From: Rhodanobacteraceae bacterium
Lineage (GTDB): Bacteria; Pseudomonadota; Gammaproteobacteria; Xanthomonadales; Rhodanobacteraceae
Length of the DNA: 64,000 nt
Assembly: GCA_009996615.1 (NCBI GenBank)
Contig: JAACZU010000002.1
Span: 144,045 to 208,044 of the forward strand
Direction of reading: 5' to 3'
The translations under genes were made by a program, and so were the position numbers. Shown here piece after piece: positions 1-64,000 of this stretch (its first letter is position 1; every line of letters starts with the position of its first letter). The notes below the pieces were generated by a model. That model was not told where the DNA came from and made no database searches. It saw only the letters and a program-made list of their open reading frames with translations.

Positions 1-489
1 GGCCTGCCGGATTTCTCCGATGCGGCGTTGCTGGCCACGCTGGAGGACTGGCTTGCGCCGTACCTGGCCAACAAGCGCCGCCTCGACGCGCTGCAGCCGG
101 CCGAGCTGTCCGAGGCGCTCGCGGCGCGGCTGGATTTCAACCTGCGCCGCGCGCTCGACGAGCAGGCGCCGGTCACGATCAGCGTGCCGAGCGGCCTCGA
201 GCGGCGCATCGCCTACGCCGCCGACGCGCCGCCGGTGCTCGCGGTCAAGCTGCAGGAGCTGTTTGGCCTGGCCGACACGCCGCGCATCGCCAACGGCCGC
301 GTGCCGCTGACGCTGCACCTGCTCTCGCCCGGCGGCAAGCCGGTGCAGGTGACGCAGGACCTGAAGAGCTTCTGGGAGCGCACCTACCCGGAGGTCAAGA
401 AGGAGCTCAAGGGGCGCTATCCAAAGCACCCGTGGCCGGACGACCCATGGACCGCCACGCCCACGCACCGCGCCAAGCCGCGGCGCTGA
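1..489 (+). CDS. hrpB: ATP-dependent helicase HrpB, C-terminal fragment
   Basis: This is the last 162 codons of a DEAH-type helicase; the start lies outside the window. The reading frame is open from base 1 to the TGA at 487-489. The ending carries the characteristic HrpB C-terminal sequence, with KPVQVTQDLKSFW followed by GRYPKHPWPDDP and a basic tail. The helicase motor domains are upstream and not visible. HrpB proteins are putative RNA helicases of proteobacteria whose precise cellular role is poorly defined. It is followed by palindromic repeats rather than by a co-transcribed gene. Confidence 0.9.
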   Translation, partial: GLPDFSDAALLATLEDWLAPYLANKRRLDALQPAELSEALAARLDFNLRRALDEQAPVTISVPSGLERRIAYAADAPPVLAVKLQELFGLADTPRIANGRVPLTLHLLSPGGKPVQVTQDLKSFWERTYPEVKKELKGRYPKHPWPDDPWTATPTHRAKPRR

Positions 490-502
490 ACCGCGCGTCC
501 TT

Positions 503-650
503 CGCAGGGTGGGACGCAGTCGCACGTCCTTCGTAGGGTGGGACGCAGCCGCGTAGCGGCGAGTCCCACCATCGGGCGCCACGGTGGGACTCGCCGTGGT
601 CGCGCCCGGCGCCATCGGGCGCCTTCGCGCGGCTGTGTCCCACCCTACGG
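503..650. repeat. Interspersed palindromic repeat family R1, copy a
   Basis: A left arm at 533-570 (GTAGGGTGGGACGCAGCCGC, then AGCGGCGAGTCCCACC) is followed by an inverted right arm at 583-650 that ends in GTCCCACCCTAC. An extra half copy begins near 503. The same unit recurs at 6727, 17088, 17207 and 47221, always between genes. The pair of inverted palindromes resembles REP/REPIN elements. It probably folds into a long hairpin after hrpB. No transposase of the RAYT type is present in the window. Confidence 0.85.
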
Positions 651-724
651 GGCGCGGCCGATGCCGTGGGCCTTCGGTACCGGACGCCGCCCGCCGGGGC
701 GCGGAGTAGACTGGCAGGCCCAAC

Positions 725-1732
725 GTGCCAGATCGCGGCATCGCGATGTTCGACTGGCCAGCCACGGCGTGGGCGAGCGCGGTGTCGTTCCTCGCCCACC
801 ATGCGATCGCGCCGCTGCTCGCGTTCGCGCACCTGGACCGCGTCGGCGACGACGCGGACGAGATCGCGCAGTACCTGCTGATCGGCCTCGTGCAGGTCGC
901 GATCATCGCCGGCGTGTTCCGACCGATGGAGAGCCTGCGCCCGCTCGAGCGCTGGACCGACCGGCGCGCGACGCGGATCGACCGCACCTACACGTTCCTC
1001 AAGCTGTTCGGGCTGATCCCGCTGTTCGCCTACGTCGCGCTGCCGCTGCTGGGCCACCTGTTGGGTGCGACGGACGCGGACGCGGCGGCGGCGCCGCTGC
1101 AGCTCGACGTGTGGCTGCCGTGGCTGCGGCCGCATCCGCTGCTGCTGTTCTTCGTCTACTTGGCGATCACCGACTTCGTCTACTACGCGATCCACCGCCT
1201 GCAGCACGCGCTGCCGTGGTGGTGGGCGCTGCACAGCCTGCATCACAGCCAGCGCCAGATCAGCTGCTGGTCGAACGATCGCGACAGCATCCTCGACGAC
1301 CTGTTCGAGGCCTCGATCGTCGCCGGCGTCGCGCACCTGATCGGCGTCGCGCCGGTCGAGTACGCGCTGCTGGTGCTGCTCGGCGAGCTGCTGCAGAACT
1401 TGTCGCATGCGAACGTGCGACTGCGCTTCGGCCGCGTGCTCGACAAGCTGCTGGTCGACCCGGCCTACCACCGCCTGCACCACATGCGCGCCGACCGCAC
1501 GCGGCCGGGCCTGGAGAACTGCAACTTCGCGCTGATCTTCCCGCTGTGGGACATCGTGTTCGGCACCGCGCTTTACCGAGAGCCACCGCGGCCATGCGGC
1601 GTCGACGACGCCGGCATCGACGCCGACAACACGCTCGGCCTGCCGGGCCAGCAGTGGGCCGCGCTGCGCCGCTTCGCGCACGCACTCACGCGCGGCCCGC
1701 GTGCGCCAGCGCGTCCGGACCCGCGCGGCTGA
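725..1732 (+). CDS. Sterol desaturase / fatty acid hydroxylase family membrane protein
   Basis: An integral membrane di-iron enzyme that probably hydroxylates or desaturates a lipid. The substrate cannot be read from sequence. The three histidine clusters of the family are present: HRLQH at residues 157-161, HSLHH at 170-174 and HRLHH at 249-253. Hydrophobic segments lie before the first cluster and between the second and third. The GTG at 725 gives 335 residues. The ATG at 746 is a reasonable alternative, and neither start has a strong ribosome binding site. It precedes the MotA/OmpA-like pair by 90 bases, but nothing shows a functional link. Confidence 0.85.
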   Translation: MPDRGIAMFDWPATAWASAVSFLAHHAIAPLLAFAHLDRVGDDADEIAQYLLIGLVQVAIIAGVFRPMESLRPLERWTDRRATRIDRTYTFLKLFGLIPLFAYVALPLLGHLLGATDADAAAAPLQLDVWLPWLRPHPLLLFFVYLAITDFVYYAIHRLQHALPWWWALHSLHHSQRQISCWSNDRDSILDDLFEASIVAGVAHLIGVAPVEYALLVLLGELLQNLSHANVRLRFGRVLDKLLVDPAYHRLHHMRADRTRPGLENCNFALIFPLWDIVFGTALYREPPRPCGVDDAGIDADNTLGLPGQQWAALRRFAHALTRGPRAPARPDPRG

Positions 1733-1822
1733 ACCGGCGTCGCGCGTGCTTGGGGTATAACGGAACCCTGCGCGACCGCCGCGGTCGCACAGGCCTGTAC
1801 CGTCACCGAAGGTCCGCCCCCG

Positions 1823-2914
1823 ATGAGCAACCCGCACCGTGTCCTGCCCTGGATGATCGCGTTCCTGATCGCCGTCGGCTCGCTGGGTGCGCTGGTCGCG
1901 CCGCGCCTGGCAGCGATCTTCGCGGCCAATCCGTTCTTCAACGGCGTGATCCTCGCCGTGCTCGCCGCCGGCGTGATCGTGAACCTGCGCCAGGTGCTGC
2001 TGCTCGGGCGCGAGGTCGCCTGGATCGAGGCCTTCAAGCGCTCGAACCCGGACCAGCGCCCGCCCGGCCGGCCGCGCCTGCTTGCGCCGATGGCACGCAT
2101 GCTCGACGGCCGCGAGCGCGGCCGCGCCGCGCTGTCGGCGCCGTCGCTGCGCACGATCCTCGACAGCGTGCAGTCGCGGCTGGAGGAATCGCGCGACCTG
2201 TCGCGCTACCTGATTGGCCTGGCCATCTTCCTCGGCCTGCTCGGCACGTTCTGGGGCCTCTTGGTCACGATCCGCTCGGTGTCGGACATCATCGGCACGC
2301 TGAACGTCGGCAACGACGCGGTGACGATGTTCGGCGCGCTGAAGGAGAACCTGAAGGAACCGCTCGGCGGCATGTCGACGAGCTTCTCGACCTCGCTGTT
2401 CGGCCTGGCCAGTTCGCTCGTGATCGGCTTCCTCGACCTGCAGGCCGGGCACGCGCAGAACCGCTTCTACAACGGCCTGGAGGAATGGCTGTCGGGCATG
2501 ACGCGGCTGGCTTCGGGCAGCGCGCTGGAAGCCGACGCGTCGGTGCCGGCCTACGTGCAGGCGCTGCTCGAGCAGACCGCCGACGGCCTCGAGCGCATGC
2601 AGCGCGCGATCGTCGAGAACGAACGCGAGCGCCACGGCACCAACCAGCAGCTCGGCGAGCTCGGCACACAGCTCGGCCGCCTCGCCGACCTGCTCGGCCG
2701 CGACGCACGCGAGCGCCAGGCGGCGGCCGCGGTGCAGGATGAGCTCAAGGGCGTGCTGCGCCAGCTCGCCCAGCAGCCGCGCCCGGCCGAGTCGGTCTCC
2801 GACGAGCTGCGCGCCGAACTGCGCCTGCTCTCGCGCACGATCGCCGTCGCACTCGACGGCCAGCGCCCGCGCGCGCCGGCGCCGATGGTCGCCGAGCGCG
2901 AGCCGCGGCTGTGA
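1823..2914 (+). CDS. MotA/ExbB-like proton channel subunit
   Basis: A 363-residue membrane protein with about four transmembrane segments, near residues 10-26, 37-54, 130-152 and 190-210. The third segment (LIGLAIFLGLLGTFWGLLVTI) has the MotA/TolQ/ExbB style. A long hydrophilic, partly helical C-terminal region follows. Such proteins form the channel of proton-driven motors together with a MotB/OmpA-like partner, and that partner is encoded next at 3078. There are no flagellar genes nearby, so this is not the flagellar stator. ZorA of the Zorya defence system is a relative in architecture, but the other Zorya genes are absent. The specific role is unknown. Confidence 0.8.
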   Translation: MSNPHRVLPWMIAFLIAVGSLGALVAPRLAAIFAANPFFNGVILAVLAAGVIVNLRQVLLLGREVAWIEAFKRSNPDQRPPGRPRLLAPMARMLDGRERGRAALSAPSLRTILDSVQSRLEESRDLSRYLIGLAIFLGLLGTFWGLLVTIRSVSDIIGTLNVGNDAVTMFGALKENLKEPLGGMSTSFSTSLFGLASSLVIGFLDLQAGHAQNRFYNGLEEWLSGMTRLASGSALEADASVPAYVQALLEQTADGLERMQRAIVENERERHGTNQQLGELGTQLGRLADLLGRDARERQAAAAVQDELKGVLRQLAQQPRPAESVSDELRAELRLLSRTIAVALDGQRPRAPAPMVAEREPRL

Positions 2915-2947
2915 GGGGCGCGATGTTTGTGTTGGGTCGCTCGGAAC

Positions 2948-3042
2948 ACCATCCCCACCCAAACCCTCCCCTTGAAGGGGAGGGCTTCAAAGCGCGCCTT
3001 TCTTTAGCCCTCCCCTTCAAGGGGAGGGTTGGGAGGGGATGG
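2948..3042. repeat. Interspersed repeat family R3, inverted pair
   Basis: Two copies of a C-rich/G-rich palindrome face each other. The left copy at 2948-2985 reads ACCATCCCCACCC then CCCTCCCCTTGAAGGGGAGGG. The right copy at 3005-3042 is its reverse complement with small changes. The core CTCCCCTTCAAGGGGAG is itself a perfect palindrome. Single copies occur at 22311 and 23605. It lies between the two genes of the MotA/OmpA-like pair, so a shared mRNA would carry a strong hairpin there. Confidence 0.85.
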
Positions 3043-3077
3043 GTTTGCTCGTCGGCCTCCCCGAAGGGGATCCGCGC

Positions 3078-4163
3078 ATGAGCACCCTGCGCCGCCGCCG
3101 TGGCGCGTTCGACATCTGGCCCGGCTTCGTCGACGCGCTGACCTCGCTGGTCATGGTCATGATCTTCGTGCTGCTGATCTTCGCGATCGGCCAGTTCGTG
3201 CTGTCGGATACGTTGTCGGGCAAGAACCGCGCGCTCGATGCACTGAACGCGCGCGTGGCCGAGCTGGCGAAGACGCTGTCGCTGGCGCAGGATGACAAGC
3301 ACGCGCTCGACGCGAAGGTCGCCGAGCTGTCCGCCTCGCTCGGCCAGGCCAGCAGCGAGCGCGATGCGCTCAAGGGCCAGCTCGACACGGCCACGAGCGA
3401 AGCGTCGAAGCTCGCCGCCGACATCGCCGCATTGAACGCACTGAAGCAGCAGCTCGAGGCCGAGGTCGCACGCCTCGGTGCCGAGCTCGACGGCTCGAAG
3501 CAGGACCTGGTCAAGCAGACCGCGCTGACCTCGGCCGCCGCCGCGCAGACGGAGCTCTTGAACCGCCAGCTCGCCGCGCTGAACGAGCAGCTCGGCAAGA
3601 TCCAGGCCGCGCTCGATATCGCCAACCAGGACGTCAAGGCCAAGGACGCGAAGATCGCCGACCTCGGCAAGCAGCTCAACCTCGCGCTCGCGCACAAGGT
3701 GGGCGAACTCGAGCGCTACCGCTCGGAGTTCTTCGGCAAGCTGCGCGCCGCGCTCGGCGACCGCAGCGACATCCGCATCGTCGGCGACCGCTTCGTGCTG
3801 CCGACCGACATCCTGTTCGACACCGGCTCGGCCGACCTTGGCGCCGACGCGCAGGCGCGCCTGGCGCGGCTGGCCGACACCGTGCGCGAGGTCGCCGCGG
3901 AGATCCCGTCGAGCATCGACTGGGTGCTGCGCATCGACGGCCACACCGACAAGCGCCCGATCAATACGCCGCGCTTTCCGTCTAACTGGGAGCTGTCGAC
4001 CGCGCGCGCGGTCGCGATCGTGAAATACCTCGTCGTGCAGGGCATCCCGGCGCACCGGCTGTCGGCGAACGGCTTCGGCGAGTTCCAGCCGCTCGACGGC
4101 ACCGACACGGCCGAGGCATGGGCGAAGAACCGGCGCATCGAGATCCAGCTGACGAATCGGTGA
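3078..4163 (+). CDS. MotB-like OmpA-domain protein
   Basis: A 361-residue protein with one N-terminal membrane anchor (residues about 17-41, VDALTSLVMVMIFVLLIFAI), a long alpha-helical coiled-coil region of about 170 residues rich in Ala, Leu and Lys, and a C-terminal OmpA/MotB peptidoglycan-binding domain. The domain shows IDGHTDKRPI, NWELSTARA and the closing NRRIEIQL. It is the expected partner of the upstream MotA-like protein, with the coiled coil spanning the periplasm to the cell wall. The ATG at 3078 is chosen because AAGGGGA lies just upstream. The in-frame start at 3039 would lie in a repeat. The biological role is unknown. Confidence 0.85.
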   Translation: MSTLRRRRGAFDIWPGFVDALTSLVMVMIFVLLIFAIGQFVLSDTLSGKNRALDALNARVAELAKTLSLAQDDKHALDAKVAELSASLGQASSERDALKGQLDTATSEASKLAADIAALNALKQQLEAEVARLGAELDGSKQDLVKQTALTSAAAAQTELLNRQLAALNEQLGKIQAALDIANQDVKAKDAKIADLGKQLNLALAHKVGELERYRSEFFGKLRAALGDRSDIRIVGDRFVLPTDILFDTGSADLGADAQARLARLADTVREVAAEIPSSIDWVLRIDGHTDKRPINTPRFPSNWELSTARAVAIVKYLVVQGIPAHRLSANGFGEFQPLDGTDTAEAWAKNRRIEIQLTNR

Positions 4164-4165
4164 GT

Positions 4166-4328
4166 CTAGGGACTAGGGACTAGGGACTAGGGACTAGGGG
4201 CGAGGGGCGAGGGCGCGGCAACCGCAGCGTTCGCATGAAGTTGCCGCGTGATCCGTTTCGGCCCTTTGTAGCGCCGTCGCGTACTGGGCTCGGTTGCCGA
4301 TCTTGGCGCCCTCGCCCCTAACCCCTAG
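4166..4328. repeat. Heptamer tandem repeat with distant inverted partner
   Basis: After the OmpA-like gene the unit GGGACTA is repeated about four times (4166-4199). A G-rich tail, CTAGGGGCGAGGGGCGAGGGCG (4194-4215 read in two parts), has an inverted near-copy at 4307-4328. That right copy overlaps the stop codon of the convergent DMT transporter gene. The two arms match at about 19 of 22 positions and could form one large hairpin serving as a shared 3-prime end. Confidence 0.7.
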
Positions 4329-5215
4329 CCCCTGCTTCTCTGACTCACGACCACGCTGCCGAGGATCAGCGTGCCGGCGACCAGCATCGTCGGCGTCGGC
4401 GCCTCGCCGAGCAGCAGCCAGCCCCAGGCGACGCCGAACAGCGGGACCAGGTACGTGCAGGTCGACGCGCGCGCGGCGCCGACGCGCTGGATCAGGCGGA
4501 AGTAGAACGCGTAGGCGATGCCGGTGCAGAGCATGCCGAGCGCGAGCGCGCTGAGCCACGACGCTTGCGGGATCGGCGTGGCCGGCCAGCTCAGCGCGGC
4601 CAGCGGCGCCAGCAGCACGGCGGCGCTGCCGAGCGTGCCGGCGACAGCGGCCAGCGGCGGCACGTCGGCCAGCCAGCGCTTGGTGAAATTCGCCGAAAAG
4701 CCATAGCACAACGAGGCCAGCGTGCCGGCCAGCGCGGCCGCGGCGACGTTGTCGCCGGCGGTCTTGCCGCTCATCAGCACGATCACGCCGACGAAGCCGA
4801 CCAGCATCGCCAGCGCGCGCGTGCGGCCGATGCGCTCGCGGTAGAGCGCGAAGCCGACCAGCGCGGTGAACAGCACGGTCAGGCTGTTCGCGATCGCGCC
4901 GATGCCGGCCGGCGCGCGCTCGGCGCCCCACGCGAACAGCGAGAACGGGATCGCCGAGTTCAGCACGCCGACGACCGCGAAGCGCCACGCGTGCCCGCGC
5001 TTGAGCTGCGCGCGGGCGCGCCACAGGAACGGCAGCAGGATCAGCGCACCGAGCACGATGCGCACCTCGACCAGCGCGAACGGACCGAAGTCGGCCGCGG
5101 CCACGCGCATGAACAGGAACGAGCCGCCCCAGATCGCGCCGAGCGCGACCAGTTCGAACGGCGTCCATAGGTCGCGCACGGCCGGCGCGAGCGTTTCGGT
5201 TTGCAGCTGGGTCAT
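4325..5215 (-). CDS. DMT-superfamily (EamA) transporter
   Basis: A 296-residue inner-membrane permease with ten predicted transmembrane segments arranged as two EamA repeats, the usual drug/metabolite transporter form. The signature opening WTPFELVALGAIWGGSFLF and the second-half LASLCYGFSANF support the family. Family members export metabolites, amino acids or drugs; the substrate cannot be predicted here. The gene ends inside a repeat shared with the convergent gene, so its last residues (SRG) come from the repeat. It stands alone, with 96 bases to the next gene upstream. Confidence 0.85.
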   Translation of the reverse strand: MTQLQTETLAPAVRDLWTPFELVALGAIWGGSFLFMRVAAADFGPFALVEVRIVLGALILLPFLWRARAQLKRGHAWRFAVVGVLNSAIPFSLFAWGAERAPAGIGAIANSLTVLFTALVGFALYRERIGRTRALAMLVGFVGVIVLMSGKTAGDNVAAAALAGTLASLCYGFSANFTKRWLADVPPLAAVAGTLGSAAVLLAPLAALSWPATPIPQASWLSALALGMLCTGIAYAFYFRLIQRVGAARASTCTYLVPLFGVAWGWLLLGEAPTPTMLVAGTLILGSVVVSQRSRG

Positions 5216-5311
5216 GGGTCTTCCTCGTGCGGCCCGCTGGCCGCAGTGAACAAATGATCGCGCCGGACGCGCGGCGCGTGTGGCCGTTTTCGGCTGTGGA
5301 ACCTTGATGGG

Positions 5312-6055
5312 CTAGACGCGCCCGCAGCGCAGATGGAAATCCCAGCGCACCGCGCGCGGCGCGGCCGCGTCGCCCCAGGCCGCGCGCAGGTCGGCCTCGA
5401 CCAGCGCGACCGGGTCGACGCCGGTGGCCTTCAGGTAGCGCTGCGAAGCCGACCACGAGCGCAGGTAGGCGAGGAACTGCGCGAGGGTCCAGTGCATGCA
5501 CAGCTCGAAGCGCGGCGGCGCGAGCTCTTCGAACGGGAATGGCAGCGTGCGGTAGCCGGACTCGACGTGGTCGCGCTCGGGCAGCCAGTACGGCCCAGTC
5601 AGGTCGACGTAGAGCCGGTGCTTGACCGCGTCGACGGCGGCGTCGACGCGGCAGTCGGCATAGCTCCACGCCGCGATCAGGCCGCCCGGCTTCAGCACGC
5701 GGCGCACCTCGGCGTAGAAACGTGGATGGTCGAACCAGTGCAGCGCCTGCGCGACCGTGACGAGGTCGGCGCTGGCGTCGGGCAGCGCGCACTGCTCGGC
5801 CGGCTCGACGCGATAGTCGATGTTCGCGCGCGCATCGGCATTGGCGATCTGCTGCGCGCTCGGGTCGCTCGCGTGCACCTGCGCGAAGCGCGCGGCCAGC
5901 GCGCGGCTGGCCTGGCCGTTGCCGCAACCGGCGTCCCAGGCAAGCGCGCGGCCCGGCGCGGCGGCGGCGAGCCAGTCGAACAGCGCATCGGGATAGTGCG
6001 GGCGCGCCTCGCGATAGACCGCGGCGTGGCCGGAAAAGTGGTCCTTGAAGGTCAT
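5312..6055 (-). CDS. Class I SAM-dependent methyltransferase
   Basis: A 247-residue soluble protein with the Rossmann-type methyltransferase fold. Motif I is DAGCGNGQAS at residues 41-50, followed by the acidic motif VHASDPS and the LVTVAQALHWF segment. The HWFDHPRFYAEVRRVLKPGG block is typical of the YcgJ/UbiE-like general methyltransferase family. The substrate is unknown. The start at 6055 begins MTFKDHFSGHAAVYREARP, a conserved family opening. It is followed after 70 bases by rluE on the opposite end, in convergent order with nothing obvious shared. Confidence 0.85.
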   Translation of the reverse strand: MTFKDHFSGHAAVYREARPHYPDALFDWLAAAAPGRALAWDAGCGNGQASRALAARFAQVHASDPSAQQIANADARANIDYRVEPAEQCALPDASADLVTVAQALHWFDHPRFYAEVRRVLKPGGLIAAWSYADCRVDAAVDAVKHRLYVDLTGPYWLPERDHVESGYRTLPFPFEELAPPRFELCMHWTLAQFLAYLRSWSASQRYLKATGVDPVALVEADLRAAWGDAAAPRAVRWDFHLRCGRV

Positions 6056-6125
6056 GCGATCGGGCGCGGCCGGAAGAACGGTGCGCGATTCTATGCCGGC
6101 GGCGGCGCCACCGCCGTGACGGCCT

Positions 6126-6683
6126 TCAGCGACGCGCCGGCGCCGCGACCATGCGCGTTTCGCCTGGCGCGAGGTCGTCCAGCGCGTACGGACCGATCCG
6201 TTCGCGCACCAGCCGCAGCGTCGGCAGGCCGACTGCGGCGGTCATGCGCCGCACCTGGCGGTTGCGGCCCTCGCGGAGCGTCAGGCGCAGCCACGCGTCC
6301 GGCACGCTCTTGCGAAAGCGCACCGGTGGATCGCGCGGCCACAGCCAGTCCGGCGCGGCGGCGAGCGCCTCGACCTCGGCTGGCAACGTCGGGCCATCGT
6401 TGAGCACGACGCCACGGCGCAGCGCTTCGAGCGCGGCCGCGTCGGGCGTGCCTTCGACCTGCACGAGGTAGGTCTTGGCCTGCTTGTGGCGCGGATCGGT
6501 CAAGCGGTGCGCGAGCGCGCCGTCGTCGGTCAGCAGCAGCAGGCCTTCGCTGTCGTAGTCGAGCCGTCCAGCCGCATAGACGTCCGGCTGATGGATGAAC
6601 TCCGCCAGCGTGCGCCGCGGCGGATCGCTGCGGTCGGTGAACTGGCACAGCACGCCGAACGGTTTGTTGAACAGCAGCAGCAT
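6126..6683 (-). CDS. rluE: 23S rRNA pseudouridine(2457) synthase RluE
   Basis: Isomerises a uridine of 23S rRNA (U2457 in E. coli). The protein has 185 residues and no S4 domain, like E. coli RluE. The catalytic aspartate is Asp42 in [14 protein letters not shown], and the closing ARG/ARNRQVRR-type motif appears as [18 protein letters not shown] at 6683 opens [15 protein letters not shown], the conserved family start. The frame is open further upstream but runs into a palindromic repeat, so the longer reading is rejected. Confidence 0.92.
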
Positions 6684-6726
6684 GGGGAAGGTAACGATGA
6701 AGCCGTTGCGGCCGGCAAGGACAGAC

Positions 6727-6809
6727 GTAGGGTGGGCCGCAGCGCCGCAGGCGCGAGTCCCACCAATGCGCGGTGGGACTCGCCGCGATGCGGCTGCGTC
6801 CCATCCTAC
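6727..6809. repeat. Interspersed palindromic repeat family R1, copy b
   Basis: Two inverted arms, GTAGGGTGGGCCGCAGC... at 6727 and ...GCTGCGTCCCATCCTAC ending at 6809, lie upstream of rluE. The internal GAGTCCCACC/GGTGGGACTC pair is the same as in copies near 533 and 17207. No gene is present in this gap. Confidence 0.85.
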
Positions 6810-6842
6810 CCAATGCGCTGCGGATGCGGCTCTCACCCCAGC

Positions 6843-6875
6843 CTCTCCCCCGACGCTGAAGCGGTCGGGGGAGAG
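6843..6875. terminator. Hairpin after the methyltransferase-like lipoprotein gene
   Basis: A perfect 12-bp stem, CTCTCCCCCGAC with GTCGGGGGAGAG, and a 9-base loop. It starts 8 bases beyond the stop codon of the minus-strand gene at 6884-7822. No T-run follows, so it may act as an mRNA-stabilising hairpin or a weak terminator. Confidence 0.55.
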
Positions 6876-6883
6876 CGGAAACA

Positions 6884-7822
6884 TCAGCCGCCCGACGGCT
6901 GCTCGTTCTGCTGGTCGGCGTTCTGCTTGAAGATCTCGTCGGCCCTGGGCTTTTCGAACTTCAGCGTCATGCGGTCGGACTCACCGATCGCGAGGTACTT
7001 GTCCTTGTCCTGCTCGCCGAGCGCGAGCGTCGGCGGCAGCGTCCACACGCCCTTGGCGTAGTCCTTGGTGTCCTTCGGGTTCGCGTTGACCTCGCTCTGC
7101 TCGACCAGCACGAAGCCGGCGTCGGTGGCGAGCTTGACCACGTAGTCCTGCGGCAGGTAGCCGCTGTCGAGGTTCAGCGCGGTGCCGGCGGCGGCGCGGT
7201 GGTCGACCACGCCGAGCGTGCCGCCCGGCTTGAGCACGTCGAAGAACGCCTTGAACATGAGCGGCGCGGTGTCGGCCTTGGCCCAGTTGTGCACGTTGCG
7301 GAACGTCAGCACGGTGTCGGCCGAGCCGGGAGCGCCGAGCACCGGCGCCTTCGGATCGAACTCGACCAGCTTGACGTCGCCGAACGGCGCGGCGTCCTGC
7401 TGCAGCAGCGCGCGGTACTTGTCGTTGTTCTTCTTCGCGTAGTCGGAGCTGGCATCGGCCGCGATCGCGGCGACATAGCTGCCGGTGCCCTTCAGCAGCG
7501 GCGCCAGCACCTCGGTGTACCAGCCGCCGCCGGGCGTGATCTCGATCAGCGTGTCGGTCGGCTTGACGCCGAAGAACTCGAGCGTCTGCTTTGGATGGCG
7601 GTATTCGTCGCGCGCCTTGTTCGCGGCCGAGCGCCAGTCGCCGGCGAGGGCCGCGTCGAGACGGGCCGCGGCCAGGTCGCCGATGCTGTGCGGCGGCGTC
7701 ATTTCGGCCGGCTGGTCGGCCGGCGCGGTGGCCTGCGGATTGGCGGCCGGTGCGGGCGCTTCCGGCCCGCCGCAGGCGGCCAGTGCCACGGCGAACGGCA
7801 ACAGACAGGCAAGCTTCTTCAT
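6884..7822 (-). CDS. Methyltransferase-like lipoprotein (COG4798-type)
   Basis: A 312-residue protein with a lipoprotein signal peptide ending LAAC (Cys17), then a Pro/Ala-rich linker to about residue 45. The remainder resembles the predicted methyltransferases of COG4798, with [18 protein letters not shown] at about 93-110, NVHNWAKA and [17 protein letters not shown]. By sequence it should be anchored facing the periplasm, where S-adenosylmethionine is not expected, so methyl transfer is doubtful despite the fold. The gene follows aceK on the same strand with a 56-base gap. Start at 7822 is supported by GGGAGGGTCGAATC just upstream. Confidence 0.8.
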
Positions 7823-7878
7823 GATTCGACCCTCCCTTGCTCGATGAATGCAGCGCGCCAGCGTAGCACAGGCGCCGA

Positions 7879-9621
7879 TCAGCCCCGCAGCCGCGCCGCC
7901 GCCGGGTACGGCGGCACGTCGTCCGGCTCGCCGCGCACGAAGCGCGCGCGCAGCGCCTCCCACCAGGCCGGCTCGAAGATCTCCGGATGCTCGGCCAGCA
8001 ACGCGTCGCGCAGCGCCGGCGGCAGGCCGAGGAAGTGCACGAACTGCTCCGGGAACACGTCGTTGGCGCGCACGCTCAGCCAGTCCTCGAGCGGACGCGT
8101 CTCGTCCTCCTCGCGCGCGGCCGGCAGGCGGCGGAAGCGGCAGTCCTCGACCCGGCACAGCTCGTCGTAGTCGTAGAAGATCGCGCGGCCGATGCGCGAG
8201 ACGCCGAAGTTCTTCAGCAGCAGGTCGCCCGGGAAGATGTTGCTGCGCGCGAGGTCCTTGATCGCCTGGCCGTAGTCGAGCACCGCGCGGCGCGCCGCCG
8301 CGAACGGTACCTCGCGCACGTACAGGTCGAGCGGCTGCAGGCGGCGCTCGATGTAGCAGTGGCGCACGACCACGTCGTCGCCGTCGGCGAGCAGGCTGTC
8401 GGCGCACTCGACCGTCAGCTCGGCCAGCAGCGCCGGTTCGAACTGACGCCGCGGCAGGCGCAGGTCGCGGAACTCCTGCACGTCGAGCAGGCGGCCGACG
8501 CGGTCGTAGCGCACGACGCGCTCGTACTGCGCCTCGACCTCGCGCCGCGCGATGTCCTTGGGCCAGGCGAAACGGTCGCGGATCACCTTGATCACGACCG
8601 CATGGCCCGGCGGCGTGAACACCGCCATGACCATGCCGCGCACGCCGGGCGCGCGCACGAAACGCTCGTCCGGATGCGCGTGCAGGTGGCGCAGCAGCGC
8701 GCGGTAGCGCTCGGTCTTGCCCTGCTTGCGGCGGCCGAGCACGCTGTAGAGCTCGCCGACCGGCTTGTGCGGCATCAGCGCGTGCAGGAACGCGACCACG
8801 TCGGCGACCGTCGGCAGGTCGGCGTGGAAGCTGTTGCGCGCGTAGCCGAACAGCTGCGCGACGAGGCCTAGGTTGGTCAGCACCGCATCGGCGCGGATGC
8901 CCTGCGGCGTGCCGACCAGCGCGATCACCAGCGGCGCCGGCGCGCCGTCGCCGACCAGGCGGCCGACCAGATAGGCTCGCCGCTCGCGGTAGAACACCGG
9001 GCGCAGCAACTCCAGCGCGCGCAGCGGCGCGGCGTCCTCGAACGCGCGCTCGGCCAGCGCAGTGGCGATCGCGCGCGCATCGCCGCTGCGGTCGGCCCAG
9101 CCGCGCGCGAACGGAGCGTCGGCGAGCACGCGCTCGCACGTCGCGGCGAGGTCGGCGCCGACCGCGTAGTGCCGCAGCGTGGCCGGCGCGCCGACGCCGG
9201 CCAGCGGATCGTCGTCGAGCGCGACGAACTCGATCGCCGGATCGACGCCGCGCGTGAGGAAGAAGCGCCGCGCCAGCGAGTTGAAGAACGTGCGGGTCAG
9301 CTCGCGGTCGAGCAGCGGCGCGACGCGCATCGCGTAGTCGTCGCGGATCGCGCGCCACAGCGGACGCGAGCGCACGCGGTCGTCGAGCAGCGTCTCCAGC
9401 CGCGCCAGGGTTTGGCGGATGCAGGCCTCGTAGAGGTCGAGGCGCGCGACCGCGTCGAGCTGCGCCTGGCGCCAGTCGCCGCGCTCGAAATGCCGCTGCG
9501 CGCGCCGCGTGATGTCGGCGAAACGACCGTCGTAGTCGAGGAACGCGTCGAGGATCAGCGCGGCGGCGCGCGCGGGCATGCGCGATGCGGCTGGATTCGG
9601 GCCGGGCGGGCTCTGCTCCAT
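7879..9621 (-). CDS. aceK: Isocitrate dehydrogenase kinase/phosphatase
   Basis: Bifunctional enzyme that phosphorylates and dephosphorylates isocitrate dehydrogenase, setting flow between the TCA cycle and the glyoxylate shunt. At 580 residues it is the usual length. The N-terminal regulatory half shows DRELTRTFFNSLARRFF. The kinase half carries the ATP-binding lysine (Lys345 in VVIKVIRDRF), a KDLARSNIFPGDLLLKNFG catalytic loop at about 455-473 and DYDE at 484-487. The substrate gene icd lies 5 kb away at 14552, with its target serine kept. The isocitrate lyase and malate synthase genes that often precede aceK are not in the window. Confidence 0.95.
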   Translation of the reverse strand: MEQSPPGPNPAASRMPARAAALILDAFLDYDGRFADITRRAQRHFERGDWRQAQLDAVARLDLYEACIRQTLARLETLLDDRVRSRPLWRAIRDDYAMRVAPLLDRELTRTFFNSLARRFFLTRGVDPAIEFVALDDDPLAGVGAPATLRHYAVGADLAATCERVLADAPFARGWADRSGDARAIATALAERAFEDAAPLRALELLRPVFYRERRAYLVGRLVGDGAPAPLVIALVGTPQGIRADAVLTNLGLVAQLFGYARNSFHADLPTVADVVAFLHALMPHKPVGELYSVLGRRKQGKTERYRALLRHLHAHPDERFVRAPGVRGMVMAVFTPPGHAVVIKVIRDRFAWPKDIARREVEAQYERVVRYDRVGRLLDVQEFRDLRLPRRQFEPALLAELTVECADSLLADGDDVVVRHCYIERRLQPLDLYVREVPFAAARRAVLDYGQAIKDLARSNIFPGDLLLKNFGVSRIGRAIFYDYDELCRVEDCRFRRLPAAREEDETRPLEDWLSVRANDVFPEQFVHFLGLPPALRDALLAEHPEIFEPAWWEALRARFVRGEPDDVPPYPAAARLRG

Positions 9622-9700
9622 CGCCGCAGTTTAACGCGCCGGAATGGAGCGGCCATGGCACGCGAAGGCCCCGGCAGCGAGGCCTTCGCGCTGCGCACGC

Positions 9701-11323
9701 TCAGCCGTCGAAGCCGCTGGCGAAGATCTTGTCGATCGGATTGGACGGTGTCGCCGTGATCAGGGCCGCGCCGTACGTGGTCAGGTTGGCCTTGATCAGC
9801 AGCGAACCATCGGCGCCGATCCAGGTGTCGCCGCCACGGCTGTACGGCGCGGCGCCGGACGGCACCGTGTAGCTGCTGACGGACCCCTGCACGACGCCGG
9901 TCGCCGTCGGCACCGACACGGTCTGGCCGATCTTGAGAACGCGCTGCCGGGTGCCGTTCGCCTTGAGCAGCCACAGTGCGTATTCCGAGCCGGGCATCGT
10001 GCGCGCCTGCACGAGGATGTCGCCGTTGGCGAGCACGGCGTTGCCGTAGAACGCATCCCAGGTGCGGCTCGGTTCCGGGCCATACGCCTCCAGGCCGCGC
10101 AGCGCGACGATCTCCGGCGTACCGCCGGCACGCACGCGCCACAGGCCGGAGGGCGTTCCGCCGTCGGCGGCGCGCAGCGTGCCCTGGAACGCTACCCACT
10201 CGCCCGCCGAGGTGAGCGAGCCCGTATCGAAGGATTGCCACGTGGCGCCCGCCCAGCCCGGTCCGTAGACGCCGGCATCGTCGTTGATCGCAAGCGGGCG
10301 ATTGGTCACGCCGTCGTGCCAGAACAGGCCGGTGCGTGACGACTCCGACGCGGTGCGGCGGTAGGTCGCGAAGTAGAACAGCGCGCCATCGTCGCCCGGA
10401 TGCGGCGTGCCGAGGGTCGCGAACGTGGCCGTGGCGATGCCGATGTCCGGTCCGCGCGCGCCGGTCTCGTTGTTGACGACCAGCGCCTGCGGCGCGCCTT
10501 CGCACAGTTTCCAGATGCCGTTGCGGCCCTGGTTGGTCTGCAGCGCGCCGTAGACGCGCCCGGTCGGCGTGGTCGAGAGGTTGTCGAAGCTCCAGGCCGT
10601 GTCGAACGTGTCGCCCGCGGCCAGGCCGGGGGCGAGATTGGGGTCGGTGGAGTCCTTCATCGCGCATGGCGTCACGGCCTGGCCGGGAACGCCCCTGGCC
10701 AGGTACAGGCGCGACAGGCCGCTTGGCGAGGTCACGTAGGCGTTGACCAGCACGTGACCGCCGTTCAGCGCGCGCGCGGAGCCGAAATCGTAGCGGTTCT
10801 GGTAGACCCAGCCGGCACCGAGGTTCGGGCCCAGCGCGCCGTCGGTCAGCGCGCGCACGATCTCGATGTTCCTGGCAGTATCCCAGCGCCAGATGCCCCA
10901 GGTCGCGCTCGTCGTGACAGCCGGGTCGCCGGCGTTCGCGCTGAACACCCGCTGGCCGTCGGTGCCGGCGCCGCTGCCGCCGCTGTTGACCGACAGGAAG
11001 ACGTGTCCGGCTTCCGTGCCGGTGCGGCCCGGGCCGAGCGCGCTGCCGGTGACGCCGCTCTTGGTGTACTGCGTCCAGGCACCTTGCCTGAGCGCCCAGT
11101 AGCCGGCCGCCGTGTTCGGGCTGGTCATGCGCAGGCCGATGTAGCCCTTGCCGAGATCGCCGAGCAGTTCGTCGTTGGTCGAGCGGCTGCCGCCCGGCAA
11201 TCCGGGCGCGACGATCGCCGCGCTGTCGCCGGCGAGCACGCGCCAGGAGACGTCCTGGGCGAGGGCGAGGGGCGTTGCCAGCGCCGCCGCGAGCGCGGCG
11301 GCGAGATTGAGCTTGTTCGACAT
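9701..11323 (-). CDS. Exported protein of unknown function with IFASGFDG tail
   Basis: A 540-residue protein with a clear signal peptide (MSNKLNLAAALAAALATPLALAQ). The mature part is rich in Gly, Thr and aromatic residues with repeated short beta-strand-like blocks such as GIWRWDTA, GIWKLCEGAP, GLWRVRAGGTPEIV and ALWLLKANGTRQRV, suggesting a beta-propeller-like surface or periplasmic protein. The C-terminus IDKIFASGFDG matches tails of other exported proteins here (55096 and 61183 ends). It is divergent from the winged-helix kinase gene at 11690 and 79 bases upstream of aceK. Function is not known. Confidence 0.8.
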   Translation of the reverse strand: MSNKLNLAAALAAALATPLALAQDVSWRVLAGDSAAIVAPGLPGGSRSTNDELLGDLGKGYIGLRMTSPNTAAGYWALRQGAWTQYTKSGVTGSALGPGRTGTEAGHVFLSVNSGGSGAGTDGQRVFSANAGDPAVTTSATWGIWRWDTARNIEIVRALTDGALGPNLGAGWVYQNRYDFGSARALNGGHVLVNAYVTSPSGLSRLYLARGVPGQAVTPCAMKDSTDPNLAPGLAAGDTFDTAWSFDNLSTTPTGRVYGALQTNQGRNGIWKLCEGAPQALVVNNETGARGPDIGIATATFATLGTPHPGDDGALFYFATYRRTASESSRTGLFWHDGVTNRPLAINDDAGVYGPGWAGATWQSFDTGSLTSAGEWVAFQGTLRAADGGTPSGLWRVRAGGTPEIVALRGLEAYGPEPSRTWDAFYGNAVLANGDILVQARTMPGSEYALWLLKANGTRQRVLKIGQTVSVPTATGVVQGSVSSYTVPSGAAPYSRGGDTWIGADGSLLIKANLTTYGAALITATPSNPIDKIFASGFDG

Positions 11324-11689
11324 ATCGGTTCCTTCAGGGGTCGTGGATGGGCGCGCGTGCGCGTATCAGCCGTGTCGGCACCGCGGCCGGCACGCGCCGG
11401 TCCGTGGCCGGTGGCGCAGGCCAGCGCGCCCGCGCGTCGGCGATCCGCGCCGCATGCAACTTGTTGTTTTTGTTAATGCGCAGCAATTTTCCTTGCGCGC
11501 CGCCGCATACTAGGCAGGATGGTCGGCCGATGTCGGCACGTCCGCGCAACGCGTGGTAACGGTTGGGTAACGGCGGCGGGAAGCGCCACTGCCAGCCCCC
11601 GTTGGTGGCGACCGGCGTGCTGCCGCCACGCACGGCCCGAGCGCCGGACGTCGCCGGCCCGACTGACATCCAATTTCGGTCCCTGCCCA
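11324..11689. other. Divergent intergenic region with AT-rich core
   Basis: Between the exported-protein gene (minus) and the winged-helix kinase gene (plus). Bases 11459-11494 are strikingly AT-rich for this genome (TTGTTGTTTTTGTTAATG, AGCAATTTT) and probably hold both promoters. I could not assign clear -35/-10 pairs, though CATACT at 11506-11511 is a possible -10 for the kinase gene. A direct repeat follows at 11555-11576 and is listed separately. No gene is seen. Confidence 0.5.
11555..11576 (+). promoter_or_regulatory. 11-bp direct repeats, candidate winged-helix operator
   Basis: GGTAACGG occurs at 11555-11562 and again at 11566-11573, giving two adjacent 11-bp units (GGTAACGGTTG and GGTAACGGCGG). 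OmpR/PhoB-type winged helices characteristically bind such head-to-tail repeats with a one-turn period. The gene starting 114 bases downstream (11690) encodes just such a domain, so autoregulation is plausible. This is inference from spacing and context only. Confidence 0.45.
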
Positions 11690-14425
11690 ATGAGCATCGA
11701 AACCAGCGCGTCCCCGCCCGCTTGCCACCGCTACCGCTTCGGCAACGTCGAGTTCGACGAGGCGCGCTTCGAGTTGCGCGTCGGCGGGCTGCCGGTGGAG
11801 GTCGAGCGCCGCGCGCTGGAGGTGCTGGCCTACCTGCTGCGCCACGCTGGCGAGGTGGTGACCAAGGAGGAACTGCTGCGCGAGGTCTGGGCCGGCCGTA
11901 TCACGGTCGACAAGGTGCTGCCGAACGCGGTCGCCAAGCTGCGCCGTGCGCTCGGCGAAGCGCATGCCGAACGGCTGGTGACGCAGGCGCGCATCGGCTA
12001 CCGGCTCGACGGCCCGGTCGAGCGCATCGCGGTCGGGCGGCGCGCGGCGAGCCGGCTGGAGCTGGCACCGGGCCGGCCGGTGCCGTCACGCGGGAACTTC
12101 GTGCTGCGCCGCCCGCTCGGCAGCCACCCCGGCAGCGAGGTATGGCTGTCCGAGCAGGCGCGCACGCATGTGCAGCGCGTGTACAAGTTCGGCGCCGACG
12201 GCGAGCGCCTGCGCGCGCTCAAGCGCGAGGCGACCCTCTCGCGCGTGCTGCGCGAGAGCCTGACCGAACGCGGGCACTTCGTCGACATCATCGACTGGAA
12301 CTTCGAAACGCCGCCGTTCTTCCTCGAATGCGAGTACGGCGGCGAGAACCTGCTCGAGTGGGCCGCATCCCATCTTGTCGCAACGACGCAGGACGAGCGA
12401 ATCGCGCTGTTCCTGCAGATCGCCGATGCGGTCGCGGCTGCACACGGCGTCGGCGTGCTGCACAAGGACCTCAAGCCCGCCAACGTGCTGATCGCGCCGG
12501 CCGGGGACGGCTGGCACGTGCGCCTGACCGACTTCGGCAGTGGCCGCCTGCTCGATCCGGAGCGCCTCGACGAGCTCGGCATCACGCAGCTCGGCCTGAC
12601 GATGACGCAGAGCCTGTCCGCCGACTCCTCCACCGGCACGCTGCTGTACATCGCGCCGGAAGTCTTCGCCGGGCAGGCACCGACCGCGCAGAGCGACGTC
12701 TATGCGCTCGGCGTGATGCTGTACCAGCTCCTGGCCGGGAACCTGGGCCAGCCGATGGCGTCGGGCTGGGAGCGGGACATCGGCGACGACCTGCTGCGCG
12801 AGGACATCCGCCTGGCCACCGACGGCAATCCGCAGCGGCGGCTGGCCGGCGCCGCCGAGCTGGCCAGCCGCCTGCGCCACCGCGAGCAGCGCCGGGAGGA
12901 AGCGCGGCGCGCGCACGAGGCGGGGCAGCAGGCGCGGCTGGCGCGCGAGGCGCTGGCGCGCAGCCGCGCGCGCCGGCCATACCTGGTCGCCGCCGTCGCG
13001 GCCCTCATTGCCGGCGTGGTGGCCTCGCTCGCGCTGTACCAGTCCGCGCTGCGCGCGCGCAACGATGCGCAGCGCGAGCTCGACCGCGCGAGCGCACTCA
13101 ACCGTTTCCTCAACGAAGACCTGATCGGCCGCTCGAATCCGCTGGTCGTCGCCAAGGGACAGGGCGCATCGCTGAAGGAGCTGCTGCTCGGCGCGCGCGA
13201 ACGCGTCGCCCGGCGGTTCGGAGCACAGCCGCTGACCGAGGCCTCGATCCGCACCAGCCTGACGATGCTGCTGAACATGATCGAGCTGCTGCCGGAAGCC
13301 GAGGACGAGGCCCGCCAGGCGCTGGCGCTGTACGAACGCGCGGAGGGCGAGGCGAGCCTCGATGCGCTCAAGGCGCGCGCGCTGCTCGCGCGCCTGTTGA
13401 CGCGCACCGGGAAGTTCGACGAATCGCTGGCGCAGCTGCGCATGCTCGATCGCCTGACCGCCGGGTCGAAGGAGCCCTACGCGCGCTACCTGGCGGCCTC
13501 GTCATGGGGCATGTACCACATGAACCAGGGCGACTACGCCAAGGCGCTGCCCGAGTACGAGGCGGCGATTCCGCTGCTGCGGCAGCTCGAGCCCGACAAC
13601 GTCACGCTGCGCGACTCGATGCGGATGGACCTGATCGGCGCACTGACCCAGGCCGGCCGCCTGAAGGACGCGCAGCGCGAGGGCGGCGACCTGATCGGCG
13701 AGATCGCCGCGCGCGGCGACGACAACGGCCTCGTCACGGCCTTCGCGCGCGCCGCCGTGGCGCGCACCTACACGCTCGAAGGTGACTACGCGAAGGCCGA
13801 ACGCGAGCTGCGCGACGCACAGGGCACGATCGTCGCCCTGCTCGGCGCCGGCCACACGCGCAACCTGATGGTACTGAGCGACCTGCTCGACATCGCGATC
13901 AAGCGTCAGGACTGGCCGCAGGCACTCGACCGCGCGCAACGCGTGCACGAGGGCTTCCGCGCCAAGTTCGGCGCCGGGCACAACGTCGCCAACCTCACGC
14001 TCGCGAACTGGGGCCAGGTGCTCTACGAGAGCGGCGACGCGCGCACGGCGGAGGCCAAGTTGCGCCCCGCGTACGAAGGCCTGAGCGCACAGCTCTCGCG
14101 CGGCAATCCGCAGAGCCAGGTCGCCGGATTCTGGCTGGCCGCGGCCGAACTCGCGCTTGGCCGCAACGACGCGGCCGCCGGGCTGCTCGATACGCTCGAT
14201 GTCCAGGCCCTCGAGGCCGCCGGCGCGGACGGCCTCTGGCCGTTCCGGCTGGACGCGCTGCGCGGCCTGCTGCTCAGCCAGCGCGGCGATGATCGCGCGG
14301 CATTGCCACTGCTGCAGTCCGCGATCGACGGCCTCGAGCGCGCTTCCGCAACCGGCACGGCCGTCTACGCACGCGCCAAAGAGGCGCTCGCACAGGCGGG
14401 CGGGCGGCGCGAGGCCGGCTCCTGA
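11690..14425 (+). CDS. Winged-helix / Ser-Thr kinase / TM / TPR fusion protein
   Basis: A 911-residue protein joining four parts. An OmpR/PhoB-type DNA-binding domain (residues about 13-107, with LPVEVERRALEVLAYLL and RIGYRLDG) is followed by a full Ser/Thr kinase domain (about 137-400). Lys166 is in VYKF, HKDLKPANVL is at 258-267, DFG at 281-283 and APE at 322-324. Then comes one transmembrane segment (431-450) and a large TPR-type region to the end. The TPR part should lie in the periplasm and the other two in the cytoplasm, like CadC/ToxR-type membrane regulators but with a kinase inserted. Start ATG 11690 is chosen by homology of the winged helix; no strong ribosome site is seen. Targets are unknown. 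Confidence 0.85.
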   Translation: MSIETSASPPACHRYRFGNVEFDEARFELRVGGLPVEVERRALEVLAYLLRHAGEVVTKEELLREVWAGRITVDKVLPNAVAKLRRALGEAHAERLVTQARIGYRLDGPVERIAVGRRAASRLELAPGRPVPSRGNFVLRRPLGSHPGSEVWLSEQARTHVQRVYKFGADGERLRALKREATLSRVLRESLTERGHFVDIIDWNFETPPFFLECEYGGENLLEWAASHLVATTQDERIALFLQIADAVAAAHGVGVLHKDLKPANVLIAPAGDGWHVRLTDFGSGRLLDPERLDELGITQLGLTMTQSLSADSSTGTLLYIAPEVFAGQAPTAQSDVYALGVMLYQLLAGNLGQPMASGWERDIGDDLLREDIRLATDGNPQRRLAGAAELASRLRHREQRREEARRAHEAGQQARLAREALARSRARRPYLVAAVAALIAGVVASLALYQSALRARNDAQRELDRASALNRFLNEDLIGRSNPLVVAKGQGASLKELLLGARERVARRFGAQPLTEASIRTSLTMLLNMIELLPEAEDEARQALALYERAEGEASLDALKARALLARLLTRTGKFDESLAQLRMLDRLTAGSKEPYARYLAASSWGMYHMNQGDYAKALPEYEAAIPLLRQLEPDNVTLRDSMRMDLIGALTQAGRLKDAQREGGDLIGEIAARGDDNGLVTAFARAAVARTYTLEGDYAKAERELRDAQGTIVALLGAGHTRNLMVLSDLLDIAIKRQDWPQALDRAQRVHEGFRAKFGAGHNVANLTLANWGQVLYESGDARTAEAKLRPAYEGLSAQLSRGNPQSQVAGFWLAAAELALGRNDAAAGLLDTLDVQALEAAGADGLWPFRLDALRGLLLSQRGDDRAALPLLQSAIDGLERASATGTAVYARAKEALAQAGGRREAGS

Positions 14426-14506
14426 CGCGAGGAGGAACGACTCGTGGCAGCGGTGCGGAAGCCGACGGGTTCCCGTACTGGCAATGCCGGGCCCCACCGG
14501 AAGCCG

Positions 14507-14531
14507 CTGCGCCGGGCGATGCGCCCGGCGC
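14507..14531. terminator. Hairpin between convergent kinase and icd genes
   Basis: A perfect 10-bp inverted repeat, TGCGCCGGGC with GCCCGGCGCA around a 5-base loop, lies between the stops of two convergent genes. It can serve both strands. There is no T-run, so termination strength is uncertain. Confidence 0.6.
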
Positions 14532-14551
14532 AGGGTCCCGCTTGAATCGGC

Positions 14552-15811
<1,260 letters not shown>

Positions 15812-16020
15812 TGCATTCTCCGGGTGAGGCGGATGGCAGCCGCGCGACCAGCGCGCACGGCAGTCGCCCATTGTCGCGCGTCGGCGCCGCGCAATGAAGC
15901 CGCGCGGCGTTTCGCTGCAGCGCAAGAATCTTCCCGCGCGCACCGATGGTACGGTTGCCGGACGCGATGGCGCCCTTGCGGTGGCTCGTCGCGGCCAGGC
16001 AACAGACGCTAGGGGGTGTC
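15812..16020. promoter_or_regulatory. Divergent promoter region of icd and degV-like gene
   Basis: A 209-base gap between divergent start codons must carry both promoters. No clear sigma-70 hexamers or operator palindromes can be read in this GC-rich stretch. Confidence 0.35.
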
Positions 16021-16965
16021 ATGCGCATTGGCATCGTGGTCGACTCGGCCTGCGACCTTCCGGCCGATTTCCTGCGGCAGCACGCGGTCACGGTGCTGCC
16101 GATCAGCATCCATCTCGGCGCGGAGACCCTGGTCGACGCCCGCGAACCCGAGGCGTGGCAGCGCTTCTTCGCCGAGGGCTTCGGCACGCGCGGCCACGCG
16201 GCCGAGACCGAGCCGTATTCGGTCGAGCAGATCCGCGACCTGTTCCTCGGCCGCCTCGTGCTCGACTACGACTGCGTGTTCTGCCTGACCATCACCGCCA
16301 CGCGCAGCCTGATCCATGCCAATGCCAGCCAGGCGAGTTTCGCGATCCTCAAGGACTACCGGCCGATCCGCCAGGCGGCGCAGGTGGCCGGACCGTTCCT
16401 GCTGCGCGTGATCGACACCGAGAACCTGTTCGCGGCGCAGGGCGTGACCGCGGTCGAGGCGGTGCGCCTGCGCGCGAGCGGGCAGAATCCTGGGCAGATG
16501 CGCGAGCGGCTGGAGCTGATCGCGCGCAATACCTACGGCTACGTCGTGCCGCGCGACCTCTACTACCTGCGTTCGCGCGCGCAGAAGCGCGGCGATCGCA
16601 GCGTCGGCTGGTTCAGCGTCGCGCTCGGCAGTGCGCTCGACATCAAGCCGTTGCTGCAGGGCTGGCGCGGCGAAACCAAGCCGGTCGGCAAGGCGCGCGG
16701 GTTCGAGCCGGCCGCGCAGATGCTGTTCGAGTATGCCGACCGCCGCGTGCGCGCCGGCCTGCTGACGCCGACGCTGTGCGTCAGCTACGGCGGCGACCTC
16801 GCCGAACTGGCCGCGTTGCCCGGCTACGCGGCACTGCGCGACACCTGCGCCGAGCAAGGCGTGGAGTTGTACGAAAGCCCGATGAGCGTGACCGGCATGA
16901 TCAACGTCGGCACCGGCGCGGTCACGCTCGGCTTCGCGGCCGAGGAGCATGCGTTCGCGGACTGA
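16021..16965 (+). CDS. DegV family fatty-acid-binding protein
   Basis: A 314-residue cytoplasmic protein of the DegV fold, which binds fatty acids; in Gram-positive relatives it supplies them to a kinase (FakB). The opening MRIGIVVDSACDLPADFL, the central FCLTITATRSLIHANASQA and the GVELYESPMSVTGMINVGTGAVTLGF ending are conserved. No FakA partner is in the window, so the role is unclear in this organism. ATG 16021 is preceded by AGGGGGTGTC. The gene is followed by a block of palindromic repeats. Confidence 0.88.
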   Translation: MRIGIVVDSACDLPADFLRQHAVTVLPISIHLGAETLVDAREPEAWQRFFAEGFGTRGHAAETEPYSVEQIRDLFLGRLVLDYDCVFCLTITATRSLIHANASQASFAILKDYRPIRQAAQVAGPFLLRVIDTENLFAAQGVTAVEAVRLRASGQNPGQMRERLELIARNTYGYVVPRDLYYLRSRAQKRGDRSVGWFSVALGSALDIKPLLQGWRGETKPVGKARGFEPAAQMLFEYADRRVRAGLLTPTLCVSYGGDLAELAALPGYAALRDTCAEQGVELYESPMSVTGMINVGTGAVTLGFAAEEHAFAD

Positions 16966-17294
16966 GGGGTGTTCACCCCCGTGGGAGCGCCGGCAGGCGC
17001 GATGCTTTCCGTCATCGTTGCAGAAAGGGCATCGCGGCTTCCGCCGCTCCCACACAAGCGCAGCCTCCCCCGTGCAAGGCAACCTGCAGGGTGGGACGCA
17101 GCCGCGCAGCGGCGAGTCCCACCGCCCGTGATGGGTGGTGGGAGCCCGGGCATCGCGGCTTGCGGCGCTCCCACGGAAGCGCAGCTTTTCCCGTACAAGA
17201 CAATCCGTAGGGTGGGACGCAGCCGCGCAGCGGCAAGTCCCACCGAGCGGGATGGTGGGACTCGCGCCTTACGGCGCTGCGTCCCACCCTACGC
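16966..17294. repeat. Repeat-filled intergenic block (families R1 and R2)
   Basis: This gene-free stretch is almost wholly repeats. R2 copies are at 16981-17053 (GTGGGAGCGCCGGCAGGCGC ... ATCGCGGCTTCCGCCGCTCCCAC) and 17138-17173. R1 copies are at 17088-17123 and 17207-17293, the latter a complete two-armed element. It separates the DegV gene from the convergent lipoprotein gene. Nested insertion of one family next to another is visible. No open frame here looks coding. Confidence 0.85.
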
Positions 17295-17786
17295 TCACTT
17301 CACCGTGAAGTCCTTGCTGGCGACCATCTTGCCGTCGAGCGTGATCTCGACCTTGTAGTTGCCGGCCGGCCAGCCGTCCGGCTTGCTGATGTGGAAGCTG
17401 GTCACCGCCGGGCCGCTCGGGGCGATGGTCTGGCTCGACTCGTTGACGGTCTGGCCGTCCTGGAAGGTCCACTTCGCGTCGAGCACCGCGTTCGGCGCGG
17501 TGCCGGTGGTCGAGACCGCGGCGTAGATCGTGTCGGTCGGCGCGAACTCGGTCGTCGGCGCGGTGACCTTCTGGTCCGGACCGACCGCGGTGCCGAGGTC
17601 GACCGCGGACACCTCCACGCCGGCCGGCGCGGCCGGCGGCGGCGCGGTCTCGGCCGGTGCGGCCGGAGCCGGCGTGGTCGCCGGGGCAGCCGGCGGGGCC
17701 TCTTCCTTCTTGCCGCAGGCGCTCAGCGCGAGTGCGCCGGCCAGCGCGGCGATCAGACCGAACTGCTGGGTGCGTGACGTGTTCAT
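17295..17786 (-). CDS. Small Ala/Pro-rich lipoprotein
   Basis: A 163-residue predicted lipoprotein: signal peptide MNTSRTQQFGLIAALAGALALSAC with a lipobox LSAC, a low-complexity Ala/Pro linker to about residue 55, then a compact beta-rich domain of about 100 residues (DTIYAAVSTTGTAPNAVLDAKW to ISKPDGWPAGNYKVEITLDG). The domain resembles small immunoglobulin-like folds that follow ligand or pilus assembly; no specific family is recognised. It probably lies in the periplasm attached to a membrane. Its stop is at the edge of an R1 repeat. Confidence 0.75.
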   Translation of the reverse strand: MNTSRTQQFGLIAALAGALALSACGKKEEAPPAAPATTPAPAAPAETAPPPAAPAGVEVSAVDLGTAVGPDQKVTAPTTEFAPTDTIYAAVSTTGTAPNAVLDAKWTFQDGQTVNESSQTIAPSGPAVTSFHISKPDGWPAGNYKVEITLDGKMVASKDFTVK

Positions 17787-17857
17787 GGTCCTGTCCTCTC
17801 CGTTGTATCAGGCTGGGATGCGATGGGATCGACGTAGGCTGATGCCGTCGGGCGGCG

Positions 17858-18139
17858 TCAGGGCAGCTTGAGCACCTGGCCCGGCTGGATCAGGTCCGGG
17901 TTGTCGAGCTGGTCGCGGTTCGCCTCGAAGATGTCGCGCCAGCGGTTCGCGTTGCCATAGATGGCCTTGGCGATCTTCGACAGGTTGTCGCCGCGGACGA
18001 CCGTGTAGGTGCGCGGCGCGGCGGCCGGCGCGGTCGACTGCGCGCCGGACTGGACGTTGCTGAAGTCCGCCTTGGCGGCGGTGCTCGTCGCTCCGCCTTG
18101 CACGTTCGAGAAATCCGGTTTGCCGGGTTCTTTGGCCAC
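17858..18139 (-). CDS. LysM-domain protein
   Basis: A 93-residue protein with a single C-terminal LysM domain (residues about 45-93: TYTVVRGDNLSKIAKAIYGN then NRDQLDNPDLIQPGQVLKLP), a peptidoglycan- or K+-binding fold resembling the tail of E. coli Kbp. The N-terminal part contains the hexapeptide DFSNVQ twice, 16 residues apart. The start is the GTG at 18139, chosen because GGAGGAGG lies just upstream; no signal peptide is seen, so it may be cytoplasmic as Kbp is. No BON domain is present, unlike Kbp. Confidence 0.82.
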   Translation of the reverse strand: MAKEPGKPDFSNVQGGATSTAAKADFSNVQSGAQSTAPAAAPRTYTVVRGDNLSKIAKAIYGNANRWRDIFEANRDQLDNPDLIQPGQVLKLP

Positions 18140-18238
18140 GACCGCACCTCCTCCGCGTTGCGAGAAGTGCACATTACACCCGATCGGCCTTAACCGCGGG
18201 TAAGTGTGGCCGATGGCAAAAGTGGCAAAGCGCGGCGG

Positions 18239-19060
18239 CTACTGGCGCGCGCCGCGCGGGTTCGGCGGCGTGCCCGGCACGCTGCTGCGCCACGGGTTGA
18301 TGTCGAGGCCGCCGCGGCGCGTGTAGCGTGCGTAGACCTGCAGCCGCTGCGGTGCGCAGCGCTGCAGCAGGTCGAGGTAGATGCGCTCGACGCAATGCTC
18401 GTGGAAATCGGCGTGGTCGCGGAACGAGACGAGGTAGCGCAGCAGCCCGGCGCGGTCCAGGCGCGGTCCGGCGTAGCGGATCTGCACGCTGGCCCAGTCC
18501 GGCTGGCCGGTGACCGGGCAGTTCGACTTCAGCAGGTTCGACACCAGCGTTTCCTCGACCAGCTCGGCCGGATCGGCGCGCAGGTGGTCCGGCTTCGGCG
18601 GGCCGTAGTCGTCGATGTCGAGCTCGAGCGCGTCGATCGACTCGCCCGCCAGCTCCGCCAGCGCGAGCGCGCCGAACTGCGCCGGCGGTGTCAGCGCGAC
18701 CGCGACCGGCGCGCCGGCCGCGGCCGACAGGTCGCGCACGAGCCGTTGCTGCAGCGCGGCCGCATCGAGGCGCTCATGGTTGTAGCCGTTGAGGTAGAGC
18801 TTGAACGACTTCGACTCGATCAGGTGCGGCGAGTCGGCCGGGATGCGGAACTCGGCCAGCGCGACCTGCGGCTTGCCGCGCGCGTCGAGCCAGGACAGCT
18901 CGTAGGCGTTCCAGACGTCCACGCCGTGGAATGGCAGCGCGTCGCCGAGCCCGAGCGCGGCGCGGTTGGCCGCGCGCGCGACCGGGAACAGCAGGGCCGG
19001 ATCGTAGCGATCCGGATAGACGGTGCTCTGGCCGAGCGGGGAGTCGTGCGGGGCGTTCAT
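18239..19060 (-). CDS. queF: NADPH-dependent 7-cyano-7-deazaguanine reductase
   Basis: Reduces preQ0 to preQ1 in queuosine biosynthesis for tRNA modification. The 273-residue long (YqcD-like, two-domain) form is typical of gammaproteobacteria. The catalytic cysteine is Cys181 in [16 protein letters not shown] with Asp188, and the substrate-binding motif [13 protein letters not shown] is at 82-94. The gene stands alone, flanked by an R2 repeat upstream. Confidence 0.95.
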
Positions 19061-19097
19061 CAGGCGGCGATTGTAGCCGCAGCGGCACCCACTCTTT

Positions 19098-19168
19098 GTG
19101 GGAGCGCCGGCAGGCGCGATGCTGTTCGCCGGCGAGAGCCGCCGGCATCGCGGCTTCCACCGCTCCCA
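19098..19168. repeat. Interspersed palindromic repeat family R2, copy c
   Basis: GTGGGAGCGCCGGCAGGCGC at 19098 and the opposing ATCGCGGCTTCCACCGCTCCCAT ending at 19168 form two inverted halves between queF and the RND operon end. The same unit occurs near 16981, 29241, 35956 and 37136. Confidence 0.8.
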
Positions 19169-19193
19169 TGCGCGCGCTGCAGCGCCTCCAATC

Positions 19194-22100
19194 TCAATGC
19201 GTCGCCGGCGCCTCGTCCAGGCCCGCTTCGGCCTGCGGCGCCGCCTCGCCGTGGTGGTCCTGCGCCAGCAGCATGTAGAACGCGGGCACCACGAACAGCG
19301 TGAACAGCGTGCCGATCGCCAGGCCCGTGGAGATCACCAGGCCCATGCTGAAACGGCCGGCCGCACCGGCGCCGGAGGCGACCACCAGTGGGATCACGCC
19401 GAGCACCATCGCCGCGGTCGTCATCAGGATCGGGCGCAGGCGCACCGCGGCGGCGTGCTCGATCGCATCCAGCTTGGCCATGCCGCTGCGCTGCAGCCCG
19501 TTGGCGAACTGCACGATCAGGATGCCGTGCTTGGACACCAGGCCCATCAGCGTGACCAGGCCGACCTGCGTGTAGATGTTCAGGCTCGCGATCAGGTTGA
19601 CGAAGATCAGCGCGCCGAACAGCGCCATCGGCACCGACACGAGGATCACGACCGGGTCGCGCAGGCTGTTGAACTGCGCCGCCAGCGCGAGGAACACGAT
19701 GATGATCGCGAACAGCAGCGTGGTGGCGAAGCCGCCCGATTCCTGCACGAACTGGCGCGACTGGCCAGCGTAGTCGATCGAATAGCCGCTCGGCGCGACC
19801 TCGTGCAGCGCATCGCGCAGGAACTGCAGCGCCTCGCCCTGCGACATGCCGCTGGCGCCGGAGATGGTGGCCGAGTTGAGCTGCTGGAAGTGGCTGATCG
19901 AGCGCGGCACGACCTCGTTCTTCAGCGAGGCGACCGTCGCGGCCGGGATCACCGAGCCGTCCGGCGCGCGCAGGTAGTAGTCGAGCACCTGGTCGGGATT
20001 GAGGCGGTCGGCCTGCAGCACCTGCGGGATGACCTTGTACGAGCGCCCGGCGATCGAGAAGTAGTTGACGTAGCCGCCGCCGAGCGCGGCGCCGAGCGCG
20101 CTGCCGACGTCCTGCTGGGTCAGGCCGAGCGTGGCGACCAGGTCGCGGTCGACCACCACGGTCGACTGCGGCTTGTCGATCTTCAGGTCAGTGTCGACGA
20201 ACCAGAACTTGCCGCTGTCCTTGGCCTTCTGCAGCACCGCCTGCACGACCTCGTTGAGGTTCTGGAACGGCTCGGTCGTGTTGATCACGAACTGGATCGG
20301 CGCGCCCTGCGCGCCGGGCAGCGCCGGCAGCGCGAACACGAACACCTGGCCGCCGGCGATCGTGCTCCACAGCCCCTGCAGTTCCTGTTGCAGCTGGTGC
20401 GCGGTCTTGCTGCGCTGCGACCACGGCTTGAACAGCATGCCGCCGAAGCCGCTGCCGGGCGTGACGATCTGGAACATCTGCGCGTACTCGGGCAGCCGGC
20501 TGCCGAGGTCGAACACCTGCTGCGAATAGCCCTGCATCTGCGCCGCGGTCGCGTTCGGCGCGCCGTTGAGCTGGTAGAACAAAAAGCCCTGGTCCTCCTC
20601 CGGCGCCAGCTCCGACTGCGCGGTCACGCCGAGCAGCACGGTCGCGCCGAGCAGCAGCAGGCCCATCACGACGATCACGCTGAAGGTCTTCAACGCGCCG
20701 CTCAGCACGCGCAGATAGCCGTCGTGCACGCGCTCGAACTGGCGGTCGAGCCACTGCACGAAGCGGCCGCTGCCCTGGCCCTCCCTGAAGAACGTCGCGC
20801 ACATCATCGGCGACAGCGTCAGCGCGACGATGGCCGAGACGGTCACCGCGCCGGCCAGCGTGAACGCGAACTCGGTGAACAGCGCGCCGGTCAGGCCCTT
20901 CTGGAAGCCGATCGGCACGTACACCGCGATCAGCACGACCGTCATCGCCAGGATCGGGCCGCCCAGCTCGCGCGCGGCGACCAGCGCGGCCTGCAGCGGC
21001 GTCTTGCCTTCCTTCATGTGGCGGTCGACGTTCTCGACCACGATGATCGCGTCGTCGACGACCAGGCCAATCGCCAGCACCAATGCGAGCAGGGACAGCA
21101 GGTTGATCGAGTAGCCGAACGCGAGCATCACGAAGAACGTGCCGATCAGCGACAGCGGCATCGCCACCACCGGGATGATCACCGCGCGCGGGCTGCCGAG
21201 GAACAGGAAGATCACCAGCGTGACGATCAGCAGCGCCTCGGCCAGCGTCTTGACCACCTCGTCGATCGAGGCGGTGACGAACTCGGTGCCGTCGTAGACG
21301 ATCTCGCCGTCGAGACCACCGGGCAGCTGCGACCTGATCTCCGGCATCGCCTCGCGCACGCGCTGCGCGACGTCGAGCACGTTCGCGTCCGGCGCGACCT
21401 TGATGCCGACGAACACGGCCTGCTTGCCGCTGAAGGCGACGCTGAAGTCGTAGTCCTCGGCGCCGAGCGTGACGTTGGCGACGTCCTCGAGGCGCACGAT
21501 CGCGCCGTTGGCCTGCTTGACCGCGAGCCTCCTGAACTCGTCGACCGAGTGCAGGTCGGTCGCGGCGGTCAGGTCGACGCTGACCATCTGGCCCTTGGTC
21601 GTGCCGACCGCGGCCAGGTAGTTGTTCGCCGCCAGCGCCTGGTAGACGTCGGCGGCGGTGACGCCGTGCGCGGCCAAGCGCGCCGGGTCCAGCCACGCGC
21701 GCAGCGCGAACTGGCGGCCGCCGAGGATCTCGGCGGTCTGCACGCCCTCGAGCGCGTCGAGCTTGGGCTTGACCACGCGCACGAGGTAGTCGGTGATGCT
21801 GTTGGACGGCAGCGTGTCGCTGCGGAAGCCCAGGTACATCGCGTCGATGGTCTGGCCGACCTGCACGTTCAGCACCGGCTGCTGCGCCTGCGGCGGCAAC
21901 TGGTTGCGCACCGAGGTGACCTGGGTCTGGATCTGCGTCAGCGCCTTGTTCGCGTCGTAGTTCAGGCGCAGCGTGGCGGTGATCGTCGACACGCCGCTGA
22001 CGGACGAGGAGGTCAGGTAGTCGATGCCCTGCGCCTGCGAGATCGCCTGCTCCAGCGGCTGCGTGATGAAGCCGGCCACGGTCTGCGCATCGGCGCCGTA

Positions 22101-22253
22101 GTAGGCGGTCGTGACGGTGACGACCGCGTTCTCGGTCTTGGGGTACTGGCGCACCGCCAGGTCGCTGACCGCGCGCAGGCCGAGCACGAGGATCAACGCG
22201 CTGACGACGATCGCCAGCACGGGCTTCCTGATGAAAAGATCGGTGAATTTCAT
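19194..22253 (-). CDS. RND multidrug efflux pump, inner-membrane subunit
   Basis: A 1019-residue HAE1-type RND transporter (AcrB/MexF class) that exports hydrophobic compounds using the proton gradient. Twelve transmembrane segments and two large periplasmic loops are evident. TM4 carries the essential acidic pair in [38 protein letters not shown] and the closing [22 protein letters not shown] block are standard. It is the last gene of the operon read from 25140 downward: outer-membrane factor, adaptor, pump. Specific substrates cannot be inferred. Confidence 0.93.
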
Positions 22254-22310
22254 CGCTTCGGTCCTCTGGCCCCGCGTTCGGCTTCACGCACCTTGGTGCG
22301 ACCGCTTTTC

Positions 22311-22349
22311 CCCCTCCCCTTCAAGGGGAGGGCCGGGGTGGGGATGGTG
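22311..22349. repeat. Interspersed repeat family R3, copy c
   Basis: CCCTCCCCTTCAAGGGGAGG followed by GCCGGGGTGGGGATGGT, between the adaptor and pump genes of the RND operon. It can form a strong hairpin and may tune relative expression of the two genes. Confidence 0.8.
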
Positions 22350-22395
22350 TTGACGCCGCGGTGAATGCCAGCGCCGGCTCCGGATCACCGTCTGG

Positions 22396-23574
22396 TCAGT
22401 GCTCCTGCGGCTGCGGATTCGGGTTGTCCGCCGGCTGTACCTTGTTGTCGACCGTGACCGGCGCGCCGTTCTTCAGCTTGATCTGGCCGCTGGTGACGAT
22501 CTCCGCGTCCTCGTCCACGCCCTTGACGATCGCGACCTGGTCGCCGCGCGTGGCGCCGGTGGTCACGAAGGTCTGCTGCACGACCAGCGCGTTGGCGGCG
22601 GCCGGCGCCTTCTGCCCGGCCGCGGCCGGCATCTCGCCCTGCGGCTTGACCACGTAGACCGTGTCGCCGTACGGGTTGTAGACGATCGCGGTCTGCGGCA
22701 GCGTCAGCTGGCGCTGGCGCTCGCCGACCTCGACCGCCACGTGCGCGAACATGCCCGGCACCAGCATGCGCTCCGGGTTCGGCACGCTCGCCTCGGCCTG
22801 CACGGTACGCGTGTCGCCGTCGACCTTCGGGTTGATCGCGGTCAGCACGCCGTCGAACGTCTTGCCGGGGAACGCATCGAGCGTCAGCGTGATCTTCTGG
22901 CCCGGCTTGAGGTCGCCGAGGCTGCGCTGCGGCACCGAGAAGTCGACGAACACCGGGTCGAGCTGCTGCAGCGTGACCACGCTGGTGCCGGAATTGACGT
23001 AGGCGCCGGGGTTCAGCGTGACGATGCCGGCGTGGCCGGCGAACGGCGCGCGCAGCTGCTTCTTCGCGATCACCGCCTGCTGCTGCTGCACGGCGGCCTG
23101 CTTGGCCTTGAGGTCGGCCGCGGCGGCGTCATAGTCGGCCTGGCTGATCGCCTTGACCTCGAGCTGGCGCCTGGCGCGCTCGAACGTGACCTGCGACAGC
23201 GCGGCGGCGGCCTCGAGCTGGCGCAACTGCGCCACTTCGCTGCTGTCGTTGAGCTGCACCAGCACCTGGCCTTCCTTGACGTCCTCGCCGGAGGCAAGGC
23301 CGACCCGGGTGACCACGCCGGCGACCTCGAACGCGAGGTCGGCGCCGCGCGCGGCACGCAGCGAACCGACCGCGGTCAGCGTCGGCTGCCAGTCCTGCCA
23401 AGTCGCCTTGGCCGTGCTGACCACCGCCGGCGGCGGCGGCTTCATGCCGGCCATCATGCGCATCACGAGCAGCACCTTGATGCCGGCGATGATGCCTATC
23501 AGCAGCAGCACGAGCAGCACCATGACGATCATGCGCTTGGTCGTGCTCGGCTTGCGTTCGGCGCGCGTCTGCAT
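22396..23574 (-). CDS. RND efflux periplasmic adaptor subunit
   Basis: A 392-residue membrane-fusion protein with one N-terminal transmembrane anchor (residues about 15-38, LVLLLIGIIAGIKVLLVM), a lipoyl-like half domain (VTRVGLASGEDVKEGQVLVQLND), an alpha hairpin (SQVTFERARRQLEV) and beta-barrel and proximal domains. It links the inner-membrane pump to the outer-membrane channel. The neighbouring genes are the two expected partners, with 142 and 42 bases separating them, each gap holding an R3 repeat. Confidence 0.93.
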   Translation of the reverse strand: MQTRAERKPSTTKRMIVMVLLVLLLIGIIAGIKVLLVMRMMAGMKPPPPAVVSTAKATWQDWQPTLTAVGSLRAARGADLAFEVAGVVTRVGLASGEDVKEGQVLVQLNDSSEVAQLRQLEAAAALSQVTFERARRQLEVKAISQADYDAAAADLKAKQAAVQQQQAVIAKKQLRAPFAGHAGIVTLNPGAYVNSGTSVVTLQQLDPVFVDFSVPQRSLGDLKPGQKITLTLDAFPGKTFDGVLTAINPKVDGDTRTVQAEASVPNPERMLVPGMFAHVAVEVGERQRQLTLPQTAIVYNPYGDTVYVVKPQGEMPAAAGQKAPAAANALVVQQTFVTTGATRGDQVAIVKGVDEDAEIVTSGQIKLKNGAPVTVDNKVQPADNPNPQPQEH

Positions 23575-23604
23575 GCGTCGCTCTCCTGGATTCCGCTTCG
23601 CTTC

Positions 23605-23643
23605 TAGCCCTCCCCTTCAAGGGGAGGGTTGGGTGGGGATGGT
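23605..23643. repeat. Interspersed repeat family R3, copy d
   Basis: TAGCCCTCCCCTTCAAGGGG then AGGGTTGGGTGGGGATGG, between the outer-membrane factor and adaptor genes. Nearly identical to the right-hand copy at 3005-3042. Confidence 0.8.
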
Positions 23644-25140
23644 GTTGCTGTCACGCCGGGACGCCTCGCTCCAGCCGCCGCCGAGCGCCGCATACAGCGC
23701 GGCGGTGTCGGCCAGGCGCGCGGCGCGCGCCTGGATCAGCGCGATGCGCGCGAGCTGGTACTGGCGCGTCGCGTCGAGCACCTGCAGGTAGCCGGTCGCG
23801 CCGTCCTTGTACTGGAAGCGCACCAGCGCGAGCGCGCGCGCGGCGGCCTGCTCGGCGGCCGCCTGCGCCTTGAGGCCCTCGGCGTCGAGTTCGAGCGCGT
23901 GCAAGCTGTCGGCGATGTTCTGGAACGCGGTCAGCACGGTCGTGCGGTAGTCCGCGGCGGCCTTGTCGAAGCCGGCCTCGGCGGCGCGCTTCTGCGCGCG
24001 CAGGCTGCCGCCGTGGAACAGCGGCTGCAGCAGGTTGACGCCGACGCTCCACGCCTTCGAGCCGGCGCCGAACAGGTCGTCGGCATGCAGCGCCTGCGTG
24101 CCGAGCGAGCCGGACAGCGTGATCTGCGGATACAGGTTGGCGGTGGCAACGCCGACCTGCGCGGCCGCCGCGTGCAGCGCCGATTCGGCGACGCGGATGT
24201 CGGGCCGCTGGCGCGCCACCGTCGACGGCAGGCTGAGCGGCACCTCGGTCGGCAGCTTCAATGCGGCGAGCTCGAGCGCGGCGGCCTCCGACTCGGCCGG
24301 GAAGTGGCCGAGGTAGACCGCGAGCTGGGTCTGCGTCTGCGCCAGCGCCTGCCGCAGCGGCGGCAGCTGCGCGCTGGTCGAGGCCAGCGCGCTGCGCGCG
24401 GCGAGCACGTCGGCCAGCGACTTGGCGCCGATCTCGTGCTGCTGCTCGATCAGGCCGAGTTCCTCGCGGAAGATCGCCTCGATCTCCTCGGTCGCGCGGA
24501 TCTGCTCGCGCAGCGCCGCCTCGCGCACGCTGGTGGTGGTGACGTTGGCGGCGAGGCTGAGGTAGGTGCCTTCGAGCTGGAAGCGCTGCAGGTCGGCCTG
24601 CGCCTGCTGCGCCTCGATGCCGCGGCGCACGCCGCCGAACAGGTCGAGCGTGTAGGACACGCCGACCGAGGCGTTGTAGAGCGTGAACGGCGGCGCGCTC
24701 GTGCCGGTCTCGCCGAAGCCGGCCGCGTTGGCGTTCTCGCGCAGCGCGCCGGCGCGCGCGTCGAGCGCCGGGAACAGCGCGCCGCGCGCGGCGCGCACGC
24801 CTTCCTGCGCCTGGCGCAGCGCGGCCTGCGCGGCGGCGACGGAGGAATTGTGCGCGAGCGCGCGCTCGACGCGGCGGTCGAGTTCGGCGCTGCCGAAGTG
24901 CGTCCACCAGCGCTCCGGCACGCCTTCGCCTTCGAGGAAGCGCTGCGCATCGCCGGTCGGCACGTCGGCGGCCGCGGTCGTCGCCGGCAGCGGCTCGGCC
25001 GTGAAGGCCTGCGCGGACGGCGGCGGCGGGGTACGGAAATCGGGGCCGACCGCGCAACCGGCCAGCACGAAGGTCGCGGCCAGCGCGAGCGGGCGCAGGG
25101 CGGGACGGGGCCGGCTTCGATACTCAGTCATCGGAGGCAT
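23617..25140 (-). CDS. Outer-membrane efflux lipoprotein (NodT/OprM family)
   Basis: A 507-residue outer-membrane factor that completes the tripartite RND pump. The lipobox is LAGC within LALAATFVLAGCAVGP. The body consists of two repeats of the TolC-type hairpin, seen in VERALAHNSSVAAAQAALRQAQ and IEQQHEIGAKSLADVLAARSAL. It is the first gene of the operon. Start may be ATG 25140 or ATG 25131 (MTEYRS); neither has a clear ribosome site. The end of the gene overlaps the R3 repeat at 23605-23643. An operator-like palindrome sits immediately upstream. Confidence 0.92.
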   Translation of the reverse strand: MPPMTEYRSRPRPALRPLALAATFVLAGCAVGPDFRTPPPPSAQAFTAEPLPATTAAADVPTGDAQRFLEGEGVPERWWTHFGSAELDRRVERALAHNSSVAAAQAALRQAQEGVRAARGALFPALDARAGALRENANAAGFGETGTSAPPFTLYNASVGVSYTLDLFGGVRRGIEAQQAQADLQRFQLEGTYLSLAANVTTTSVREAALREQIRATEEIEAIFREELGLIEQQHEIGAKSLADVLAARSALASTSAQLPPLRQALAQTQTQLAVYLGHFPAESEAAALELAALKLPTEVPLSLPSTVARQRPDIRVAESALHAAAAQVGVATANLYPQITLSGSLGTQALHADDLFGAGSKAWSVGVNLLQPLFHGGSLRAQKRAAEAGFDKAAADYRTTVLTAFQNIADSLHALELDAEGLKAQAAAEQAAARALALVRFQYKDGATGYLQVLDATRQYQLARIALIQARAARLADTAALYAALGGGWSEASRRDSNTIPTQPSP

Positions 25141-25148
25141 CCAAAAAC

Positions 25149-25193
25149 TGAACTACTAAGTTCAATAATGATTGATCGCGCTGGCTCGATCAA
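25149..25193 (-). promoter_or_regulatory. Candidate operators of the RND efflux operon
   Basis: Two inverted repeats stand just upstream of the operon in an AT-rich patch. TGAACT-ACTA-AGTTCA is at 25149-25164. TTGATCG with CGATCAA around an 8-base spacer is at 25172-25193 (arms 25172-25178 and 25187-25193). RND operons are commonly controlled by a TetR-type repressor bound to such palindromes. No regulator gene is adjacent, so the controlling protein would be encoded elsewhere. Confidence 0.5.
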
Positions 25194-25323
25194 CCGGAGA
25201 CGCGTCGCGGCCACAGCGACGGAGGCGGCACGATATGCGATTCCGCGCCCCCGCCACAATGGGCGGAGGTCATGCCGGGTCGCGCCTGCGGCGCTCCTGC
25301 GGCGTCCGCTCGCAAACCCGTGC

Positions 25324-26808
25324 TCAGCGCGGCGCGTGCACCGTGCAATCGCGCGTGGCCGGCGCCAGCACCGCGTAGCGGCGCACGTCGGGCAGGCGCA
25401 GCCAGGCGACGCCGGCCGTCGTCAGCGCCTGCTCGAGGTCGGCACGGTCGGCCGGCTCGACCAGCATCACGCGGCAGCCTTCCGGCTCGGCCAGCTCGCT
25501 CAGCAGGTCCTGGCTCTGCGGCCGTGGCGGGCGGCCGGGCAGCCCGACGCGCTCGATCGGGCTGCCGAGGTAGAAGCGCAGGCCGAAGCGCGGCGCGGTC
25601 TCGACGAAGATCACCTCGGCCGGCGTGAACGCGAGCTCCGCGCGCAGGTCGTGCGCGAGGCGGCCGTCGTCGTCGGGCACGTCGAGCCACGCCGGCAGCG
25701 CGCGCGCGCCGACCAGCGCGAGGGCCCACGCGGCGAGCAGCACGTACGGCCAGCACGCGCCGCGCGCGAACGGCACGAGCCGGCGCGCGACCAGCAGCGC
25801 CAGCGGCGCGAACAGCGGCAGCACGTACAGCGGCAGGCGCGAGCGCGACAGCATGAACACGGCCAGCGGCAGCAGCAGCCAGCAGGCGAGCAGGCGCAGC
25901 GGCGCATCGGCGCGCAGGGTCGCGAGCACGTCGCGCCGGTGCCGCCAGGCGCCGGCGGCGAGCACCGGCAGCCACGGCAGCGTGCCGAGCAGCAAGGTCG
26001 GGCCGTAGACCTTGAACGCGCCGTACCACTCGGCGTTGCGGTGCATCTTCTCGCTGGCGACGCGGTTGACGACTTCCTCGACCAGGAAATAGTGCAGCAC
26101 GCGCGGATCCTGCAGCACGACCACCGCGTACCAGCTGCCGCCGACGAGGAGGAACATGGCCACCAAGTCCCAGCCGGCCACGCGCGCAAGCCCGCGGCCG
26201 CGCTCGCTCCAAAAGGCGAACACGAGGCAGCCAGCCAGCGCGAGCAGGCCCGGCGGACCCTTGGTCATGAAGGCCAGTCCGGCGGCGAGACCGAGCAGCC
26301 TGCGCGCACGCCGCGCCGCATCCGGCGTCGCCGCCCACCACAGCTCGACGAACGCGGCCACCTGCAGCGTTTCCCACAGCGTCAGCAGCGTATCGGTGGT
26401 GACGAGGTTCGCCGCCAGCGGCGGGAACAGGAACGTCGCGTAGACCAGCGCCGGCAGCCACGGCTGCGGCGGCGTGAAGCGGCGGCCGAGGCGCAGCAGC
26501 AGCAGGATCGTGCCGGCGAACGCGAGCGCGCCGGGCAGGCGCGCGGCGAACTCGTGGCGGCCGAACACGCCGAAGCTCGCGGCCAGCGCCCAGTAGGTCA
26601 GCGGCGGCTTGGACCAGTGCGGCACCTCGCGGTGCAGCTGCGGATGCAGCCAGTCGCCGCTGTCGAGCATCTCCAGCGCGACGTTCGTGTAGCGGCCCTC
26701 GTCGGGCGAATACAGCGGCCGCACGCCCTGCAGCGCGCACGCGTACAGCAGCACCAGCGCGACGGCGAGCAGCCAGTGCCTGCGCGAGCCTGGCCAGGCG
26801 ACACTCAT
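25324..26808 (-). CDS. ArnT-like glycosyltransferase family 39 membrane protein
   Basis: A 494-residue polytopic GT-C enzyme using a polyprenyl-phosphate-linked sugar. The first periplasmic loop carries LYSPDEGRYTNVALEML, the conserved acidic motif of ArnT/PMT-like enzymes. About twelve transmembrane segments follow, with a soluble C-terminal domain. ArnT members add aminoarabinose to lipid A; here no arn genes are near, so the acceptor and donor are open. The start ATG overlaps the zapE stop as ATGA (26805-26808), indicating translational coupling. Confidence 0.87.
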   Translation of the reverse strand: MSVAWPGSRRHWLLAVALVLLYACALQGVRPLYSPDEGRYTNVALEMLDSGDWLHPQLHREVPHWSKPPLTYWALAASFGVFGRHEFAARLPGALAFAGTILLLLRLGRRFTPPQPWLPALVYATFLFPPLAANLVTTDTLLTLWETLQVAAFVELWWAATPDAARRARRLLGLAAGLAFMTKGPPGLLALAGCLVFAFWSERGRGLARVAGWDLVAMFLLVGGSWYAVVVLQDPRVLHYFLVEEVVNRVASEKMHRNAEWYGAFKVYGPTLLLGTLPWLPVLAAGAWRHRRDVLATLRADAPLRLLACWLLLPLAVFMLSRSRLPLYVLPLFAPLALLVARRLVPFARGACWPYVLLAAWALALVGARALPAWLDVPDDDGRLAHDLRAELAFTPAEVIFVETAPRFGLRFYLGSPIERVGLPGRPPRPQSQDLLSELAEPEGCRVMLVEPADRADLEQALTTAGVAWLRLPDVRRYAVLAPATRDCTVHAPR

Positions 26809-27905
26809 GGACGGTGCTCGCGCGCCAGGTAGTCCTCGCTCTGCATCTCGATCAGCCTCGACTCGGTACGCGCGAACGCCGCGCGCAGGCGCTCGCCATC
26901 GTACAGGTCGACGATCGGCGCCGCCGCCGACAGCACCAGCTTGACGCCGCGGTCGTACAGCTCGTCGACCAGCTCGATGAAGCGGCGCGCGGCGTCGTCG
27001 GTCTGCGGCGTGAACTGCGGCACGTTGGATATGAGCAGCGTGCTGTAGCCGCGCGCCAGCTCGATGTAGTCGGCGACCGCGCGCGGGCCCTCGCACAGCG
27101 CGTCGAAATCGAACCAGATCACGTCGTCGGCCTCGCGCCGCACCGGGATCTCGCGCTCGTTGAGCGCTAGCCGGAAGCCTGCGCGCGCCTCGCCGCGCGC
27201 GATGCGGCGGAAGGTCGCTTCGAGCGCGCGTTCGGCGTCGGCGCCGGGCGGGGTGTGGTAGACCGGCGCCTGCTTCAGCGCGCGCAGGCGCCAGTCCTGC
27301 GCCGAGACCAGCTCGACCACCTCGCAATGGCGCTCGATCAGCGCGATCGCCGGCAGGAAGCGCGCGCGCTGCAGGCCGTCCTTGTACAGCTCCGCCGGCG
27401 GCGTGTTCGAGGTCGTCACCAGCACCACGCCGCGCGCGAACAGCGCCTGCAGCAAGTTGCCGAGGATCATCGCATCGCCGATGTCGCCGACGAAGAACTC
27501 GTCCAGCACCAGCACGCGCAGCTCGGCGGCGAGCCGCGCGGCGACCTCGACCAGCGGATCGCGGCGGCCTTCGAGCTGGCGCAGCTGCGCGTGCACCTCG
27601 CGCATGAAGCGGTGGAAGTGCACGCGGCGCTTGTGCGGCGTCGGCAGCGCCTCGCAGAACAGTTCCGACAGGAACGTCTTGCCGCGGCCGACCTGGCCCC
27701 ACAGGTAGATGCCCTGCGGCGCCGGCGCACCCGCGCCGCGCAGGCGCTGCCACAGCGACGCGCGCGGCGGCGCGGCCAGCTCGGCCCACAGGCGGTCGAA
27801 CGCGGCCAGCGCGGCGTGCTGGGCCGGATCGTCCTGCCAGTCGCCGGCGGCCACGCCAGCCCGGTAGCGCGCGCTCGGCGCGCCGTCCTGCACCGGCCGG
27901 CTCAT
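26805..27905 (-). CDS. zapE: Cell division protein ZapE (AFG1-like ATPase)
   Basis: A 366-residue AAA-type ATPase that associates with the Z-ring and is needed under some growth conditions; the mitochondrial relative is AFG1/LACE1. Walker A is GQVGRGKT at residues 70-77 and Walker B is LRVLVLDEFFVGDIGDA. ATSNTPP-type sensor (VTTSNTPPAELY) and the SNVPQF motif are conserved. Its start ATG overlaps the upstream hydrolase stop (ATGA at 27902-27905), and its stop overlaps the GT39 start in the same way. Confidence 0.93.
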   Translation of the reverse strand: MSRPVQDGAPSARYRAGVAAGDWQDDPAQHAALAAFDRLWAELAAPPRASLWQRLRGAGAPAPQGIYLWGQVGRGKTFLSELFCEALPTPHKRRVHFHRFMREVHAQLRQLEGRRDPLVEVAARLAAELRVLVLDEFFVGDIGDAMILGNLLQALFARGVVLVTTSNTPPAELYKDGLQRARFLPAIALIERHCEVVELVSAQDWRLRALKQAPVYHTPPGADAERALEATFRRIARGEARAGFRLALNEREIPVRREADDVIWFDFDALCEGPRAVADYIELARGYSTLLISNVPQFTPQTDDAARRFIELVDELYDRGVKLVLSAAAPIVDLYDGERLRAAFARTESRLIEMQSEDYLAREHRP

Positions 27906-28585
27906 GCGCGCTTCGGCGGCAGGTTCGCCGCGAGCGCGTTCTTCAGCACGCCGCGCAGGTCCATCAGGCGGCGGTGGAAGAAGTGGCTGGTCTCGGGCAT
28001 GCGCACCAGCTGCACCGACGGCTGCAGCGCCTCGGCCCAGGCGATGACCGCCTTGGCGTCGACGACCTCGTCCTCCTCGCCCTGCACGACCAGCCACGGG
28101 CAGGCCGGCGCGGCGACGTCGCGGAAATCCCAGCGCCCGACCGGCGGCGCGATCAGGATCAGCTGCGCCGGCGCGAGGCGCCCGGCGCCGCGCAGCACGA
28201 CGTAGCTGCCGAACGAGAAGCCGGCCAGCCACAGCGGCTCGCCCGGGTGCGTCGCGCGCAGCCAGGCGGCGACCGCGGCGAGGTCGTCGGTCTCGCCGAT
28301 GCCGTGGTCGTGCACGCCCTCGGACTGGCCGACGCCGCGGAAATTGAAGCGCACCGTGGTCAGGCCGAGCTCGAGCAGCGCGCGCTCGACGATCGTCACG
28401 ACCTTGTTGTGCATCGTGCCGCCGTGCAGCGGATGCGGATGGCAGACGATCGCGACGCCGGCGCGCGCGACGGCGGGCTCCGGCACCGCGCAGGCCAGTT
28501 CGATCAGGCCGGCCGGGCCCGGCAGCAGCACGGCGCCGCCGTTGGCCGGGAACGCCGGCGGCGTGGGGGTTTCATGGACGCTCAT
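27902..28585 (-). CDS. Alpha/beta hydrolase (COG2945 type)
   Basis: A cytoplasmic alpha/beta hydrolase of about 227 residues. The nucleophile elbow is GFSFGS in LWLAGFSFGSYVVLRGAG, the conserved HPHPLHGGTMHNKVV segment lies after the first strands, and the catalytic His is in ETSHFFHRRL. The family has no assigned physiological substrate. ATG 28585 (MSVHETP) is preferred; ATG 28594 is possible. It is the first gene of a three-gene coupled operon with zapE and GT39, and divergent from acpH with a 44-base gap. Confidence 0.87.
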   Translation of the reverse strand: MSVHETPTPPAFPANGGAVLLPGPAGLIELACAVPEPAVARAGVAIVCHPHPLHGGTMHNKVVTIVERALLELGLTTVRFNFRGVGQSEGVHDHGIGETDDLAAVAAWLRATHPGEPLWLAGFSFGSYVVLRGAGRLAPAQLILIAPPVGRWDFRDVAAPACPWLVVQGEEDEVVDAKAVIAWAEALQPSVQLVRMPETSHFFHRRLMDLRGVLKNALAANLPPKRA

Positions 28586-28629
28586 CGGCCGCATGATAGC
28601 GTGACGCCGGTTACGCTTTGCCCGCTGCG

Positions 28630-29253
28630 ATGAACCATCTCGCCCACGCCCTGCTCGGCCGCGCCGAGGCCGGACTCATGCTCGGCAGCCTCACCGCCGA
28701 CTTCGTGCGCGGCGCGATCGACCCGGCGCTGCCGCCGGGCGTGCGCGCCGGCATCGCGCTGCACCGTGCGATCGACGTCTACACCGACGCGCATCCCGAG
28801 GTCGTCGCCGCACGCGCGCGCTTCGCGCCGCCGTACCGGCGCTACGCCGGCATCCTGCTCGACGTCTGGTTCGACCACCTGCTCGCGCGCGACTGGGCGA
28901 CCTATGGCGACGGCTCGCTGCGCGCATTCTCGCGCGAGGTGCAGGCGCTGCTCGCCACGCGCGCGGCCGAGCTGCCGCCGCGCATGCACGGCTTCGCGCG
29001 CTACCTGCAGGCCAACGACCTGCCGGCCGCCTATCGCGAACTGGCGATGATCGATCAGGTGCTGCGCGGCCTGTCAGGCCGGCTCAACCACGCCAATCCT
29101 CTGGCCGACGCGCTGCCGCTGCTGCAGGCGCAGGCGCCGGCGCTGGAGCAGCATTTCGCGGCGTTCTTTCCGGAGCTGGTGGCGCACGCCGGGCGCGCGC
29201 AAATGCGGCTGATGGGCGGATCTGACGACCTAGCGGAAAAGCATCGCGGCTGA
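28630..29253 (+). CDS. acpH: Acyl carrier protein phosphodiesterase
   Basis: Removes the 4-phosphopantetheine group from holo-ACP. The 207-residue protein opens MNHLAHALLGRAEAGLMLGSLTADFVRG, the conserved HD-like metal-binding start, and includes GIALHRAIDVYTDAHP and a YAGILLDVWFDHLLARDW motif. ATG 28630 matches the family start; an upstream in-frame start at 28618 is less likely. Followed by an R2 repeat and a bidirectional terminator. Confidence 0.92.
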   Translation: MNHLAHALLGRAEAGLMLGSLTADFVRGAIDPALPPGVRAGIALHRAIDVYTDAHPEVVAARARFAPPYRRYAGILLDVWFDHLLARDWATYGDGSLRAFSREVQALLATRAAELPPRMHGFARYLQANDLPAAYRELAMIDQVLRGLSGRLNHANPLADALPLLQAQAPALEQHFAAFFPELVAHAGRAQMRLMGGSDDLAEKHRG

Positions 29254-29318
29254 AGCCGCTCCCACAGATACTAGGTGCCGCCGCGCGATGGCTGTGGGAG
29301 GGACTTCAGTCCCGATGC
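29241..29318. repeat. Interspersed palindromic repeat family R2, copy d
   Basis: GCATCGCGGCTGAAGCCGCT followed by CCCAC on the left and GTGGGAGGGACTTCAGTCCC followed by GATGC on the right, lying just after and partly over the end of acpH. The arms are inverted relative to each other. Confidence 0.75.
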
Positions 29319-29344
29319 CTTGGGGCAGCGCGAACACACAAACA

Positions 29345-29370
29345 AAAACGCCGCCCGGAGGCGGCGTTTT
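29345..29370. terminator. Bidirectional Rho-independent terminator
   Basis: A perfect 11-bp stem AAAACGCCGCC / GGCGGCGTTTT with a CGGA tetraloop. The T-run at one end and A-run at the other let it terminate acpH on the plus strand and the cytochrome gene on the minus strand, which converge here. Confidence 0.93.
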
Positions 29371-29395
29371 CATCAACCACATGGCGCGGAACGCG

Positions 29396-29926
29396 TCACT
29401 TCACCTGGCTGACCATCCACTCGACCGTGGCCTTGACCTGCTCATCGTTCAGCGCCGGATTGCCGCCGCGCGCCGGCATCACGCCGTGCGGGCCGGTGAA
29501 GCCTTCGAGCGCGTGCTTGACCAGCGTGTCGAGGCCCTGCGCGACGCGCGGCGCCCATGCGGCCTTGTCGGTGATCATCGGCGCACCGCCCGCGCCGCTG
29601 GTGTGGCAGCTGTGGCAGAGGTTGTCGTAGATCGTCTTGCCGTCGGTGGTGCCGCCGTAGGCGACCTGCGCCGCCGCGGCCTTGGCTGCCGCCTCCTGCG
29701 CCGCCTGCATCGCCGCGCGACCGGTGTCGCCGGCGTAGACGCCGCCGACCGGCGCGATGCGCTGCCCGACGAGCTGTTCCCTGGCCGGGTTCGCCTCGGG
29801 CGGATTCTTGTTGTAGATGTACGTCGCGAGCACGATCAGCACGATCGCGACCACCGCAAGAAAGCCGATCAGCATCGCGAAACGCTTCAGGAACACCGCG
29901 TCGGTCTTGGTGATGGGATTGCTCAC
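29396..29926 (-). CDS. Cytochrome c5-like monohaem protein, membrane anchored
   Basis: A 176-residue c-type cytochrome with an N-terminal transmembrane anchor (residues about 14-38) and a periplasmic haem domain. The haem site is CHSCH at 104-108 and the axial Met is in HGVMPARGG. An Ala-rich helical linker of about 30 residues (AAMQAAQEAAAKAAAAQ) joins anchor and haem domain. The family carries electrons in respiratory chains. Start is GTG 29926 with GAGGG upstream; the frame remains open further upstream through the tRNA gene, which is not coding. Confidence 0.9.
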   Translation of the reverse strand: MSNPITKTDAVFLKRFAMLIGFLAVVAIVLIVLATYIYNKNPPEANPAREQLVGQRIAPVGGVYAGDTGRAAMQAAQEAAAKAAAAQVAYGGTTDGKTIYDNLCHSCHTSGAGGAPMITDKAAWAPRVAQGLDTLVKHALEGFTGPHGVMPARGGNPALNDEQVKATVEWMVSQVK

Positions 29927-30056
29927 AGAACACCCTCTGGACAGGCGAAGGAGCGGGCGCGCCCGCGGACCGGACAAAAAGTCCGCCGAGTATAGCGGTC
30001 GCATCCGAAGCACGAAAGCGCACCGCGGTGCGACAAGACACCGCAGTGCGGGAAGA

Positions 30057-30133
30057 TGGCGCGCTCGGCGGGATTCGAACCCACGACCCCAGCCTTCGGA
30101 GGGCTGTACTCTATCCAGCTGAGCTACGAGCGC
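30057..30133 (-). tRNA. tRNA-Arg (anticodon CCG)
   Basis: A 77-base tRNA gene including an encoded CCA. The acceptor stem GCGCTCG/CGAGCGC pairs perfectly. The anticodon stem CAGCC/GGCTG encloses the loop CTCCGAA, giving anticodon CCG that reads CGG. The T-loop GGTTCGAATCC is standard. It lies between the cytochrome and permease genes. No duplicated 3-prime end that would mark an integrated element was found nearby. Confidence 0.97.
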
Positions 30134-30191
30134 GTCCGCGTATTGTGGCACGAACGCGCGCCCGCTGTCCCTTCCCGCGCCCGCGCCGGCC

Positions 30192-31625
30192 TTACTTCTG
30201 CGCCAGCCGGCTGTGGCGGATGCCGTAGCCGAAGTACACGATCAGGCCGAGGCTGACCCAGACCACGAACACCAGCCAGGTGATCGCGGCGAGCTCGGAC
30301 AGCAGCCAGATCGAGAAGGCGATGCCGACCAGCGGCACCAGCGGCACCCACGGCGTGCGGAACGTGCGCGGCAGGTCCGGCTTGCGGATGCGCAGCAGGA
30401 TCACCGAGCCGCAGATCACGATGAACGCGCTGAGCACGCCGATGTTGACCAGCTTGGCCACCTCGCCGAGCGGGAACAGGCCGGCGACCAGCGCGGTGAA
30501 CACACCGAGCGCGAGCGTCGGTCGGTGCGGCGTGCCGTAGCGCGGGTGCACGTGCGCGAACCAGCCCGGCAGCAGGCCGTCGCGCGCCAGCGCGAACCAG
30601 ATGCGCGCCGCGCCGAGCATGAACGCGAACAAGACGCTGATCAGGCCGAACACCGCCGCGACCGAGATCGCCACCGCGACCCAGCGCAGGCCGAGGTGGG
30701 TGAACGCGTCGGCCACCGGCGCGTCGGTGTTGAGCGTGGAATAGTGCGCGATGCCGGTCAGCACCATCGACACGGCCAGGTACATCGCCATCGACACGCC
30801 GAGCGACAGCAGCACCGCGCGCGGCAGGTCGCGCTGCGGATTCTTCGCCTCCTCCGCCGCGGTGGTCAGCGTGTCGTAGCCGAACACCGCGAAGAACACG
30901 ACCGCGGCCGCCGTCACGATGCCCTGCAGGCCGTAGTGGCCGACGCCGGCGGCGTCGGTCACGCGCGCCGGGATGAACGGATGCCAGTTGGCCGGATCGA
31001 TGTAGAACACGCCGATGCCGATCACCAGCATGACCGCGGCGACCTTGACCGCGACCACCAGCGTGTTGAAGCGCGCGCCCCATTCGGTGCGGAAGGTCAG
31101 CAGCGCCGCGACCGCCAGCGTGATCGCCGCCGCGATCACGTTGAACACGCGGCCCTCGCCGGTGCCGATCGCGCCCTGCGCCCACGCCGGCAGCACGATG
31201 CCGACACCGGCCAGCGCCGCCTGCACGTAGCCGGACCAGCCGATCGCGACCACCGCCACGATCAGCGCGTATTCGAGCAGCAGGTCCCAGCCGATCAGCC
31301 ACGCGACCAGTTCGCCGAGCGTGGCGTAGCTGTAGGTGTAGGCGCTGCCGGTGACCGGGATCAGCCCGGCGAACTCGGCGTAACACAGCGCCGCCGCGGC
31401 GCTGGCGATGCCGGCGATGATGAAGGCCAGCGCGACCGCCGGCCCGGCGTTGAGCGCCGCCTGCTGCCCGGCCAGCACGAACACGCCGACGCCGATGATG
31501 CCGCCGATGCCGATCGCGGTCAGCTGCCACACCCCGAGCACGCGGCGGAAGTCGCGGCGCTGGCCGAGCTCGCCCTGCAGTTGTTCGACCGACTTGTGGC
31601 GCGTCAGTTGCGCGATCAGGCTCAT
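30192..31625 (-). CDS. APC-family cationic amino acid permease
   Basis: A 477-residue inner-membrane transporter with about twelve to fourteen segments. The opening LTAIGIGGIIGVGVFVLAGQQAA is the APC signature of TM1, and FGYDTLTTAAEEAKNPQRDLPRA after TM6 is typical of the CAT branch (YfnA-like). It imports or exchanges amino acids; the exact substrate is unknown. ATG 31625 begins MSLIAQLTRHKSV, and the frame upstream of it is not conserved in style. A TATGAT sequence at 31656-31661 on this strand may be the -10. Confidence 0.88.
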   Translation of the reverse strand: MSLIAQLTRHKSVEQLQGELGQRRDFRRVLGVWQLTAIGIGGIIGVGVFVLAGQQAALNAGPAVALAFIIAGIASAAAALCYAEFAGLIPVTGSAYTYSYATLGELVAWLIGWDLLLEYALIVAVVAIGWSGYVQAALAGVGIVLPAWAQGAIGTGEGRVFNVIAAAITLAVAALLTFRTEWGARFNTLVVAVKVAAVMLVIGIGVFYIDPANWHPFIPARVTDAAGVGHYGLQGIVTAAAVVFFAVFGYDTLTTAAEEAKNPQRDLPRAVLLSLGVSMAMYLAVSMVLTGIAHYSTLNTDAPVADAFTHLGLRWVAVAISVAAVFGLISVLFAFMLGAARIWFALARDGLLPGWFAHVHPRYGTPHRPTLALGVFTALVAGLFPLGEVAKLVNIGVLSAFIVICGSVILLRIRKPDLPRTFRTPWVPLVPLVGIAFSIWLLSELAAITWLVFVVWVSLGLIVYFGYGIRHSRLAQK

Positions 31626-31868
31626 GCGCGGTTTCCCCCGGACCAAAGCCTCGATCATAGCGGCAAGCCCGCGCCGGACTGCGCGGCGGTGCAGCATGGC
31701 GCGGCGGCGCCAGCAGACCTGCTGCTGCGCAGCTTGTCGGTGCCGAGCCTGGATGGGAGGATCGGAGCGCCGCCGCGCGCTGGGGGAGCCGCGACGCCGA
31801 ATCGAGCAGCGCTCGGGAAGAAGATTGGTCCTTATGGGCACCTGTTCTAAACACTCAGAGGGGAACGT

Positions 31869-32417
31869 ATGTCGGATATCGTGTTTGAGCCATGGATCGG
31901 AAGCAAATACCGTGGCGATAATCGCTTCGGTGTTCGCGTACTTGTGCTGGGAGAATCACATTATGGCGATAAATCTGAAACTAGGCGAACGGTTACTACC
32001 GAGGTCGTACGATGGCTTGCTCAGGATGAGCGACATGCTTTCTTTACCAAAATATCGAAAGTGCTTCTCGGCCTCGACAAGACAACATGGATCGACGACG
32101 AGGTTCGCGGCGAGGTATGGGAGCACGTAGCTTTCTACAACTATATTCAGGAATTCGTTAGTACCGACTCAAGGGTAAGTCCGCTGGATGAAATGTGGGC
32201 CGCGGCTCCGGCACCGTTTCTTCACGTTCTGAGCGAACTCGAGCCAAATGTTGTTCTGGTTCTCGGAAAGAGATTATCTGCCCATCTTCCAAAGATCCCA
32301 GATGGCGTCGAGATTTGCTGTATCCAACACCCATCGACAGGGTTTGACTACGGCCTTTGGAATCCAATCTTTTCCGAATCGGTTCAACGCGCTAGAAATA
32401 ACTCATATAACACTTGA
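31869..32417 (+). CDS. Low-GC orphan, uracil-DNA-glycosylase-fold-like protein
   Basis: A 182-residue soluble protein of unknown function. RVLVLGESHYG near residues 23-33, VVLVLGKRLSAHL near 127-139 and QHPSTGFDYG near 152-161 are arranged like the UDG superfamily (first active-site loop, central strand, HPS motif), but this is a resemblance, not a proof, and no catalytic Asp/Asn is obvious after the Gly loop. Base composition is about half GC, far below its neighbours, pointing to recent transfer. ATG 31869 follows GAGGGGAACGT. The gene stands alone between the permease gene and a REP pair. Confidence 0.75.
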   Translation: MSDIVFEPWIGSKYRGDNRFGVRVLVLGESHYGDKSETRRTVTTEVVRWLAQDERHAFFTKISKVLLGLDKTTWIDDEVRGEVWEHVAFYNYIQEFVSTDSRVSPLDEMWAAAPAPFLHVLSELEPNVVLVLGKRLSAHLPKIPDGVEICCIQHPSTGFDYGLWNPIFSESVQRARNNSYNT

Positions 32418-32497
32418 TTCCGGTGGACCTGCCGGTCTTCTGCCGAATTCCGGCGGCAGCTTCAGTGAAGGTCTGAACAAGTGATTTTTCCCAGATT

Positions 32498-32575
32498 GGT
32501 CATCCAGCGAAAGCCAGAACCCAGCCTTTCAACGCGTTACACGAGAGCTGGATCCCGGCTTTCGCCGGGATGACG
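32498..32575. repeat. REP pair (REPIN-like) of a different family
   Basis: GGTCATCCAGCGAAAGCCAG at 32498 and the inverted, better conserved CTGGATCCCGGCTTTCGCCG then GGATGAC at 32548-32575, separated by about 20 bases. The right arm has the widespread CCCGGCTTTCGCCGGGATGAC sequence. It lies between the low-GC gene and the DUF1801 gene. It occurs once in the window. Confidence 0.75.
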
Positions 32576-32621
32576 ACAAAGAACGAGGCTCCCTGAAGAG
32601 CCGAGGGGGAAGGAAGCAGCA

Positions 32622-33044
32622 ATGGCGGAAAACAAGACCAAACCGACCGAGGCGAGTGTGGAAACCTACCTCGCCGCGATCGAAGACGAAGGCCGGCGCA
32701 CGGACTGCGAAACCCTGACCAAGCTGATGACCAAAGCAACCGGGCAGCCACCGAAAATGTGGGGCGCCAGCATCGTCGGCTTCGGCCGCTACCGCTACAA
32801 GTACGACAGCGGCCGCGAGGGCGAGTCGTGCCTGATCGGCTTCGCCTCGCGCAAGGGCGACATCAGCGTCTACCTGATGGCCGACTTCTGCGAGCGCGAC
32901 GCGCTGCTGGCGAAACTCGGCAAGCACAAGATGGGCAAGGGTTGCCTGCACCTGCGCCGACTCGCCGACGTCGATGCCGAGGTGCTCGAACAGCTCGTCG
33001 CCGGCGCCGTGGCGGAGACGCAGCAGCGCCACGCCACCACCTGA
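32622..33044 (+). CDS. DUF1801 family protein
   Basis: A 140-residue soluble protein of the YdhG/DUF1801 type. The family signature PKMWGASIVGFGRYRYKYDSG and the following GFASRKGDISVYLM are clear, with a C-terminal HKMGKGCLHLRRLADVD segment. Biochemical role is unknown. AAGGAAG upstream of ATG 32622 is a good ribosome site. It converges with ubiA, the two stops being 19 bases apart. Confidence 0.88.
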   Translation: MAENKTKPTEASVETYLAAIEDEGRRTDCETLTKLMTKATGQPPKMWGASIVGFGRYRYKYDSGREGESCLIGFASRKGDISVYLMADFCERDALLAKLGKHKMGKGCLHLRRLADVDAEVLEQLVAGAVAETQQRHATT

Positions 33045-33063
33045 CGCGCGCCCCCGCTGCGCG

Positions 33064-34233
33064 TCAGCGGATCGCCAGCGCCAGCGCCAGGCCGACCCAC
33101 AGCAGCAGGCCGACCCAGTTGTTGTTGCGGAACGCGGCGAAGCAGGCGTCGCGCGCGCGATCGCGGATCAGCCACTGCTGCCAGCCGAACAGGCCGGCCG
33201 CGCCGGCCAAGCCGAGGAAGTACGGCCACGGCAGGTGCGCGCGCGTGCCGGCCAGCAGCATCGCGAACACGAACGTCACCATCAGCACGCCGAGGATCGG
33301 CCGGTCCGCGTCACCGAACAGGATCGCGGTCGACTTCGCGCCGACGGCGAGGTCCTCGTCCCGGTCGACCATCGCGTACTGCGTGTCGTAGATGACCGAG
33401 AACAGCACGTTGGCGAGGAACAGCAGCCACGCCAGCGGCGGCAGCGTGTTGGTGACCGCGGCGAACGCCATCGGGATCGACCAGCCGAACGCGGCGCCGA
33501 GCACGACCTGCGCCAGGTGCGTCACGCGCTTGGTGAACGGGTAGATCGCCGCCAGCGCGGCGCCGACGAACGACAGCTTGATCGTCAGCGCGTTGGTGAA
33601 CAGCACCAGCACGAACGCGAACGCGAGCAGGCCGCCGAACAGCGCCAGCGCCTCCTTCTTCGACACGCGCCCGGCCGCCATCGGCCGTCCGCGCGTGCGC
33701 TCGACGTGCGCATCGAGCCAGCCGTGGTCGGCATAGTCGTTGATCACGCAGCCGGCGCTGCGCATCACGAACACGCCGAGCGTGAAGATCACCAGCAGGC
33801 CCGGCGACGGGAAATCGTTGGCGGCGAACCACAGCGCCCACCAGGTCGGCCACAGCAGCAGCAGCGCGCCGACCGGGCGGTCCATGCGCGACAGCACGAG
33901 GTATTCGCGGATGCGGTCGCGGTAGTGCTCCGGCACATGGCCGAGCAGCCACTCGATCACGCGCGCCGAGCGCGCCGAGCTGTCGGCCGGGCGCACGTCG
34001 GCCGCTGCCGCCGGGGCCGCTTGCGGCCGGCGCGCGAACGACGGTACCGCTTCGGGCGCCGGCTCGGGTGGCGTTGCCGGCCGCGCCGCGCCGGTCGCGC
34101 GTGACGGCGACGAGCGTGCCGCGTCGGCCGCCTTCCCCGCATGCGGGGGACGGTCGGGCGGGGAGGCAGGCGCCGGCATGGCGCCCGCAGGTCCGCGCCG
34201 CGGCGGCGCGTTCGGTGTCCGGGTGTCTTCCAT
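33064..34233 (-). CDS. ubiA: 4-hydroxybenzoate polyprenyltransferase with N-terminal extension
   Basis: Attaches the octaprenyl chain to 4-hydroxybenzoate in ubiquinone biosynthesis, in the inner membrane. The two Asp-rich motifs are present: NDYADHGWLD at residues 165-174 (then ERTRGRP) and DTQYAMVDRDED further on. As read from ATG 34233 it has 389 residues, about 100 more than usual. The extra part is Pro/Ala/Arg-rich and without predicted structure. A GTG at 33960 (before IEWLLGHVPEHYRDRI) would give a normal-sized enzyme; neither start has a good ribosome site. Confidence 0.9.
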   Translation of the reverse strand: MEDTRTPNAPPRRGPAGAMPAPASPPDRPPHAGKAADAARSSPSRATGAARPATPPEPAPEAVPSFARRPQAAPAAAADVRPADSSARSARVIEWLLGHVPEHYRDRIREYLVLSRMDRPVGALLLLWPTWWALWFAANDFPSPGLLVIFTLGVFVMRSAGCVINDYADHGWLDAHVERTRGRPMAAGRVSKKEALALFGGLLAFAFVLVLFTNALTIKLSFVGAALAAIYPFTKRVTHLAQVVLGAAFGWSIPMAFAAVTNTLPPLAWLLFLANVLFSVIYDTQYAMVDRDEDLAVGAKSTAILFGDADRPILGVLMVTFVFAMLLAGTRAHLPWPYFLGLAGAAGLFGWQQWLIRDRARDACFAAFRNNNWVGLLLWVGLALALAIR

Positions 34234-34303
34234 CGCGCCAGTTTAGCGGCCAATCGCGTCGGCTATGCTGGGCATTCCGCCACGCCTGCCGCCGGAGCCT
34301 TCG

Positions 34304-35944
34304 ATGCCGCGTCGCTTCCCCGTCCGCTACCTCGCGTTCGCGCTCTGCGTGCTGGCCTTCGTGCTCGCGCTGGCGCTGTGGCGGCACGGCACCGCGATGC
34401 ACCTGCTCGCACTGGTGGCCGGCGCGCTCGTCGCGGTCGGCGTGGTGGACCTGACGCAGAAGCGCTCGACGCTGCGCCGCAACTATCCGCTGCTGGCGCA
34501 CCTGCGCTTCCTGTTCGAATACCTGCGGCCGATGCTGCGCCAGTACGTGGCCGAGTCGGACACCGAGGAGGTGCCGTTCTCGCACGCGCAGCGCGCGCTG
34601 GTGTACCGGCGCGCCAAGGCCGTGTCCGACGTGCGCCCGTTCGGCAGCGAACTGGATCTGTACGCCGAGCGCTACGAGTGGATCAACCACTCGATCGCGC
34701 CGAGCGCGGTCGGCAATCCCGACTTCCGCGTCGGCGTCGGCGGCGCGCAGTGCGCGCGGCCGTATTCGGCCAGCGTGTTCAACATCTCGGCGATGAGCTT
34801 CGGCGCGCTGTCGCCGAACGCGATCCGCGCGCTCAACGAAGGCGCGCGCCGCGGCGGCTTCTACCACGACACCGGCGAGGGCTCGCTGTCGCCATACCAC
34901 CGCGAAGGCGGCGGCGACATCGTGTGGGAACTCGGCTCGGGCTACTTCGGCGCGTGCGAGCGCGCCGGCGTGTTCAGCGAGGCGAAGTTCGCCGAGAAGG
35001 CCGCGCTCGAACAGGTCAGGATGATCGAGATCAAGCTGTCGCAGGGCGCCAAGCCCGGCCACGGCGGCGTGCTGCCGGCGGCCAAGGTCAGCGCCGAGAT
35101 CGCCGCCACGCGCGGCGTGCCGGTCGGCCAGGACTGCATCTCGCCGGCGCGCCACTCCGCGTTCGACACGCCCGAGGGCCTGCTGCGGTTCGTCGCGCGC
35201 CTGCGCGCGCTGTCCGGCGGCAAGCCGGTCGGCTTCAAGCTCGCGATCGGCCATCCGTGGGAATGGTTCGGCATCGCCAAGGCGATGCAGACCACCGGCA
35301 TCCTGCCCGACTTCATCGTCGTCGACGGCGGCGAGGGCGGCACCGGCGCCGCGCCGGTCGAGTTCGCCGACCACGTCGGCACGCCACTGCGCGAGGCGCT
35401 GATGCTGGTGCACAACACGCTGGTCGGGCTCGACCTGCGCGCGCAGATCCGCCTCGGCGCGAGCGGCAAGCTGATCACCGCGGTCGACCTCGCGCGCACG
35501 CTCGCGCTCGGCGCCGACTGGTGCAATGCCGCGCGCGGCTTCATGTTCGCGCTCGGCTGCATCCAGTCGCAAAGCTGCCACACCGACCGCTGCCCGACCG
35601 GCGTGGCGACGCAGGACGCGCGCCGCTGGCAGCAGCTGGACGTGCCGGACAAGGCCGGCCGCGTGGCGAACTTCCACGCCCACACGCTGCTGGCGCTGAA
35701 GGACCTGCTGCAGGCGGCCGGGCTGACGCATCCGTCCGAACTCGGCCCCGAGCACGTGATCCGGCGCGTGTCCTCGCACGAGGTGCGCTCGCTGGCGACG
35801 CTGTACCGCTTCCTCGAACCGGGCGAGCTGCTCGCCGGCGTGCCCGAGCACGCGGTGTTCCAGCGCTTCTGGGCCGCCGCGCGGCCGGACACGTTCGCGC
35901 CACCGGCCGACCTCGTCGCGCGGCGCGCGACGAAGCTGCGCTGA
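34304..35944 (+). CDS. FMN-binding glutamate-synthase-like membrane protein
   Basis: A 546-residue protein with two N-terminal hydrophobic segments (residues about 6-48) and the FMN-binding barrel of the glutamate synthase large subunit. Evidence includes GGAQCARPYSASVFNISAMSFGALS, the KPGHGGVLPAAKV loop, VVDGGEGGTGAAP and a Cys-rich CHTDRCPTGVATQD segment that in GltB binds a 3Fe-4S cluster. The amidotransferase half is missing, so it is not a full glutamate synthase; its reaction is unknown. ATG 34304 is preferred because GGAG lies upstream. Confidence 0.88.
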   Translation: MPRRFPVRYLAFALCVLAFVLALALWRHGTAMHLLALVAGALVAVGVVDLTQKRSTLRRNYPLLAHLRFLFEYLRPMLRQYVAESDTEEVPFSHAQRALVYRRAKAVSDVRPFGSELDLYAERYEWINHSIAPSAVGNPDFRVGVGGAQCARPYSASVFNISAMSFGALSPNAIRALNEGARRGGFYHDTGEGSLSPYHREGGGDIVWELGSGYFGACERAGVFSEAKFAEKAALEQVRMIEIKLSQGAKPGHGGVLPAAKVSAEIAATRGVPVGQDCISPARHSAFDTPEGLLRFVARLRALSGGKPVGFKLAIGHPWEWFGIAKAMQTTGILPDFIVVDGGEGGTGAAPVEFADHVGTPLREALMLVHNTLVGLDLRAQIRLGASGKLITAVDLARTLALGADWCNAARGFMFALGCIQSQSCHTDRCPTGVATQDARRWQQLDVPDKAGRVANFHAHTLLALKDLLQAAGLTHPSELGPEHVIRRVSSHEVRSLATLYRFLEPGELLAGVPEHAVFQRFWAAARPDTFAPPADLVARRATKLR

Positions 35945-35955
35945 GGGGGCAGCAG

Positions 35956-36015
35956 GAGCGGCTCCCACAGGAGCAGGGAAGCGTGGCTTTGGTGGGAGCG
36001 GCGGAAGCCGCGATG
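35956..36015. repeat. Interspersed palindromic repeat family R2, copy e
   Basis: GAGCGGCTCCCAC (35956-35968) and GTGGGAGCGGCGGAAGCCGC then GATG (35992-36015), between the convergent GltB-like and GDT1-like genes. Confidence 0.75.
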
Positions 36016-36050
36016 TCCTGCCTCGCCCGCAGGCGCTTCCGCCAATCGCC

Positions 36051-36608
36051 TCAGCGCAGCAGGATCCACACCCCCAGCGCCGCGAACAGCAGCGACGCGC
36101 CGATGCGCGCGGCGGTCAGCGGCAGGCGCTGCGCGAAGCGCGCGCCGAGCCAGACCACCGGCACGTTCGCCAGCAGCATGCCGAGCGTGGTGCCGGCGAC
36201 GACCTGCCACAGCGGCGAGTACTGCGCGCCGAGCACGATCGTGGCGACCTGCGTCTTGTCGCCCATCTCGGCGAGGAAGAACGCGATCATCGTCGCGACC
36301 AGCACGCCGTGGCCGGCGCCGCGCGCGGCGCCCTCCTCGTCGACCTTGTCCGGCACCAGCGTCCACGCCGCCACCGCGAGGAAGCTCAGCGCGACCAGCC
36401 AGCGCAGGACGTCGGGCGTCAGCCAGTGCGCGACCAGCGTGCCGGCCCAGCCGGCCAGCGCGTGGTTGGCCAGCGTGGCGGCGAGGATGCCGAGGCAGAT
36501 CGGCCACGGGCGGCGGTACTTCGCGGCGAGGACCAGCGACAGCAGCTGCGTCTTGTCGCCGATCTCGGCGATCGCGACGGCACTGGTCGAGACAAGGAAG
36601 GCTTGCAT
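36051..36608 (-). CDS. TMEM165/GDT1-family manganese exporter
   Basis: A 185-residue membrane protein with six transmembrane segments and two copies of the family motif: AEIGDKTQLLSLVLAAKY (motif at 15-20) and AEMGDKTQVATIVLGAQY in the second half. Bacterial members (MneA) export Mn2+; eukaryotic ones move Mn2+ or Ca2+. The start ATG 36608 has GGAG six bases upstream. A yybP-ykoY riboswitch occupies the leader, as expected for a Mn2+-induced exporter. Confidence 0.92.
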   Translation of the reverse strand: MQAFLVSTSAVAIAEIGDKTQLLSLVLAAKYRRPWPICLGILAATLANHALAGWAGTLVAHWLTPDVLRWLVALSFLAVAAWTLVPDKVDEEGAARGAGHGVLVATMIAFFLAEMGDKTQVATIVLGAQYSPLWQVVAGTTLGMLLANVPVVWLGARFAQRLPLTAARIGASLLFAALGVWILLR

Positions 36609-36683
36609 GCAAACTCCGACGGGCCGGGGACTGGACACGATGATCCACGCGCGCCGTCCCGGCCCGGGTGCGGCAAGCGTGAA

Positions 36684-36803
36684 CCAGCGGTCTTGCCGGG
36701 CGGAAGCCGCACAGCGGTTCCGGCGCGCGCGCCATGGCGTGGTCGCCAAGTGTGTTGACGCGCGCCCCGCGGCGGCTCGCCGCGGTCGACTACTCCCCGA
36801 TGG
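36684..36803 (-). promoter_or_regulatory. yybP-ykoY (Mn2+) riboswitch
   Basis: Read on the minus strand. The closing stem P1 pairs CCATCGG (36797-36803) with CCGCTGG (36684-36690) at six of seven positions. Next to it come the conserved GGGGAGTAG (36790-36798), CGTCAACA (36753-36760) and GCAAGACC (36689-36696), which define the class. Downstream, GGGCCGGG can pair with CCCGGCCC just ahead of the GGAG ribosome site of the exporter gene, a likely expression platform. Mn2+ binding should raise exporter synthesis. Confidence 0.9.
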
Positions 36804-36845
36804 AGCCGCGCGAGTCTAGCAGCCCGGCGTCGGTTGACCAGCAAA

Positions 36846-36860
36846 TGCGAATCGTTATCA
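36846..36860 (+). promoter_or_regulatory. Fur box upstream of hemP
   Basis: TGCGAATCGTTATCA matches the 7-1-7 Fur consensus TGATAATNATTATCA at 11 of 14 defined positions and lies 30 bases before the hemP start, within an AT-rich patch. Iron-loaded Fur would repress hemP. Confidence 0.7.
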
Positions 36861-36889
36861 TTTGCAGGAACCACGACCGGAGCGCCGCC

Positions 36890-37096
36890 ATGTTCGACCA
36901 CCCCGACTTCGTGCCGTCCGCCCTGCCGGCCGACGCCAGCTGCGCACCGGCGCCGAGCCGCCCGCCCGTGCCGCGCCCGCGGCACGTCGACAGCCGGCGC
37001 CTGCTCGGCGGCGGCCGCGAGCTCGTGATCGAGCACGCCGGCCAGCACTACCACTTGCGCCTGACCCGCAACGACAGGCTGATCCTGACCAAATAG
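36890..37096 (+). CDS. hemP: Hemin uptake protein HemP
   Basis: A 68-residue protein whose C-terminal half is the HemP motif: VDSRRLLGGGRELVIEHAGQ then HYHLRLTRNDRLILTK. HemP-family proteins are small regulators or accessories of haem uptake, usually made under iron limitation. ATG 36890 has GGAG upstream and follows a Fur box. No haem receptor or transporter is next to it, so any partner is encoded elsewhere. Confidence 0.9.
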   Translation: MFDHPDFVPSALPADASCAPAPSRPPVPRPRHVDSRRLLGGGRELVIEHAGQHYHLRLTRNDRLILTK

Positions 37097-37135
37097 GTCG
37101 AAGCCGTGCCGCTGCCGCGATCCGGAGGTCCGTGG

Positions 37136-37161
37136 CGCGCGCTCCCAAGCGCGCATCGCGG
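37136..37161. repeat. Half copy of repeat family R2
   Basis: GCGCGCTCCCAAGCGCGCAT followed by CGCGG between hemP and the YdcH gene, a degenerate single arm of R2. Confidence 0.5.
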
Positions 37162-37192
37162 CATTACACTGGCGCGGTCCAGAGCCTGCCCA

Positions 37193-37399
37193 ATGTTCAC
37201 CGACGACACCGCCACCATCGTGCGCAAACTCGCCGAGCTCCGGCTCGAGCACCGCGACCTCGACGCCGCGATCGCGCGCCTGCCGACCGGACCCGGCTGC
37301 GACGAACTGCAGCTGACGCGCATGAAGAAGCGCAAGCTCAAGCTCAAGGACATGATCGCCTACCTCGAGGACAAGCTGATCCCGGACCTGGACGCCTGA
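37193..37399 (+). CDS. YdcH family (DUF465) small protein
   Basis: A 68-residue, highly charged helical protein. RKLAELRLEHRDLDAAIARL and LQLTRMKKRKLKLKDMIAYL are diagnostic of DUF465/YdcH, predicted as a short coiled coil. Function is unknown across the family. ATG 37193 is chosen as the family start. It converges with the membrane protein gene at 37422, with 22 bases between stops. Confidence 0.88.
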   Translation: MFTDDTATIVRKLAELRLEHRDLDAAIARLPTGPGCDELQLTRMKKRKLKLKDMIAYLEDKLIPDLDA

Positions 37400-37421
37400 C
37401 GGCGCGCGGGTCCGGCCACGC

Positions 37422-39512
37422 TCACTGCACGCGCGCGATCGCGCCGTCGCCGCCGACCTCGATCACGGCCGTGCTGCGCGCGACCGCCATGCCGTGGTCG
37501 TGGAACCAGGCCACGCCCTCTTGCACCAGCGACACCTCCAGCCGGTAGCGGCCGGGCGCGGCGGGGGCATCGACGCGCAGGCGCTGGCTTGCGTGGCCGT
37601 GCGCGGGAACGTCCTGGCGCAGTTCGCTGCGCGCGTCCCAGCCGGGGCCGGGCGCGGTGTCCTCCGCCGCAACGAAACGCCACGAAAAGCGGACCGGCTG
37701 GTTGCTGGCCGAGATCGAGCCGAGCGGCATGTCCGCGCGGTTGCCGAGCACGACCTCGACCGCGAGCTGCTGCGCGTTGGCGATCGTCACGCCGGCGATG
37801 GCGAGGTCGATCTGGCCGAGCCGCGCCGGCGGCAGCGCGCCGCGCACCGGCGTGCGGCGCGGCAGCACGTCCGGCCGTTCGCAGTGCAGCGGCGCGCCGA
37901 CTGGCACGACACGGCGCAGCAGCGCGTCGACCCCGGCCAGGCCCTGCTGCGTGAACGTCGCGTAGCCGACCAGCCGGTCGAGCAGGTCGTCGCACGGATC
38001 GGCGGTCTGGCCGTAGCCGGGCGGGCTGTTGCCGGAGTAGCCGTTGAGCGTGGCGCGGTCCAGCCGCTGAGCCAGCGCCATGCCGTCGAGCTCGGTCAGG
38101 TAGAACGGCACGCGCGGCTGGCGCGGCACGAACACGATCGCATCCGCCGCCAGCGGCGAGGGTGCCTGCACCTGGACCGCGGCGAGGCGCGCACGCCACT
38201 CCGGCAACGGCACGCGGGCGGTGTCGAACGCGGCGCTCTCCAGCGCCAGCAGCGCCACCAGCAGGCTGGCCAGGAGCGGCCCGCCGCGGCCGCGCGCGGC
38301 CGCGAGCCGGTCGACGCCGGCGCCGGCCAGCAACGCCAGCGGCAGCAGCATGACCAGGCAGATCCGGCTGACCGCGCGGATCGCATTCGCCAGCGGCAGC
38401 GGCTCGAGCCACGCGTACAGCGAGTGCCCGCGCAGGTCGAGCGTGAGCCCGACCAGCAGCGCCAGCGCGAGTGCCGACGCGCGCGTCCAGGCCGCGGCGC
38501 GGCCGATGCCGACCAGCGCCAGCAGGCCGGCCGCGACGCCGACGAACATCTGCTGCTCGTGGCGCATCGGGATGCCGCCGATGCGCTGGCTGAGCCCGCC
38601 CCACAGGCGCGACGCGTCGGCCAGCAGGTAGCTGCCCGGGCGCGGCAGCATGCTCGCGATCTCGACCGGATTGCGCGCGAAGCCGTACAGGTGCGCGTAG
38701 TACGCATACGGCGCGAACAGCGCGGCCAGCGCGACCGCGCAGGCGGCCAGCACGGCGAGGCTGCGCCGGAACTCGCCGTCGCGCGGCGCGCGCGCGAGCG
38801 CCGCGACGAGGCGATGCGGCCGCAACGTCGCGTCCGGAGCGGGCAGCAGGTACAGCGCGACCAGGTAGGCGCCCAGCAGCAGCAGCAGGAAATAGCCGAC
38901 GTAGATCGTGCAATAGAACTGCAGCGTGACCCACACGCCGAGCCAGGCCAGGTGCAGCGGGCGGCCCTCGCGCGCCAGCCGGTGCAGCGCGAGCACGGCG
39001 AGCGGCACGGCGAAGCGGTAGCCGAGCTGGGCGTGGCCGGCCTGCAGCAGCGCCGGCATCGCGAACGCGTAGACGAACGCACCGGCCGCGCTGCCGGCGG
39101 CGCCGAGGCCAAGCCGGCGCAGCGCGTAGTGGCAGGCAAGGAAATTGGCCACGTACGCGAGCGTGAACCAGCCGATGTAGGCCCGCTCCGGATCGAGCCC
39201 GCCCAGGCGCAGCAGCGCGTAGACCGCGACACTGCCGAGATGGTTGTCGCTGAAGGTCAGCGCGCCGGGAAACGGAAAGAAGAACGCCGGGCTCCACAGG
39301 CTCGGGTCGGTGCCGCGCAGCCAGCGCAGCACATGCTCGAGCAGCAGGCCGTTGAGGCGGGCGTCGCCGAGGTCGCCGGGGATCGCACGGAAGAAGTCCG
39401 ACTGCGGCAACGCGATCGCGACGAGGCCGAAGGCGAGCGCGAGCCACGCCGGCCACGCCCGCGCCGCGGCGGCACGGGCGGGCGCCGCGCTCGCGCTAGC
39501 CGGCCGGTTCAT
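37422..39512 (-). CDS. Large polytopic membrane protein, GT-C-like, of the glycan cluster
   Basis: A 696-residue protein with about eleven to thirteen transmembrane segments in the first 470 residues and a soluble beta-rich C-terminal domain of about 200. The first loop reads [21 protein letters not shown], an acidic motif recalling GT-C/YfhO-like glycosyltransferases. It overlaps the GT2 gene by 17 bases and so belongs to its operon. It may transfer or flip a lipid-linked sugar made by that enzyme, but this is inference. Confidence 0.7.
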
Positions 39513-40239
39513 CGGCGGCCGCTGCCGGCCCGCGGCGCGGCACGGCGCGACGCCGGAAGACGTTGTACTTGATGATGCAGTAGAGCGCGCGCACGCCGTC
39601 CTTCCAGCCGATCTTCTTGCCTTCCGCGTAGGTGCGGCCGTAGTAGGAGATGCCGACCTCGTAGATGCGGCAGCCGGTGCGCGCGACCTTGGCGGTGATC
39701 TCGGGCTCGAAGCCGAAGCGGTTCTCCTCGATCGCGATGGCCTGGATGATCTCGCGCCGGAACACCTTGTAGCAGGTCTCCATGTCGGTCAGGTCGAGGT
39801 TGGTGAACATGTTCGACACGAACGTCAGCAGGCCGTTGCCGACGCGGTGCCAGAAGTACAGCACGCGATGCGGGCGGCCGCCCATGAAGCGCGAGCCGTA
39901 CACGACGTCGGCCTTGCCCTGCAGGATCGGCTCGACCAGCAGCGGGTATTCGTTCGGGTCGTATTCCAGGTCCGCGTCCTGGATCACGACGATGTCGCCG
40001 GTCGCCGCCGCGATGCCGCTGCGCAGCGCGGCGCCCTTGCCCTGGTTGACCGCGTGGTAGATGACGCGGTCCACGCGCGCGGCGATTTCCTGCTCGAGGA
40101 TCGCGCGCGTGCCGTCGCGCGAGCAGTCGTCGACGACGATGATCTCCTTGCTCGCGTACGGCGAGGCGCGCACCGCGTCGACGATCGCGCGGATCGTGCG
40201 CTCCTCGTTGTAGCAGGGGATGACGATCGACAGTTTCAT
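39496..40239 (-). CDS. Glycosyltransferase family 2 (dolichol-phosphate-mannose-synthase-like)
   Basis: A 247-residue GT-A enzyme that probably moves a sugar from a nucleotide to polyprenyl phosphate. [20 protein letters not shown] is the family opening, [12 protein letters not shown] holds the metal-binding DxD-type motif, and [11 protein letters not shown] with [20 protein letters not shown] are typical of the DPM1/DPMS-like group. Start overlaps the stop of the preceding decarboxylase gene as ATGA (40236-40239). Confidence 0.9.
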
Positions 40240-41189
40240 GCCTCAAGCAACTCCCGGAACCAGGCGATCGTTTCCTTCAGCCCGTCCTCGAGCGAAACGC
40301 GCGGCGTCCAGCCCAGCGCCGAGCGCGCCAGGCCGATGTCCGGCTGGCGCTGGCGCGGGTCGTCCTCGGGCAGCGGGCGATGCACCAGCCGCGAGCGGCT
40401 GCCGCTCAGGCGCAGCACCATGTCGGCCAGCTCGAGCATCGTGAACTCGGCCGGGTTGCCGAGGTTGACCGGCCCGGTGAAGCCGGCCGGACTGTCCATC
40501 GCCAGCAGCGCCGCGTCGATCAGGTCGTCGACGTAGCAGAAGCTGCGCGTCTGGCTGCCGTCGCCGTAGATCGTCAGGTCCTCGCCGCGCAGCGCCTGCA
40601 CGATGAAGTTGCTGACCACGCGGCCGTCGTGCGGGTGCATGCGCGGGCCGTAGGTGTTGAAGATCCGCACGACCTTGATCTCGAGTCCGTGCTGGCGCCG
40701 GTAGTCGAAGAACAGCGTCTCGGCGCAGCGCTTGCCCTCGTCGTAGCAGCTGCGGAAGCCGATCGGGTTGACCCGGCCCCAGTAGTGCTCGGGCTGCGGA
40801 TGCACCTCCGGATCGCCGTAGACCTCGCTGGTCGAGGCCTGCAGGATGCGCGCGCCGACGCGCTTGGCGAGGCCCAGCATGTTGATCGCGCCGTGCACGC
40901 TGGTCTTGGTCGTCTGCACCGGATCGTACTGGTAATGGATCGGCGAGGCCGGGCAGGCGAAGTTGAAGATGCGGTCGACCTCGACGTAGAGCGGGAACGT
41001 GACGTCGTGGCGCAGCAGCTCGAAGCGCTCGTGGCCGAGCAGGGAGGCGACGTTGCGCTTGCTGCCGGTGTAGAAGTTGTCCACGCACAGCACGTCGTCG
41101 CCGCGCGCGACCAGACGGTCGCACAGATGCGAACCGAGGAATCCCGCGCCGCCCGTGACCAGTACCCGCCGACTGCCTGCGTATGGCAT
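40236..41189 (-). CDS. UDP-glucuronate decarboxylase-like SDR enzyme
   Basis: A 317-residue extended short-chain dehydrogenase. The NAD-binding start is [59 protein letters not shown] and [14 protein letters not shown] (with the catalytic Tyr and Lys) are all characteristic of UDP-xylose synthase. The product UDP-xylose would feed the adjacent glycosyltransferases. ATG 41189 is preceded by AGGGGTGTC; the open frame upstream to 41246 is not used. It heads the coupled part of the cluster. Confidence 0.9.
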
Positions 41190-41298
41190 GACACCCCTGT
41201 TCGTCCCCATTGCGCCGCGGCGCGCGGCGATGATGCCCGAATCCACCGGGCGCGGGCAGCCGGACCGGCGCCGGTGCCGCGCGATCGCGCACCGCCCA

Positions 41299-42018
41299 TC
41301 AGTCGCGCGGCGGGCGTTGCGCGACCGCCAGCACGTTCTTGCCGATCAACGGGCGCACGCGCGTCTCGAGCGCACGCAGCGCGGGGACGACATGGCGATC
41401 ATAAGCCACGACGGCGGCCGGGCTGAGGTCCCGGCGGCCGAGCCGCATGCACAGCAGCCACGGCAACACGCCCAGGCCGTCGACGTAGTGGTCGCGGCGC
41501 ACGGCGAACCCGGCCGTGCGCAGCTTGCGGCGCAACTCGTGCCGCCGATAGCGGCGATGGTGGCCGATGCGGCGGTCGAAGTCGCTCATCAGCCAGGGCA
41601 GGGCCGGCACGAACACGCACAGGTGGCCGCCCGGACGCAGCGCCTCGAAGGCCAGCGCCAGTTCGCGCTCGTCATCGCCGATGTGCTCGAGCACGTTGAC
41701 ATACAGCAGGCAGTCGAACGCGCCGGCGTGTGCCGGGCCACCGGCGCCGAACGCCGCATTGACGCGGCGCAGCCACGGCGCCGATCGCAGCTGGCGCGGC
41801 TGGCGGGCATGCATCGCCGCCGACGGCTCGAACAGCGTCAGCGAGCGCGGCGCCAGCGGCAGCAGCAGCGCACTGAAGGTGCCGTCACCGGCACCGACCT
41901 CGGCCACGTCGCCGCGCACGAACTCGGCGAACTGGTCGCGGATCCAGGCGTGGTAGTTGCGCGCGAAGGCCATCGCCTCGAGATCGCGCCCCTCGTACTC
42001 GACGTGCTCGCCCCGCAT
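41299..42018 (-). CDS. SAM-dependent methyltransferase of the glycan cluster
   Basis: A class I methyltransferase of 239 residues. Motif I is [18 protein letters not shown] and the [19 protein letters not shown] segment is typical of the family that methylates lipid-linked sugars or similar. It lies 109 bases upstream of the decarboxylase gene on the same strand. ATG 42018 is preferred (GGGGG seven bases upstream); a GTG at 42024 is in frame. Role in sugar modification is inferred from context. Confidence 0.85.
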
Positions 42019-42453
42019 CGTCACGCCCCCGTCCGCGTCGTCGGCGCAGTAGACGACGAGGTCGGCGACCGCGTCCAGCGGTTCGGCTGTCGCGGATCAG
42101 CCGGCCGGCGCGATCCAGCCATGGCTCGGCGGCGGCTCGATGGGGCTCGAGCCGCCGCCGGCACCCGCCCGCGCGTCCGGCGCGCTGACGTTCGCCGGAC
42201 GCGCGGGCGGACGGGCCGCCTGGCTCCTCAGTAGTAGTAGTAGAACTCCCAAGGCTCGGGGGCAGGTGACGGCGGGCGGCGATCAGCGCGCTGGCGTGCG
42301 CGCCGCACGCCCGATCGACTCTCACGCGTCGGCACGTCCCGCGTGCGCGCCGGCGTGCGCCGCGGCGATCGCGCGGGGCTGGACTTGGTTCGGGGCATGG
42401 GCACCTCCGCCATGGGCATCATCGATCCGGTGCCGACACCGGACCGGGCGGAC
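42019..42453. other. Long intergenic region with trinucleotide run
   Basis: A 435-base gap between two minus-strand genes. It has a run of AGT triplets at 42230-42243, a hairpin TCCGGTG/CACCGGA near 42425-42442 after the DUF4397 gene stop, and one small frame (42228-42398) listed separately. Nothing else looks coding. The region right of 42100 is rich in CCGGCG and shows no clear promoter for the methyltransferase gene. Confidence 0.5.
42228..42398 (-). CDS. Possible small basic protein ending in four tyrosines
   Basis: A speculative 56-codon frame on the same strand as, and 55 bases after, the DUF4397 gene. ATG 42398 has GGAGGT four bases before it with the spacing slightly short. The product is Arg/Pro-rich and ends EPWEFYYYY, the tyrosines coming from a TAC triplet run. 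About four-fifths of third codon positions are G or C, compatible with but not proof of coding in this genome. No family is recognised and it may not be real. Confidence 0.25.
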   Translation of the reverse strand: MPRTKSSPARSPRRTPARTRDVPTRESRSGVRRARQRADRRPPSPAPEPWEFYYYY

Positions 42454-43302
42454 TCAGGCGCGCAGGCCGCGACGACGGCGTTGCGCCAGCGCGACGAGAA
42501 CCAGCGCGGTCGCCATGCCGACGATGCCGACCGTGCCGAGCGTCGGCGCGGGCACCGCGTTGGCGGCGGGCGCTGGCGCCAGCTGCAGCGGCGCGCTGCT
42601 GCCATCGCCGAACACGGCCGTGATGCCGAGCGGCAGCGTGCTGCCGTCGCCGACCGCGAACAGCGTCGCGACCGTGCCGGCCGCGAGCGTGACGGGCGCC
42701 GGATCGATCAGCTTGGTGGCGCCGTCGGGGGTGGCGATCTTGAGGTCGTAGGTGCCGGCCGGCAACTCGAAATAGCCCGAGGCCTGGCCGAACGCGACGT
42801 TCGACAGCCCGGCCACGACGTCGCCCGCCTCGGTGCGCACCGAGACCGCGGTGTCGGCAAGGTTCTGCGCGAACGGCGCCGCGTGCACGACGCGCAGCTT
42901 CACGTTGCCGGCCGCGGGCGGGGCGTTGTCGTCGACCAGCGGCAACAGCGCGAGCGGCTGCTTGGTGCCATTGCCGATCGCGGCGACGGTGTAGTCGGTG
43001 TCGGCGGCGAGGTCGAACGTGCCGCTGATCGCCGGCGTGGCCGCACCGGGCGGCGCATACACGTCGACCTGCGTGCTGCCCGGCGCCACGCCGGGGCCGC
43101 TCAGCGCGAGGTAGCCGGAGACCTGGTCGAACACGACGCCGGTCAGCACCTGCGCGCCGTTGACGTTGATCGACACGGCCGTCGCCGAGGCGGGCGCGGC
43201 GAACGGCGCGAAGTGGGCCGCATTCACACGCGTTTCCGCGTGCGCGGCGGCGGCGGCGAGTGACAGGATGAGCGCAAACGACTTCGACAGGGCAGACGGC
43301 AT
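42454..43302 (-). CDS. DUF4397 surface protein with membrane-anchor tail
   Basis: A 282-residue exported protein: signal peptide ending AAAAHA, then two DUF4397 units (RVNAAHFAPFAAPASATAVS and LRVVHAAPFAQNLADTAVSV open each), which are beta-sandwich domains of uncertain function. The C-terminus has the layout of sorting tails: PAPTLG, a hydrophobic helix (TVGIVGMATALVLVALA) and QRRRR, close to IPTL-CTERM. No exosortase-like gene is in the window. It lies downstream of plsB with a hairpin between. Confidence 0.82.
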   Translation of the reverse strand: MPSALSKSFALILSLAAAAAHAETRVNAAHFAPFAAPASATAVSINVNGAQVLTGVVFDQVSGYLALSGPGVAPGSTQVDVYAPPGAATPAISGTFDLAADTDYTVAAIGNGTKQPLALLPLVDDNAPPAAGNVKLRVVHAAPFAQNLADTAVSVRTEAGDVVAGLSNVAFGQASGYFELPAGTYDLKIATPDGATKLIDPAPVTLAAGTVATLFAVGDGSTLPLGITAVFGDGSSAPLQLAPAPAANAVPAPTLGTVGIVGMATALVLVALAQRRRRGLRA

Positions 43303-43356
43303 GACATCCTCCGGATCGGTGGTGGGCGCGCCGCCGGCCAGGCGGCGGGCGGCGCG

Positions 43357-43376
43357 TCGACTGCATACGCAGTCGA
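43357..43376. terminator. Short hairpin between plsB and the DUF4397 gene
   Basis: TCGACTGC and GCAGTCGA flank ATAC, an 8-bp perfect stem. It lies beyond the plsB stop on the minus strand and upstream of the next start. No T-run. Confidence 0.45.
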
Positions 43377-43411
43377 ACCCGGTCTGGATGCAGGGGACCC
43401 CCGGCGCCGAC

Positions 43412-45922
43412 TCAGGGCGCGGCGCTGAGCGCGGCCTGCCGTTCCGGCGTGAGCTTGAGGATGCCGTGGCGGATCTCGCGCGACAGGATCACGCGCGCGT
43501 CGTGCGCGACGGTTTCCAGTTCCTGGTCGAACGCGAGCTTGCCGTCGTCGTCGGTCCACACCACGCGGCGTTCGCGCAGCTTCTGGATGAAGCCGCGGAA
43601 CAGGCTCTTGTCGAAGAACTCCGGCGCGTTCAGCTCGTGCAGCAGCGACAGCCGCTGCGCGGTCAGCGCGCACAGGTTTTCCCACTCGCCGGCGCTGAGC
43701 GTGCCGGGGCCGTTCTTCACCAGCAGCGCCAGGCCGATGTAGTAGCGCTCGATCGTCGGCAGCAGGTTGCGCGCGAGCACGCGCAGGCGGAACGCGGCGT
43801 TGCCCTGGCCGGGGCCGCGCTCCATGATGCGGCCGTCGGCGTCGGGCTCGAGCAGGCCCTGCGCGATGAAGAACTCCAGTGTCGCCTGCACGCGCTCGCC
43901 GAACTCCTCCTCGCTCCACGGCAGGAACAGCTCGGCCTGCACGAACGGGTAGACCAGCCGGCCCAGGCGCAGGATCGAGGCGCGCGCCATGCGGCGGTTG
44001 TTGAGGAAGCAGCAGGCGATCCAGGCCGCCGCCGCGAACAGGTGCACGACGTTGTTGCGGAAGTAGCTGAGCAGCACGCCGGGCTTTTCGTCGACCGTGA
44101 GCACGTCGCCGAGCGGGTGCGCGACGCGGCGGATCCACTGCATCTTCTCGCCGTAGGCGATGATCTCGGCCGCGCCGAGCGGCGTGACGGTGACGCGCTC
44201 GGAGTACGGCAGCGCGGTCAGCAGCGTCTTGCACAGCTCCAGCTGCGCGATCAGGTCGGCCTCGGCCATCGCGTGCTTGGGCGTGGCCAGCAGCGCGACC
44301 GCGAGCAGGTTGATCGGGTTGACGTCGGTGGCGCGGTTGATGTTGACCAGGATGCGCTCGGCCAGCGTGTCGACCGCGCCCTTGAGCCAGGCCGGCTTGG
44401 CTTGCGGGTCGCTGGCCGCCTCGCGCCAGGCCGGCTCGACCTGGTCGAGCAGGCCGGTCAGGAAGATCGGCTCGCCGAAGTTCACCGCCACCTGGCCGAA
44501 GTTCTGCCGCAGCGCGCGCAGGCTGCGCAGCAGGCCGAGCCACGACTCCTTCTCCTTCGGCTTGCCGGACAGCTCGCCGATGTAGGACTCGCCCTCGATG
44601 ATCTTCTCGTAGCCGATGTAGACCGGCTGGAACACGACCGGCCGGTGCGGCGCGCGCAGGAAGCTGCGCAGCGTCATCGACAGCAGGCCGCCGCGCGGCG
44701 CCAGCGTGCGGCCGGTGCGCGAGCGGCCGCCTTCGATGAAGTATTCGAGCGAAACGCCGCGCGCGAACAGCTGGCCGATGTACTCGCGGAACACGGTCGA
44801 GTAGAGCGGATCGCTGAAGCTGCGGCGCAGGAAGAACGCGCCGCCGCGGCGCAGCACCGAGCCGAGCACCGGCAGGTTCAGGTTCACGCCGGCGGCGATG
44901 TGCGGCACGGCGAAGCCGTTGCGGTACAGCAGGTACGGCAGCACCAGGTCGTCGATCGTGCTGCGGTGGCACGGCACGTAGATGATTTCGTGGCCGGGCG
45001 CGATCGCGCGCAGCTTGTCGAAATGGTGCATGTGCACGCCGCTGTAGATGCGGTCCCACAGCCCGGTCAGCAGGAACGAGGCCGAGCGCACGACCAGCGG
45101 CGACTGGTCGGCGGCGATCTCCCACGCGAACGCGCGCGCCTTGGCCAGCGCGCGTTCGCGGCCGACGCCCTCCTTGCTGCCGGCGGCGGTGACCGCGTCC
45201 TGCACCGGCGCGGCGTTGACGACCGCGTCGATCAGCGTGCGGCGGTGCGACAGGTCCGGCCCGATCACGAGCGCGCGCACGCGGCGGAAGTGCGCGCGCA
45301 GCAGGCGCTGCACCTTGCGCACGCCGCGCTCGGCGTCGGCCTGGTCGGCGATCGCCTCGCGCAGCGACACGGGCGCGGCGAACTCGACCACGGTGTCGCG
45401 GCCGTTGAGCAGGATCGCGAGCAGGCGGCGGAAACGGCCGACCACGACCCAGTTCTCCGAGAACAGCACGCTGAACCAGCCCGATTCGCGCTGCGGCGCG
45501 CGGCCGACGAAGATCGATACCGGCACCAGGCGCACGTCGAAGTCGGCCTCGGCGCGCACGCGCTCGGCCAGCAGGCTGAGCGCCTCCGAGCGGCTCGGGT
45601 GCGGACGCCGGCCGAACAGGCGCGGGCGCCGCGACAGGGCGACCAGTGCGCGGCGGCGCTTGAGCGGCAGCCCGTCGGCGACGGCCGACGGCGAGGGCAG
45701 GCCGGCCTCGCGGCAGGCCTGTTCGAGGATCAGCGTGTCGGACAGGCCGTAGCGCTCGATCACGTAGACGGTCGGGCGCGCGTCGTCGCCGAGCAGCGCG
45801 CGCGCGTCCGCCGGCGTGCGGCGCAGGCGGATCCAGGGTTTGAGCAGCGCGCCGAGCGCGCCGAGCCAGGCGGGCACCCGCGTCGCTTCGCTCGCGACGG
45901 GCGCCGGGAGGGAGTCGTTCAT
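43412..45922 (-). CDS. plsB: Glycerol-3-phosphate 1-O-acyltransferase
   Basis: Catalyses the first acylation in phospholipid synthesis at the inner membrane. The 836-residue protein is the standard size. The catalytic HX4D is HRSTID at 319-324 and EGGRSRTGR at 397-405 binds the phosphate. FQPVYIGYEKIIEGESYIGEL is the conserved third block. The gene follows a lipoprotein gene from which it is separated by a terminator-like hairpin; an independent promoter is likely but not visible. Confidence 0.95.
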   Translation of the reverse strand: MNDSLPAPVASEATRVPAWLGALGALLKPWIRLRRTPADARALLGDDARPTVYVIERYGLSDTLILEQACREAGLPSPSAVADGLPLKRRRALVALSRRPRLFGRRPHPSRSEALSLLAERVRAEADFDVRLVPVSIFVGRAPQRESGWFSVLFSENWVVVGRFRRLLAILLNGRDTVVEFAAPVSLREAIADQADAERGVRKVQRLLRAHFRRVRALVIGPDLSHRRTLIDAVVNAAPVQDAVTAAGSKEGVGRERALAKARAFAWEIAADQSPLVVRSASFLLTGLWDRIYSGVHMHHFDKLRAIAPGHEIIYVPCHRSTIDDLVLPYLLYRNGFAVPHIAAGVNLNLPVLGSVLRRGGAFFLRRSFSDPLYSTVFREYIGQLFARGVSLEYFIEGGRSRTGRTLAPRGGLLSMTLRSFLRAPHRPVVFQPVYIGYEKIIEGESYIGELSGKPKEKESWLGLLRSLRALRQNFGQVAVNFGEPIFLTGLLDQVEPAWREAASDPQAKPAWLKGAVDTLAERILVNINRATDVNPINLLAVALLATPKHAMAEADLIAQLELCKTLLTALPYSERVTVTPLGAAEIIAYGEKMQWIRRVAHPLGDVLTVDEKPGVLLSYFRNNVVHLFAAAAWIACCFLNNRRMARASILRLGRLVYPFVQAELFLPWSEEEFGERVQATLEFFIAQGLLEPDADGRIMERGPGQGNAAFRLRVLARNLLPTIERYYIGLALLVKNGPGTLSAGEWENLCALTAQRLSLLHELNAPEFFDKSLFRGFIQKLRERRVVWTDDDGKLAFDQELETVAHDARVILSREIRHGILKLTPERQAALSAAP

Positions 45923-45949
45923 GCGCGCAGTCTAGCGATCCGCAAAGCA

Positions 45950-45974
45950 AATGGCAGGGCCACGCCCTGCCATT
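45950..45974. terminator. Terminator-like hairpin after the lipoprotein gene
   Basis: A perfect 10-bp stem AATGGCAGGG / CCCTGCCATT with a 5-base loop. On the minus strand it is followed by TTTGCTTTG, a weak T-rich tail, suiting termination of the lipoprotein mRNA before plsB. Confidence 0.65.
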
Positions 45975-46001
45975 GCGGGATGGCGGCGCGCGGCGCCGGG
46001 G

Positions 46002-46916
46002 TCAGTCCGCGCCGGCCGCGTCCGTCGTCTCGGCCTCGTCGCCGGCGTCCTCGGCCTTGTGCTCGAGCTTCTCCATCGCGTCCTTGCCGTACCAGCGGCC
46101 GTCGACGTTGACCATCTCGGTCTCGGCGCTGAGCGGCGTGTCGAACAGCATGTAGGACACCTTCACCTTGGCGGTCTTGCCGTCGTTCTCGATGACTTCC
46201 GGCTTGATCGAGTCGAGCAGCTGGTCGAACGAGAAGCCGTAGACGGCCAGCGCGGCCTTGAAGCCGACGAACGCGATGCGCGCCTTGGCCATCGACGCAT
46301 CGAAGTCGAGCGCGCGCGCCTCGTCGAGCGTCTTCAGGTTGATCTCGCGCGCCGCCTTGACGGTGATCGCGAGCACCTTCCTGATCGCCTCCGGGTCGGT
46401 GAAGCGGGTCTTCTGCACCCAGCCGGTCAGCGCGTTGATCGCGGCCAGCGCCTGCTGCTTGGACGCCTCGGACATGTCCTTGTTCTGCTGCACCATGCCC
46501 TGCAGCCAGCCGCTGCCCATCGCAACGTACATCGGCATCTGCTGCTGGTAGGTCGCGTCGAATTCCTTCAGCTGCGGCTCGATCTCGGCGAACAGCGCCT
46601 GCTCGGCGTCCGGCGCGGTCAGCTTGGTCATCGTCTCGGCGAACTTGGCGCGGTCCTCGTCGGTGACCGGCTTTTCGTTCGCGTCGCGCTTCCAGTCGGC
46701 CTTGGCCTTGGCGAATTCGGCCGGCGGCAGCGCGTTCTGCATGAAGCCGGCGAGGTCGCCCTGCTTGAGCAGGTCGGCCGAGCGGCGGATCGTCGCCTCG
46801 GGCGTGTTCGCGTTCGCGGCGACCGGAGCGTTGGTCTCGGCGGGCTTCTGCTCGCAACCGGCGACGAACAGCAGCAGCGACGCCACGAATGCGGCGCGGA
46901 CGAAGGACGTGGACAT
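46002..46916 (-). CDS. Lipoprotein of unknown function
   Basis: A 304-residue predicted lipoprotein: MSTSFVRAAFVASLLLFVAGC with lipobox VAGC, then a mostly helical, charged body (ADLLKQGDLAGFMQNALPPA to ALTGWVQKTRF) and a short beta-rich end (KVKVSYMLFDTPLSAETEMV, NVDGRWYGKDAMEKLEHKAE). The last part resembles small NTF2-like or DUF4878-type ends of lipoproteins, but the family is not certain. A likely -10 (TAAAGT, 46947-46952) lies about 30 bases upstream. The acidic tail is EDAGDEAETTDAAGAD. Confidence 0.75.
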   Translation of the reverse strand: MSTSFVRAAFVASLLLFVAGCEQKPAETNAPVAANANTPEATIRRSADLLKQGDLAGFMQNALPPAEFAKAKADWKRDANEKPVTDEDRAKFAETMTKLTAPDAEQALFAEIEPQLKEFDATYQQQMPMYVAMGSGWLQGMVQQNKDMSEASKQQALAAINALTGWVQKTRFTDPEAIRKVLAITVKAAREINLKTLDEARALDFDASMAKARIAFVGFKAALAVYGFSFDQLLDSIKPEVIENDGKTAKVKVSYMLFDTPLSAETEMVNVDGRWYGKDAMEKLEHKAEDAGDEAETTDAAGAD

Positions 46917-46946
46917 GGGGAGGCCCCGAAGCAGAGGAAGCCGCGG

Positions 46947-46952
46947 ACTTTA
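46947..46952 (-). promoter_or_regulatory. Likely -10 element of the lipoprotein gene
   Basis: TAAAGT on the minus strand, about 30 bases before the start codon. The region at the -35 distance (TGGCCG) is weak. Its place after the terminator at 46997-47028 means the lipoprotein gene need not depend on upstream transcription. Confidence 0.4.
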
Positions 46953-46996
46953 GCAGCGGGCGGCAATGGCGGCCACCGGCAAGCGCCTGTACCGGC

Positions 46997-47028
46997 AAAA
47001 GAAAACCCGGCGGGCGAACCCGGCCGGG
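46997..47028 (-). terminator. Rho-independent terminator of the candidate small RNA
   Basis: On the minus strand CCCGGCCGGG and CCCGCCGGG pair (one bulged base) around TTCG, followed by TTTTCTTTT. A strong, well-formed intrinsic terminator sited 80 bases before the lipoprotein start. Confidence 0.8.
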
Positions 47029-47128
47029 CGCAATCCGGCAGCATGCCGGAGGGGGAAAACCTGTACGTCGTTGTGTGCGGTGTCCGGTGCGGCAGGGCGC
47101 GTGCAGCGGCCACGTCCAGCGTGTTCTC
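46997..47128 (-). ncRNA. Candidate small RNA
   Basis: A minus-strand unit of about 130 bases with a promoter-like sequence in front (47135-47164) and a strong terminator at its end. It contains a C-rich stretch CCCCCTCC (47049-47056) ahead of a hairpin TCCGGCA/TGCCGGA (47034-47050), the type of exposed anti-Shine-Dalgarno motif used by many small RNAs. No open frame of interest lies within. The start is estimated from the -10. No known family is recognised. Confidence 0.45.
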
Positions 47129-47134
47129 GGCGCG

Positions 47135-47164
47135 ACTATAACTTGCGGTCTACAGTTGATGCAA
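47135..47164 (-). promoter_or_regulatory. Candidate sigma-70 promoter of the small RNA
   Basis: Minus strand: TATAGT as -10 at 47135-47140 and TTGCAT as a weak -35 at 47159-47164, spaced 18 bases. The -10 matches consensus at five of six positions. The whole region is AT-rich for this genome. Confidence 0.5.
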
Positions 47165-47191
47165 TACGTGATGATTGCATGTGCAAGTTAT
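47138..47191. promoter_or_regulatory. Nested inverted repeats over the small-RNA promoter
   Basis: Outer arms ATAACTTGC (47138-47146) and GCAAGTTAT (47183-47191) enclose inner arms ATGCAAT (47159-47165) and ATTGCAT (47174-47180). Both pairs are perfect. The outer left arm overlaps the -10 and the inner left arm overlaps the -35, so the site could be a repressor operator or a cruciform-forming element. Confidence 0.6.
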
Positions 47192-47220
47192 TGTTGTTAA
47201 TGAATTTCAATGCACCGGAA

Positions 47221-47277
47221 CCCACCGTCGTTGCGGGCGGTGGGACTCGCCGCTGCGCGGCTGCGGCCCACCCTGCA
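47221..47277. repeat. Interspersed palindromic repeat family R1, copy e
   Basis: GGTGGGACTCGCCGCTGCGC then GGCTGCGGCCCACCCTGCA with a short opposing CCCACC arm at 47221. A single, partly degenerate copy, located after the acid phosphatase-like gene stop. Together with the small-RNA region it accounts for most of the 391-base gap at 46917-47307. Confidence 0.75.
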
Positions 47278-47307
47278 GGTGACCCTCTCCCCCTCAGCCC
47301 CATCAGC

Positions 47308-48216
47308 TCAGTGGTAGCGCAGCGCGTCCAGCGTCGCCTGGCGCCGTTCGGCGGCCGGGCGCGACCATTCGTTGTTGAACAGCGCCGGCTGCCACGAGCC
47401 GTAGGTCGGGTTCGGCAGCACGAACCAGCGCTCGCCGACCCAGTCCAGGTACGGCGCGACCGCCGTGCGGCGGCCGTCGGGCGTGTTCACCAGCACGTCG
47501 AGGAAGTCGCCGAGCTGGTCGCCGAGCTGCAGCAGCACGCGGTGCTCGCGGCCGACCAGCTGGCGGCGGCAGCCCTTCTCGCTGCCGACCTGCTCGCAGC
47601 CGGGCACGACCGTGCCCAAGCCCAGGAACACCTCGTCGCTGGCAAGCGGGAAGCCGGCCGCGCGCAGGTTCTCGACGGTGGCCTCGTTGAGGTCCTGCGA
47701 GCGGTTGGACAGGTAGAACACGGTCACGCCGTGTTTCGCCGCGAGCTGCGCGAACTCGAGCGCGCCGGGCATCGGCTTGGCGGTCTTCTCGCGGCACCAC
47801 TGCGCCCAGGTGAACTCGTCGTAGCTGGCGCCGTCGCGGACCAGGCGCGCCTGGTAGGGCGAGTTGTCGAGCATGGTCTCGTCGATGTCGACGATCACCG
47901 CGGGCTTGAGGCGCGCGAACGCGTTCGTGCGGTCCTCGCGCGAGAGCGCGTCCCACGAGCGGTCCTTGAGCGCCTTCAGCAGCTTCTCGCCGGCGGCATG
48001 GAAGGCCTGGCGGTAGACCAGGTCGTGCTCGACCGCGGTCTGCGTCCACGCCACCGCGTTGAGGTTGTCGTCGGCGGCGATGGCCGGGGCGGCGGCCGGC
48101 GCCACGACAGCGGCGGCGACGGGCGCCGGCGCGGCCTCGGCCACCGGCTTGCGCGCGGGCGTGGCGCAGGCGGCCAGCAGGGCGGCGGCGAGAAGGGGGA
48201 CGAGGACTTTCGACAT
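47308..48216 (-). CDS. Class C acid phosphatase / e(P4)-type lipoprotein
   Basis: A 302-residue lipoprotein (lipobox LAAC, Cys17) with a HAD phosphatase domain. The catalytic motif VIVDIDETMLDNSPYQ holds Asp110 and Asp112. FYLSNRSQDLNEATVENLRA is motif II and QLGDQLGDFLD is motif IV. The Haemophilus homologue e(P4) dephosphorylates nucleotides for NAD uptake, so a periplasmic or outer-membrane 5-prime-nucleotidase is likely. A low-complexity Ala/Pro/Val linker spans residues 20-47. Confidence 0.88.
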   Translation of the reverse strand: MSKVLVPLLAAALLAACATPARKPVAEAAPAPVAAAVVAPAAAPAIAADDNLNAVAWTQTAVEHDLVYRQAFHAAGEKLLKALKDRSWDALSREDRTNAFARLKPAVIVDIDETMLDNSPYQARLVRDGASYDEFTWAQWCREKTAKPMPGALEFAQLAAKHGVTVFYLSNRSQDLNEATVENLRAAGFPLASDEVFLGLGTVVPGCEQVGSEKGCRRQLVGREHRVLLQLGDQLGDFLDVLVNTPDGRRTAVAPYLDWVGERWFVLPNPTYGSWQPALFNNEWSRPAAERRQATLDALRYH

Positions 48217-48338
48217 GGGGGCTCCGGAGGGTCGCGCGCGGCGCGGCAGAAGAGCACGATTTTATGACACCGCGTCGTATCGCTGCCGTGCGGGCCGCCG
48301 TGTACGATCGGCCGGTCCGCTCCACCTTCGGGATCTTC

Positions 48339-49349
48339 ATGCCCCTGACACCCGGTTCGCTGCCCCGCCATGCCAGTTACCTGCTCGCCGCGCTGGCGCT
48401 GCTGCTGATCCTGGAGTTGCACCTGCTGCCGGCCCTGCTCGCGGGGCTGCTGGTGTATGCGCTGGTCGACGTGCTGGCACCGCCGCTGCAGCGCCACCTG
48501 CCCGGCGCGCGCGCGCACTGGCTGATCGTCGCGCTGCTGAGCATCGTGGTGGTCGGCACGCTGACGCTGGCGATCTTCGGCGCGGTCGCGTTCCTGCAGA
48601 GCGAGCGCGGCAACCCGGGCAAGGTGTTCGACATGCTGATGCCGCTGATCGACCGCGCGCGCGGGCAGATGCCGCAGGCGGTCGTGAACTACCTGCCCGA
48701 CAGCATCGACGACCTGCGCACGACCGCGATCGAATGGCTGCGCGAGCATGCCGCGCAGTTGCAGGTGGCCGGCAAGGCCGCCGCGCGCGTGATCGTGCAC
48801 CTGCTGATCGGCATGGTGCTCGGCGCGATGGTCGCGCTGGCCAGCGCGCGCCCGAATGGCGAAGGCGGCCCGCTGGTGCGCGCGCTGACCGCGCGCTGCA
48901 CGCACCTGATCAACGCGTTCCACGACATCGTGTTCGCGCAGGTCAAGATCTCGGCGCTCAACACCGTGTTCACCGGCATCTTCCTGCTGGTCGTGCTGCC
49001 GCTGTTCGGCATCGAGCTGCCGCTGGCCAAGTCGCTGGTCGCGGCGACGTTCGTCGCCGGCCTGCTGCCGGTGATCGGCAACCTGATCTCCAACACGCTG
49101 ATCTTCGTGGTCAGCCTGTCGGTGTCGCTCGGCGTCGCGATCGCCGCGCTGGTGTTCCTGGTCGTCATCCACAAGCTCGAGTACTTCCTCAACGCGCGCA
49201 TCGTCGGCACGCAGATCCGCGCGCGCGCATGGGAGCTGTTGATCGCGATGCTGTTCATGGAGGCCGCGTTCGGCGCCGCCGGCCTGATCGCCGCGCCGAT
49301 CTACTACGCCTGCCTCAAGCGCGAGCTGACCGACGCCAGGCTGATCTGA
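48339..49349 (+). CDS. AI-2E family transporter (PerM/YdiK-like)
   Basis: A 336-residue membrane protein with about eight segments. QVKISALNTVFTGIFLLVVL and NLISNTLIFVVSLSVSLGVA are family blocks in the second half. Members have been linked to autoinducer-2 export or sodium/proton exchange, and the substrate here is unknown. ATG 48339 starts MPLTPGSLPRHASYLLAAL; an upstream start at 48264 is less likely as it adds an unconserved stretch. Divergent from the phosphatase gene. Confidence 0.85.
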   Translation: MPLTPGSLPRHASYLLAALALLLILELHLLPALLAGLLVYALVDVLAPPLQRHLPGARAHWLIVALLSIVVVGTLTLAIFGAVAFLQSERGNPGKVFDMLMPLIDRARGQMPQAVVNYLPDSIDDLRTTAIEWLREHAAQLQVAGKAAARVIVHLLIGMVLGAMVALASARPNGEGGPLVRALTARCTHLINAFHDIVFAQVKISALNTVFTGIFLLVVLPLFGIELPLAKSLVAATFVAGLLPVIGNLISNTLIFVVSLSVSLGVAIAALVFLVVIHKLEYFLNARIVGTQIRARAWELLIAMLFMEAAFGAAGLIAAPIYYACLKRELTDARLI

Positions 49350-49379
49350 GCGCGCCGCGCGGATGCGGCCCGGGCGGCC

Positions 49380-50039
49380 TCAGTGCACCCAGTGCCCGCC
49401 GCGCCGGCGCGGCCGCAGCGGCTGGCCGCTGGTGTCGGTGGCGTGCTGCTCCTCGCCGGTCGGCGGGTGCTCGCGCCAGTACTCGGCGATCGCGGCGACC
49501 GCGCTGGGGATCTGCGCCAGGCATTCCTCGTAGTCGTCCTCGCTGAGCGGGGCGAAGTCGGCGTCGCTTTCGAACACGCCGTCCTCGATCGCCAGCGCGA
49601 TGATCGGCCCGAGCAGCTCCATCAGCGTCGAGTCGTGCGCCAGGCGCCCCTCCCACGCCGCCGCGCGCAGGTCGATGCCGCGCGAGAAGCCCTCGCACCA
49701 GCCGCGCGCGGTGAACGCCGGCTCGTCGCCCTCGTCGCCGTCGAGTTCGCCCAGGATCGGCTCGTAGGTGCCCGTTTCCAGCTCCGGCACGATCGCATCG
49801 TTCAGGCGCGCGAGCAGGCCGAGCACGCGCGCGCCCTCGTCCGCGTCGCCGAACGGCGCATTCAGCACCTCCGGCAGCCACTCCTCCGGCTTGGCCGGCT
49901 GCGGTCCGATCGCCAGCGCGGTCAGGAAGCCGTGCACGCCGTCGAGCAGCAGGTCCTCGTCGCCGGCATGCGCGCGCAGGAACTGGTCCAGTTCCTCCAA
50001 TTCGTTGTCACTGGGTGCCACCAGCCAGTCAGGCGCCAT
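49380..50039 (-). CDS. UPF0149 (YecA-like) family protein
   Basis: A 219-residue acidic soluble protein. [17 protein letters not shown] and [16 protein letters not shown] are conserved UPF0149 elements; no SEC-C zinc motif is present at the C-terminus, which instead ends in [10 protein letters not shown]. Function is unknown. The gene overlaps xthA by 11 bases and is read after it, so the two form an operon. Confidence 0.87.
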
Positions 50040-50802
50040 CGTCGATGTCCAGCACTACGGGGGTATGGTCCGACGCGCGTTCCCACGTACGCGGCTCGCG
50101 GTCGATCGTCGCCGCACGACAACTGGCACGCAGCGCCTCGCTCGCCAGCACCAGGTCGATGCGCAGGCCGAGGTTGCGGCGGAACGCGGCCTGCCGGTAA
50201 TCCCACCAGCTGTAGTGTCCGCCGTCCTCGTTGAACAGGCGGAAACTGTCGGCCAGGCCGAGGTCGAGCAGGCGCCGGAGCGCGTCGCGCTCGGGCGTCG
50301 AGCACAGTATCTGCTCGTGCCAGGCAGCCGGATCGTGCACGTCGCGGTCGTCCGGCGCGATGTTGAAGTCGCCCATCACGACCAGGCGCGGGTGGCGGCG
50401 GATTTCCTCGGCGAGGAACGCGGTGACCTTGGCCAGCCAGTCCAGCTTGTAGGCGTACTTCTCGCTGCCGACCGCCTGGCCGTTGACCACGTACAGGTTG
50501 ACCACGCGCACGCCGCCGACGGTCGCGACGAGGATGCGCCGCTGCGGATCGTCCAGCCCGGGCAGGTCGGTCAGCACGTCCTCCAGCGGCGCGCGCGCGA
50601 GGATCGCCACGCCGTTGTAGGTCTTCTGCCCGGCGAACGCGACGTGGTAGCCGAGCGCCTCGATCGCCGCGCGCGGGAACTTCGCGTCCTCGAGCTTGGT
50701 TTCCTGCAGCGCCAGCACGTCCGGGCCGGCCGATGCGCACCACTGCTCGACGTGCGGCAGGCGCACGTTGAGCGAATTGACGTTCCAGCTCGCTAATCTC
50801 AT
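50029..50802 (-). CDS. xthA: Exodeoxyribonuclease III
   Basis: AP endonuclease and 3-prime exonuclease of base excision repair. The 257-residue protein opens [20 protein letters not shown]. The metal-binding Glu is in LALQETK, the catalytic Asp/Asn are in [10 protein letters not shown], and the closing [10 protein letters not shown] is complete. The UPF0149 gene follows with an 11-base overlap. It is divergent from ltaE, with 69 bases between the start codons. Confidence 0.94.
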
Positions 50803-50871
50803 CGTGCAAGTGTAGCCGAGCGCGGCGCCGGCTCGTGTACGCTCGCGGCCAGCCAACGTGGAGGAACTCCG

Positions 50872-51885
<1,014 letters not shown>

Positions 51886-51978
51886 TCGGCTGGCGCGAAC
51901 CGGCGATCGCGACGCGCGCGCAGCAAGCTGGGTGGCCGCAGGCCGCCCGGCGCTCGTTTCTCGGGCGCCCTGCTGCAT

Positions 51979-52446
51979 TCAGTCGCGCGGCCGCTGCGCC
52001 GCCGGCTCGCGCAGCGCTACAACGCCCAGCAGGCGCAACGTCGCGGCATCCGGCCGGCCACCGTAGTACACCGCCAGCGCGTCGCGGAAACGGCGCTCGG
52101 CCGGCGCGATCTCGGCGAACAGGGTCAGCGACGAGCGCAGCTTGAGCGCATCGACCTCGCCGAGGATGTCGTCGGCGTCGCGCCCGCGGTGGCGCAGCAG
52201 CGCATCGACGCACGCGAGCAGCCGTGGGCCGAGCAGCGGATGGGCGAGGTACGCCGCCGCCTCGTCCCGACCGGCGATGCCGTACTCCCAAGCCATCTCG
52301 CTGCGGCCGAGTCCGCGCAGTTGCGGAAACACGAACCACATCCAGTGCGACTCCTTGTGGCCGGCCTGCAGCTCGGCCAGGGCCTGGGCGTAGATCGGCG
52401 CCTGCGCGCGGACGAAGCGGTCGAGGTCGGAGGACGGTGGGGACAT
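51979..52446 (-). CDS. DUF1810 family protein
   Basis: A 155-residue soluble protein. DLDRFVRAQAPIYAQALAEL and the signature HKESHWMWFVFPQLRGLGRS are diagnostic of DUF1810. YGIAGRDEAAAYLAHPLLGP and LKLRSSLTLF follow. Family members are similar to macrodomain-associated proteins but their biochemistry is unsettled. ATG 52446 is chosen by homology. It is convergent with ltaE and divergent from the beta-helix gene. Confidence 0.88.
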   Translation of the reverse strand: MSPPSSDLDRFVRAQAPIYAQALAELQAGHKESHWMWFVFPQLRGLGRSEMAWEYGIAGRDEAAAYLAHPLLGPRLLACVDALLRHRGRDADDILGEVDALKLRSSLTLFAEIAPAERRFRDALAVYYGGRPDAATLRLLGVVALREPAAQRPRD

Positions 52447-52732
52447 GGCCAGATCCGAGCCGGGCGACGCGAGGGTACTGCTCGGCCACCGGTCCTGCCA
52501 GGTTCGGGCCGCGCGCGGCGGCGGGTAGGCGGGTCGCCGCGCCGGGCAAGCCGTCCCCGCGACACGCGAGCGCGGGCCCGGTCCGACGGCTTTCCCGGCC
52601 GCCGCATGTCGCATTTCGGGGCAAACCGGCGTTCCTCGCCGTTGCCCGAAATACGCGGCCGGTCCCCCGCTTCGACGCGAAGCCCGACGGCCTGCTCCGT
52701 ACCGACCACCCGAACCCTACCGGGAGAACGCC
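52447..52732. other. Divergent region holding an ECF-type promoter
   Basis: A 286-base gap between the DUF1810 gene (minus) and the beta-helix gene (plus). It contains one of the three shared promoter motifs at 52607-52633 and nothing that looks coding. The mRNA from that promoter would have a leader of about 90 bases. Confidence 0.6.
52607..52633 (+). promoter_or_regulatory. ECF-type promoter motif, site A
   Basis: TGTCGCATTT at 52607-52616, ten variable bases, CGGCGTT at 52627-52633. Identical spacing and bases occur at 57690-57716 and 60540-60566. The start of the beta-helix gene is 99 bases downstream. The layout resembles ECF sigma promoters with TGTC-type -35 and CGT-containing -10. 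Confidence 0.75.
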
Positions 52733-55096
52733 ATGCCGCACTTTCCGTTCCGACTCATCGGCCTCGCGCTCGTTGCGGCGTTCGGCGCCCCCGTGCAGGC
52801 CGCGATCTTCACCGTCGGCTCGCCGTCCGGACCGGGGCAGCCGTGCACGCACGGCACGATCCAGTCGGCCATCAATGCCGCCAACAGCGCGCCCGGCGCC
52901 GACACGATCCGCCTGACGCGTTCGCTGACCTACCAGCCGGAGGCGAACACGATCAACACCGCGCAGGAACTCACGATCGAAGGCGGCTACGCCACCTGCA
53001 CCTCGACCGCCGACACCACCAACACCGTCGTCAGCGGCACCGGCGGCGTGGCAGCGCCGGTGTTCACGATCAACGCGCCGACCGGCGCGCTGATCCGCCT
53101 GCGCCGCCTGACGATCAGCGGCGGTGATGTCGCCGGCGACGGCAAGGGCGGCGGCATCCGCTTCGAGGGCGACGGCACGCTGGAGATCCACGACAGCACG
53201 ATCAGCAACAACGTCGCCGGTTACGGCGGCGGCATCGCCGCCAGCGGCACCGGACCCAACGCGAAGCTGGTGATCGGCGCGAACGTGCTGGTTTCGGGCA
53301 ACACCGCGCCCTACGGCGGCGGCGGCATCTACGCGCACGAAATCGAAATGACGATGCGTGAACCTGGCAGCATGCTGTTCAACAACAAGGCCCTCGGCGT
53401 GAGCGGCAGCTTCGGATTCGGCGGCGGCCTGTACCTGCACGCCAATCATCGCGACACCACCGCCTTCATCGGCAGCAGCGGCGTGAACGGCCTCGGCGCG
53501 ATCTACGGCAACCAGGCGCGCTATGGCGGCGGCGCGGCGCTGGCCGGCTACAACAACGACATGGGTTCGATCCAGGACATCCGGCTGCACCTGTTCTCCA
53601 CCGATATCGCGCGCCGTGGCCGCATCGGCGGCAACAGCGCCACGGTCGCGGGCGGCGGCCTCTACGTGGAGGGCGACGCAGGCGCGTTCGACGGCGATAT
53701 CTTTTCCCTCGCCCATCTCTGGAACGCCGTCCTCGATGACAACTCCGCGCCGGAGGGCGCCGCGGTCCATCTGGGCGGCGACGGGTTCGCCCTGTTCGGA
53801 TTCAACACGACGAACAGCGCATCGCGGCCTTCCGGGGCCTTGCCGTGCTCGCCCGCGATCGGCGATTGCGGGCGCATCACCGGAAACAACACCGGGATTG
53901 GCGGCGGTGTCTACACCAACGGCGCGATCCTGCGCGGCGCGGCGGACTCCCCGCACATCATTATTGGCGAAACGACCTTCACCACGACCCCGGTCCTGCC
54001 GAAAGGTGGCGTCGTCATCCACGGCAACAAGGGCGGACGCCTGATCGAGATGGACAGTGTCGAAGCCAGCATCAATATTCACGACGCCCTGATCGCCGCG
54101 AACGAGTTCAGCCAGCAGGCGATGCGAATATCCGCCGGAGCGACCTTCGGGGGCATCCGGATGAGCGATACCACCCTGGCCGGAAACCTCATCGCCGGGA
54201 CGCACGTGCTGTCCACCGGCAGCACGGATGTCACGCTCGCGCGCTCGATCCTCTGGCAACCCGGCACGCAACTGCTGGCGCGCAGCGGCGGCACGTTGGT
54301 CACCGAGTTCGTGAACGTCAGCGACAACGTCGGCCTGCCCGGATATGCCTTCAACCCGCGCTTCGTCGATCCCGAACACGGCGACTACACCTTGCGCGCC
54401 GGGTCGCCGGCGATCGACCTCGCACCCGCCATCGCTGGCGACGACTTCGACGTGCTCGGCCTGTCGCGCGACGTGGACATGCCGATCAGGGTCAACTACC
54501 AAGGCCCACGCGACATCGGCGCGTTCGAACGGCAATCGCTGCAGCCGATGGTGCTGAACGGCGATTTCGATGCGCCGGACCTGCGTCTGTGGAATCCGGT
54601 CCTGGCCGGCGTCGCCACCCGCGACACCACGCAGAATGCCAGTGGCGCGGCCGGCTCGGCCTCGGCGCGCATCACGCGCACGAACCCGGCCAGCGGCCAG
54701 GAGACACGCGGCCTGTCGCAATGCATCCACCTGCCCGGCCCGGCCGTCTACGCACTCAACGGCTGGGGGCGCGGCACCGGCACGATGGTCCTCGCCGGCG
54801 ACTCGGCGCAGCTGCACTGGGAGTACCGCCGCAATGGCGGTGAGAACTGCACCGGCGCGCCGGACGCGTTCGGCGTGCATCACCTCAGCAGCACCAACGT
54901 CTGGAGCCGGCCCGCCGAGCCCAGCCTCATCGAGATCCCTGAAACCAGTTGGGGCAGCTCGCCTTCGATCACCATCACCTTGGTCGCCGTGGAGTTCGGC
55001 ACCGGAACGAGCGTCACCAACGCGTGGTTCGACGGCATCACGCTGGAGGCCCGGCCGCTCGACGACGGCATCTTCGCCAACGGCTTCGAGCCATGA
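52733..55096 (+). CDS. Exported beta-helix protein with jelly-roll-like C-terminal domain
   Basis: A 787-residue secreted protein. The signal peptide ends near PVQAA. Residues about 35-590 carry Gly-rich repeats such as GKGGGIRFEGDGTLEIHDST, ISNNVAGYGGGIAAS and NTAPYGGGGIYA, a right-handed beta-helix of the polymorphic-membrane-protein type. Residues about 605-787 start VLNGDFDAPDLRLW and form a galactose-binding-like or carbohydrate-binding-like domain closely related to the whole of the protein at 60608. The tail is DDGIFANGFEP. An ECF-type promoter lies upstream. Function is unknown; glycan or surface binding is inferred. Confidence 0.82.
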   Translation: MPHFPFRLIGLALVAAFGAPVQAAIFTVGSPSGPGQPCTHGTIQSAINAANSAPGADTIRLTRSLTYQPEANTINTAQELTIEGGYATCTSTADTTNTVVSGTGGVAAPVFTINAPTGALIRLRRLTISGGDVAGDGKGGGIRFEGDGTLEIHDSTISNNVAGYGGGIAASGTGPNAKLVIGANVLVSGNTAPYGGGGIYAHEIEMTMREPGSMLFNNKALGVSGSFGFGGGLYLHANHRDTTAFIGSSGVNGLGAIYGNQARYGGGAALAGYNNDMGSIQDIRLHLFSTDIARRGRIGGNSATVAGGGLYVEGDAGAFDGDIFSLAHLWNAVLDDNSAPEGAAVHLGGDGFALFGFNTTNSASRPSGALPCSPAIGDCGRITGNNTGIGGGVYTNGAILRGAADSPHIIIGETTFTTTPVLPKGGVVIHGNKGGRLIEMDSVEASINIHDALIAANEFSQQAMRISAGATFGGIRMSDTTLAGNLIAGTHVLSTGSTDVTLARSILWQPGTQLLARSGGTLVTEFVNVSDNVGLPGYAFNPRFVDPEHGDYTLRAGSPAIDLAPAIAGDDFDVLGLSRDVDMPIRVNYQGPRDIGAFERQSLQPMVLNGDFDAPDLRLWNPVLAGVATRDTTQNASGAAGSASARITRTNPASGQETRGLSQCIHLPGPAVYALNGWGRGTGTMVLAGDSAQLHWEYRRNGGENCTGAPDAFGVHHLSSTNVWSRPAEPSLIEIPETSWGSSPSITITLVAVEFGTGTSVTNAWFDGITLEARPLDDGIFANGFEP

Positions 55097-55223
55097 GCGC
55101 CGCTCCCGCTCCTCCTCGTCGCGCAACGGGGAGGGGATTTCCAGCGGGGAATGAGGTGATACTCCTCCCGCTGGAACCCGTAATGCGTGCCATCCCATCG
55201 ACCCGACCGCCGAGGAAGCACCC

Positions 55224-57035
55224 ATGAACCGATCCACTCCACGCGTCGCCGCCCTGGCCGTGGCGCTTGCCGGCGTCACCGGCGCCATCGCCCTGAAGCA
55301 GGGCGAAGCCGCCCTCACCGCGCCGGCGTTCGACCCGCTGCTCGATGGTCCCGGCGCGGTCTGCACGCCGGCCGCCGGCGGCCGTCCTCGCCTGCTGCAA
55401 ACGCTGGTGCTGGCGCAAGCCCAGACCCAAAAGGCCGAAACCAAGCCGTTTCCGCCGCAGCCGATGAAGGCCGCGGCCGGCACGCCGCCGCTCTACGGCA
55501 ACCTGGGTACCTTGAGCCTCAAGGCCGGCACGCGGAACGCCAAGGCGCAGGCGTATTTCGACCAGGGCCTGCGCTGGGCGTTCGCGTTCAACCATGCCGA
55601 GGCGCAGCGTGCGTTCCGCGCCGCGCAGCAGCAAGACCCGGCCTTCGCGCTGGCGCATTGGGGCGAGGCCTTCGTGCTGGGGCCGAACATCAATGCGCCG
55701 ATGCTGCCCGAAGCGGTCGCCCCGGCCTGGGCCGCGCTCGAGAAGGCGGTGGAACTCGCGCCCGCCGCGCCGGCCCGGGACCGCGCGCTGATCGCGGCGC
55801 TGCAGAAGCGCTATTCGCCCGATCCCGCCGCCGACCGCGCCATGCTCGACACCGCGTTCGCCGACGCGATGAAGGCGGCGGTCGCGCAGTTCCCCGACGA
55901 CGACACGCTCGCCACGCTGTACGCCGAAGCGGTCATGGACACGCAGCCGTGGGACTACTGGGAAGCGGCCGGCACGAAACCGAAAGGCCGTGCCGGCGAG
56001 ATCTTCTCGACGCTGGAAACCGTGCTGGCGCGCAATCCGGACCATCCGGGCGCGATCCATCTCTACATCCACGCGGTCGAATCCTCGGCCACGCCCGAAC
56101 GCGCGCTGCCGCACGCGCACCGGCTCGCCGCGCTGATGCCGGGCGCGGGGCACATCGTGCACATGCCGGCGCACATCTACTACCGCACCGGGCTGTTCCG
56201 CGAATCACTCGACATCAACAAGCGCGCGATGGCCGCCGACGAGGCATATTTCAAGACCTCGCCCTCGGACCCGCTGTACAAGTCGGCGTATTACCCGCAC
56301 AACATCCATTTCGTGCTGTTTTCCGCGCAGATGGGCGGCGATGGCGAGACGGCGATCGACGCCGCCGGCAAGCTCGATGCCTCGCTCGCCGACGAGACGG
56401 TCGCGCGCTATCCGCTGCTGGAGCCGATCAAGGCCGCGCCGTACCTCGCGCATGCGATTTTCAGCACGCCCGACACGATCCTCGCCTTGAAGGCGCCGCC
56501 GCAGAACCAGGTACTGGTGTCGGCGCTGGCGCACTATTCGCGCGCGCTCGGCTACGCGGCGAAGAAGGACGCCGAAGGCGCCGGCCGCGAAATCGCCGCG
56601 ATCGCGGCGCTGGAAAGCGGCGCCGACTTCAAGCCGTACGCGGACTGGTACGTGCCCGGCAAGGAGATCGTGCAGACCGCGCGCCTCGTCGCCAGCGCGC
56701 GGCTGGCCGACGCCCAGGGCGACCTCGCCGCCGCCGCGAAGGCCTACGAAGAGGCGATCGCGGTGGAGGACTCGCTGTCCTACATGGAGCCGCCGTACTG
56801 GTACTACCCGATCCGCCAGTCGCTCGGCTCGGTCCAGCTGCGCCAGGGCAAGCTCGATGCGGCCGAACAGACGCTGCGCGAGTCGCTGCTGCGCGTGCGC
56901 GGCAACGGCTGGGCGCTGGCCGGGCTGGCCGAGGTCTACAAGCGCAAGGGCGATACGGTCGAGGAGCAATCCGCCCGACGCGCCTGGAAGCGCGCGTGGC
57001 TCGGCAAGAGCGCACCCGACATCGAGCGGCTGTAG
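55224..57035 (+). CDS. TPR-rich exported protein
   Basis: A 603-residue protein with an N-terminal hydrophobic, signal-like segment (MNRSTPRVAALAVALAGVTGAIA) and about ten helical TPR-like repeats. Recognisable blocks are YFDQGLRWAFAFNHAEAQRA, HWGEAFVLGPNINAPML, DHPGAIHLYIHAVESSATPE and HMPAHIYYRTGLFRESLDIN. The His-rich AIHLYIHAVE and HIVHMPAHIYYR segments are a trait of this uncharacterised family. It lies between the beta-helix gene and the ECF sigma gene on the same strand but has no copy of the shared promoter. Function is unknown. Confidence 0.78.
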   Translation: MNRSTPRVAALAVALAGVTGAIALKQGEAALTAPAFDPLLDGPGAVCTPAAGGRPRLLQTLVLAQAQTQKAETKPFPPQPMKAAAGTPPLYGNLGTLSLKAGTRNAKAQAYFDQGLRWAFAFNHAEAQRAFRAAQQQDPAFALAHWGEAFVLGPNINAPMLPEAVAPAWAALEKAVELAPAAPARDRALIAALQKRYSPDPAADRAMLDTAFADAMKAAVAQFPDDDTLATLYAEAVMDTQPWDYWEAAGTKPKGRAGEIFSTLETVLARNPDHPGAIHLYIHAVESSATPERALPHAHRLAALMPGAGHIVHMPAHIYYRTGLFRESLDINKRAMAADEAYFKTSPSDPLYKSAYYPHNIHFVLFSAQMGGDGETAIDAAGKLDASLADETVARYPLLEPIKAAPYLAHAIFSTPDTILALKAPPQNQVLVSALAHYSRALGYAAKKDAEGAGREIAAIAALESGADFKPYADWYVPGKEIVQTARLVASARLADAQGDLAAAAKAYEEAIAVEDSLSYMEPPYWYYPIRQSLGSVQLRQGKLDAAEQTLRESLLRVRGNGWALAGLAEVYKRKGDTVEEQSARRAWKRAWLGKSAPDIERL

Positions 57036-57135
57036 CAACCTCGGGCCGGATGGACGCCCGTTTGCGCCGCCGGCGCCGACGCGACATGCTTGGCCCCGCC
57101 GCTGCGCCCGGGATGCGTGGCGGCGGGGAGGGGTC

Positions 57136-57684
57136 TTGACGCAAGACGCGATGCCCGGCGGCGCGGAAGTCCACGCGCCACGTTCGACCGACGCGATGTT
57201 CGACGCCGTCTACGCGCGGCTGAAGGCGATGGCCGGCTGCCAGCTCGCACGTGGACCGCGCGGCGCGACGCTCGACACCACGATGCTGGTGCACGAGCTC
57301 TACCTGCGCGTGAACGCGAACCGCGAACTCGTGTTCGAGCACGACGCGCAGTTCTTCGCCTACGCGGCGCAGGCGATGCGGCACCTGCTGCTCGACCGCG
57401 CGCGCGACCACCTGCGCCTGCATGCCGGCGGCGACTGGCTGCGCGTGACCTTGACCGGCAGCGACGAGGCGCTCGCGCTCGATGCCGCCGAACAGGCGCT
57501 CGCGCTCGATGCGGCGCTCGACCGGCTCGCCGCGACCGACGCGCGCGCGGCACGGGTCGTCGAGCTGCGCTATTTCGCCGGCCTGACGCTGGAGCAGATC
57601 GCCGGCATCCTCGGCCTGACCCGACGCACGGTCGACCGCGACTGGCGCTTCGCGCGCGCCTTCCTCAGGGCCGAGATCGAATAG
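57136..57684 (+). CDS. ECF sigma factor of the kinase-linked (Sig-70_X6/ECF43-like) type
   Basis: A 182-residue sigma factor. Region 2 contains TTMLVHELYLRVN (residues 48-60), where most ECF factors have acidic residues before LVQE. In kinase-linked ECF factors a Thr at this place is phosphorylated to activate the factor, and Thr48/Thr49 are candidates here. Region 4 has LRYFAGLTLEQIAGILGLTR then RTVDRDWRFARAFLRAEI. The TTG at 57136 has GGGGAGGGG before it; ATG 57151 is an alternative. A Ser/Thr kinase gene follows after 68 bases. No anti-sigma gene is present. Confidence 0.88.
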   Translation: MTQDAMPGGAEVHAPRSTDAMFDAVYARLKAMAGCQLARGPRGATLDTTMLVHELYLRVNANRELVFEHDAQFFAYAAQAMRHLLLDRARDHLRLHAGGDWLRVTLTGSDEALALDAAEQALALDAALDRLAATDARAARVVELRYFAGLTLEQIAGILGLTRRTVDRDWRFARAFLRAEIE

Positions 57685-57689
57685 CCGCG

Positions 57690-57716
57690 TGTCGCATTTC
57701 GCGCCGCGGCGGCGTT
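57690..57716 (+). promoter_or_regulatory. ECF-type promoter motif, site B
   Basis: TGTCGCATTT at 57690-57699, ten bases, CGGCGTT at 57710-57716. It begins six bases after the ECF sigma stop codon and ends 36 bases before the kinase start, so the kinase has its own promoter that the sigma factor may drive. Confidence 0.75.
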
Positions 57717-57752
57717 GTACGGCGCGGATCCAGTCCAGCAGGGGCGCGCCTC

Positions 57753-60518
<2,766 letters not shown>

Positions 60519-60539
60519 CGTTCGACCCGCGCGGTCGCA

Positions 60540-60566
60540 TGTCGCATTTGCGCACGTGGCGGCGTT
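60540..60566 (+). promoter_or_regulatory. ECF-type promoter motif, site C
   Basis: TGTCGCATTT at 60540-60549, ten bases, CGGCGTT at 60560-60566, ending 41 bases before the start at 60608. Beyond the core it also shares CTCGCCG with site A. Confidence 0.75.
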
Positions 60567-60607
60567 TCTCGCCGCAGCCCGATCCGGGCACGAGGGAGGA
60601 ATCCGCC

Positions 60608-61183
60608 ATGAAGCGCCGTTCGAAGAATGTCCTGCTACGCGTCCTCGCCGCCCTGCTGCTGGCGCCGGCCTCGCCGATGGCGCAGAACCTCATCGTCAAT
60701 GGCGATTTCGACACGGGCCTCGACGGCTGGGAGTTCCCCGACGCGACGCCGGCGTGGTCGCCGCTCGATGCGGGTGATTCGGCGCAGTCCGGCTCTGCGC
60801 ATGGCGTCAACATGAGTACGAGCGGGCGCGTCTGCGTGCTGCGCCAATGCGTCGCGCTGCCGCGCTCCGGCCGGCAGGTGCTGAGCGTGTGGGCGTATAC
60901 GCCGCCGGGCCAGGGCCTCGGCAACCTGGTGCTCAGCTATACCGCGCGGCGCAACGCGCCCGATTGCACCGGCGGCAGCTTTGCCAGTGGCGGCACCTAT
61001 TTGCCGAGCGTCGGGGCCTGGACCTACCACGCGCTGTCCGTCCCGGTGGACGACCCGCCCGCGCCCGACACCACCGTCGACGTGCGCCTGTGCGTCGACC
61101 CCGCACGGCAGGTCGGCTTCGGCGGGCACTTCGACCGCGTGCGCCTCGTCCCGGACGTCATCTTCCGCGACGGAACGGACTGA
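60608..61183 (+). CDS. Small secreted jelly-roll-like protein
   Basis: A 191-residue exported protein, signal peptide cleaved near PMA/QN (residue 25). Mature part starts LIVNGDFDTGLDGWEF, the classical opening of carbohydrate-binding or galactose-binding-like modules, with CVLRQCVALP and a CTGG motif whose cysteines may pair. It aligns along its length with the C-terminal domain of the protein at 52733-55096. The tail is VIFRDGTD, a variant of the IFxxGF tail. GGGAGGA lies seven bases before ATG 60608. Its promoter copy suggests control by the upstream ECF factor. Ligand unknown. Confidence 0.8.
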   Translation: MKRRSKNVLLRVLAALLLAPASPMAQNLIVNGDFDTGLDGWEFPDATPAWSPLDAGDSAQSGSAHGVNMSTSGRVCVLRQCVALPRSGRQVLSVWAYTPPGQGLGNLVLSYTARRNAPDCTGGSFASGGTYLPSVGAWTYHALSVPVDDPPAPDTTVDVRLCVDPARQVGFGGHFDRVRLVPDVIFRDGTD

Positions 61184-61260
61184 TCGCGCACCTCGACGGT
61201 TTGCGCGGGAGCGCGGCCGAGCCATCGCGCGCACCGGACGTTGCCGGCGCGCGCGATGCA

Positions 61261-63312
61261 TCAGGCGGCCAGGCCGTAACTGCGCAGCAGCGCCTCCGGC
61301 CGCGGCTCGCGCCCGCGGAACTCGACGAAACTCTCCAGCGCCGGGCGCGAGCCGCCGACCGCGAGGATCGCCTGGCGATACGCCTCGCCGGTCGCGCGGT
61401 CGAACACGCCGGCCTGCTCGAAGCGCTCGAACGCATCGGCCGAGAGCACCTCGGCCCACAGGTAGCTGTAGTAACCGGCGCCGTAGCCGCCGGCGAAGAT
61501 GTGCGTGAACGCGTGCGGGAAACGCTGCCAGGCGGGTGGCTTGATCACGGCGACCTCGTCGCGCACCTCGTCGAGGATCGCCAGCGCGCGCGCGCCGCGC
61601 GCCGGGTCATATTCGCGGTGCAGGCGGAAATCGAACAGGCCGAACTCGAGCTGGCGCACGAGGAACAGGCCGGCGTGGAAATGCCGCGCGGCCTGCATGC
61701 GCGCGAACAGCTCGTCCGGCAGGCGTTCGCCGGTCTGCCAGTGGCGCGCGAACAGGTCCAGCGCCTCGCGCTGCCAGCCGAAGTTCTCCATGAACTGGCT
61801 CGGCAGTTCGACCGCGTCCCACTCGACGCCGTTGATGCCACCGACGCCGGGGTAGTCGACCTCGGTCAACAGGTGATGCAGGCCGTGGCCGAACTCGTGG
61901 AACAGCGTCAGCACGTCGTCATGCGTCAGCAGCGACGGCGTGGTGGCCGTGGCTGGCGCGAAGTTGCAGGTCAGGAACGCGACCGGCGCCTGCACTTCGC
62001 GTCCGCCGTCGCGCGCGAAGCGGTTGATGCACACGTCCATCCACGCGCCGCCGCGCTTGCCGCTGCGCGCGTAGAGGTCGAGGTAGGCGCCGGCGAACAC
62101 GCGGCCGTCGGCGTCGACGAGGTCGTAGTAGCGCACGTCCGGATGCCAGGTATCCACGCCCTCGCGCTGGCGCAGCGCGATGCCGAACACGCGCTCGGTG
62201 ATCGCGAACAGGCCGGCGATGACCGCGTCGGCGGCGAAGTAGGGCTTGAGCTCCTCCTCGTTCAGCGCGTACTTCTTCTCGCGCAGCTTCTCCGCCGCGT
62301 AGCCGACGTCCCACGGCTGCAGGTCGGAGAGGCCCAGCTCGTCCGCGGCGAACGCGCGCAGCTCGTCGAGCTCGCGCTGCGCGACCGGCCTGGCGCGCGC
62401 GGCGAGATCGTCGAGGAACGCGAGCACCGCATCCGGCGACGGCGCCATCTTGGTCGCCAGCGACTCCTCCGCCGCATCGCGGAAGCCGAGCAGCTGCGCG
62501 GCCTCGTGGCGCAGCGCGAGGATCTTCTCGATGCGCGCGGAGTTGTCGAACTCGCCCGCGTTCGGGCCCTGGTCCGAGGCACGCGTCTGGTAGGCGCGGT
62601 AGACGCGCTCGCGCAGCGCACGGTCGTCGGCATAGGTCAGCACCGCCTGCACGCTCGGCTGCTTCAGCGTGACCAGCCAGCCGTCGACGCCCTTCTCCTG
62701 CGCATACGCGCGCAGCACCGCGCGGCCGGACTCGGGGATGCCGGCCAGGCCGGCCTCGCTCGCGATCGGCTCGCTCCACGCGTCGGTCGCGTCGAGCACC
62801 GCTTCCTCGAACTCGGTCGAGAGCCTCGCGAGCTCATTGGCGATCTCGCGGAAGCGCGTGCGCGCCGGTTCCTCCAGCGCGACGCCGGACAACTTGAAGT
62901 CGCGCAGCTCGTGCTCGATCAGCGTGCGCGCCGCGCGCGGCAGCCCGGCCGTCTCGGCGCGGCCGGCGACCGCGTTCACCGCGGCGTACAGCTCGCGGTT
63001 CTGGCCGAGCTCGCTGGCATGCTCGACGATCTTCTCCTGCGCGGTGGCGTAGGCCTTGCGCAGCTCCTCCGAGTCGGCCACGCCGTGCAGGTGCGACACC
63101 GGCGCCCAGGCGCGGTTCAGGCGGTCCTCCAGTTCCTCGCCGAGCAGCAGCACGGACGCGAAATCGCGCGTCGCATTGGACGCGAGCAGCGCATCGATGC
63201 GCGCGCGGTAGTCGGCCAGCAGCGCATCGACCGCCGGTTCGACGTGTTCGGGGCGGATCGCGGAGAAGCGGGGCAGGCCGGTCTCGGCCAGCAGCGGATT
63301 GTCGGGCGTCAT
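61261..63312 (-). CDS. prlC: Oligopeptidase A (M3 metallopeptidase)
   Basis: Cytoplasmic zinc peptidase degrading peptides such as signal peptide fragments. The 683-residue protein has the zinc site HEFGH in LTLFHEFGHGLHHLL (around residue 470) and further blocks SGKRGGAWMDVCINR and FAGGYGAGYYSYLWAEVLSA. Start ATG 63312 opens MTPDNPLLAETGLPRFSAI. It is divergent from the carbonic anhydrase-like gene. Confidence 0.95.
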   Translation of the reverse strand: MTPDNPLLAETGLPRFSAIRPEHVEPAVDALLADYRARIDALLASNATRDFASVLLLGEELEDRLNRAWAPVSHLHGVADSEELRKAYATAQEKIVEHASELGQNRELYAAVNAVAGRAETAGLPRAARTLIEHELRDFKLSGVALEEPARTRFREIANELARLSTEFEEAVLDATDAWSEPIASEAGLAGIPESGRAVLRAYAQEKGVDGWLVTLKQPSVQAVLTYADDRALRERVYRAYQTRASDQGPNAGEFDNSARIEKILALRHEAAQLLGFRDAAEESLATKMAPSPDAVLAFLDDLAARARPVAQRELDELRAFAADELGLSDLQPWDVGYAAEKLREKKYALNEEELKPYFAADAVIAGLFAITERVFGIALRQREGVDTWHPDVRYYDLVDADGRVFAGAYLDLYARSGKRGGAWMDVCINRFARDGGREVQAPVAFLTCNFAPATATTPSLLTHDDVLTLFHEFGHGLHHLLTEVDYPGVGGINGVEWDAVELPSQFMENFGWQREALDLFARHWQTGERLPDELFARMQAARHFHAGLFLVRQLEFGLFDFRLHREYDPARGARALAILDEVRDEVAVIKPPAWQRFPHAFTHIFAGGYGAGYYSYLWAEVLSADAFERFEQAGVFDRATGEAYRQAILAVGGSRPALESFVEFRGREPRPEALLRSYGLAA

Positions 63313-63441
63313 GGGCGGGACATTGGAGGGAGTGACCGCACAACGTGGCGCGCGGGCGGAGTGAAATCAAGCGCGCCGTGCGCCTTCGGCGTGCCGGGGG
63401 CGCTTTTGCTAGCCTTGCCGTTTTCCCGCATGCCGTTCCCG

Positions 63442-63981
63442 ATGAACATCCGACCCTACCAAGGCATCACCCCGCGCCTCGGCGCGAACGTCTACATCGA
63501 CGCCGGCGCGCACGTGATCGGCGACGTCGAGATCGGCGAGGACGCCTCGCTGTGGCCCGGCGTGGTCGCGCGCGGCGACGTGCACTACATCCGCATCGGC
63601 GCGCGCACCAACGTGCAGGACGGCACGATCCTGCACGTCACGCATGCCGGCGAATACACCGACGACGGTTTTCCGCTGGTCATCGGCGCCGACGTCACGA
63701 TCGGCCACGCCGCGGTCGTGCACGCCTGCACGATCCACGAGGCCTGCCTGATCGGCATGCACGCGACCGTGCTCGACGGCGTGGTCGTGCACCGGCACAG
63801 CATGATCGGCGCCGGCGCGGTCGTCACGCCGGGCAAGATCGTCGGCGAGGGCGAACTGTGGGTCGGCAACCCGGCGCGCTGCGTGCGCAAGCTGTATGAC
63901 GCCGAGATCGAGCGCCTGTACTACTCGGCTCAGCACTACGTGAGGCTGAAGAACCGCTATCTCGGCATCGACGTGGCATAG
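63442..63981 (+). CDS. Gamma-carbonic anhydrase-like (YrdA) protein
   Basis: A 179-residue left-handed beta-helix protein built from hexapeptide repeats (AHVIGDVEIGEDASLWPGVV, RIGARTNVQDGTILHV). The three His zinc ligands are in ILHVTHAGE, TIGHAAVVHACTIH. The family includes carbonic anhydrase-like and YrdA proteins, many without proven activity. ATG 63442 is preferred; ATG 63430 is in frame. Neither has a clear ribosome site. Confidence 0.9.
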   Translation: MNIRPYQGITPRLGANVYIDAGAHVIGDVEIGEDASLWPGVVARGDVHYIRIGARTNVQDGTILHVTHAGEYTDDGFPLVIGADVTIGHAAVVHACTIHEACLIGMHATVLDGVVVHRHSMIGAGAVVTPGKIVGEGELWVGNPARCVRKLYDAEIERLYYSAQHYVRLKNRYLGIDVA

Positions 63982-64000
63982 GGCGGCGGAGCCGGCGGGA

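What the first reader, a model, noticed from the sequence alone, without database searches (positions are those of the whole stretch)
52607..60566. Three identical-spacing promoter motifs define a probable ECF regulon
TGTCGCATTT, exactly ten non-conserved bases, then CGGCGTT occurs at 52607, 57690 and 60540, each in a gap and each on the strand of the next gene. All 17 fixed bases match in all three. The genes are a secreted beta-helix protein, a Ser/Thr kinase and a small secreted protein, and an ECF sigma gene lies between. TGTC-type -35 and CGT-containing -10 elements are known for several ECF groups. That this sigma drives these promoters is inference.
Basis: partly seen in the sequence, partly recalled or inferred. 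Interest (0 to 1): 0.88.

Follow-up and report, generated by a model that had tools for sequence, protein, structure and literature searches.

The report
Kinase-linked sigma factor's private promoter
Three matching promoter signals in a Dokdonella-type bacterium mark a small, probably self-amplifying switch, in which a membrane kinase is thought to turn on its partner sigma factor, which then makes more of the kinase and secreted, carbohydrate-binding-like proteins.

Summary
TGTCGCATTT-N10-CGGCGTT occurs at 52607, 57690 and 60540, and nowhere else in the 3.9 Mb genome. A slightly relaxed form gives a fourth perfect site on another contig, upstream of the genome's only other beta-helix homologue.

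The genus is most likely Dokdonella. Among 44 related sigma loci, the core TGTCGCA-N13-CGGCGTT lies between sigma and kinase genes within 2 mismatches in 25, against 0 of 33 more distant sigma loci and at most 1 for 200 permuted motifs. It recurs downstream on the same strand, mostly just after the kinase gene, in 27 of 40 (opposite strand 2). In one genome where the kinase sits 3.7 kb away, the site is with the kinase.

Motif variants are shared within loci, and -35 base 3 covaries with sigma4 residue 167, though on only about two independent events.

The sigma is ECF43-like. The kinase's best solved match is PknS, which phosphorylates EcfK. Most likely the kinase activates the sigma, which transcribes the kinase (positive feedback) and secreted beta-helix/CBM-like proteins. 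Recognition is strongly supported; phosphorylation and transcription are inferred. ECF43 systems are known; my searches found no published promoter or output of this kind.

The parts
52607..52633 (+). promoter-like site P1 (TGTCGCATTT-N10-CGGCGTT) before the beta-helix gene
   Evidence: exact match; 99 nt to ATG
52733..55096 (+). secreted beta-helix protein, 787 aa: N-terminal hydrophobic (signal-like) segment, beta-helix, CBM-like jelly roll, C-terminal IFANGFEP
   Evidence: homologues follow second sites in relatives
55224..57035 (+). 603-aa protein with weak TPR matches and an N-terminal hydrophobic segment, possibly co-transcribed; role in the circuit unknown
   Evidence: 88% identical orthologue next to the sigma in L079
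57136..57684 (+). ECF sigma factor, TTG start after GGAGGGG, 182 aa, TIGR02999
57280..57282 (+). codon of Thr49 in region 2.2 (LDTTML), counterpart of the phosphothreonine of ECF43 sigmas
   Evidence: invariant in 12 of 12 rows; family motif in passages of PMC13147305
57634..57636 (+). codon of Asp167 in the predicted sigma4 recognition helix, covaries with -35 position 3
57690..57716 (+). promoter-like site P2 before the kinase gene
   Evidence: exact match; conserved in relatives
57753..60518 (+). transmembrane Hanks-type Ser/Thr kinase with C-terminal TPR repeats, 921 aa, intact VALK, HRDLKP and DFG motifs, one hydrophobic segment at 375-393
60540..60566 (+). promoter-like site P3 before the small secreted gene
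   Evidence: exact match; a similar position relative to sigma carries a site in relatives
60608..61183 (+). small secreted protein, 191 aa, homologue of the C-terminal CBM-like domain of the beta-helix protein

Best explanation
TGTCGCA-N16-CGTT (seen here as TGTCGCATTT-N10-CGGCGTT) is the promoter read by the ECF43-like sigma factor encoded at 57136-57684. The sigma lacks the usual acidic region-2.2 motif and is probably inactive until the membrane kinase encoded next to it phosphorylates Thr49 and perhaps linker residues. The active sigma then transcribes the kinase gene from P2 (positive feedback on the activator, not directly on the sigma), the beta-helix/CBM-like secreted protein from P1, the single-domain CBM-like secreted protein from P3, and in trans a second beta-helix gene on contig C19. 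Shown: the sites, their fixed geometry, conservation, restriction to one sigma clade and variation in step with the sigma. Inferred: transcription itself, phosphorylation, and the signal, perhaps an envelope or surface condition sensed by the C-terminal (by analogy with PknS, periplasmic) TPR part of the kinase.
For: Genome-wide exact sites 3, all local. Relaxed pattern TGTCGC-N14-CGGYGTT: 4 perfect sites, the fourth before the only other beta-helix homologue; 38 further sites with one mismatch, against 38 for the reversed control. In relatives: gap site within 0/1/2/3 mismatches in 9/18/25/33 of 44 sigma-clade loci versus 0/0/0/1 of 33 outside; downstream (1.5-5.5 kb) within 0/1/2 mismatches in 5/17/27 of 40 on the same strand versus 0/0/2 on the opposite strand; 200 permuted motifs at 2 mismatches: gap at most 1, downstream mean 0.85, at most 9; gap sites within 1 mismatch 18 at spacing 13 and 0-1 at each other spacing from 8 to 18. 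30 motif-bearing sigmas (window included) all fall in one 44-row set of a 79-row tree, SH-aLRT 95. Displaced kinase has the site directly before it (L086/L109, one organism). Within-locus sharing of non-consensus letters 9 versus 1.68 shuffled, n=25. Residue 167 x -35 base 3: D+T 25, D+other 2, non-D+T 0, non-D+other 8, top of 1161 pairs; downstream sites 20/7/0/8. Residue 167 lies in the predicted helix 163-181. Kinase's best PDB match is 9eed, PknS 1-364 of X. citri, over residues 10-349.
Against: No transcript or protein data. 11 of 44 clade loci have no gap site within 3 mismatches (L109, with its displaced kinase, is one of them), and 14 of the 44 tree rows are motif-negative, so that the label needs 12 changes on the tree (24.3 when shuffled). 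The covariation rests on one or two independent contrasts, too few for a sign test, and its p-values are not corrected for kinship; two Asp167 loci (L122, L140) have a G at base 3 of the kinase site. At 3 mismatches the opposite strand also gives 17 of 40 downstream hits against 33. Signal and output function are unknown. Membership in ECF43 could not be tested with the group's own model.
Confidence: 0.83

Rival explanations
1. The motif is a promoter, but of another sigma factor (one of the six other TIGR02999 paralogues or another ECF sigma); the neighbouring sigma gene is only a neighbour.
For: The genome holds seven TIGR02999 sigmas over the cut-off, and cross-recognition among ECF sigmas is known (general knowledge).
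Against: The motif is found next to this sigma clade and, within 2 mismatches, next to 0 of 33 more distant relatives. Motif variants are shared within a locus and go with sigma4 residue 167, with the kinship caveat.
Confidence: 0.08
2. The motif is an operator for a transcription factor, not a promoter.
For: Conserved upstream elements are often operators (general knowledge). I did not search the loci systematically for other regulator genes.
Against: Two non-palindromic halves with one fixed spacing, pointing at the gene, and ending 14 nt or less before ATG in 18 of 31 kinase sites and 34-46 nt before ATG in 16 of 25 second sites. The geometry is that of the ECF41 promoter TGTCACA-n16-CGTC.
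Confidence: 0.05
3. A mobile or repeated DNA element copied between the three gaps.
For: Three identical 17-base patterns within 8 kb.
Against: Spacer letters differ and the identical run is confined to the motif and a few bases before it; no other exact copy in the genome, and the one perfect relaxed copy is before a homologous gene; conserved by position across genera.
Confidence: 0.01

Closest known systems
ECF43 sigma / Hanks kinase pairs: EcfK-PknS (Xanthomonas citri), EcfP-PknT (Vibrio parahaemolyticus)
   Same: ECF sigma beside a transmembrane kinase with C-terminal TPRs and an N-terminal stretch of about 83 residues before the kinase domain; TT motif in place of DAED in region 2.2; Ser/Thr in the sigma2-sigma4 linker. 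Kinase best PDB hit is PknS itself.
   Different: Known outputs are a type VI secretion system and polymyxin resistance. Here the putative output is secreted beta-helix/CBM-like proteins, with a defined promoter motif in front of the kinase gene. The passages I saw of the EcfK paper (12 of 23 places shown) name no promoter consensus.
ECF41 sigma promoters (TGTCACA-n16-CGTC)
   Same: Almost the same bipartite promoter and spacing; targets next to the sigma gene (passages of PMC3426412).
   Different: ECF41 has a C-terminal regulatory extension and COE-gene targets; this sigma ends after sigma4 and its neighbour is a kinase.
Rhombotarget A, phage tailspikes and CBM16/CBM4 modules (structure matches of the beta-helix protein)
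   Same: Beta-helix part resembles tailspikes and Rhombotarget A weakly; C-terminal domain resembles CBM16, TM-score to target 0.68-0.73.
   Different: Low TM-scores on the whole query (0.13-0.23); no sequence family hit above a curated cut-off.

Membership tests
ECF43 | ECF sigma of the sigma2-sigma4 type in the TIGR02999/Sigma70_ECF family | tested here: met
   TIGR02999 167.9 bits, cut-off 126.15; PF07638 130.7 bits. That ECF43 falls in TIGR02999 is recalled, from no call.
ECF43 | Hanks-type kinase gene next to the sigma | tested here: met
   kinase ATG after a 68-bp gap, best PDB match PknS 9eed
ECF43 | DAED of region 2.2 replaced by a QTTA-type motif with conserved Thr | tested here: met
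   LDTTML; Thr49 invariant in 12 of 12. One acid, Asp47, is kept, also 12 of 12. Definition from passages of PMC13147305
ECF43 | group model of the ECF reclassification | not testable with these tools
   model not held; the paper asked for by its DOI is not in the library
ECF43 | activation by phosphorylation | not testable with these tools
   needs experiment
ECF41 | C-terminal regulatory domain after sigma4 | tested here: not met
   protein ends at residue 182, helix 163-181 is the last element
ECF41 | promoter TGTCACA-n16-CGTC | tested here: inconclusive
   TGTCGCA-n16-CGTT: same spacing, two letters different

The most novel reading that the evidence does not exclude
The module is a closed surface-sensing loop: the secreted beta-helix/CBM-like proteins act outside or in the periplasm, their state is read back by the kinase's C-terminal TPR domain, and the kinase controls its own amount through the sigma it phosphorylates. 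Across Rhodanobacteraceae and kin the sigma and its promoter have switched specificity together through residue 167 of the recognition helix, a readable sigma-promoter code.
Probability: 0.22. Interest if true: 0.78.

Novelty: new variant of a known kind. Interest (0 to 1): 0.62.

Why it matters
Kinase-associated sigmas of this kind are numerous here: seven TIGR02999 sigmas in this genome, and relatives of the window sigma at E <= 0.001 are more numerous than its 8 in 10 of the 15 congeners searched. I found no promoter consensus for them in the papers I could search. A motif this sharp makes one subgroup's regulons readable from sequence. It shows an architecture in which the kinase rather than the sigma carries the conserved autoregulatory site, and it offers a testable link between a recognition-helix residue and a -35 base.

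Tried and rejected
Exact 17-base pattern across 233 family genomes: only the three own sites and one in G216; the TTT after TGTCGCA is not conserved in the relatives' sites, so the 14-base core was used afterwards. The 14-base core with up to one mismatch over 16 whole genomes of the genus gives 85 sites against 53 for the reversed control (my sums), too weak an excess to use as evidence by itself; of 30 such sites fetched, 20 were flagged inside a coding-like frame, among them three that stand in sigma-kinase gaps, so that flag is crude. The viral-contig scan found no relative of the sigma. Sigma-70 promoter and terminator scans of the locus were at chance, so operon read-through from P1 into the TPR and sigma genes stays open; the RNA of the gap after the beta-helix gene folds with z -1.32 and its long hairpin has no T-run. 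Independent-pairs test for residue 167 had only 1-2 pairs. In one search two of the six rows (L122, L111) were given out of frame and are ignored. PHROGs gave no hit for the two secreted proteins. The sigma alone had no PDB match, and its profile only weak ones. Two papers asked for by DOI, on the ECF reclassification and on EcfP, were not held.

Rows dropped before counts: of the 80 loci, 44 form the clade and 33 the outside set; L144, L148 and L149 were left out (too little flank or partial). L153, whose reading frame is broken, was kept and left out. For L109 the kinase site was taken at the displaced kinase by a range set by hand. One search uses 35 of 45 aligned rows for kinase sites and one search uses 25 of 45; the others had no site within 3 mismatches or too little sequence. 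The clade was set by identity to the window sigma (60% or more), before the tree.

Full report
Observation. The pattern TGTCGCATTT-N10-CGGCGTT is present without mismatch at 52607, 57690 and 60540 on the + strand, and none of 100 dinucleotide shuffles of the window held three sites even at 3 mismatches. The window is G000:C2:144045-208044 of a 3.91 Mb genome; the exact pattern occurs in it at these three places only, with a reversed-pattern control of 0. Each site lies before a gene on its own strand: beta-helix protein 52733-55096, kinase 57753-60518, small secreted protein 60608-61183. P1 lies in a gap only if the DUF1810 gene on the other strand starts at 52446, as I assume; its longest frame would reach 52614. 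The ECF sigma gene is at 57136-57684, with a TTG start after GGAGGGG, and five bases separate its stop from P2.

Organism. Contig lengths of congeners G028, G029, G036, G037 and G038 equal those of named Dokdonella records, so the window's genus is most likely Dokdonella (Rhodanobacteraceae; the family is named in passages of PMC6653060).

Proteins. The sigma scores 167.9 bits against TIGR02999 (cut-off 126.15). The kinase has intact VALK, HRDLKP and DFG motifs, one hydrophobic segment at 375-393 and C-terminal TPRs. Its best solved match is 9eed, over residues 10-349, that is with the stretch before the kinase domain; 9EED is the deposited structure of PknS of Xanthomonas citri (passages of PMC13147305). 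The beta-helix protein was modelled at mean pLDDT 82, pTM 0.81. Foldseek finds phage tailspikes and Rhombotarget A at low TM-score for the helix, and CBM16 for the C-terminal domain at TM-score to target 0.68-0.73. The small secreted protein matches that C-terminal domain in relatives and is 32% identical to it in the window. Both secreted proteins have N-terminal hydrophobic segments.

Genome-wide regulon. Relaxing to TGTCGC-N14-CGGYGTT gives four perfect sites in the genome: the three and C19:51523. Another 38 sites have one mismatch, against 38 for the reversed control. The C19 site stands 126 nt before the ATG of a second beta-helix protein. A protein search at E <= 0.001 finds exactly two beta-helix homologues in the genome, the local one and this one. 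Two independent searches therefore meet at the same unlinked gene, which makes it a likely target in trans.

Conservation. The sigma alignment brought 80 named loci. I split them by identity to the window sigma: 44 at 60% or more with enough flank, 33 under 55%, 3 left out. With the core TGTCGCA-N13-CGGCGTT, the sigma-kinase gap (-40 to +120 of the sigma stop) holds a site within 0/1/2/3 mismatches in 9/18/25/33 of 44, against 0/0/0/1 of 33. Between 1.5 and 5.5 kb downstream, same-strand sites within 0/1/2/3 mismatches occur in 5/17/27/33 of 40, opposite-strand sites in 0/0/2/17. With 200 permuted motifs at 2 mismatches the gap count never exceeded 1, and the downstream count had mean 0.85, at most 9. 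Gap sites within 1 mismatch number 18 at spacing 13 and 0 or 1 at each other spacing from 8 to 18. The second site lies mostly about 2.8-3.1 kb after the sigma stop, just past the kinase gene, often before a beta-helix homologue (16 long frames) and in Rhodanobacter and kin before a different protein. L119 has three perfect sites, like the window; L106 and L129 have two. In L086/L109 (one organism) the kinase lies 3.7 kb from the sigma and a site with one mismatch lies directly before the kinase. None of 45 loci has a site within 2 mismatches in the stretch before the sigma gene (-1000 to -480 of its stop). Because relatives overlap in organism with those, only the set is counted.

Shape. Across 62 sites (34 gap, 28 second, chosen at 3 mismatches or fewer, which inflates conservation somewhat), GTT of the -10 is invariant, and TG.C and CGGC are strong. 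Second sites also carry C (27 of 28) and G (23 of 28) four and five bases after the motif, near the expected start point. ATG follows at 14 nt or less in 18 of 31 kinase sites, so many kinase messages may be nearly leaderless, and at 34-46 nt in 16 of 25 second sites. The form TGTCGCA-n16-CGTT is close to the published ECF41 promoter TGTCACA-n16-CGTC (passages of PMC3426412).

Link to the sigma. A 79-row sigma tree puts all 30 motif-bearing rows (gap site within 2 or downstream site within 1 mismatch) in one 44-row set (SH-aLRT 95); 14 rows of that set are negative at these cut-offs, and the label needs 12 changes on the tree against 24.3 when shuffled. In 25 loci with both sites, the two sites of a locus share 9 non-consensus letters against 1.68 on shuffling, 0 of 20000 shuffles as high, uncorrected for kinship. 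Site choice blind to -35 base 3 gives, at kinase sites, Asp167 with T 25, Asp167 with other 2, other residue with T 0, other with other 8 (Fisher 1.9e-6, first of 1161 residue-base pairs); at second sites 20, 7, 0, 8 (p 2.7e-4). Residue 167 is in the predicted helix 163-181 and aligns with the Lys of the TVKSR stretch of SigL (E 0.038, weak). That it corresponds to R171 of E. coli sigma-E is my own alignment from recall; R171 contacts the -35 element (passages of PMC6713349). The caveat is serious: the tree allows only one or two independent contrasts, and no sign test.

Mechanism. In ECF43 sigmas a threonine in region 2.2 replaces the acidic motif and is phosphorylated by the neighbouring kinase; EcfK also needs a linker threonine (passages of PMC13147305 and PMC8999054; abstract). 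This sigma has LDTTML with Thr49 invariant in 12 of 12, and a largely conserved linker TLTGSD. I infer that the kinase activates the sigma, that the sigma makes more kinase, and that the output is the secreted proteins. The signal is unknown. PknS's TPR part is periplasmic in the X. citri paper (passage), so an envelope or surface cue is plausible.

What is new. Searches of the library for ECF43, EcfP, EcfK and promoter terms and Dokdonella with sigma factor gave listings, and in five papers passages, none of which names this promoter or this output. Two key papers are not held, so a prediction of an ECF43 motif there cannot be excluded.

Verdict. It is a new variant of a known kind of system.

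Noticed in passing
whole genome G000; window 55073-55093: A motif [IV]Fx[DN]GF[DE], or a near variant, ends the beta-helix proteins of these loci. Its DNA pattern occurs 53 times in the genome against 1 for the reversed control, and in 21 of the 30 fetched cases it lies within 10 residues of a C-terminus, possibly an undescribed C-terminal sorting tag.
   Followed up: partly
G000 C19:51352-58804 (L004): The trans target lies among further matches to the IFxDGFE pattern (51352, 55333, 58785), one of them ending the gene just upstream of its promoter site.
   Followed up: no
L012-L018: The genome has seven TIGR02999 sigmas over the cut-off. After the stop of several others (L012, L013, L014, L015) what looks like the kinase frame begins at once, leaving little room for such a promoter (frames judged by eye).
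   Followed up: partly
L118, L128, L132 (two Rhodanobacter and one unnamed proteobacterium): The second promoter site precedes a different gene of about 490-500 aa ending in LVAFLSAL, so the output gene may have been exchanged while the promoter stayed.
   Followed up: no
L052 (G029:C1:184008): An unlinked site with one mismatch in a D. fugitiva genome stands before a frame with a signal-like N-terminus, a possible further trans target.
   Followed up: no
55139-55176: A strong hairpin (CCAGCGGGG...CCTCCCGCTGG) without a T-run follows the beta-helix gene.
   Followed up: partly
L138, L139 (Chiayiivirga flava): Two related sigmas lie about 10 kb apart on opposite strands of one contig; one has a perfect site 3 kb upstream of its stop, before another protein with a signal-like N-terminus.
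   Followed up: no
L153: A sigma locus with a broken reading frame; left as it is.
   Followed up: no
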